From: a virus
Virus record (IMG/VR): IMGVR_UViG_3300033153_008767
Location: 1 to 28,744 of that record
DNA length: 28,744 nucleotides
Direction: 5' to 3' (one strand)
The notes under the pieces: model-generated
What the model was told of the DNA's origin: nothing
Databases searched by the model: none
What the model saw: the letters and a program-made list of their open reading frames with translations, nothing else
In this document: one piece after another, positions 1 through 28,744 of the stretch
Position numbering within the stretch: position 1 is the stretch's first letter
Layout of the letters: each line of letters opens with the position of its first letter
Made by a program: the position numbers and the translations under genes

Positions 1-130
1 CATTCGCACCACTAAAATAAACAGCGCTTGAGTCAAAAGTTTTTGAATCATCACTGTCTACTAATGCTTCCATAGGATAAGCACTTTGACCTGATTCATA
101 TTTAAGTTCCGCATTTTCTGCTGTTGGCAT
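1..130 (-). CDS. Virion structural protein, probably tail tube (partial, C-terminus outside window)
   Basis: The first 43 codons of a leftward gene that runs off the left edge. The ATG lies at 128-130 and is preceded on the minus strand by a GGGGAAACG sequence that can act as a ribosome binding site. The peptide begins MPTAENAELKYESGQ and continues with an acidic D-S-D-D-S-K stretch. It follows the tail terminator gene by 11 bases. In siphovirus and myovirus maps the major tail (tube) protein commonly comes directly after connector, gp10-like protein and tail terminator, so that is the most likely identity. This rests on gene order only; the visible peptide is too short for family recognition. 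A tail sheath or another tail protein is possible. Confidence 0.55.
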   Translation of the reverse strand, partial: MPTAENAELKYESGQSAYPMEALVDSDDSKTFDSSAVYFSGAN

Positions 131-141
131 TTCGTTTCCCC

Positions 142-636
142 TTAATTTATGAGAGTAAATGGGTCATGCCTATTGACCCTATAAGTAACATTTAATACAA
201 CTATAACACCGCAATATGGAGTTTGTCCACTACCAATTGCCGGAGTAACTTCAGCTTCTTCAAGTTGACTGACTATGCCACCCAAACTATGCGAAACGGC
301 ATCTGATACTGCAGGGGCAGATACATCCCTTTCCAAAGCTATCAAAATATCTGCTGATAACTTATTGGAAACATCAACAAAAACTTCATCCCTTGTTTTT
401 GTATAAAATTCTATTATTATTGACATAACTCTTTGGCGAATCCCGCTATTCATTTTTTTCTCAAGAACATCACCTGTTGAATAAAAATTTATTGCTGGCA
501 TTTCATCATTTTGGAAAGGCTCTAAACTTGCTCTTTTTAATTTCAACAAATCATGAAAATATTCATTTGTAATAGTTATGTTGTTTAAACGTTCTTCAAT
601 TTTATCAAGTATTTGCGTTTGAACTGGAATAGACAT
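142..636 (-). CDS. Tail terminator-like protein (lambda gpU / HK97 gp9-like position)
   Basis: A 164-residue protein with a plausible GGAAGG ribosome binding site before its ATG, which overlaps the stop of the upstream gp10-like gene. Size and place (between the gp10-like protein and the first tail gene) match the minor tail proteins that cap the tail tube and join it to the head. The N-terminus is helical (QTQILDKIEERL) and is followed by a segment about a physical measurement-like beta core (AINFYSTGD, RQRVMSIIIEFYTK) and a C-terminal beta strand region (GVIVVLNVTYRVNRHDPF), the alternating pattern typical of gpU-like folds. No catalytic residues are expected. The call is by synteny and overall look; sequence-level membership was not tested. 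Confidence 0.6.
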   Translation of the reverse strand: MSIPVQTQILDKIEERLNNITITNEYFHDLLKLKRASLEPFQNDEMPAINFYSTGDVLEKKMNSGIRQRVMSIIIEFYTKTRDEVFVDVSNKLSADILIALERDVSAPAVSDAVSHSLGGIVSQLEEAEVTPAIGSGQTPYCGVIVVLNVTYRVNRHDPFTLIN

Positions 637-1232
637 TATAAACCTTCCAATAGAATATTATTTATATTAGATAATAATGTTGGCACTTCATCACTTGCTG
701 ATTTCATCATTTTTAAACGTGCTTTTATATAAACACTTTTTACTAACCAGAACATTGGAATACCACCTAACATAACTGCATATCTAGCCTTTGGCGCATT
801 TATAGGTATTATATAACCACCTTCTGAAAATACAACAGTTGCGCTTTTTCTCATAACCCCCGCAGCAGTTTTATTTTGAGAACTTGGTATATTTAAAAAT
901 GGCCCACCTTGTAAATTAGAATATGCTTTTTTAGCAGTTATTGTTCCGCCAATTTCATGTATTGGCGCATAAATACTTTCAGTATCAACTTTGCCAGATA
1001 AAGTTTTAAGGCTTGTACCAATAACCCTTGTTTTTATACTTCTTGCTAAATTCCCAGTTCTACTTTGTAAATCATTAGCCCCAGTTTTCATTGGGCTTAC
1101 AATTGCCTTTTGAACATTAAAAACTGATCTTGATACTTCTTTTTTTGCCTTATCAAACAAGTGTTTTGGAAAACCTTGTAAAAGATTTCTCACTTCATCA
1201 ACACCTATTAAAATAACAGTATCATTAGCCAT
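636..1232 (-). CDS. HK97 gp10-like head-tail joining / neck protein
   Basis: A 198-residue protein that starts with ATG overlapping the TAA of the connector gene (TAATG). The family's recognisable elements are present: an N-terminal helix (FDKAKKEVSRSVFNVQKAI), a G-N-L-A-R-S-I segment near residue 60, and a Y-A-P-I-H-E-I-G-G segment near residue 90, where gp10-like proteins usually carry a 'YA..hE.GG' motif. These proteins sit at the head-tail interface or act in tail completion. At 198 residues it is somewhat longer than many gp10-like proteins (about 110-150), with extra sequence around residues 105-175. Neighbours on both sides are connector and terminator genes, which supports the role. 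Confidence 0.75.
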   Translation of the reverse strand: MANDTVILIGVDEVRNLLQGFPKHLFDKAKKEVSRSVFNVQKAIVSPMKTGANDLQSRTGNLARSIKTRVIGTSLKTLSGKVDTESIYAPIHEIGGTITAKKAYSNLQGGPFLNIPSSQNKTAAGVMRKSATVVFSEGGYIIPINAPKARYAVMLGGIPMFWLVKSVYIKARLKMMKSASDEVPTLLSNINNILLEGL

Positions 1233-1759
1233 TAGAATCCAAGCTTTTTAGGGTGTAAATATTTATTTATTAGACTTTTAGTTTGCTCTAATAAAACATA
1301 ACCTGGCAAACTAACTGTTCCGCCATCATTAGTGAAACTCTTTGCTGCAAGGTTATTGATATTTTGATATTCATAAGTTATTTGAAACAACTCTGCTCTA
1401 TAGATAGCAGATGGAATATTTTTAAATCCACCTTTTGTAACTATTTCCCACTTGCCACTAGCATTGGAATTTAATGTTATGCCAAGTTTATCTATCGTAT
1501 AATTTGTAACAGCCACCCCATCAATTTTCACAGATGTTACACTGGTTATGGGTAGATTTTCCAAATCAATATGATTCTCATTATTGATAAATCCTGATTC
1601 TGATAATTTTTCAATTCCACCTAATCTTCTACCAGCGTAGTCTTCAAGAGCAACATGAACACTATCTTGTATTATCGCAAGATTTGGATAATCTGTAATA
1701 GCATCTTTAGAAAGACTAAGGACACTTTTTAAATCATCAAAAGAAACAATAGTTGGCAT
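1232..1759 (-). CDS. Head-tail connector protein (gp6/gp15-like)
   Basis: A 175-residue protein. Its N-terminal part is helical (SFDDLKSVLSLS, then LAIIQDSVHVALEDYAGRRL near residues 27-47). The DYAGRR segment resembles the conserved 'YtgR' end of the connector helix in HK97 gp6-like proteins. The central part is beta-rich (ITSVTSVKIDGV) and is followed by AELFQITYEYQ, a usual connector feature. Connector dodecamers dock under the portal and provide the platform for the neck. It lies downstream of the capsid genes and directly upstream of the gp10-like gene, the usual order. The start at 1759 is an ATG; no overlap with the upstream small gene. Confidence 0.65.
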   Translation of the reverse strand: MPTIVSFDDLKSVLSLSKDAITDYPNLAIIQDSVHVALEDYAGRRLGGIEKLSESGFINNENHIDLENLPITSVTSVKIDGVAVTNYTIDKLGITLNSNASGKWEIVTKGGFKNIPSAIYRAELFQITYEYQNINNLAAKSFTNDGGTVSLPGYVLLEQTKSLINKYLHPKKLGF

Positions 1760-1784
1760 AATAATATCCCAAATTTAAAACTAA

Positions 1785-1964
1785 TTAATCAAGATCAATA
1801 TCATCATCTAAATCAACATCAGATAATTCATATCCTTCTTCGCCAAGCACTTCCATAATATCTGGAGTAGCATCAATCTCTTGGCCTTTCTTATATTCAA
1901 TTACATTAATACCATCAGTACTTATTTTACAATCACTACTAACCATTATCTTTGTCTTTGACAT
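1785..1964 (-). CDS. Small acidic protein, 59 aa, function unknown
   Basis: A short gene that fills the gap between the connector and the capsid accessory protein. The ATG is at 1962-1964, preceded by GGAGTTATTGCT, a good ribosome binding site. The protein opens MSKTKIMVSSDCKISTDG, has a basic K-K-G-Q turn and ends in a strongly acidic tail (DVDLDDDIDLD). Small proteins of this general plan, a few beta strands with a charged tail, often occur beside capsid and connector genes and may be virion components. I do not recognise a family. Codon structure, ribosome binding site and tight fit between neighbours make it a likely real gene. Confidence 0.7.
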   Translation of the reverse strand: MSKTKIMVSSDCKISTDGINVIEYKKGQEIDATPDIMEVLGEEGYELSDVDLDDDIDLD

Positions 1965-1993
1965 AGCAATAACTCCAATATTAAATTAATTTA

Positions 1994-2017
1994 AGTCTAG
2001 CATGATAGTGCTAGACT
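1994..2017 (-). terminator. Intergenic hairpin downstream of the capsid accessory gene
   Basis: A 9-bp perfect stem (AGTCTAGCA / TGCTAGACT) with a 6-base loop lies 28 bases past the stop of the gene at 2045-2437. The minus-strand sequence that follows is TTAAATTAATTTAA, A/T-rich but without a clean U-run. It may be a leaky terminator or a 3' mRNA stabilising hairpin rather than a full stop, because transcription must continue into the connector genes. Confidence 0.5.
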
Positions 2018-2044
2018 CAACTTACTAATCAATAAAAAAATTAA

Positions 2045-2437
2045 TTATAGATCAGTTGGTATAACAGTACGCAATGGTCCAAGTACAGAAGTAATACCAT
2101 AAACAACAGCATCAACAGTTACAACTGCAACTACACGACTATAGCGACCTTGAGGATTCACAACATTAAGTTGAGCAATTCCAGCAGCTGATAATTCTGT
2201 AATCGAGGTATCATTTCCACTGGCTCCATCTTCATCAGTCCAATCAGAGTCATTATCACTATATTGTAATTTAGCATTCAATAAAGCACCAGCAGCAAAA
2301 GTTCCAGCATTAATCATAAATGAAGCAGAATTTGCTTTTGAATGGTCAACAGAAGCACTATTATCAGTACCAACAGCCTGGGAAGTTGCAGCTAAAGCAG
2401 CAGCTAAAGTATAGCCAGATTTTATATCTCTTAACAT
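2045..2437 (-). CDS. Probable capsid accessory/decoration protein, 130 aa
   Basis: A 130-residue, Ala/Ser-rich protein encoded directly downstream of the major capsid gene, with a GGAG ribosome binding site before the ATG. The sequence starts MLRDIKSGYTLAAALAATSQ and has a predicted beta-strand pattern (ASFMINAGTF, LLNAKLQYSDNDSDW, YSRVVAVVTVDA). The LQYSDNDSDWTDEDG segment looks like the core of a jelly-roll or Ig-like virion protein. Place, size and composition fit a head decoration or stabilisation protein. It is flanked by hairpins on both sides, which fits separate control of an abundant virion component. Exact family not recognised; another head or tail surface protein cannot be excluded. 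Confidence 0.5.
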   Translation of the reverse strand: MLRDIKSGYTLAAALAATSQAVGTDNSASVDHSKANSASFMINAGTFAAGALLNAKLQYSDNDSDWTDEDGASGNDTSITELSAAGIAQLNVVNPQGRYSRVVAVVTVDAVVYGITSVLGPLRTVIPTDL

Positions 2438-2471
2438 TTTATTTTCTCCAAAATAATGTAAAGTTAAATTA

Positions 2472-2493
2472 TGCGTTAGTTTTCACTAACGCA
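2472..2493 (-). terminator. Hairpin just downstream of the major capsid gene
   Basis: A perfect 8-bp stem (TGCGTTAG / CTAACGCA) with a 6-base loop lies 8 bases past the capsid gene stop. On the minus strand it is followed by TAATTTAACTTT, so it is at best a partial rho-independent terminator. It may lower read-through or protect the 3' end of the capsid message. Confidence 0.55.
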
Positions 2494-2500
2494 AAATTAA

Positions 2501-3727
2501 TTATGTTCCAACTTTCACAACTTGGAATGCTTCAGGAAGGACAACTTGACCACCAGTTCTACGCTTAACAATAAAACCAGTTTGATCATATTCTGCATAA
2601 CGCTCAGTTAAACGTTGTACAGTTACCCCTTTACGATCACGGATGCGATAGCCACGTTTAAAATCACCAACAATAATTGGCAACAAACCATTAACATTAG
2701 CATCTGGTAACCCTTCAGGATTAATCACAGGCTTGCCAAGTAAAGTAGCTGGCTTTCCAATTTGAACAGGAGGCTGCCACAAATACTGGCCATTATCATC
2801 CTTGAGTTGGCGAACTTGACCTTCAATAGTAGAATTAAAAGCAAAAGTTGCATTTCTGCGATAAGTTGCTTTCAGCTTATATAGAGCTGTAATTAAAACA
2901 TCAATACCATTGTGAGTATCATCATTTAATGCACCTGAAACACCCGTAACAGTGAAGTTTGCAGCAACACTTTCATTAGTCAAAATACCTTGTGGGCTTT
3001 TGTCACCAGCACCAACAGCGAAAGCATCATCTTCAGCTTCTGAAATAGCATCTGAAAACGCCATACTTAACTCACCCCAGATATCAGCAGCAGCATCTTC
3101 CAGAGTATTGTTATGGATTAAAGTTAATGCCTTCAGATCAAAAATCTGAATAGTATGGCCACCAGCTTCAAGTTCTTGCTGAGTTAGAGCCAAACCAGTA
3201 ACACCCCAAGCAACTTTAGGCTTGGCAAGCGCAGACAAGTAAACTGAATCACGGCTAGTTGGACGAGCACCAACAACTGGACGAATTGCAGATTCGTCAT
3301 AGGCATTCATAATTATAGTATTTTCAAAGTCCATAGGAACAAGGAAGCCACCATCAGAATCAGAAGAGTTGGCAAGAGCACGTTTTTCTTCAATTGACAT
3401 TTGAGTAGAAGCATTTTCACCAGCACCATAACGAATGAACTTTTCAAAAGCACTACGAAGTAATAATGCTTCAGGGTCATCTGTATTTTTAGGGTCTGCA
3501 AAACCTGCTGGAGCAGGACGCTTTGAAGCAACCAAAAGGTCATCATACAAAGAACGTAGCTCATCAATTTGAGTATTTGCTTTGTTGATAGATTCTGTTA
3601 CAATAGGGTCACCTTCAGCACTACGACCTTCGTTGATTTGTTCAAATTTCTTATCAACATATTTGTGTAATGCTTCAGTAGTTGTCTTCATTTCATCTAA
3701 GACAGTTTGCATAGTTGGACTAGGCAT
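2501..3727 (-). CDS. Major capsid protein, HK97 fold
   Basis: A 408-residue protein read from the ATG at 3725-3727, which has GGAG 9 bases upstream; an in-frame TTG 15 bases earlier is part of that ribosome binding site and is unlikely to be the start. Residues about 1-115 form a charged coiled-coil delta domain (TMQTVLDEMKTTTEALHKYV, then KANTQIDELRSLYDDLLVAS), the scaffold-like part normally removed by the prohead protease. The mature capsid domain begins near the sequence SSDSDGGFLVPMDF, a typical HK97-family start (G-G-Y/F-L-V-P). Family features follow: E-loop region, GVTGLALTQQELEAGG, and the C-terminal GDFKRGYRIRDRKGV and VVLPEAFQVVK. It lies immediately after the protease gene, as in HK97. 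Confidence 0.93.
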   Translation of the reverse strand: MPSPTMQTVLDEMKTTTEALHKYVDKKFEQINEGRSAEGDPIVTESINKANTQIDELRSLYDDLLVASKRPAPAGFADPKNTDDPEALLLRSAFEKFIRYGAGENASTQMSIEEKRALANSSDSDGGFLVPMDFENTIIMNAYDESAIRPVVGARPTSRDSVYLSALAKPKVAWGVTGLALTQQELEAGGHTIQIFDLKALTLIHNNTLEDAAADIWGELSMAFSDAISEAEDDAFAVGAGDKSPQGILTNESVAANFTVTGVSGALNDDTHNGIDVLITALYKLKATYRRNATFAFNSTIEGQVRQLKDDNGQYLWQPPVQIGKPATLLGKPVINPEGLPDANVNGLLPIIVGDFKRGYRIRDRKGVTVQRLTERYAEYDQTGFIVKRRTGGQVVLPEAFQVVKVGT

Positions 3728-3731
3728 TTTA

Positions 3732-4778
3732 TTAATCTCCAATTAAATTTTTACGAAAATCATTCAAATAAGCAACAACATCATCGGCTTCATCATGAAG
3801 TGATTTTTGTAATAGTGCTTCAATTCGAGTGGCCTCAGCAGGATTGATACCTGCTCTTAGTTCATTACAAAGTGTCTCAACGGCTTTGCTTCGTACTGAA
3901 TCATGTGATGCTTTTATTTCATCGCTTAATTCAGCTAAATGATTACAATCGGCTAACGTCTTGCCAGACTGTAGTGACCGTAAATCATCTAATGTAAATG
4001 ATGTTTCCTGTGCAATATTTTCCACAGTTAGCTCATTGTCCTTACAATGGTTTCTAAATGAGTTTGCTAATTCATTTCCAAAATTAACATCCATTCTAAC
4101 ACCACCAGAGCGCATATCAATAATTTCTTGAGCCCATTGGTTATAGGCAGTAGAAAAATCACTTGTTGCTTTATTTATTAAATTAGCTATATCTTCAACA
4201 GAAGAATCACCCCACCAGATATCATCTAACGTAATATCTAGGGAAGATAATAGCCGATAGCCTCTAGCTCTTAGCTCTCTAGCCTCGTCAGTTTCTGAGA
4301 AGTCTTCAGAGCGAACACCTGTTATTTGTGAAGCAGGATTTGACTCAAACACTACAGGTGAAACCTCTCCAAGCATTACTTCAGTAATAACTTGAATACC
4401 CTGTTCAAACTTCTGTTTAATTGTTCTAAACCCAAAACTAAAACAATCAATAGCACCACCCTTGATTAATTGTAGCGTCTCATCTGCTTTGTTAACGCCA
4501 GAGATAAGCTGAGCACGAATAAATAACCCATGATCATCTTCTCGTATTTCTGTTAGCTTTCCAATTGGTTGTCCTGTATCATGATTCCACAAAACTTTGA
4601 TTTTATTCATACGATTTTCAATAGTTTTGCTGAAAGCACCTTTTTGAAATCTCGAATTAAAAGAATCAACTGTATCCCAAACAGCTACATATCCTTCAAT
4701 AATGCCTTCATCTTCATCAGATAAAGCTCGCAGTTCTTGCACCAGACTAAGGTGCTTAAATTTATTTTCTTTTGGCAT
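3732..4778 (-). CDS. Prohead maturation protease (HK97 gp4 family, peptidase S78)
   Basis: A 348-residue protein. The protease domain covers about residues 25-165: IIEGYVAVWDTVDSF, the Phe-rich KGAFSKTIE segment, the catalytic His in VLWNHDTGQPIGK (His66), the catalytic Ser in IDCFSFGFRT (Ser114) and the acidic residue in EVMLGEVSPVVFESNPAS (near Glu138). The herpesvirus-like Ser-His protease cleaves the delta domain of the major capsid protein during head maturation. About 170 further residues follow, with a possible helix-turn-helix-like part (ENIAQETSFTLDDLRSLQSG) and a helical end. This is long compared with the usual 180-220 residues and may act as an internal scaffold. It sits between portal and capsid genes; its stop lies 4 bases before the capsid start. 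Confidence 0.92.
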   Translation of the reverse strand: MPKENKFKHLSLVQELRALSDEDEGIIEGYVAVWDTVDSFNSRFQKGAFSKTIENRMNKIKVLWNHDTGQPIGKLTEIREDDHGLFIRAQLISGVNKADETLQLIKGGAIDCFSFGFRTIKQKFEQGIQVITEVMLGEVSPVVFESNPASQITGVRSEDFSETDEARELRARGYRLLSSLDITLDDIWWGDSSVEDIANLINKATSDFSTAYNQWAQEIIDMRSGGVRMDVNFGNELANSFRNHCKDNELTVENIAQETSFTLDDLRSLQSGKTLADCNHLAELSDEIKASHDSVRSKAVETLCNELRAGINPAEATRIEALLQKSLHDEADDVVAYLNDFRKNLIGD

Positions 4779-4780
4779 TT

Positions 4781-6736
4781 TTAATCCACCCTAAATGTCA
4801 TAAAACAATCACAGTTAACTCTATCCGCAACAGAAATTTGCGGGTCTAATGGAAATCTTGGGCCAACAGAGCTACCAAGTTGTATTGAGAATCTCTCCTC
4901 AATACCAACTTCATCTCCAGACCTTGCTATGTGCCCAGACCTTGTTTTTGCTCCGGCAGTTTCCCAAGTTTTATAATCTGCTCCAGCAACTCTAGCTGAA
5001 GATATTTGACCAATACTTGCTGCTGTTCCAACTTCTGTTCTTGCTATTCTTGCTGCTCTATTTGGAGAAAAAACACCAGTATCATCCAATGCTCTTCTTA
5101 ACTCATCGGTGTTAAAACCTCTTTCAGCAGCGTTTCTAACTTGATCAGTGATTATTCTTATTGTAGACTCATCTATGTTAGATGCTTCACTTAAAATATA
5201 TTGTTCTTCCAATAAAAATTCTTCAATTAATCTATCTTCAAGAACACCACGAGTTTCAAAATTTAATTTTTCACCACGTTGATTTGTAACAACAGTATTG
5301 GAAAATTGTGCAGCAACACTAATAGTAACATTTTTAACAAGATCAATTAATTCTTGTCTCATATTTTTAACAGCTTCTATAGGGTCTTCTTTTCCTTCTA
5401 ATGCTATGTATACAGCATCTTCTTGCTTATTTAAAAATCTAGTGAAAGCATCTTTCACTGGCCCATCTGCTATTTTATTTCTTTTAAGTAATTCGCTTTT
5501 AGCACTTCTTTTTTCATTTGGTATTAATTTTAATTTTCTTTCTTCAGTTGTATTATTTATTTTAGTTGGTTCTTTTCCATTAAAAGACAAATCCCAACCA
5601 TTGAATTCATTAAATCCTAATTCAAATTTTTCATTTAATTGTTCAAATGGAACACCCATATCAAAATAAACTTTTGATACATCAGCTTTTTCTTTTTCAT
5701 TGCCACGTATTGCAGCAATATCAGATAAATCAAAATGTATATAGTGGCCATTTTCTCCAAGTTGATTTTTAAACGCCATCGTTAATTGCGTTGAAATCAA
5801 TTGCAAAAGTGGTATTATTGTAGAGTCCCAAAATATTCTAAGAGATTCAGAATAATTATTGTATGTAGAACTTTCTTGCGCTCCTGCTAGTTGAGGAGGG
5901 ACACCATATACTATAAAAATTTCATCACGATTAAACTTTCTTGAATTAAGAAAATCCATTTCTGTAGCAGTTAAACTCATACGTTGATATGTAGCATCTG
6001 AGCCTATAACAAGAGGTTTTTTGGCATTTAACATACCAGAAAACTTGCTCATTATTCTTTCCATTAAACTATCAGATTGATCTTTAGTTAATGGGGCTTT
6101 AAAAGTAAACACACCTTCAACAACACCTCTATTGTTCATAGCAGATGCGTTCCAAACTTGTTGCGCAACATCAGAGTCAACAGCTTTAGCACAAGCCTGT
6201 AAAGGTGAAATTCCAGTTAATGGATTTGCCGGATTCATCAAAGTAATTTGAGAAACAGAATCCTTATCATAATTTTCATCTTTTTCCCAAGTACCAGCAT
6301 TATTTTTTATCTTATAACCACTTATGAACTCACTATTATCTGTACTCTCAACTGGTTTTATTTTATCTGGTGATATTGGCCACAATTCTTTTGTTTTTCT
6401 ACTATTATCAACTTTTTTAAAATAAGCAACACCAGCTAATTCAATCCATTGAATCAATAATTCAAAAAATTGTTTTCTTGTTAAATATGGATGTGGATTT
6501 AATAATGTTTGTGTTATTGGGTGATCCCATTCAATTTCATTGTCTTTGTTTTTGACAACGAAAGGGGCGCTTGATGCATTTTGCGAAATTAATGATACTG
6601 CTTTATAAACCCAACCAGATGCTTCAAAGCCATCTTTAACTGCTTTTTGAATTGTCCAATCTGTCCAGATTATATCATCAGATGACACACGTATTGTATC
6701 AAAAGATGAAGCAGAATTTCGCTTTTTAAATATCAT
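4781..6736 (-). CDS. Portal protein (HK97 family) fused to a C-terminal MuF/SPP1 gp7-like domain
   Basis: A 651-residue protein with a GAGGT ribosome binding site. Residues about 1-400 are an HK97-type portal: WVYKAVSLISQNASSAPF, HPITQTLLNPHPYLTRKQFF, GVAYFKKVDN, the ISPLQACAKAV segment, GVVEGVF and EIFIVYGVPPQLAGAQESS followed by SLRIFWDSTIIPLLQLIS. Residues about 400-555 are a helical linker. The last 90 residues carry the MuF minor-head signature: ARIARTEVGTAASIGQ, DYKTWETAGAKTRSGHIA, SGDEVGIEERF and a final DRVNCDCFMTFRV. Portal and minor head proteins are usually separate genes, so here one chain may form both the DNA gate and the internal MuF part. No frameshift or internal stop is seen. 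Confidence 0.9.
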   Translation of the reverse strand: MIFKKRNSASSFDTIRVSSDDIIWTDWTIQKAVKDGFEASGWVYKAVSLISQNASSAPFVVKNKDNEIEWDHPITQTLLNPHPYLTRKQFFELLIQWIELAGVAYFKKVDNSRKTKELWPISPDKIKPVESTDNSEFISGYKIKNNAGTWEKDENYDKDSVSQITLMNPANPLTGISPLQACAKAVDSDVAQQVWNASAMNNRGVVEGVFTFKAPLTKDQSDSLMERIMSKFSGMLNAKKPLVIGSDATYQRMSLTATEMDFLNSRKFNRDEIFIVYGVPPQLAGAQESSTYNNYSESLRIFWDSTIIPLLQLISTQLTMAFKNQLGENGHYIHFDLSDIAAIRGNEKEKADVSKVYFDMGVPFEQLNEKFELGFNEFNGWDLSFNGKEPTKINNTTEERKLKLIPNEKRSAKSELLKRNKIADGPVKDAFTRFLNKQEDAVYIALEGKEDPIEAVKNMRQELIDLVKNVTISVAAQFSNTVVTNQRGEKLNFETRGVLEDRLIEEFLLEEQYILSEASNIDESTIRIITDQVRNAAERGFNTDELRRALDDTGVFSPNRAARIARTEVGTAASIGQISSARVAGADYKTWETAGAKTRSGHIARSGDEVGIEERFSIQLGSSVGPRFPLDPQISVADRVNCDCFMTFRVD

Positions 6737-6761
6737 TGTTAACCTCTAATATCCTTATCCT

Positions 6762-6793
6762 CTATTATAACCTAGTCGTATAGGATATAATAG
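6762..6793. promoter_or_regulatory. Palindrome with TATAATAG half-sites upstream of the portal gene
   Basis: The arms CTATTATAACCTA (6762-6774) and TAGGATATAATAG (6781-6793) pair at 12 of 13 positions around a 6-base loop. Each strand therefore carries TATAATAG, which looks like a -10 element. The palindrome lies 26 bases upstream of the portal start in the 103-base gap after the BppU-like gene. The same core occurs in three other intergenic regions. It may be an operator, a phage-specific promoter or a terminator-like hairpin; the sequence alone does not decide. Confidence 0.5.
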
Positions 6794-6839
6794 AAGTATT
6801 TTACTTTATTTAAAGTATTAGTAACGTCTTATATAACCC

Positions 6840-7181
6840 TTATAGATGAGCTTCTATTTCAAATTCAATTATTGTTGTATAAAATGAACCATCATCAAGG
6901 GTCACATTTAGTTGACCTTCCCAATCTCCGATTGGTGTTAGGTCACCATCAACAGTTTGATATCTTATAATAGAATCAGTGCCATCAGTTAAAAACTCAC
7001 CAGAAACTTCTAAATTTGCAACACCATCAGGTCTTTTAAATACAATAGGCATAGCAGTAGCAGATGACACATCAACAGGAACTAAAACTGGTGGGTCTTG
7101 AGTTACATCACAAGTCTTAACTACAAATTCAATACTCTTACCAATATCATTTTCAAAATGATGAATAGGACAATCAGCCAT
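6840..7181 (-). CDS. BppU N-terminal-like tail/baseplate protein, 113 aa
   Basis: A 113-residue protein with GGAG before its ATG, one base after the giant adhesin gene. The sequence has an Ig-like beta pattern: KSIEFVVKTCD, VLVPVDVSSATAMPIVFKRP with a following D-G, a GEFLTDGTDSIIRYQTVDGD region, then GDWEGQLNVTLDDGSFYTT. The 'V-D-L/V-S-[x]A-T..F.rPDG' arrangement resembles the N-terminal domain of phage baseplate upper protein BppU and related virion proteins. Such domains anchor host-contact fibres to the virion. Being coupled to the giant fibre-like gene, it may be an attachment or adaptor subunit for it. Family assignment is by eye. Confidence 0.6.
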   Translation of the reverse strand: MADCPIHHFENDIGKSIEFVVKTCDVTQDPPVLVPVDVSSATAMPIVFKRPDGVANLEVSGEFLTDGTDSIIRYQTVDGDLTPIGDWEGQLNVTLDDGSFYTTIIEFEIEAHL

Positions 7182-7182
7182 T

Positions 7183-10100
7183 TTATAACTCCACTTTATT
7201 TCTTATTGCTTTACCAATAAGAACTTGTTCATTAATCTTAGTTGTGATTTGCACATCTTCTCTTAATAATTTATTTATTGTTACACTTTCCACAATACTC
7301 TTGCTGATATAAACATCAAATCTCATTCTATTAACAAATACACTGGTTATAGTAAATACATTAGCAATATCAGTCTCACTAGCAAGATTAATTAATGCTA
7401 ATTTTGAAATCGTATTGGCTAACGCTTCATCAATTTCATAAGCAGAGTTAACAATTACAAAGCCTATTTGGGTAACAGCTTGAGCAATATCTTCTTCAGT
7501 AGACAATCCAATATGAGCAGTAAATCTATGGTCTATCGAATTTGATAAATCTACTTCTTGAGATTGAATTAATTCATATGTTCTATTTAAAGACATATCA
7601 AAAGATAAATCAGTTTCAAGAGATTGCCCAACATGACTGGTAAAAGAATGTATTATTAATAAACTTAAATCATCTTCTGTTGCTTGAATTATTTCTTTTA
7701 ATTTTGATATATTATTTTCTAAACCAGAATCAATTTCATCAGCTATTATTATAGCTTTGGCTTTTGATTTATTTATATCAAAGCCAGAATCTGTTTCAAA
7801 AGAAGTATTAAAAGTATAATATTTTATTCTTGTTATGGCTAAACTATTATCAAATTCATTACCAAATAATAAACTATACAATTTCTTTTTATCAATATCA
7901 TTTGCTAAATCATATTCCAATGATACACCAATCACAGTAGCAGCTGAACTACTAACTATAAAAGCTATATCAGTTTCACTTGCGATATCAAGCGTTCTTA
8001 ATTTGCTATGCAGGTTTTCAAAAGCACTATCAGTTTCGTTAGTTAAATTTGTATCAAAACCTCTATCTATATCTATTATTGTTGAGTTATCAACTTCTAA
8101 CGTCAACCCTAATATTGAAGATATAATGTGTTTTACTATAGTTGCTGTATTAGTTTCAGTTGATAAGTTTAATTGATAATTCTTCAAAGAACTATTATTA
8201 AATGCTTCATCAATTTCATTAGCAAGGTTTATTAATTTTAACTTACTAATACTTGTAATGTTAGCAGTATCTTCTTCTAATGATAAGCCCAATATAGCAC
8301 TAAATATATGATCTATTGCAAACGCTTCATCAGTTTCTTCAGATGCTCCAACTAAATTAGTTAGTGGTATAGATACAACAAAAGAAGTATTATCTTCACT
8401 AGGTTGATTAATCACTCTTATTTTTGGTACAAAAAGAGGGAATGAAATATCAGTTTCATCTATAATATTTAATAATATTGATTTTAATTCATTAACAGTA
8501 AAACCTAAATCTGTTTCACCAGCTTGATTAATCAATAGCTCTTTCAGACCAGTAATTAATAAACTTAAATCAGTTTCATTAGACTGTCCTATTAATAATT
8601 CTTTCAGACCAGAGATTAATAAAGCTGAATCAGTCTCATTACTTTGACCTATTAATAATTCTTTTAAACCTGTTAATAGTAAACTTAAATCAGTTTCATC
8701 AGATAATCCAATTAATAATTCTTTTAATTTAGAAACCAATAAAGCTGAATCATTTTCATTTGCTAATAAAATAGCTTGTGAAATACCAGAACGAATCACA
8801 TCAAAAGCAATATTAGTTTCAATTGCTATATCAATGACTTTTACAATTGCTGCTCTAATAACATCAAAAGCAATATCAGTTTCATTTGATAAGCCAATTA
8901 ATTTTTCTTTTAGTGTATCAATTGCAAAGGAAGAATTAACTTCAGTTCCAACATTTAATAACCAAGTACTTAATGATGTTTGAATAATTGAAGCAAAATC
9001 AACTTCACTTGATAATCCAATTTGATTAAAATTCTTTCTTGAAACACCAAATGATGAATCATTTTCTAACGCTTGGTCTAGTATTGCCCAAAGACCTCGT
9101 ATTGAATTAATTGATAATGTAGAATCTGATTCAAGTGACAACCCAATATCTTGGAATAATGGTACAATTATATAATGATCAAAACCAACATCCCAAGCTT
9201 CAGTAGCATTTCTAGTATCCCCATCAATATCCTCTGTAAACATTGCTGAATAATTTATACCAAAATGTCGTAATTTTGAACCTTGTGCTTGATGGAAATT
9301 TTTATTTGCATAATTAACAAAATCTACTGATGTTACATCTATTTCTACGCCCATATAAACTTCAAAGTTATCATCATTAGCGGCGTTTTTCTCACAAATG
9401 AAATTATTTCTATAGTCAGACCATGTCTCATGTGCAGCATCTATAAATACACTATTAACAATATTAAGTTTTGTAGGAGACGATGGCCTAAACAACACAT
9501 ATATATTATTAAACACGCAATTGTATATTTTATGTATAGTTGCTGATACACTTTCAGCAGATATAGCACCTTGGTTTGTATCTGGATAATTTAGAAATAG
9601 TGAATTATATATAACAGTTGATAAGCCATGAAGATATGCAGAATAATGTGAACCTGTAGCATTGAGATTCCCATCAAATATACAATTAGAAATCACACAA
9701 AAATCAGAAAGATCACGAAAAATCAAAATCCTTGATGTCGTAGCAAATAGTGGTTTATAAAAATTAATCCTATCAAGAGCAATATAAGAACATAACAAAT
9801 CAAGTATATATGAACTACTAGTTGTACTTACTTTAAACCCGTCACCTATGATTCCTTTGTGACTCTCATCAATGGGAACTGTGAGTTTTATATTATTTAT
9901 TGAATCACAATTTTCATTAATATATTGTATAGAATCATCTAATCCTGGAGAAGCCCAGTCATCATAACAATCAGCTTGCCATTTTTGATTCTTATCAATT
10001 AAATTAGTTGGTGTCAAAGTAAGAAATGCTGACAATGAAGTAAAATAACCTTTATACTCTGCTTGCTCTGGACCGGTCATACTATCCCAACCAGTAGTTG

Positions 10101-12474
10101 TACGAATAGCATATTTAATTAAACGAAGCGGAGGTCTTACAACAAAAGAAGAATCAACTTCTGTTGATTGGGTTAAAAACACATGTTTAGGCCCAATAAC
10201 AATAAATGCAGAATCAGTTTCTAATGATTGATGTATTGTAAATAGTATACCTGCTGAAACAATTTGAGCAATATCAGTTTCTATAGGTAAACCTAAATCA
10301 ACAGTTTGATCTAAAACAGCATAAAAATCAGCACCAATATCCCAAGCCCCAGAAGAAGGTTGTGTATCTCCATCAATATCTTTAATAAATTCTGAATAAA
10401 GATTTATTCCCTCACCTATTAAAGAAGACAATCTTGATAAATGATAATTATCATTTGTTACGCTGAGAAAATCTGCAGAATCTACATCTGTAATAACAGG
10501 ATTAAAATTAGTGGCATTTGTAGTTCCAGCACTATACGCATTATTAGAACTATCTGCTGTAATTCCTGAAGACTCACTTAAAACTTTTGTACAATCATAT
10601 AATACAGTATTTTTAACTGTTGCAATGCTACCAGAATCTAATTGAAATCCTCTATCAGCATTAACAATCGTCACATTATCAGCAAAAATAACAGCAGTTG
10701 AAACAGTATTTGCTGACATTGCAGTAGAACCTGTACTACCTGTTCCGAACATTATACAATTTCTTATAGTCTGAGAACTTCCTCTACAAACAATTGATGT
10801 ATGGTCTCCATCAACATTACTATCTATTACCAATGAATCAACCAAACCACCAATACTTCCATAATCAAATTTTAAATTTAATGACCAGCCCCCATATAAA
10901 CTTTTACCAAATCCTATATTATTAATTCTTGAATAATCTGCTGTTAAAATAATTGCATAATAATAACTGTCACTATAAATAAGAAATCCACTATCTCTTA
11001 AACCTTGGTGATATTCAGAAAGTGGTGAAGTGATTTCAATATAATTAACTGAGCTAGTTCCACTTGATGTAAAATTAGTATAATCATTTAATCCAGGTGA
11101 CGCCCAATCTGCATAACAATATGCCTTCCAACACTCGTCAGGTGTAATTAAATCATCAGGAACAATAGCTTTAAATGCTGATAAAGAAGTGAAATACCCA
11201 GAGTATTCTGCTTGCTCAGGGGCAGACATACTATTCCAACCATCAGCAGTTCTAATAGCATATTTAACAATTACAGTTTGCATAACTAATGCTAATGCTG
11301 AATCAGCTTCTATAGCTTGTAATATAGATGTTAATCTATCTGGCACAATTGAAAAAGAAGAATCAGTTGACTCTGATAAGCTAATAACTTGCTCTTTTAG
11401 CCTATTTATTACAAATGAATTATTAGTTTCCTCTGATAAATTAATTGGTATATTTACTGAAGTTATTAGTGCTAATGAAGAATCAGTTTCTTCTGGTAGG
11501 TTAATTGCCTTATCTTTTGCAGAGTTTAATAAAAAACTTATATCATTAGTTTCAGATAAGCCAATAAGTTGATTTTTTGCAGCACTTAATTGAAATGATT
11601 CGCTAACACTTTCTGATAATCCAATTACCTGCTCTTTTAATATTGAATTAGCATTAGAAATATCAACTTCTTCTGAAAGACCTATTACCTGTTCTTTTAA
11701 TGTTGATAATTGAAAACTAACGTCAGAGCTTTCTGTTAAACTAATTGCTTGTTCTTTTAATATTGAATTGGCATTAGATATATCAGTTTCATTCGTTAAT
11801 CCAATATTAATACCAACTACAACAGTTGCAGCAAGTGCTAATGCTGCAGTAGTTGGAAGCCCTGTAGTAATACTTTTAACAGGATTTATCGAAGCAGAAC
11901 TACTGGTTGTTAATGGTAAATCTGTAGGAATAGTTTGACTACCATCATCATAAGTAATGGTAAACGTTAGCTCATCACGAAGCATTGCCGTATGAGCATT
12001 TGTATTATTTATGTGGTCATTACTACCACTTATTGATAGTGTAATGCTGTTAGAACTTGCTAAACTTAATCCAGTAGAGTCTACACCAGTACTATTAGCC
12101 CAAGAAGTTGGAGCAATATAACTAGCAACAGCACTTGATAAATTAATAGTTGTTGCACCATCTATTAATGTAGCACCACCATTAATAAGATAGTTTGCGA
12201 AATCATAAATTGTACATTTATGATTCATTGAAGCCACTGTTACACCTGTAATGGTAACATCAGAAGGCACACCAAGCCCTTCCCAAGTGGTGGTTAAATC
12301 CCAATGCCCATTAAGTTCAGTGTTATTTCTACCATCACTAACATAACTAAGAGAACCATTAGCAGGGTCTCCATCTGTACCATCCCAAACACCAGTAGAT
12401 TTTCCAGAATCTGATGTAAAAGTAAATGATTCAGTATCACTTGGAAAACTAAATGTTTTGACTAATGTTCCCAT
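7183..12474 (-). CDS. Giant virion adhesin: about 42 copies of a 20-residue repeat plus two beta-helix modules, 1763 aa
   Basis: A single 1763-codon frame whose ATG overlaps the upstream stop (TAATG). Residues 1-218 form a Gly/Ser/Thr-rich beta domain. Residues 219-398 are nine tandem 20-residue repeats with consensus LKEQVIGLSEETDxSFxLxx. Residues 399-720 and 781-1105 are two related modules; each opens with KYAIRTxxGWxSMxxPEQAEY, passes through DWASPGL, and closes with EDIDGDTR-like and WDxGxDxY sequences, the look of right-handed parallel beta-helix surface proteins. Three repeats link them (721-780). Residues 1106-1708 are 30 further repeats; 1709-1763 are a unique C-terminus. Polysaccharide-active or receptor-binding function is likely, as a fibre or capsid-bound adhesin; no catalytic motif was recognised. 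It is preceded and followed by small virion genes. Confidence 0.8.
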   Translation of the reverse strand: MGTLVKTFSFPSDTESFTFTSDSGKSTGVWDGTDGDPANGSLSYVSDGRNNTELNGHWDLTTTWEGLGVPSDVTITGVTVASMNHKCTIYDFANYLINGGATLIDGATTINLSSAVASYIAPTSWANSTGVDSTGLSLASSNSITLSISGSNDHINNTNAHTAMLRDELTFTITYDDGSQTIPTDLPLTTSSSASINPVKSITTGLPTTAALALAATVVVGINIGLTNETDISNANSILKEQAISLTESSDVSFQLSTLKEQVIGLSEEVDISNANSILKEQVIGLSESVSESFQLSAAKNQLIGLSETNDISFLLNSAKDKAINLPEETDSSLALITSVNIPINLSEETNNSFVINRLKEQVISLSESTDSSFSIVPDRLTSILQAIEADSALALVMQTVIVKYAIRTADGWNSMSAPEQAEYSGYFTSLSAFKAIVPDDLITPDECWKAYCYADWASPGLNDYTNFTSSGTSSVNYIEITSPLSEYHQGLRDSGFLIYSDSYYYAIILTADYSRINNIGFGKSLYGGWSLNLKFDYGSIGGLVDSLVIDSNVDGDHTSIVCRGSSQTIRNCIMFGTGSTGSTAMSANTVSTAVIFADNVTIVNADRGFQLDSGSIATVKNTVLYDCTKVLSESSGITADSSNNAYSAGTTNATNFNPVITDVDSADFLSVTNDNYHLSRLSSLIGEGINLYSEFIKDIDGDTQPSSGAWDIGADFYAVLDQTVDLGLPIETDIAQIVSAGILFTIHQSLETDSAFIVIGPKHVFLTQSTEVDSSFVVRPPLRLIKYAIRTTTGWDSMTGPEQAEYKGYFTSLSAFLTLTPTNLIDKNQKWQADCYDDWASPGLDDSIQYINENCDSINNIKLTVPIDESHKGIIGDGFKVSTTSSSYILDLLCSYIALDRINFYKPLFATTSRILIFRDLSDFCVISNCIFDGNLNATGSHYSAYLHGLSTVIYNSLFLNYPDTNQGAISAESVSATIHKIYNCVFNNIYVLFRPSSPTKLNIVNSVFIDAAHETWSDYRNNFICEKNAANDDNFEVYMGVEIDVTSVDFVNYANKNFHQAQGSKLRHFGINYSAMFTEDIDGDTRNATEAWDVGFDHYIIVPLFQDIGLSLESDSTLSINSIRGLWAILDQALENDSSFGVSRKNFNQIGLSSEVDFASIIQTSLSTWLLNVGTEVNSSFAIDTLKEKLIGLSNETDIAFDVIRAAIVKVIDIAIETNIAFDVIRSGISQAILLANENDSALLVSKLKELLIGLSDETDLSLLLTGLKELLIGQSNETDSALLISGLKELLIGQSNETDLSLLITGLKELLINQAGETDLGFTVNELKSILLNIIDETDISFPLFVPKIRVINQPSEDNTSFVVSIPLTNLVGASEETDEAFAIDHIFSAILGLSLEEDTANITSISKLKLINLANEIDEAFNNSSLKNYQLNLSTETNTATIVKHIISSILGLTLEVDNSTIIDIDRGFDTNLTNETDSAFENLHSKLRTLDIASETDIAFIVSSSAATVIGVSLEYDLANDIDKKKLYSLLFGNEFDNSLAITRIKYYTFNTSFETDSGFDINKSKAKAIIIADEIDSGLENNISKLKEIIQATEDDLSLLIIHSFTSHVGQSLETDLSFDMSLNRTYELIQSQEVDLSNSIDHRFTAHIGLSTEEDIAQAVTQIGFVIVNSAYEIDEALANTISKLALINLASETDIANVFTITSVFVNRMRFDVYISKSIVESVTINKLLREDVQITTKINEQVLIGKAIRNKVEL
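7351..9159 (-). repeat. Tract of 30 repeats of 60 (rarely 63) bp inside the giant adhesin gene
   Basis: Encodes residues 1106-1708. Twenty-seven units are 20 residues and three are 21. The most conserved positions are an E-T-D (or E-x-D) triplet at units' centre followed by a small residue and a hydrophobic one. DNA identity is highest in the four units at 8491-8730, where LKELLIGQSNETD recurs; other units have diverged strongly but keep the period. Confidence 0.9.
10135..10314 (-). repeat. Three linker repeats between the two beta-helix modules
   Basis: Encodes residues 721-780 of the giant protein: units ending in LPIETDIAQIVS, SLETDSAFIVI and STEVDSSFVVR, each 20 residues and in phase with the same ETD-centred pattern as the two large tracts. 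Confidence 0.8.
11281..11820 (-). repeat. Tract of nine 60-bp repeats near the start of the giant adhesin gene
   Basis: Encodes residues 219-398. Units such as LKEQVIGLSEEVDISNANSI recur without phase change, 9 x 20 residues. LKEQ begins four units. It belongs to the same repeat family as the C-terminal tract but has kept a more uniform Leu-Lys-Glu opening. Confidence 0.9.
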
Positions 12475-12758
12475 TAGCTAATGCTTCCACTTCCAGGCAA
12501 AAATTCCAAACAAGTTCTTATCAATGCTTGAGCAGCACCAGGGGCTAGTTCTTCTAATCTTGCTTGAAAATCAATATATTCTTGCCCTGTAAGAGTATGT
12601 GGTTTATCAGTTTGATTCTTAATAATAGGTGTTTCAAGCAAAGTATAACCAATATGGATAAGATTATCAGCAATATTAAATGCAAAGCTGTCTACCTCTT
12701 GCCCTCTAATTGTTCCAGAAACATCATATGGTGTGTCTAATTCTTTTTGTTGACCCAT
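12474..12758 (-). CDS. Hypothetical virion-region protein, 94 aa
   Basis: A 94-residue protein whose stop overlaps the giant adhesin's start and whose start overlaps the stop of the next gene upstream, so the three are translationally coupled. The sequence (MGQQKELDTPYDVSGTIRGQ at the start, then an SFAFNIADNLIHIGYTLLET segment) has no signal peptide or membrane segment. The C-terminal half is helical (EYIDFQARLEELAPGAAQAL). I do not recognise a family. Coupling to the adhesin suggests an accessory or assembly role, by inference only. Confidence 0.75.
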   Translation of the reverse strand: MGQQKELDTPYDVSGTIRGQEVDSFAFNIADNLIHIGYTLLETPIIKNQTDKPHTLTGQEYIDFQARLEELAPGAAQALIRTCLEFLPGSGSIS

Positions 12759-13066
12759 TATTTTAACTCCACTTTATCATTTACATAGTGATATTTTTTA
12801 CCATGTAAGACTTTCATTCGTGCAGACTTAAATAAACTATGCCGAAATGCTGGAATTTTTGAAATAGCAGAAACATTTCTAAATTCTTCATTTGGCATAA
12901 TTAATCTACTTTTATCAGATTGAGAAAATGGAACATTTTTAATAATTGTAAAAATGCTAATATCTTCTTCAATCGGACTCCATTGGTGACCATCTTCATT
13001 TGTAACATAAACTGTGTCACCAGCATCAAACCCACCACCAGCATTTTTTCTTAATAAAAGTTCCAT
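12758..13066 (-). CDS. Hypothetical virion-region protein, 102 aa
   Basis: A 102-residue, basic protein (MELLLRKNAGGGFDAGDTVY at the start) with an ATG preceded by GAGAATTTATT. The GDTVYVTNEDGHQWSPIEED stretch suggests a small beta-barrel that handles short loops, and the C-terminus is Lys-rich (KVLHGKKYHYVNDKVELK). It overlaps the 94-residue gene by one base. No family recognised and no enzymatic motif. The neighbouring structural genes suggest a small virion or tail-attachment protein. Confidence 0.75.
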   Translation of the reverse strand: MELLLRKNAGGGFDAGDTVYVTNEDGHQWSPIEEDISIFTIIKNVPFSQSDKSRLIMPNEEFRNVSAISKIPAFRHSLFKSARMKVLHGKKYHYVNDKVELK

Positions 13067-13080
13067 AATAAATTCTCAAC

Positions 13081-13539
13081 TTAGAATAATAAAGCTCTGA
13101 TACGACTATAATGCGCTCTGGCTTCACGGCCTCTGGTTGCCAGAAGAACATTACGACCCTTGGGGGCAGCATCTTGATTCCAGGTTGATACACCACCTTC
13201 AGATTTGGAGCCATCTTTAACAAGAATAACCAAAGCTCCACGTTTTTTAGGCATCAAATCGCTACCAGAAACAGCAGACTGAATATCCATCTTGGCAACT
13301 TGAAAAGCAACTTCAAACCAATATGAATCAGGCTTATTGCGAGTAAGACCTTCATACATTTTTTCAGAAAATCGAAGAACTTCTGGCTCACCATCAGGTG
13401 CTGTATTTACTTTTTCAGGCCAGTTTTCATCAGCCCAAAGTTCAGCTAAAATAGCAGGATAAAACTCTTCTGCATTTATTTCAACTTTACCAACAGCAAT
13501 CGCTTCTGCCCAACTAGGCAATGTTGCATTTGTTTCCAT
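13081..13539 (-). CDS. Conserved-looking virion-region protein, 152 aa
   Basis: A 152-residue protein with a good GGAG ribosome binding site. The N-terminal two-thirds are helical (LPSWAEAIAVGKVEINAEEF, EPEVLRFSEKMYEGL, YWFEVAFQVAKMDIQSAV) and the C-terminus is basic (KRGALVILVKDGSK, then RNVLLATRGREARAHYSRIR). No signal peptide or membrane segment. The abundance of Trp and acidic residues in the helical part is notable. Function is not recognised. It is placed between two virion-associated genes and probably belongs to the particle or its assembly. Confidence 0.7.
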   Translation of the reverse strand: METNATLPSWAEAIAVGKVEINAEEFYPAILAELWADENWPEKVNTAPDGEPEVLRFSEKMYEGLTRNKPDSYWFEVAFQVAKMDIQSAVSGSDLMPKKRGALVILVKDGSKSEGGVSTWNQDAAPKGRNVLLATRGREARAHYSRIRALLF

Positions 13540-13570
13540 TTTAATACTCCAAAATTAATTTATTTTTAAC

Positions 13571-13589
13571 TTATTTCAAAATGAAATAA
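13571..13589 (-). terminator. Intergenic hairpin downstream of the 145-aa virion gene
   Basis: Arms TTATTTCA and TGAAATAA pair perfectly (8 bp, 3-base loop). On the minus strand the following sequence is GTTAAAAATAAATTAATTT. All A/T-rich pairs, so a weak terminator or message-stabilising element at most. It lies 2 bases past the stop of the upstream gene. Confidence 0.35.
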
Positions 13590-13591
13590 AA

Positions 13592-14029
13592 TTACGATGC
13601 TCTAGCAAAACCAGCCGCATTAATCTGTGCTGTAATATCAGAACCATCAGTTGTAACAGCAAAATCATGGTGCGTCATTGGAACACGAGTAGCATCTGCA
13701 GCCGCATCTTCATAAGCAACAATTAATTTCACTAACGTGTTATCAAGCGTACCACCAGCAGAAGTCCAAGTTTGATCAGGAACATCAACATCAACACGAT
13801 CATTTGAGTCATCAACTGTTACAGTGCCCGTTAAACCTTCTTTACGACCATAATTAGTAAAATCAGCTTCTGTGTTAGAGCCAGCTAGAATAGCGGCAAG
13901 GTCATCATAATCACGCAATGTAGCGTCAGCTTCAGCTACCTTTAAAAGCATAATTAGAACATTGGTATCATCATCTCTTACTTTTTCAGCAAAAGCACCT
14001 TTAGATATATTAAAGACTTCATCAGCCAT
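13592..14029 (-). CDS. Virion-associated protein, 145 aa, beta-rich
   Basis: A 145-residue acidic protein with GAGGAAAG before its ATG. It reads as a conserved phage virion type: an N-terminal EKVRDDDTNVLIMLLKVAEA helix, the RDYDDLAAILAGSNTEADFT segment, then Thr/Val-rich strands (GTVTVDDSNDRVDVDVPDQT, WTSAGG) and the ending VTTDGSDITAQINAAGF. From memory, similar proteins occur next to tail-fibre genes in many environmental phages, often in genomes that also carry ETD-repeat adhesins; this is recollection, not a search. A capsid or tail surface role is likely. Flanked by hairpins on both sides. Confidence 0.7.
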   Translation of the reverse strand: MADEVFNISKGAFAEKVRDDDTNVLIMLLKVAEADATLRDYDDLAAILAGSNTEADFTNYGRKEGLTGTVTVDDSNDRVDVDVPDQTWTSAGGTLDNTLVKLIVAYEDAAADATRVPMTHHDFAVTTDGSDITAQINAAGFARAS

Positions 14030-14077
14030 TGGACTTTCCTCATTTTGATTAAAATTAATTTATCGCTTACACCAGAA

Positions 14078-14095
14078 AGCCTCAACAAAGAGGCT
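14078..14095 (-). terminator. GC-rich hairpin between lysis and virion genes
   Basis: A perfect 6-bp stem AGCCTC/GAGGCT with a 6-base loop. On the minus strand it is followed by TTTCTGG, a short T-run. It separates the lysis genes from the virion gene at 13592-14029 and may partly terminate or attenuate read-through. Confidence 0.45.
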
Positions 14096-14115
14096 ATTTT
14101 CACACAAATTTATTA

Positions 14116-14208
14116 TTATTTAATTAGCAAATATAATAATGTAAAATAACTTACTGTATAAATAATCCAGAAAAGTTTAAATTTTATTTTTTCACTTAAT
14201 TCTTTCAT
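14116..14208 (-). CDS. Uncalled 30-aa membrane microprotein in the lysis cassette
   Basis: The ATG at 14206-14208 overlaps the end of the peptidase gene in another frame. The product MKELSEKIKFKLFWIIYTVS continues with a hydrophobic run (YFTLLYLLIK), so residues about 11-29 can span the membrane after a charged amphipathic start. It ends in three stop codons in a row (TAA TAA TAA). The ribosome binding site is weak (GAAGAATCAAG). Its place suggests a lysis role such as an accessory holin or antiholin, but that is inference; a chance frame is possible. Confidence 0.45.
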   Translation of the reverse strand: MKELSEKIKFKLFWIIYTVSYFTLLYLLIK

Positions 14209-14509
14209 CTTGATTCTTCGGTTGATATTCAATATGAATATGTGTTTCATGCCACACTACATCAAATGCATCTGCCAGAACAGATTTAATTCTTTCATAC
14301 ATATCTCTTGGCTCAACTAACGTTCTTGTTCTTATATCAATAGCAAGCCCAAGATAATGAAATGAGCCTTCTTTGTGCTTCCCATCTAATGCAGCAGTTA
14401 TGATTAAAACTAAATCCTGTTCTGCATAAAAAGGTTCAATATCATAGATCATATCCCACATAACAGGTTGCAAACCTCTCACATCAACACCGTCTTTTAA
14501 ACCAATCAT
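14192..14509 (-). CDS. Endolysin: M15-type zinc D,D-peptidase, 105 aa
   Basis: A 105-residue protein with the M15-type zinc ligands: GSFHYLGLAIDIR supplies His51 and Asp58, and HETHIHIEY near the C-terminus supplies the third ligand (His90 or His92). In this fold the metal activates water to cut peptide cross-links or D-Ala-D-Ala bonds in peptidoglycan. The small size, barely more than one catalytic domain, and the absence of a signal peptide or wall-binding domain fit a holin-dependent phage lysin of a Gram-negative host. The holin gene is two genes upstream. A D-Ala-D-Ala carboxypeptidase-like or L-Ala-D-Glu specificity cannot be told apart here. Confidence 0.82.
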   Translation of the reverse strand: MIGLKDGVDVRGLQPVMWDMIYDIEPFYAEQDLVLIITAALDGKHKEGSFHYLGLAIDIRTRTLVEPRDMYERIKSVLADAFDVVWHETHIHIEYQPKNQDERIK

Positions 14510-14519
14510 AAATTTCTAC

Positions 14520-14921
14520 TCATTTAAAAAGTTTGTCTAATTTTAAATCTAATTCATTAACCTTGCGATTAATTTCAGTGTGTTCTTTATCATTCTGTTT
14601 GCATTTTAATTCAAACAATTCATTTTTAGCTCTTGCTTCTGTTCCAGTATATCTATCTTGACTTCTATTTACAGCCACTTCTTTTAAATTCGTTAATTTA
14701 TTATTCAATAAATCCATTTTACCTGTTAATGAAGCCATGGCTACTTTATTAACTGTTCTAAAATCAGCTAATATTTTATCTTGCTGAGTAGAATTAAATA
14801 ATAACCAAGCCAGTAACATCAATATTCCAGTGCCCATCAACCCCAATGTATACCTCATCCACGCTGGTGTCACCTCTGATCGTATCACTTGCCTGACTTC
14901 TTCTTTTGTACACATAGTCAT
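14520..14921 (-). CDS. Single-pass membrane protein with long coiled coil, 133 aa
   Basis: A 133-residue protein that overlaps the holin gene by ATGA. Residues about 22-45 form one membrane helix (WMRYTLGLMGTGILMLLAWL). The rest, about 90 residues, is charged, helical and coiled-coil-like (MDLLNNKLTNLKEVAVNRSQ, ENRKVNELDL-like heptads at the end). An N-terminal cytoplasmic segment of about 20 residues precedes the membrane span. This topology, single anchor plus periplasmic coiled coil, recalls i-spanins (Rz-like), but the lipoprotein partner is not evident, so the role is uncertain. A second ATG 6 bases downstream could also serve as start. Position inside the lysis cassette supports a lysis role. 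Confidence 0.7.
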   Translation of the reverse strand: MTMCTKEEVRQVIRSEVTPAWMRYTLGLMGTGILMLLAWLLFNSTQQDKILADFRTVNKVAMASLTGKMDLLNNKLTNLKEVAVNRSQDRYTGTEARAKNELFELKCKQNDKEHTEINRKVNELDLKLDKLFK

Positions 14922-15358
14922 CCAATTTTTTTGGTATCAACAAGATTCTTTTTATCAAAAGAGCGCATACTGCCCAACCCTAATAAGCCTAATAACAAAG
15001 GCAGCATAACTGATAAATCCATTGGTGGGGGCGGTTCTCCTGTCATATTAGAAAAAGCCCATACCCAAATGAGTAAAGGGTGTAATAAATATTGAAATGC
15101 TAATCCAAATCCACAAACCCAAATAATAAAAGGACGTGATCCAGCAACGAACATTGAAGTGCTTTTTGCTTGTTCAATATTAACATTAATTTGAGCAAGC
15201 ATTAATTGAACATGCGCATTTAATTCAGCAAGATTTCCTTTCTGTTTTAATTCTTCAAGTTTACGCATTTCTTCAGCACGTTTATTTGCATCTGGAAAAA
15301 GTTTTTCCAAAGCAATTTTACCTAAATCAAAAGCTGCTGTAAAAGGATCAAGTGACAT
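14918..15358 (-). CDS. Holin, GTA-type three-transmembrane family, 146 aa
   Basis: A 146-residue protein. After a charged helical N-terminus (residues 1-70, KRAEEMRKLEELKQKGNL) come the family's landmarks: SRPFIIWVCGFGLAFQYLLH and PLLIWVWAFSN as two membrane helices, and SVMLPLLLGLLGLGSMRS as the third. The SRPFIIWVCG segment matches the 'gWRPfigwvc' signature of three-helix phage/GTA holins. Such proteins open the inner membrane so that the lysin can reach the wall. The start has GGAG six to seven bases upstream. Overlaps on both sides tie it to the gene at 15348 and the membrane protein at 14520. Confidence 0.85.
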   Translation of the reverse strand: MSLDPFTAAFDLGKIALEKLFPDANKRAEEMRKLEELKQKGNLAELNAHVQLMLAQINVNIEQAKSTSMFVAGSRPFIIWVCGFGLAFQYLLHPLLIWVWAFSNMTGEPPPPMDLSVMLPLLLGLLGLGSMRSFDKKNLVDTKKIG

Positions 15359-15611
15359 TAAATTTCTCCAGATAATCTTCTAATGCTTCATCTGCTATCA
15401 TTCTAGCTTCGTGTCTTTGTTTATTATTAAATATACAATCCATGTAAACTTTTAACCAGACATTTTTAGTTTGATAATTTTCATCAGGCTCATCAACAAT
15501 TAACATATTTTCTGGTGTTTCATAATCCTTTGGTACATTTAAACCACCATGTATTCCACTTCTAAAATATCTTTTTGGTGCTGGAGCAGGTCTTTTATTA
15601 ATTTTTCCCAT
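15348..15611 (-). CDS. Hypothetical protein, 87 aa, between terminase and holin
   Basis: An 87-residue protein with AGGATA before its ATG, 4 bases after the terminase stop and overlapping the holin start. It begins with a Pro/Lys-rich segment (MGKINKRPAPAPKRYFRSGI), followed by a charged helical part (NKQRHEARMIADEALEDYLE). No membrane span or signal. The family is not recognised; it could be a terminase-associated or lysis-timing factor, without direct evidence. Confidence 0.7.
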   Translation of the reverse strand: MGKINKRPAPAPKRYFRSGIHGGLNVPKDYETPENMLIVDEPDENYQTKNVWLKVYMDCIFNNKQRHEARMIADEALEDYLEKFNVT

Positions 15612-15615
15612 AATA

Positions 15616-17049
15616 TTATCCTACAAATATTTCTTCTGGCTCTCTGACTCTTCTGAGAAATTGACTAGTCATATCAGCTTGGTCAAAATTCTCGCTATTT
15701 GGAAAATTTTCCATTTCAGTTTCATAATCAAATAACCAAGGTGCTTTATTTGGCAACCAACAATTTCCAGCTTCTATAGCAGGACTTTCATTACTCAATC
15801 TAACAAGTTTATCGCCTTGACCAGTTGGCTCTATTGGCACTATGTTAAATGTAGTTTCAAATTGTAAATCTTGTATTAATTGTTGACCAGAAGCTTTGTC
15901 TTCAATCAAGCACTCATGTGGCCTCCATTTCTCAAGTAAGTTTATCACCTTTCTTTTCAATATTGGGTAAATAACTTTGTCTTTCCAAACATCAACTAAA
16001 TAATGCCCAGCATCAGTAGTTATCCAAACACCACAAACAGAAGGGTCGTTTATTTCCTTATCTTTATTTGCTGTATCTAAAGATAGTCTCATTGTATAAT
16101 GTTCTTTCATAGTAGGTGCAACATCATATCTATTAAACCATTCAAGCCTTACAATACCACCACCTTTTGGTGAAGGTCTTTGTTGTTGTTGAGCTGAATA
16201 ACCATAACTTCCAAGGCGTTTTTTAAAACTGGCAATTTCATCTTTTCCAGCACGCTCTTCATGTAATAATTCACCTTGTTTTCTTGTAATAATTCTACCA
16301 CTTCTTGGAAACGTTATTATTTGCGCAGTCTCAGCTTCTTGAGGTATTACAACTTGCGTCCAACCATCATCTTCAGAAAGCATTTTTCCAGTTGGATCTT
16401 TTACATGTAACCTCTGCATAACAATAATTTCAACAGCAGTCTTGGGGTCGTTTTTTCTAGTTGACCAAGTCTGGTCTATCCATTCATTAGCAGTGTTCCT
16501 TTCTGCTTCAGACATTGCCATACGTGGATTAATTGGATCATCTTGTATAAGAAAATTACCACCATCCCCAGTAGCACTTCCTCCAACAGATGTGGCAATT
16601 CTATGTCCACGTTTTGTTGTTTGAAATTTATCTTTAGCATTTTGATCCTTTGCTATTATTGTTTCTGGAAATAATAATTTATACCATTCTGATTCAACTA
16701 TTAATCTTGTGTCAACACTATGCTTAGTTGACAATTTACCAGAATAACTAGCGCACATAAATTTTTCAGATGGGTCTCGACCTAACCCCCATGCCGGAAA
16801 AGCTACAGTACAAGTGTTTGACTTCATAAATCTTGGTGGAATGTTTATTATCAGTTTTAGTATTTCACGTTCCCAAGCTGCTTCAAGAAATTCACAAATA
16901 TATTCTATGTGCCAATTCATTTTTAGAATAGCACCTGGGTCAACTATTCCAAATGCTTTGATAAAAAATGAAATTAAATGCTCACGTTGCTCCCTTCTTT
17001 GAAGCATAGTTTTGGCAGCTTTTTGTTTAATTTCCTGTGTTGCTATCAT
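15616..17049 (-). CDS. terL: Terminase large subunit
   Basis: A 477-residue packaging motor with ATPase and nuclease domains. Walker A is PPRFMKS (residues 71-77; this TerL branch often varies the residue before KS), followed by FPAWGLGRDPSEKFMCASYS. Walker B with its catalytic acidic residues is FLIQDDP (166-172). The nuclease part starts near YTMRLSLDTANKD (first Asp), continues with LIEDKASG (second acidic residue) and ends near FDQADMTSQFLRR (third). It cuts concatemeric DNA and pumps it through the portal. The preceding gene overlaps it by 23 bases and is a candidate small subunit. Unusually, the next gene downstream is not the portal but a lysis cassette. Confidence 0.96.
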   Translation of the reverse strand: MIATQEIKQKAAKTMLQRREQREHLISFFIKAFGIVDPGAILKMNWHIEYICEFLEAAWEREILKLIINIPPRFMKSNTCTVAFPAWGLGRDPSEKFMCASYSGKLSTKHSVDTRLIVESEWYKLLFPETIIAKDQNAKDKFQTTKRGHRIATSVGGSATGDGGNFLIQDDPINPRMAMSEAERNTANEWIDQTWSTRKNDPKTAVEIIVMQRLHVKDPTGKMLSEDDGWTQVVIPQEAETAQIITFPRSGRIITRKQGELLHEERAGKDEIASFKKRLGSYGYSAQQQQRPSPKGGGIVRLEWFNRYDVAPTMKEHYTMRLSLDTANKDKEINDPSVCGVWITTDAGHYLVDVWKDKVIYPILKRKVINLLEKWRPHECLIEDKASGQQLIQDLQFETTFNIVPIEPTGQGDKLVRLSNESPAIEAGNCWLPNKAPWLFDYETEMENFPNSENFDQADMTSQFLRRVREPEEIFVG

Positions 17050-17452
17050 CTTTATTATCCAAAGCTATATTGATATCATCACCTTTTATTATTGATTCCA
17101 ACATTTCATCTGTCATTTCTTCAGTACTGTTGAAGTGTTCAATACGATTTACATTTTCAATAGATTTCTTTTTGGAGTGTAAATATTCCGTTAGGCTAAC
17201 AATATGCTTTGATTGAATCTCATTGCTTGGTTTTGTTACTGATAAAGCGTTTGCGATTAATCCCCAAAAATCATCTAACGCTGATTGTTTTATTTCACCA
17301 TCCTGAATATCAACAAGTATTTTATTCCATTTATCTTTTATTTTTGGTAAATCAGAATGTGGAGTGTTAACTGGCTTGCCCATAGCAAGTTGTGCTGATA
17401 GCTTGAGTGGGTTACAACCAATTTCTTCAAGTGTTTTTTCAATATCTGACAC
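17027..17452 (-). CDS. Possible terminase small subunit, 141 aa
   Basis: A protein of 141 residues if it starts at the GTG at 17450-17452, which has TTGGAG 6 bases upstream. An in-frame TTG 12 bases earlier is that ribosome binding site and an unlikely start. The sequence begins MSDIEKTLEEIGCNPLKLSA, has a helical middle (ALDDFWGLIANAL) and an acidic C-terminal part (STEEMTDEMLESIIKGDDIN). It overlaps terL by 23 bases, the usual place of terS. No helix-turn-helix motif is clear. The gene at 18210-18677 is a second candidate, so this call is tentative. Confidence 0.5.
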   Translation of the reverse strand: MSDIEKTLEEIGCNPLKLSAQLAMGKPVNTPHSDLPKIKDKWNKILVDIQDGEIKQSALDDFWGLIANALSVTKPSNEIQSKHIVSLTEYLHSKKKSIENVNRIEHFNSTEEMTDEMLESIIKGDDINIALDNKDDSNTGN

Positions 17453-17676
17453 CAGAAACTCCAATAAATTTATTTATACTTTTTACCCTTTTATTATATC
17501 TTAAAATAAGAGATAATAGAAGGTTTATTTTTATAAAAGCGACCCTAACGTTAAGATTAAGTTTTTAATATAAGGCTATTTAAGAGGATAAAAATATTAC
17601 CTATAGAATCCTATTAAATATAGATTTAAGCCTATGCAATAAGTCATTTACCCTATACAAACGCTATATTTAAGGC
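17453..17676. promoter_or_regulatory. 224-base A/T-rich intergenic control region upstream of terminase genes
   Basis: Holds an imperfect palindrome TATTATATCTT (17492-17502) / AAGAGATAATA (17508-17518), TAATAGAAG (17514-17522, plus), TAATAGGAT (17608-17616, minus) and the 8-base palindrome TAACGTTA (17546-17553), which recurs at 21777-21784. On the minus strand TATAAT lies inside the first palindrome. No open frame with a ribosome binding site was found. This is the best candidate for a leftward promoter for terminase, lysis and virion genes. Confidence 0.5.
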
Positions 17677-18051
17677 TTAATAATAGTCTATAACTTTCAA
17701 CCTTTCTTTAGCATAAAGTCTGAATCCTCTCTCAGTTAATATTTCCAATGTATGATCAACAATAAACTTCCAAGACTCTGTATTGCGTCTGTACATTAAA
17801 ACAGGGTCTTCACCTCTATCTTCTGCGCTTTTAATTGTCTGTTTCCACCACTTGTTAATTTGTAAAACCTGACACCTTTTCACTTCAACACAGAAACAAC
17901 CGACCCCAACTAAATCACCTCCACCACTTCTAACTTGTTCTAAATTGCGTTCAGGCATGATATGTAATTTCAAATTATAAAACAACCAACTAGCAGCCTG
18001 TCTTTCACCACTAGCACCTTTGTTTCTTGAGTTAATTCTTTTCTTTGCCAT
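17677..18051 (-). CDS. PD-(D/E)XK nuclease (Holliday-junction-resolvase-like), 124 aa
   Basis: A 124-residue protein read from the ATG at 18049-18051, with AAGGAAAT upstream. A longer in-frame reading would overlap the small membrane gene before it and lacks a better start. The N-terminus is basic (MAKKRINSRNKGASGERQAA) and carries the helix Glu of the fold; RSGGGDLVGVGCFCVEVKRC holds the Asp and the ExK catalytic pair. After that comes an INKWWKQTIKSAEDRGEDPV helix and VLMYRRNTESWKF. Proteins of this look cut branched or damaged DNA in phage replication and packaging. Its place next to the terminase suggests clearing of junctions before packaging. Relation to VRR or archaeal-type resolvases is uncertain. 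Confidence 0.8.
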   Translation of the reverse strand: MAKKRINSRNKGASGERQAASWLFYNLKLHIMPERNLEQVRSGGGDLVGVGCFCVEVKRCQVLQINKWWKQTIKSAEDRGEDPVLMYRRNTESWKFIVDHTLEILTERGFRLYAKERLKVIDYY

Positions 18052-18061
18052 GTTTATTTCC

Positions 18062-18208
18062 TTAACTGAATAAATACCATGTAATAAAACCGATACAAGA
18101 CACTGCACAAATATCAATAGCAATAAGAGTAATAAATAATAATCTTATGTGTTTATTGTGTCTAATATTTTCGTCAATAAATTTATCTAATGCATCATTA
18201 TGTTTCAT
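18062..18208 (-). CDS. Uncalled 48-aa single-pass membrane protein
   Basis: The ATG at 18206-18208 has GGTGG 7-8 bases upstream and lies 1 base past the stop of the preceding gene. The product begins MKHNDALDKFIDENIRHNKH and then has one hydrophobic stretch (IRLLFITLIAIDICAVSCIG, FITWYLF). It ends at TAA (18062-18064), and the nuclease gene follows after 10 bases. The charged N-terminus plus single span is typical of phage membrane microproteins involved in lysis control or exclusion, but no function is evident. Confidence 0.7.
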   Translation of the reverse strand: MKHNDALDKFIDENIRHNKHIRLLFITLIAIDICAVSCIGFITWYLFS

Positions 18209-18209
18209 T

Positions 18210-18677
18210 TTAATCCACCAATATGTTAACAACAGGTTTATCTTTTATCATTTTTATTAATTCTTTTGCTTCTATGATTGTAATCTTTCCTTTTGATACA
18301 GCTGAAATAACCTCTTTCACTGTATTGACTTCTATCTTCCTTAAATCTCCAGCTTGTTGTAAAATTGGCATAACAGCATTAAACAACATATCCTGTGATT
18401 TAATATCACTTTGATCCATGGCGTTTTTTATTTTGCCTTTTGCTCTATCAGAAACTGCTCTAATTGCATTAGCACCTTCCAATAAAATGTATTGTCTTAA
18501 TACCTCTTTAGTCATAGGCTTAGAGTCTAAAATCTCTGAGATTGTATCTAATGTATAATTAGCCATGCTCTCATGATACTTTGCTCTTTCCTCAGAATCA
18601 GCTGACATGTCATTCCCAAAGTCTGGGTCTTCCATTGCCTTCATTAATTTGATTACATTTTTGGCATTGTTAGCCAT
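18210..18677 (-). CDS. Helical protein, 155 aa; alternative terminase small subunit candidate
   Basis: A 155-residue, largely helical protein with a GGAG ribosome binding site. Residues about 50-100 are alanine/charge-rich (TKEVLRQYILLEGANAIRAV, SDRAKGKIKNAMDQSD). The C-terminal KGKITIIEAKELIKMIKDKP resembles the closing segment of some phage small terminases ('l..GeIt..EA..l..l'). It is followed by a membrane microprotein and a nuclease and lies about 1.2 kb upstream of terL. A packaging role is plausible, but the gene directly overlapping terL is the positional favourite. Its upstream region has unusual sequence (18678-19075), which would fit a packaging recognition site. Confidence 0.55.
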   Translation of the reverse strand: MANNAKNVIKLMKAMEDPDFGNDMSADSEERAKYHESMANYTLDTISEILDSKPMTKEVLRQYILLEGANAIRAVSDRAKGKIKNAMDQSDIKSQDMLFNAVMPILQQAGDLRKIEVNTVKEVISAVSKGKITIIEAKELIKMIKDKPVVNILVD

Positions 18678-19075
18678 GTTTTACTCCTTTTTGCCAACGT
18701 TGACAAAGGTTTTGGAAAAAATAATTATAATATACTTATATTATTCAATATACTTTTGGATATACTCTTGAAAGCCTAGTATTAAAGGGGTTAGAGGGCT
18801 TTAGAGAGAGAGTATATATATATATGATTTTATTCTTACCCTCTCTCGCGCCCTCTCGCGCTCGCGCAGACCTAAACACATTTTCATATTTTTACTTTTT
18901 TGCGCGTTCTAACTTTTTCACTTTTTCACGTTGTCAGACTCTCACTTTTCTAAAAACGCCCCTTCTCGCCCGCGCCCTATATATTCTATATATTTATATA
19001 TTTAGCTCTAAGTTATTGATTTATATAATGTTTTCGGTCAAAGTAAAATATATATAGCGATATATTTATATAGAT
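18678..19075. other. 398-base non-coding region with CpG-rich and TATA-rich blocks
   Basis: No convincing gene is present. Features seen: TATATATATATAT (18813-18825); a CpG-rich block (18843-18867) in which CTCTCGCGC occurs twice at a 10-base interval, then TCGCGC; TGCGCG (18901-18906); ACTTTTTC twice in tandem near 18912-18927; CTCGCCCGCGCC (18965-18976); TATATATT-type runs (18977-19006) and a near-palindrome ATATATATAGCGATATAT near 19050-19066. Such alternation is foreign to the rest of the window. It may hold a packaging site, replication origin or leftward promoter. On the minus strand TATAAT occurs about 50 bases before the gene at 18677. Confidence 0.5.
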
Positions 19076-19192
19076 TTACTTTTTGGCAACCTTGCCACTA
19101 ACGATCAATTTAATATATTGCCCTTTGAAATTCACACCAAGAGTGTTTTTGATTTCTTCATCGCCTTTTCCAATGATTTTCCATACCGCTGG
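19076..19192 (-). pseudogene. Detached C-terminal end of the primase-helicase (+1 frame)
   Basis: Removing one G (base 19193, C on the plus strand) from the minus-strand reading ATA-G-CCA joins the primase-helicase frame to a 38-codon open stretch, PAVWKIIGKGDEEIKNTLGV and onward to KVAKK and TAA at 19076-19078. In the present sequence the frame instead runs to ASGMENHWKRR and a TGA at 19158-19160. The shifted reading has the composition of a folded protein end. There is no own start or ribosome binding site. It may reflect a sequencing error, a real indel, or less likely recoding. Confidence 0.6.
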
Positions 19193-21554
19193 CTATTGTA
19201 TTAATTTGATTTGTTCCAAAAGTTAAGTATGAATGTTTAAACAGGCTGTGACTTTGTTCTTGCTTATTATGTTTGTGTTTGTAACCCTTTGTATGTAGCT
19301 TTTCAAGCATAAATTCAACAATAGCTTGAACCAATCTTGAATCACTTGATTCTGTATTTCCCATATTTGCTTTCATTGATCTTTTACATTCTTTTACATA
19401 TGAAATTGCATAATCAATATGTATTTTATTTACAATATTAGCAGTTCCATTTAATATAGATTCAATATAAGCATACAAAAGAGCTTCTGATTTCACTTGA
19501 GCAATTTCACGAACAAACATTGATCTTTCTGCTTCTGAAATTGAATTGCCTTTCTTTCTCAAAATATATTCTTTATCAACCATTTCTTCAAATACTTTTT
19601 GTGTATAATCATCTGGCTGGAATAAAACATAATTGTTAAACTCTACATTTTTTAAACTTGGCCCCATAAATTTTGATTCTTCATCAATTTGATATTCAAA
19701 ATTTTCACCTCTATTTGCTTCCATCACTAACATTTTTAATTTATCAATTATTGATTCTGAGAATGGAGAATATGCTAATTTTCTTGGTTTTGAGCAGGGT
19801 TCACTAGTGGCAAAATGGTGAAATTTTCTTGCTTCATCGCCAGAGTTTATACTGTCTTGTGTAAAATTATGAACATAAGAAGTCTGAGTTGATTCTTCAA
19901 GAATTGATAGAGTTGTTCCATAAACATCAGGCAGGGCATCAGCGAAATCAGATACATCATATGGAGAATAAGAACCCTTTACAATATTCTGCATAATATA
20001 TTGTTTTACTTTCCATACATCACCAGATTGTGATTTACTGGCAATACCAGCTTCTGGAATAATAACACTCATAGAAGGTGATCTAATGAGCTTTACATGA
20101 AGTGCTTTAACACCATATGTTCCTTTTGAGCCTCTATAACATTTTAATAAGTCATTAGAGGTATTCATTATTAATTGTTCAATTACATCATTTAAAACTT
20201 TATTTGGTGTATCTTTACCAACACCTTGATCTGCTAATAAAATATTTATTTGTGAAAGAGTAGAAGCTTGAAAACTTGCTTTTCTTCCTAACAAAGAGCG
20301 TGTGACATGACGAGCAGAGATTATTGAAATTTCTTTGTGAGGCCATGGCATTCTTTCCCATATTTCTTTAGCAAATACACCTACAAAACCAGGTGGCCAG
20401 TCATGTCTTGTTATTTTTTCACTTTTCTTTGCTATTGTTATAATTTCTTTTTCTTCAACATAAACTTCAAGATTATAATTTTTACCACCATGCGCGTGTG
20501 AGAATATTCTTGGAGCTGTTGATATTAAATCAAGATATGCAACTTTTGAAAAATAATCATATATTTCTGGTTCAAAAGGATCATAGCATCTTTGTCCATG
20601 ATATACTTCTGGATTCTTTAAAAGTTCTGATACAAAAATATTAGTTCCATCTGATAAGAGAATTTCAAAGTCTTGGTTTAAAACTTCTGACTCTCTCATC
20701 TTTAAAACATTTTTTCTGGAGTGACCCTTTTTTACTTGCTTATCAATCCATACTTCTGTTTGTTTATCAGCATTTTTTACAGATAATGCCTTTGCCGCAT
20801 TAACAAGTTCATTATAATCATTTTCTTCTTTGGTTGATAAATCAGGAATTGAAGATGTGTCAATAGGTTTATTTGAATTATTATAAATTTTTGTTTGAAT
20901 ATCTTGATGGTCTGGTTCTTTTACATCAGCTTTGATAAAACATAAACGTTCAGGACTGTTTACAGCTTTGTCCATAATTGTTCTTGGGTGCATTCTTCCA
21001 GCTTTATCAATAAAAATATAACCATGACCAGATAACCAAAGACGTTTAAAAAGTATTGTATTTAATCTTTCGATATCTTTTGAATCTAAAATTGATACAA
21101 GAAAATGTTGTCCTTTGATTGGTGAACCATTAATACATGAAGAAGATGAAGTTTTCCAAAAGGTTGGTGCTTGTTCCAATTCTGGAACAGCTTGTTGATA
21201 TGCTTCTAAAAGTTGATCACGGTGTAAAGGTGTTCCTACAGGGTCATAATCAATTAATAGAAATCCAGGATTATCCCTGTATTTAAAATTTTCTTTTGTT
21301 CTTTCAAGAATTTGATATTCAGAACCTTTACATGTTATTTTTATTGCGTCAACATTTTCTTCATAAGTACCAAAACCAAATGCATTTATTGCGCTAGACC
21401 CATCTACAATTTCTTGTAGTTCAGCTACATTTTTTATTTTTATTTTAAATGCTTTGCCTTGTTTTAAAGTACCTGGGTGTTGGAGTTTTCCATCTATGAA
21501 TCTTTTTGATATTGGGTTAAGTGTGGATTTGTACAACGTGAATATTGTATGCAT
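19158..21554 (-). CDS. Primase-helicase: AEP-like primase domain plus P-loop ATPase (3' end probably frameshifted)
   Basis: A 798-residue replication protein with AAGGAT before its ATG. The N-terminal third has archaeo-eukaryotic primase features: LLIDYDP (Asp102, Asp104), a Ser-rich loop with GQH (His150), and a third acidic site in IFIDKAGRMHPRTIMD (Asp183). The middle has PRIFSHAHGGKNYNL (near 348-361), a sequence typical of phage primase-helicases. The ATPase domain has a P-loop ADQGVGKDT (441-449), then PEAGIASKSQSGD and an EESTQTSYVH region that look like family helicase/ATPase motifs of the DUF3987 type. It should prime and unwind DNA at phage replication forks. It is read leftward, away from the other early genes. 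The last 11 residues are probably out of frame. Confidence 0.85.
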   Translation of the reverse strand: MHTIFTLYKSTLNPISKRFIDGKLQHPGTLKQGKAFKIKIKNVAELQEIVDGSSAINAFGFGTYEENVDAIKITCKGSEYQILERTKENFKYRDNPGFLLIDYDPVGTPLHRDQLLEAYQQAVPELEQAPTFWKTSSSSCINGSPIKGQHFLVSILDSKDIERLNTILFKRLWLSGHGYIFIDKAGRMHPRTIMDKAVNSPERLCFIKADVKEPDHQDIQTKIYNNSNKPIDTSSIPDLSTKEENDYNELVNAAKALSVKNADKQTEVWIDKQVKKGHSRKNVLKMRESEVLNQDFEILLSDGTNIFVSELLKNPEVYHGQRCYDPFEPEIYDYFSKVAYLDLISTAPRIFSHAHGGKNYNLEVYVEEKEIITIAKKSEKITRHDWPPGFVGVFAKEIWERMPWPHKEISIISARHVTRSLLGRKASFQASTLSQINILLADQGVGKDTPNKVLNDVIEQLIMNTSNDLLKCYRGSKGTYGVKALHVKLIRSPSMSVIIPEAGIASKSQSGDVWKVKQYIMQNIVKGSYSPYDVSDFADALPDVYGTTLSILEESTQTSYVHNFTQDSINSGDEARKFHHFATSEPCSKPRKLAYSPFSESIIDKLKMLVMEANRGENFEYQIDEESKFMGPSLKNVEFNNYVLFQPDDYTQKVFEEMVDKEYILRKKGNSISEAERSMFVREIAQVKSEALLYAYIESILNGTANIVNKIHIDYAISYVKECKRSMKANMGNTESSDSRLVQAIVEFMLEKLHTKGYKHKHNKQEQSHSLFKHSYLTFGTNQINTIASGMENHWKRR

Positions 21555-21896
21555 AATTATCCTTATTATTATGAGTGTGATTATGAATATAACCCATAAG
21601 GAAAAGCTACATTCATATCACTTAAGCAAGAGCGACTTACTAACTATATTATAGAGTAATAGGATAGGGAAAGATAGTCTAAAAAGACGCTAGAAGGGCT
21701 TAGAATATAGGTTTGAAAGGTATATAATAGGATAGATTAAAAATACCCATATAAAGGAAAGAGTAAAGGTTAATTTTAACGTTAGCAGAGTAGTTTCATT
21801 TTAAAGTTGTGCTATTTACTTGACGATTTTTTTAGTATAAAATAAAAACCTATTAAGCGTTAAAAAGAAACTAGAAAATCTTATTTGGAGATAATT
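21555..21896. promoter_or_regulatory. 342-base divergent control region between primase-helicase and early genes
   Basis: The only divergent junction in the window. It contains the direct repeat TAATAGGATAG at 21657-21667 and 21725-21735, ATTATA/TATAAT at 21648-21653 (minus -10-like), TATAATAGGAT at 21723-21733, the palindrome TAACGTTA at 21777-21784, and ATAGAGTAAT at 21651-21660, which recurs in reverse at 24893-24902. No gene with a ribosome binding site lies inside. The repeats suggest that one regulator controls both directions. Confidence 0.6.
21815..21843 (+). promoter_or_regulatory. Candidate early rightward promoter
   Basis: TTTACT (21815-21820) and the overlapping TTGACG (21820-21825) stand 10-15 bases before TATAAAAT (21836-21843). 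The first spacing (15) is usable but short, the second (10) too short for sigma70, so the exact -35 is unsure. It lies about 55 bases before the first early gene. Confidence 0.4.
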
Positions 21897-22070
21897 ATGT
21901 TAGAGTGGATTATTGCCATTGTAATATTATCATTGTGCTTTCTAATTGTTTGTGGAACAGTGTATGTGAGAACAAAATCGAAAATGCCAACTTCAAGAGA
22001 AATGTTGGACTGGGATTTTAGGGCTGTGAACAAATTAGAAAAGCCAGTTGGTTGGAAAAGAAATAGCTGA
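21897..22070 (+). CDS. First early gene: 57-aa single-pass membrane protein
   Basis: The ATG at 21897 has GGAG 6 bases upstream; an in-frame TTG at 21885 is part of that site. The product starts MLEWIIAIVILSLCFLIVCG with a membrane span at about residues 4-24, followed by a basic segment (YVRTKSKMPTSREMLDWDFR). It is the first gene behind the presumed early promoter, a place often used for host-takeover or superinfection-exclusion genes. No family recognised; membrane anchoring is the only firm prediction. Confidence 0.75.
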   Translation: MLEWIIAIVILSLCFLIVCGTVYVRTKSKMPTSREMLDWDFRAVNKLEKPVGWKRNS

Positions 22071-22135
22071 ATTGATGAGAAGATATAGTAATTATTATGA
22101 TAAAGATTATGAATTAATTAAAATTGGAGAATGAC

Positions 22136-22540
22136 ATGGATATTGAAAAACTAATTTTGCTTGATGAATTGAAAGCAGAATTAAAAGGCATTAAAGCCAG
22201 AGAAATGGAATTGAGAAAAGAAATTATGCTTGATATTTCTCATAGTTATGAAGGTACAAAGAAATCATTTGATTGGGTTGATCCTGATTTGGAAGGAACT
22301 GCCACGGTAACTTGTGATTTAAAATTAGCGGTTGATGAAGATGCATATCTTGAATATTTTGAAACAGATTATGTTGAAGAATTAACACCCGCTGAGAAAG
22401 CATGTATCACAAAGAAAATTACATATACAATTAGCAAGCCTGCGCTAAAGTACATTGATGAAGAAAGTGTAATCTATAATTTTATTGATTCTGAACCTGC
22501 TCTTTCAACTATTAAATACAAACTTGGTTTAGTGGGATGA
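22136..22540 (+). CDS. Hypothetical early protein, 134 aa, N-terminal coiled coil
   Basis: Read from the ATG at 22136, with TTGGAG upstream at 22124-22129. Residues 1-35 are a charged helix (KLILLDELKAELKGIKAREM). The rest alternates beta segments (GTATVTCDLKLAVDEDAYLE) and helix (ELTPAEKACITKKITYTISK), ending in LSTIKYKLGLVG. The plan, an N-terminal coiled coil, an LxP-AEK segment and a closing 'KPxL..x..YK.L' stretch, is common in small phage early proteins of unknown function. Its stop overlaps the next start by ATGA. Confidence 0.75.
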   Translation: MDIEKLILLDELKAELKGIKAREMELRKEIMLDISHSYEGTKKSFDWVDPDLEGTATVTCDLKLAVDEDAYLEYFETDYVEELTPAEKACITKKITYTISKPALKYIDEESVIYNFIDSEPALSTIKYKLGLVG

Positions 22541-22797
22541 GCAAACAATCAACAAAAAAGAAATATAGAGCATATTCTACTGTTGAAAAAACGTATGTGG
22601 AAATTGTTAAAACTGGTCAATGTGTTGCTAGATTTTCAGAACAATCTTTTGAAATTTTTGATTGTGATTCTAAATTAGAATTTTTCAAAATAGGTAAGTG
22701 GAGTTTAATGAATTGGTGCTTGTTTAAAGCAAAAGTAAGAAAGCACTTAAATTTTATTATTGATAATAAACATAAGCCAGAAGGATTTTTGAAATGA
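22537..22797 (+). CDS. Hypothetical early protein, 86 aa
   Basis: A basic 86-residue protein (MSKQSTKKKYRAYSTVEKTY at the start) with a long aromatic middle (SEQSFEIFDCDSKLEFFKIG) and a helical, Lys/His-rich end (FKAKVRKHLNFIIDNKHKPE). It starts inside the preceding stop (ATGA) and its own stop overlaps the next start, so it is part of a coupled row. No membrane span or known motif. The net positive charge would allow nucleic-acid binding, which is inference. Confidence 0.7.
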   Translation: MSKQSTKKKYRAYSTVEKTYVEIVKTGQCVARFSEQSFEIFDCDSKLEFFKIGKWSLMNWCLFKAKVRKHLNFIIDNKHKPEGFLK

Positions 22798-23039
22798 GCC
22801 TCCAATCTCAATTAGCCATTAAAGATGAACACTGGAAAGATTGGCCTATCCAAAAAATATTACCAATGTTTCCTGTGCTTTGCCCTTATTATGGTGATAA
22901 TGTCTGTTCGGCTAGTTTGCTATATTGGATAGATGAATTTGGAAACCTTGATAATGAAATTATACAAGCCATATTAAAAAGTCTTGATATAAAAGATAAA
23001 ATAAATGTTTTACGATACTTGGGAGAATGTGATGGGTGA
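22794..23039 (+). CDS. Hypothetical early protein, 81 aa
   Basis: An 81-residue protein starting at ATG within the preceding stop. It opens MSLQSQLAIKDEHWKDWPIQ, has an ILPMFPVLCPYYGDNVCSAS segment with two cysteines, then an acidic helical end (IIQAILKSLDIKDKINVLRY). No known family. Its final codons overlap the next gene's ribosome binding site and start, which suggests translational coupling. Confidence 0.7.
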   Translation: MSLQSQLAIKDEHWKDWPIQKILPMFPVLCPYYGDNVCSASLLYWIDEFGNLDNEIIQAILKSLDIKDKINVLRYLGECDG

Positions 23040-23319
23040 TTCAAGAATATTTGTAAATGAGGCAATGAAAAAAGCTGATGAAATGCTTTGTGGTAATTTG
23101 AAAATTGAACCAGAAAATATTGATGAAATAGTTGCATTAACTGCTTCATTTTTTCATCATGCTAGAAATGAACAACGTGAAGTTCTTTTATTACTTTGTG
23201 GTTTAGCATTAGACTATTCTATAGTCAAAAGGCAAACTAATGATTTTCAGAATATGATTGAAAATTATACTGGAATGTTGGAGGCAAAACTGGCAAAAGA
23301 CAAAGGTGAATTGCAGTGA
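23032..23319 (+). CDS. Hypothetical early helical protein, 95 aa
   Basis: Read from the ATG at 23032, with GGGAG at 23021-23025; a longer in-frame extension would run deep into the upstream gene. The product is helical: MGDSRIFVNEAMKKADEMLC, then IDEIVALTASFFHHARNEQR, a hydrophobic EVLLLLCGLALDYSIVK stretch that is more likely a buried helix than a membrane span, and a coiled-coil-like end. Function unknown. Confidence 0.7.
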   Translation: MGDSRIFVNEAMKKADEMLCGNLKIEPENIDEIVALTASFFHHARNEQREVLLLLCGLALDYSIVKRQTNDFQNMIENYTGMLEAKLAKDKGELQ

Positions 23320-23480
23320 AATTCATCGTTGAAAAAGCAAGTGATATTGGCATAAAAAGAAAGCCAAAAACTGTAGAATTTGATACGTTAAAAACATTAA
23401 TGGAATTTGTTGAAAAATACGACAAAGTTATTATTTATTCAAATAATAAAATTGTTATTTATAATGACTATGTAGAATAG
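23316..23480 (+). CDS. Uncalled small early protein, 54 aa (GTG start)
   Basis: GTG at 23316 overlaps the preceding TGA (GTGA) and has AAAGGTG upstream. The product MKFIVEKASDIGIKRKPKTV continues with a helix (FDTLKTLMEFVEKYDKVIIY) and a strand (KIVIYNDYVE). Alternating beta-alpha-beta suggests a small compact fold. It fills the gap exactly between coupled neighbours. Function unknown. Confidence 0.7.
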   Translation: MKFIVEKASDIGIKRKPKTVEFDTLKTLMEFVEKYDKVIIYSNNKIVIYNDYVE

Positions 23481-23497
23481 TCTTTTTGGAGAATGAA

Positions 23498-23926
23498 ATG
23501 AGCAAAATGGTAATAGCAAATATAAATGATTTAAAAGTTGTATATGAATTAACAAAAGATTATTTCAATATTGGAGATAAAGTTAGCACTAAATTATTAT
23601 CAGAAGCAGGCAATATGCCACTATCAAGATATCATCTAAGTGCTGCACTCAGAGTATTAACTGAAAGGGGAATGTTTATCAATAAAGAGCCTGAAAGAAA
23701 ATCAGGATTAGTTTTTGAATTTGTAAAATTAGTTGAATCAAAAGAAACAGAATATATAGGTGAAGTTCCACCTCTATATAGTAAAGAAATTCGTAATGTG
23801 AATACAAAAAATAGCAATTTGTATACTGTTACTTTTAAGAAAACTATAATGGTAACGCATGATGGTTTTAAAAACTTGATAAATGATAACAATGTTGAAG
23901 TATTATCATTTACAACACCAAAATAA
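23498..23926 (+). CDS. Early protein with winged-helix-like segment, 142 aa
   Basis: Read from the ATG at 23498, with TTTTTGGAG upstream; an in-frame TTG at 23486 belongs to that site. Residues about 15-70 (KDYFNIGDKVSTKLLSEAGN, then RYHLSAALRVLTERGMFINK) look like a winged helix with a basic wing (EPERKSGLVFEF). The C-terminal half is a beta-rich, Lys-containing part (YTVTFKKTIMVTHDGF). A DNA-binding or regulatory role is possible; a repressor cannot be asserted from this. It lies upstream of the recombination genes. Confidence 0.65.
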   Translation: MSKMVIANINDLKVVYELTKDYFNIGDKVSTKLLSEAGNMPLSRYHLSAALRVLTERGMFINKEPERKSGLVFEFVKLVESKETEYIGEVPPLYSKEIRNVNTKNSNLYTVTFKKTIMVTHDGFKNLINDNNVEVLSFTTPK

Positions 23927-23940
23927 GGATCAAGGTAAAA

Positions 23941-24039
23941 ATGAATAATAGAAAGCAATTTAATAAAAAGAAACAACGTGCCAAAGTGAAAGCCGCACGT
24001 TTGGCAAATAAACTCAGGAGAAATAAAAATGCCAATTAA
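23941..24039 (+). CDS. Uncalled 32-aa highly basic protein
   Basis: ATG at 23941 preceded by AAGGATCAAGG. The product MNNRKQFNKKKQRAKVKAAR, then LANKLRRNKNAN, is about 45 percent Lys/Arg and would be a single helix or disordered. It overlaps the next start by 11 bases. It may bind nucleic acid or simply couple translation to the ATPase gene. Confidence 0.6.
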   Translation: MNNRKQFNKKKQRAKVKAARLANKLRRNKNAN

Positions 24040-24844
24040 AATCACAAATACTAATGTTGCAGCAACTAATGTAAAAGTGCTTGTGTATGGGCCTGCTGGT
24101 ATCGGAAAGACTGTACTATGCAAAACGTTACCAAATAATATTATTATTAGTGCTGAAGCAGGTTTGTTATCACTTGCTGATGATAATATTGATGTGATTG
24201 AAATCGACACTATTAAAGATTTAGCTGAAGCATATGAGTATCTTGATACTAATGAAATGCGAGCTAAATATGCAAATGTTTCTTTGGATTCCTGTACTGA
24301 AATTGCTGAAGTTTTATTAAGCAAATTAAAAGCGGAAAACAAAGACCCACGTGCTGCTTATGGTGCTTTAGCTGATCAAATGACTAAGATTATTAGAAAA
24401 TTCAGAGATATGCCACATTATAATGTTTACTTTACTGCTAAAATGGCAAAAGTAACAGATGATGATTCTGGAATTACAACTCATTATCCGATGATGCCTG
24501 GAACTCAGCTTAAACAAGGATTATCATTTTTCTTTGATGAAGTTTTTGTAATGCGTATGGGTAGAACAGAAGCTGGGACTGATTATCGTTATTTACAAAC
24601 TCAACCTGATTATCAATATGAAGCAAAAGACCGTTCTGGTAAATTAAAAAGAATAGTCAAAGCTGATTTATCAGTTGTCTTTAAAAAGATTCTTAAACAG
24701 AAAGTTGACGAAGATGCTGATAAAGTTATTGTTGAAGAAAACCATGAAGAATTAGTTGAAGTAATTGACAATGCTATTAAAGATGAGACTTTTGAAACAG
24801 AATCAACAGAAGGGGAACAATCAGCAGAAGATACAGGCAAATAA
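24029..24844 (+). CDS. Sak4-like RecA-fold recombination ATPase (AAA_24 type), 271 aa
   Basis: A 271-residue protein with AGGAG before the ATG. The Walker A is GPAGIGKT (residues 21-28), Walker B is in YANVSLDSCTEI (Asp87), and a sensor-like stretch follows (HYNVYFTAKMAK), as in the phage nucleotide-binding proteins grouped as Sak4. Members pair with phage SSB to anneal or exchange single-stranded DNA during recombination-dependent replication. The C-terminus beyond residue about 215 is an acidic tail (EENHEELVEVIDNAI). The DUF669/SSB-like gene follows, separated by a terminator-like hairpin and a palindrome. Lacks the longer domains of helicases. Confidence 0.85.
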   Translation: MPIKITNTNVAATNVKVLVYGPAGIGKTVLCKTLPNNIIISAEAGLLSLADDNIDVIEIDTIKDLAEAYEYLDTNEMRAKYANVSLDSCTEIAEVLLSKLKAENKDPRAAYGALADQMTKIIRKFRDMPHYNVYFTAKMAKVTDDDSGITTHYPMMPGTQLKQGLSFFFDEVFVMRMGRTEAGTDYRYLQTQPDYQYEAKDRSGKLKRIVKADLSVVFKKILKQKVDEDADKVIVEENHEELVEVIDNAIKDETFETESTEGEQSAEDTGK

Positions 24845-24845
24845 T

Positions 24846-24868
24846 AGCCTTATACTAGGCTTTTAATT
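24846..24868 (+). terminator. Rho-independent terminator-like hairpin after the Sak4-like gene
   Basis: Stem AGCCT (24846-24850) / AGGCT (24857-24861), 6-base loop, followed by TTTTAATTT. The stem is short, so partial termination or attenuation is likely before the SSB-like gene. Confidence 0.5.
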
Positions 24869-24873
24869 TAATC

Positions 24874-24904
24874 TAATAGGGTAATTACCTTAATTACTCT
24901 ATTA
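24874..24904. promoter_or_regulatory. 14-bp inverted repeat upstream of the SSB-like gene
   Basis: Arms TAATAGGGTAATTA and TAATTACTCTATTA pair at 13 of 14 positions around the loop CCT. It ends 26 bases before the ATG at 24931. The outer TAATAG cores match the motif in three other control regions, and ATAGAGTAAT recurs at 21651-21660. It is probably an operator for a phage regulator, or a hairpin that controls the SSB-like gene alone. Confidence 0.6.
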
Positions 24905-24930
24905 ACTAACGCTCTACGAAGGAGAATAAA

Positions 24931-25461
24931 ATGGCTCAACTGCCAAGTAATTTTAACAGTAACACAGAAGAAGAAATGAATGATTTTTCTGCATTAAAAG
25001 CAGGATGGTATCCTGTTTCAATGGTGAAATCTGAATTGAAAAAATGTGGGCAAAATGCAAAAGACCCAAATGGAAAATACCTTTCATTTCGTTTTAAAAT
25101 TCTTTCTGGAACAGGAAAAGGATCAATGTTTTTTACGAATGTAAATATCATTAATAAAAATCCTGCTGCTGTGGAAATGGCCAACAAAGAAATGAATACT
25201 TTGCGTAAAAGTGTTAATAAACCAAAAGCATTAGATACTGAAGAATTGCATGGCATACCACTTCTTGTAAAGGTTAATTTTGTCCCAGCCAATGAAGATA
25301 AAGGCTGGTCTGCTAAGAATGAAATTAAAATGTATGCTAAATACGATGAAACTAAAATTTCATTTCCAGTAGCTGGGCAAAATGCTCCATCGCAAGGTAA
25401 TGATCCTGCTAATACAACTGAACAGGCAGGTAATGATGATATGCCTTGGGATGATGACTAA
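24931..25461 (+). CDS. DUF669-type single-stranded-DNA-binding-like protein, 176 aa
   Basis: A 176-residue protein with AAGGAG before the ATG. It has the DUF669 pattern: DFSALKAGWYPVSMVKSELK, NGKYLSFRFKILSGTGKGS, FFTNVNIINKNPAAVEMANK and LHGIPLLVKVNFV, all matching an OB-fold-like phage family. The C-terminal 40 residues are flexible (Gln/Asn/Pro-rich) and end in DDMPWDDD, which resembles the acidic hydrophobic-tipped tail by which SSBs bind partners. It likely covers ssDNA and works with the Sak4-like ATPase and the nuclease. The extra final acidic residues after Trp differ from the usual SSB ending in P-F. Confidence 0.85.
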   Translation: MAQLPSNFNSNTEEEMNDFSALKAGWYPVSMVKSELKKCGQNAKDPNGKYLSFRFKILSGTGKGSMFFTNVNIINKNPAAVEMANKEMNTLRKSVNKPKALDTEELHGIPLLVKVNFVPANEDKGWSAKNEIKMYAKYDETKISFPVAGQNAPSQGNDPANTTEQAGNDDMPWDDD

Positions 25462-25470
25462 ACTTGGAGC

Positions 25471-25490
25471 TGGGAGGTGAGAATCTCCCA
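25471..25490 (+). promoter_or_regulatory. Hairpin that contains a strong Shine-Dalgarno sequence
   Basis: TGGGAG (25471-25476) pairs with CTCCCA (25485-25490). GGAGGTGA (25473-25480), a near-perfect anti-16S match, lies partly inside the left arm and about 18 bases from the ATG at 25499, too far for normal use. Either folding brings it closer, or this is a weak terminator (TTTTAATT follows). Confidence 0.5.
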
Positions 25491-25498
25491 TTTTAATT

Positions 25499-25801
25499 AT
25501 GCCAATACAAGATCAAAGAATTGAAATATCACCACAGAAATATAAATACCTTTTAATAATCAATAATACAAGACATTGGTTAACAATAAATAAATTAGCA
25601 AAAAGAAAAGAAGCAGTTCTTACATCCACTGGAATAAGTCTTCGTTTAAGCAATATGTTTAATGATAGTAAATTTTCAAATTTTAAAACTGTACTTGAAT
25701 GCATTTCAAGACCATCAGAACGCAGAAGTAGAAGTGAAGGTGTTATTGATACTTCAGAAGCTATTAAATTAATGAACCAAAGTTTGTTGGAAAGGAGATA
25801 A
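25499..25801 (+). CDS. Hypothetical early protein, 100 aa, basic
   Basis: A 100-residue basic protein (MPIQDQRIEISPQKYKYLLI at the start). Residues about 25-65 (HWLTINKLAKRKEAVLTSTG, then SLRLSNMFNDSKFSNF) are compatible with a helix-turn-helix. A cluster of Arg/Ser (RPSERRSRSE) precedes a final helix. Its ribosome binding site is enclosed in the hairpin just upstream. A DNA-binding role is possible but unproven. Confidence 0.65.
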   Translation: MPIQDQRIEISPQKYKYLLIINNTRHWLTINKLAKRKEAVLTSTGISLRLSNMFNDSKFSNFKTVLECISRPSERRSRSEGVIDTSEAIKLMNQSLLERR

Positions 25802-25802
25802 C

Positions 25803-26069
25803 ATGAATGAAATTTGGAAATATAAATTAGAGGTTGTTGATAATCAAACTATTGAATTGCCAATAAATTCAGGTATTTTAAGTTTGCAAATACAACATGG
25901 AGAGCCATGCATTTGGGTTGCTGTGGATTTAGATGAAACTGAATCAAAAGAAGTAGAATTTATTACCATTGGTACAGGGAATGCCTTTGACATAAAAAAT
26001 AAACATTTTCTTGGGACATATCAGTTGCATAAAGGTGCTTTAGTATTTCATGTTTTTATAAAAATATAA
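25803..26069 (+). CDS. DUF7352-like protein, 88 aa
   Basis: An 88-residue beta-rich protein with GGAG before ATG. The pattern WKYKLEVVDNQTIELPINSG, ILSLQIQHGEPCIWVAVDLD, the GTGNAFDI segment, LGTYQLHKGALVFHVF closely resembles a short conserved protein (DUF7352) found in many phages and plasmids ('KY.L...q.i.mP.ga..L.vq.q.g..ClWa.vD....FLGT...LVwHVF'). Function of that family is unknown. The name is from memory. Confidence 0.7.
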   Translation: MNEIWKYKLEVVDNQTIELPINSGILSLQIQHGEPCIWVAVDLDETESKEVEFITIGTGNAFDIKNKHFLGTYQLHKGALVFHVFIKI

Positions 26070-26084
26070 AATAGGAGACTTGAA

Positions 26085-26255
26085 ATGAAATATTCAAAAA
26101 AAGAAATTCAAAAAAAGGCTATGTTTTTACTAAAATTAAAACATGCAGGTGATATGCAATATATAGAATTTTGCACAAGAATGATGCTTAAATCAGGACA
26201 AACTATGAGCTTTATTGAACGCAAAATAAAAGAATATGCATTGGGTGTAGTGTGA
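26085..26255 (+). CDS. Uncalled small basic protein, 56 aa
   Basis: ATG at 26085 with AGGAGACTTGAA upstream. The product MKYSKKEIQKKAMFLLKLKH continues with AGDMQYIEFCTRMMLKSGQT and ends KIKEYALGVV. Helical and Lys-rich. Its stop overlaps the next ATG (TGATG), which indicates coupling. Function unknown. Confidence 0.7.
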   Translation: MKYSKKEIQKKAMFLLKLKHAGDMQYIEFCTRMMLKSGQTMSFIERKIKEYALGVV

Positions 26256-26731
26256 TGAATATTGATGAAAAGAAATTAGAAGACTTGTTAACAACCACTG
26301 GTTTTAATTTAGTTAAAGGTTGTGAAATTAAACCTGCTGATTGTGATGGATGCCAAAATAAAAATATTAAATGTGGGATTTGTAAAGATAGTCTGGATTT
26401 AATAAGCCATTTTAAACCTAAGCAAAATGAACTGGATAAGTTGTTTATTGGTGCGCCTGTTATTCAGTGTTGTGAGCAGTCAGAGTGTTACCCAATTGTT
26501 TATCTTAGTAACCACAAAACGGTAGCAAATTGCAATATTAGACTCCCAACAATCAAAGAAGCACCTCGCAATGTATGGCTTGCACCTTGGCATAAACAAC
26601 CAGAAAAGCTAATTAATTTGAATGCTTATGTAAAATTAAAAGACATGGATATGCTTTCACCAATAGATAATTGGTTTGTAAGTTGGGATGATGTAGAAGC
26701 TGTAATGATTATGGAGGACTTCAAGAAATGA
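26255..26731 (+). CDS. Cysteine-rich early protein, 158 aa, possible zinc finger
   Basis: Read from the ATG at 26255. The region of Cys23, 30, 33, 40 and 43 (CEIKPADCDGCQNKNIKCGI, then C) makes two CxxC knuckles that could bind zinc. More cysteines follow near residues 72-78 (QCCEQSEC). The C-terminal half is an aromatic, mixed fold (NVWLAPWHKQPEKL, DNWFVSWDDVEAVMI). No family recognised. It overlaps the next gene by ATGA. Confidence 0.65.
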   Translation: MNIDEKKLEDLLTTTGFNLVKGCEIKPADCDGCQNKNIKCGICKDSLDLISHFKPKQNELDKLFIGAPVIQCCEQSECYPIVYLSNHKTVANCNIRLPTIKEAPRNVWLAPWHKQPEKLINLNAYVKLKDMDMLSPIDNWFVSWDDVEAVMIMEDFKK

Positions 26732-27180
26732 AACAAATAAGCGATAAAGCTTTTAAACAATATCAATCTATGTGTCATGCCGCTGGTATTGAGCCTGAAA
26801 AGTGGACTTATAAAGAGGTTAAACCTGGAAAGTGGACACCATCAAAGCAAAACTTCTTCTTTAACCAAAGAGGGGATGTTGCTCCAGCAACAGAGCATAC
26901 CATGCCAGAAATAGGTAGGGAAAGAAGCACCAAAGCCTTGTGCAAAATAGCCTCAGACCGGACTATGCGCGCTAATATCATTTCTGCATGGCTGGATTCT
27001 GAGGGAAGTGGTGAGCAGGATATCAGCAGTGGTAAAAAGCTATGTTGTATTTATTCTCATAAAGGAAAGTACTATATTTATGAATTATTAAGTTATGATT
27101 ATCCAGATATAGTTTATATGCTAATAGAAGATGGTATTAAACTTTGTAAAGCCTTAAATGATGGTGTGGTGGTATTGTGA
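26728..27180 (+). CDS. Hypothetical early protein, 150 aa
   Basis: A 150-residue protein with GGAGG upstream. Segments seen: HAAGIEPEKWTYKEVKPGKW, FFFNQRGDVAPATEHTMPEI and a helical KALCKIASDRTMRANIISAW, then IYELLSYDYPDIVYMLIEDG. The mixture of aromatic and charged residues suggests a soluble globular protein. No catalytic motif recognised. Confidence 0.7.
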   Translation: MKQISDKAFKQYQSMCHAAGIEPEKWTYKEVKPGKWTPSKQNFFFNQRGDVAPATEHTMPEIGRERSTKALCKIASDRTMRANIISAWLDSEGSGEQDISSGKKLCCIYSHKGKYYIYELLSYDYPDIVYMLIEDGIKLCKALNDGVVVL

Positions 27181-27443
27181 AAACAACCATATATAAAAAT
27201 GTAGATTTTCTTGGCTTACCACTATCATTATCCATAGATTACAAGGCGAAAAATTATCTAACTGTGCTAGAAGGTGAAACAGATAAAACAGGGAAAGTAA
27301 GATGTCTTGTTGTCTCACCTTCTTTGGCATATGAATTAATTAAGGAGCTTCATAATTTATTAGAATGGTACAAATCCCCATTGTATCAATGGGCTAGAAG
27401 AAAAACACAAAATACAAAGGTGTTTAAAATAACAACTGAATAA
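27177..27443 (+). CDS. Hypothetical early protein, 88 aa (GTG start)
   Basis: GTG at 27177 overlaps the preceding TGA. The product MKTTIYKNVDFLGLPLSLSI has beta strands (KNYLTVLEGETDKTGKVRCL) and a C-terminal helix rich in aromatic and basic residues (HNLLEWYKSPLYQWARRKTQ). No membrane segment. Function not recognised. Confidence 0.7.
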   Translation: MKTTIYKNVDFLGLPLSLSIDYKAKNYLTVLEGETDKTGKVRCLVVSPSLAYELIKELHNLLEWYKSPLYQWARRKTQNTKVFKITTE

Positions 27444-27477
27444 AAATATTTTGTACCACACTGAGGAAATATAAATT

Positions 27478-27750
27478 ATGGAACACTATATAGAAATAGA
27501 AATTCCAGCTAAAAAAGAACAAAAACTTATTAAAAGAACTTGTGACTTATGTGGTGATACAATATACCCACGTGAAAAATTTGATGCTGAAGAAGTTGAA
27601 ATAATACACACAACTGGTAATTCTTATCCTGAAGGTGGTTCAGGAGAAAAAATAAAAGTAGATATGTGTGGTAATTGTTTTGATAAAAAATTAATTCCTT
27701 GGCTACTTAAACAAGGTTGTAATCCTGTTAAAACAGAATGGGATTGGTAA
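27478..27750 (+). CDS. Small zinc-ribbon protein, 90 aa
   Basis: A 90-residue protein with GAGGAAAT before the ATG. Cys22/Cys25 (CDLC) and Cys64/Cys67 (CGNC) form a four-cysteine zinc site. Between them is a hallmark NSYPEGGSGEK loop, and the end reads KKLIPWLLKQGCNPVKTEWD. The same plan (CxxC, SYPEGG, CxxCF, PWL) occurs in many small phage and bacterial proteins of unknown function. Nucleic-acid or protein binding is likely. Confidence 0.7.
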   Translation: MEHYIEIEIPAKKEQKLIKRTCDLCGDTIYPREKFDAEEVEIIHTTGNSYPEGGSGEKIKVDMCGNCFDKKLIPWLLKQGCNPVKTEWDW

Positions 27751-27789
27751 TATTACAAAAATCATATTTACAAAAATAAGGATTCAAAA

Positions 27790-28674
27790 ATGGTAATGAT
27801 AAATCAAGAGAATACAAATACAACTTTATTCAAATTAAATGCACTAATAGCTAAACCAGACCCTATGAAAAGAAGAACATATTTAGGAATGTCTGGAACT
27901 GCTCACAGATGTATGAGAGCTTTGCAATATAATTTTCGTTGGGCTTCAAAGCAAGAAGAATTAGGTTTTAGAACACAAAGAATTTTTGAACGTGGCGACA
28001 TTGAAGAAGCAAGAGTAATACGTGATTTAAAAAGAATTGGTGTTGAGTGTTATGCAATTATTGATGGCAAAAAAGTTGAAATAACTGGTGCTATTGGCGA
28101 AAAACAAGAAGAAATAATTGGATTTGCTGGACATGTTTTAGGACACACTGATGGACGTTGTATAAATGTTCCAGAAGCACCAAAAACAGAGCATAGACTT
28201 GAAATAAAGACTGCAAAAGCATCTAAGTGGAAATTATTTAAAACAAAAGGGTGTAAATCTACAAGCATAACATATTATGGGCAAACACAAAGCTATATGG
28301 GTGATTGCGGATTAACTAGAACACTATTTATTGTTATAAATAAAGACACAGAAGAGTGGCACATTGAAAGAATTCATTTTGACAAAGATTTTTATGAAGA
28401 TTTGAAACGTAAAGAAATGATGGTAGTTACAACTGAAAATTTATTTGATAAATTAGTTGGTTTTGATGTAAAAATGAATTGCACTTGGTGTTCTCATAAA
28501 AATATTTGTAAAAATGATATGATGCCAGAAGTTAATTGTAGAACTTGTGGAAGTGCAGAAGTTCATAATGAAGGTAAATGGAAATGCGCTCATGATAATG
28601 ATAATAAGTTTCTTTCAAAAGAAGAGCAAGTTGTAGCATGTACTATGTATGAGGTGTCAAAATGGTTGATGTAA
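27790..28674 (+). CDS. Cas4/RecB-like PD-(D/E)XK nuclease with iron-sulfur and zinc cysteine sets, 294 aa
   Basis: A 294-residue protein with AAGGAT before the ATG. Catalytic signature: FERGDIEE (Glu72 region), HVLGHTDGRC (Asp121), HRLEIKTAK (Glu138, Lys140) and YYGQTQSYM (Gln165, Tyr169). Cys41 together with Cys231, Cys234 and Cys240 (CTWCSHKNIC) fits the one-plus-three cysteine 4Fe-4S arrangement of Cas4 and AddB-like nucleases. A further CRTCG (Cys250, Cys253) and Cys266 form a small zinc-ribbon-like extra not usual in Cas4. As a phage exonuclease it would make single strands for the Sak4/SSB-like pair. No Cas1/Cas2 is near. The gene overlaps the next by 13 bases. Confidence 0.8.
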   Translation: MVMINQENTNTTLFKLNALIAKPDPMKRRTYLGMSGTAHRCMRALQYNFRWASKQEELGFRTQRIFERGDIEEARVIRDLKRIGVECYAIIDGKKVEITGAIGEKQEEIIGFAGHVLGHTDGRCINVPEAPKTEHRLEIKTAKASKWKLFKTKGCKSTSITYYGQTQSYMGDCGLTRTLFIVINKDTEEWHIERIHFDKDFYEDLKRKEMMVVTTENLFDKLVGFDVKMNCTWCSHKNICKNDMMPEVNCRTCGSAEVHNEGKWKCAHDNDNKFLSKEEQVVACTMYEVSKWLM

Positions 28675-28744
28675 CTGAAATGATTTTAATATTGCAAGAT
28701 TACGATGAATTAAACACTTGGGAATATGATTTTATCCAAAGTGT
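28662..28744 (+). CDS. Partial early gene at the right edge
   Basis: ATG at 28662 preceded by GAGGTG 5-10 bases upstream, starting inside the nuclease gene's last 13 bases. The visible product MVDVTEMILILQDYDELNTW continues EYDFIQS and leaves the window. Acidic and helical; too short to identify. Confidence 0.6.
   Translation, partial: MVDVTEMILILQDYDELNTWEYDFIQS

What the first reader, a model, noticed from the sequence alone, without database searches (positions are those of the whole stretch)
18780..19072. CpG-rich blocks alternating with TATA runs next to the terminase genes
Within a very A/T-rich genome this stretch holds CTCTCGCGC repeated at 10-base spacing, several further CGCG groups, tandem ACTTTTTC, and (TA)n runs. 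It has no gene and lies just upstream of the small-subunit candidate. Such a mix of easily melted and GC-rich repeats would suit a cos/pac recognition site or a replication origin; recent acquisition is also possible.
Basis: partly seen in the sequence, partly recalled or inferred. Interest (0 to 1): 0.55.

Follow-up and report, generated by a model that had tools for sequence, protein, structure and literature searches.

The report
Likely phage replication origin beside primase
A short non-coding stretch of an unknown, very A/T-rich phage packs its most easily melted DNA, its strongest hairpin and a knot of GC-rich repeats right behind its DNA-copying gene, which makes it a good but unproven candidate for the place where the phage starts copying its genome.

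Summary
The 401-bp gap 18678-19078 between a minus-strand primase-helicase (PrimPol-like) gene and the minus-strand nuclease/terminase genes carries CTCTCGCGC twice at 10-bp spacing, 5 of the contig's 7 CGCG, tandem ACTTTTTC and the longest (TA)n run. It also holds the contig's least stable 50- and 100-bp duplex, its second most stable 50-mer and its strongest 90-nt hairpin on either strand (z -4.1). No relative close enough to align the gap was found. In distant phages the same kind of element sits in the same place: BPP-1, L174 and Shewanella phage SFCi1. In 10 further PrimPol phages an origin-like peak lies within 1 kb of the gene in 8, against 5 of 31 other large genes. Best reading: a replication-origin-like site used by the adjacent PrimPol, as proposed for pRN1 and phage BIP-1 (PMC4234260). 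A late-operon control region or packaging site is not excluded; an exact copy of the 19-mer lies upstream of a small-terminase gene in an unrelated phage.

The parts
18678..19078 (.). non-coding gap between the primase-helicase gene and the 155-aa/nuclease/terminase genes
   Evidence: largest non-coding gap of the contig
18793..18856 (-). strong stem-loop: arms 18793-18808 and 18841-18856, with GAGAGAGAGTA/TACCCTCTCTC inside; about 18 pairs, 22-nt AT-rich loop
   Evidence: z -4.13, 0 of 200 shuffles as good; strongest 90-nt fold of the contig on both strands
18843..18867 (+). tandem CTCTCGCGC (18843, 18853), CTCGCGC again at 18861
18965..18978 (+). third, degenerate copy of the GC-rich repeat (CTCGCCCGCGCCCT)
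   Evidence: family D1
18912..18927 (+). tandem ACTTTTTC
18978..19077 (.). least stable 100 bp of the contig; candidate unwinding element, with AT-rich inverted repeat 18985-18999/19060-19074
18716..18765 (.). second least stable 50 bp of the contig; contains a TATAAT-like box on the minus strand
18690..18707 (.). near-palindrome TTTGCCAACGTTGACAAA just before the ribosome site of the 155-aa ORF; possible operator, not above chance on its own
19079..21554 (-). primase-helicase (PrimPol-like) gene; main frame 19158-21554, apparent frame change, other frame open to 19079
   Evidence: (phrog_16593, phrog_3022)
18210..18677 (-). 155-aa ORF, no family
17677..18123 (-). PD-(D/E)XK / RusA-like nuclease
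17027..17464 (-). 145-aa ORF overlapping the terminase gene; alternative small-subunit candidate by position
15616..17049 (-). terminase large subunit

Best explanation
The gap is a cis-acting replication-initiation site used by the primase-helicase encoded immediately beside it. Proposed steps: the protein binds the short GC-rich tandem repeats and/or the stem-loop behind its own gene; the neighbouring TATA-rich segment (18978-19077) melts; the helicase part loads and the primase part starts synthesis there. Shown: the sequence features and their rank within the contig, the gene order, and the same kind of features in the same kind of place in distant phages. Inferred: binding, melting and origin activity.
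For: Within 400 bp: the least stable 50- and 100-mers of the contig (18978), the second least stable 50-mer (18716) and the second most stable 50-mer (18836); the strongest 90-nt fold on both strands. L174, with a primase 31% identical over about 400 aa and the order primase-gap-PDDEXK, has its least stable 100-mer, top repeat window (GGTCGCA and CGGACAA repeats) and top GC-normalised fold all in that gap. Phage BPP-1 has the same minus-strand order primase-(bbp28)-gap-nuclease-TerS-TerL; the gap at 26574-26808 holds the genome's least stable 100-mer and its strongest GC-normalised fold, -6.5 sd. SFCi1: top fold, -10.1 sd, and second-highest repeat window next to its primase. Top fold abuts the primase in 4 of 11 loci. 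Second set of 10 PrimPol phages: any of three peaks within 1 kb in 8 of 10, against 5 of 31 other ORFs of 400 aa or more (Fisher p 4.5e-4). Precedent: a 100-nt stem-loop behind the PrimPol-helicase gene of pRN1 is required for replication, and a stem-loop behind the BIP-1 primase was proposed as its origin (PMC4234260, abstract, passages and section 18 part 1).
Against: Repeat density of the gap is only at the 97-99.6th percentile of the contig, so there is no clear iteron array. After GC correction with 120-nt windows the hairpin ranks second, behind 6826. 7 of 11 first-set loci do not have the top fold beside the primase, and L196 and L200 have none of the three peaks there. In four Bcep781-like phages the least stable spots mark two gaps, one by the primase (in PhiXhv-7, two genes away) and one upstream of TerS or TerL, as promoters would. 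The BPP-1 stem-loop named in PMC4234260 is unremarkable in my scan (40th percentile); the exceptional one lies about 500 bp further on. The window primase has no Pfam hit and no BLASTP similarity to the BPP-1 primase. GC skew flips at 21.5 kb, not here. No DnaA box within 1 mismatch in the gap.
Confidence: 0.45

Rival explanations
1. Transcription-control region at the seam between replication and late genes: a promoter with TATAAT-like box and operator palindrome for the 155-aa/nuclease/terminase operon, with the hairpin acting in the mRNA as a processing or attenuation site.
For: The gap precedes the first gene of the minus-strand packaging operon, with an AT-rich box and a palindrome just before the ribosome site. 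The hairpin is strongest in the minus-strand sense. In Bcep781-like phages the least stable spots are gaps beside the primase and upstream of TerS/TerL.
Against: No sigma-70-like site on the minus strand inside the gap by the simple scan, and the promoter count of the scanned region equals the shuffled mean. The hairpin lacks a U tract and is not called a terminator. The palindrome is not above chance (1 seen, 3.1 expected). It does not explain the GC-rich tandem repeats.
Confidence: 0.27
2. Packaging site (cos or pac) recognised by the small terminase subunit.
For: It lies upstream of the nuclease/terminase genes. The exact 19-mer CTCTCGCGCCCTCTCGCGC occurs in 4 viral contigs; in L090 it lies about 280 bp upstream of a minus-strand TerS (phrog_51) in locally A/T-rich DNA, in the same relative orientation. 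In L209 a near copy lies in an A/T-rich gap beside an endonuclease/resolvase-like gene in a contig with a TerL.
Against: The motif pieces are not clearly enriched upstream of 125 TerS-position ORFs. Of 18 contigs with the relaxed motif, 16 are locally GC-rich (local GC 0.59 or more) and most hits fall in ORFs. L090's match is covered by a mechanically called 83-aa ORF. The TerS of this phage is not identified, and the 145-aa ORF next to TerL is 1.2 kb away. In P22, pac lies inside the TerS gene (PMC9611059 passages). No genome ends are available.
Confidence: 0.18
3. Recently acquired or drifting non-functional DNA with accidental GC-rich and TATA repeats.
For: CpG o/e 1.63 against 0.40 for the rest; no conservation can be shown because no close relative was found.
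Against: No source found; several contig-wide extremes coincide in one gap; comparable elements sit at the same place in unrelated phages.
Confidence: 0.1

Closest known systems
[quoted passage not shown]
   Same: large stem-loop in non-coding DNA 3' of the primase-helicase gene; sequence need not be conserved
   Different: stem-loop starts about 220 bp behind the gene end rather than 54 bp; an extra GC-rich tandem repeat and TATA-rich segment; SF3 helicase and winged helix not established here; no functional test
BPP-1 gap 26574-26808 (not the stem-loop named in the paper)
   Same: same gene order on the minus strand, least stable DNA of the genome, strongest hairpin after GC correction, arms built from short tandem repeats
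   Different: the BPP-1 hairpin is much longer and nearly perfect; no sequence similarity; the primases show no BLASTP similarity
Iteron origins of primase-helicase replicons (satellite phage P4; repeats beside the L174 and SFCi1 primases)
   Same: short repeats and AT-rich DNA beside the replication gene
   Different: too few repeats for an iteron array
cos/pac sites of tailed phages
   Same: position near nuclease and terminase genes
   Different: no ends mapped, TerS not identified

Membership tests
pRN1/BIP-1-type stem-loop origin | large stem-loop in non-coding DNA 3' of the primase-helicase gene | tested here: met
   (strongest 90-nt fold of the contig); second after GC correction with 120-nt windows
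pRN1/BIP-1-type stem-loop origin | replication protein with archaeo-eukaryotic primase domain, SF3 helicase and winged helix | tested here: inconclusive
   DNA-primase PHROGs matched; no Pfam domain, no PDB match
pRN1/BIP-1-type stem-loop origin | stem-loop required for replication | not testable with these tools
   needs a plasmid replication assay
iteron-type origin (P4-like) | array of several direct repeats beside the initiator gene | tested here: not met
   two exact and one or two degenerate copies; repeat density at the 97-99.6th percentile
iteron-type origin (P4-like) | AT-rich unwinding element next to the repeats | tested here: met
   least stable 100-mer of the contig at 18978
cos/pac site | virion DNA ends or first cut at this place | not testable with these tools
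   the record is a 28,744-base virus contig; no reads available
cos/pac site | recognised by an identified TerS encoded nearby | tested here: inconclusive
   no TerS family match for the 155- or 145-aa ORF; models of low confidence

The most novel reading that the evidence does not exclude
Tailed phages with a PrimPol-helicase share a class of origin made of a hairpin plus an easily melted block set directly beside that gene, at the seam with the packaging module, with no conserved sequence; in some phages, this one included, the same element may also serve as the packaging start, linking replication to packaging.
Probability: 0.15. Interest if true: 0.6.

Novelty: new member of a known kind. 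Interest (0 to 1): 0.4.

Why it matters
Origins are unmapped in most phages known only from sequence, and those of PrimPol phages are hardly studied. If the element is an origin, a simple rule (look beside the PrimPol gene for the least stable DNA and strongest hairpin) would predict origins in many phages, and BPP-1, a laboratory model, would be a ready test case.

Tried and rejected
Close relatives: blastn of the region against phages, viral contigs with the primase, TerL and 155-aa protein and tblastn of the 155-aa protein gave nothing close; TerL alignments gave 53-54% at best, without synteny or the other genes of this stretch. TerS identity of the 155- and 145-aa ORFs by phmmer against 8,834 ORFs and hhalign against clusters of 125 TerS-position ORFs: nothing. 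Structure prediction of both: pLDDT 48 and 55, so no fold search was made. Rfam: no match. tRNA: none. Iteron-array reading: not supported. Palindrome 18690-18707 as a significant operator: not above chance. Stability minima as proof of an origin: rejected as sufficient, because in Bcep781-like phages they mark promoter gaps too. The BPP-1 stem-loop named in PMC4234260 was not exceptional.

Rows dropped: L175, L176 and L180 are near-copies of L174 and L181 and were left out; L182, L185 and L188 were left out for run time, so the fold test covers 11 loci. For L177 and L178 only the 3' gap was counted. Fold and repeat tests of the first set were made after seeing the gaps (post hoc). For the second set I chose 10 of the 40 listed rows (927 records matched) by hand for host diversity before computing; the 1-kb criterion was fixed before the run but not written in the notebook. 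The control (31 ORFs of 400 aa or more) does not correct for the presence of a non-coding gap beside the gene.

Full report
What is there. The record is a 28,744-base virus contig at about 32% GC with no close relative in the collections searched. Minus-strand genes run from a primase-helicase (19158-21554) through the gap to a 155-aa ORF, a PD-(D/E)XK/RusA-like nuclease, a 145-aa ORF, TerL and structural genes; plus-strand genes from 21.9 kb carry a Sak4-like protein, an SSB-like protein and a Cas4-like exonuclease. In another frame the primase reads on to 19079, so the non-coding gap is about 401 bp.

Is it more than chance. CpG clustering exceeds 300 Markov contigs (11 against at most 8 in 120 bp); the exact tandem CTCTCGCGC, five CGCG, tandem ACTTTTTC and the longest TA run are all here. 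The duplex is least stable at 18978 (50 and 100 bp) and 18716 (second, 50 bp), while 18836 is the second most stable 50-mer. The hairpin 18793-18856 is the strongest 90-nt fold on both strands (z -4.13 on the minus strand, 0 of 200 shuffles; -2.72 on the plus strand). With GC-corrected 120-nt windows it is second. Repeat density is at the 97-99.6th percentile.

Comparison. Direct conservation cannot be tested. The primase N-terminal half finds 10 viral loci, Shewanella phage SFCi1, Pseudoalteromonas phage KB12-38 and Bcep781-like phages. In L174 the gap behind the primase holds the locus's top repeat window, least stable DNA and top fold, and is followed by a PDDEXK gene. In SFCi1 and L179 the top fold, and in SFCi1, L179 and L181 the top or second repeat window, lie in the gap on the 5' side. 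L177, L178, L183, L009, Bcep781 and KPhi1 lack the top fold there. Across 11 loci the top fold abuts the primase in 4; the chance from gap length is 3e-4, post hoc.

BPP-1. The literature search led to Berkner et al. 2014 (PMC4234260; abstract, passages and section 18 part 1 read): in pRN1 a 100-nt stem-loop behind the PrimPol-helicase gene is required for replication, and a stem-loop behind the BIP-1 primase was proposed as its origin. BPP-1 has the gene order primase, gap, nuclease, TerS, TerL on one strand. The stem-loop named in that paper is unremarkable in my scan, but the gap at 26574-26808 holds the least stable 100 bp of the genome and the strongest GC-corrected hairpin, with arms of tandem TTTGCCTCG. 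I found no later test of the idea in four searches (listings only), in a library limited to open-licence papers.

Second set. Ten phages with BPP-1-like primases were fetched. Within 1 kb of the primase lie the top fold in 4 of 10, the least stable 100 bp in 4, the top repeat window in 5, and any of them in 8; for 31 other ORFs of 400 aa or more the counts are 2, 2, 1 and 5 (Fisher p 4.5e-4 for 'any'). This control does not match for the presence of gaps, and origin-like features are also promoter-like: in four Bcep781-like phages the two least stable spots are a gap at or near the primase and one upstream of TerS or TerL.

Packaging. The exact 19-mer occurs in 4 viral contigs. In L090 it sits upstream of a TerS (phrog_51) in A/T-rich, repeat-bearing DNA; a relaxed pattern gives 18 contigs, of which only L090 and L209 have A/T-rich surroundings. 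The pieces are not clearly enriched upstream of 125 TerS-position ORFs. P22 pac lies inside the TerS gene, and cos sites are bound by TerS (PMC9611059, passages). TerS of this phage is not identified.

Conclusion. The region is a genuine composite element. I put origin-like function for the adjacent primase-helicase first (0.45), late-operon control second, packaging third. Binding, melting and initiation are inferred, not shown. Counts use peak centres, and so differ by one from the markings. PMC7145576 was seen in passages only and is not relied on.

Noticed in passing
window 19079-19186, minus strand: The primase-helicase gene seems to change frame near its end: another frame reads VWKIIGKGDEEIKNTLGVNFKGQYIKLIVSGKVAKK up to a stop at 19079; a sequencing error or a real frameshift.
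   Followed up: partly
window 7183-12474: 1,763-aa ORF with internal repeats of about 60 nt and a partial match to phrog_14065; probably a virion or fibre protein.
   Followed up: no
window 24029-24844, 24931-25461, 27790-28674: Sak4, SSB and Cas4-exonuclease replication/recombination set; the Sak4-like protein is 52% identical to Moraxella phage Mcat proteins.
   Followed up: partly
L189 (BPP-1) 26601-26720: Near-perfect 120-nt hairpin with arms of tandem TTTGCCTCG between bbp28 and bbp27, strongest GC-corrected fold of the BPP-1 genome.
   Followed up: partly
L090 10731-11500: Gap upstream of a TerS with CGTTACCACTCAC repeats around an exact copy of the window's 19-mer.
   Followed up: partly
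L174 9019-9612: Gap behind a PrimPol gene with nine GGTCGCA copies, a 51-bp exact direct repeat and CGGACAAA inverted repeats.
   Followed up: partly
whole window: CpG is strongly depleted (o/e 0.41) with TpG/CpA in excess (1.24, 1.25), mostly in coding DNA.
   Followed up: no
window 6737-6839: Intergenic hairpin CTATTATAACCTAG.../TATAATAG, near the top GC-corrected fold of the contig at 6826.
   Followed up: no
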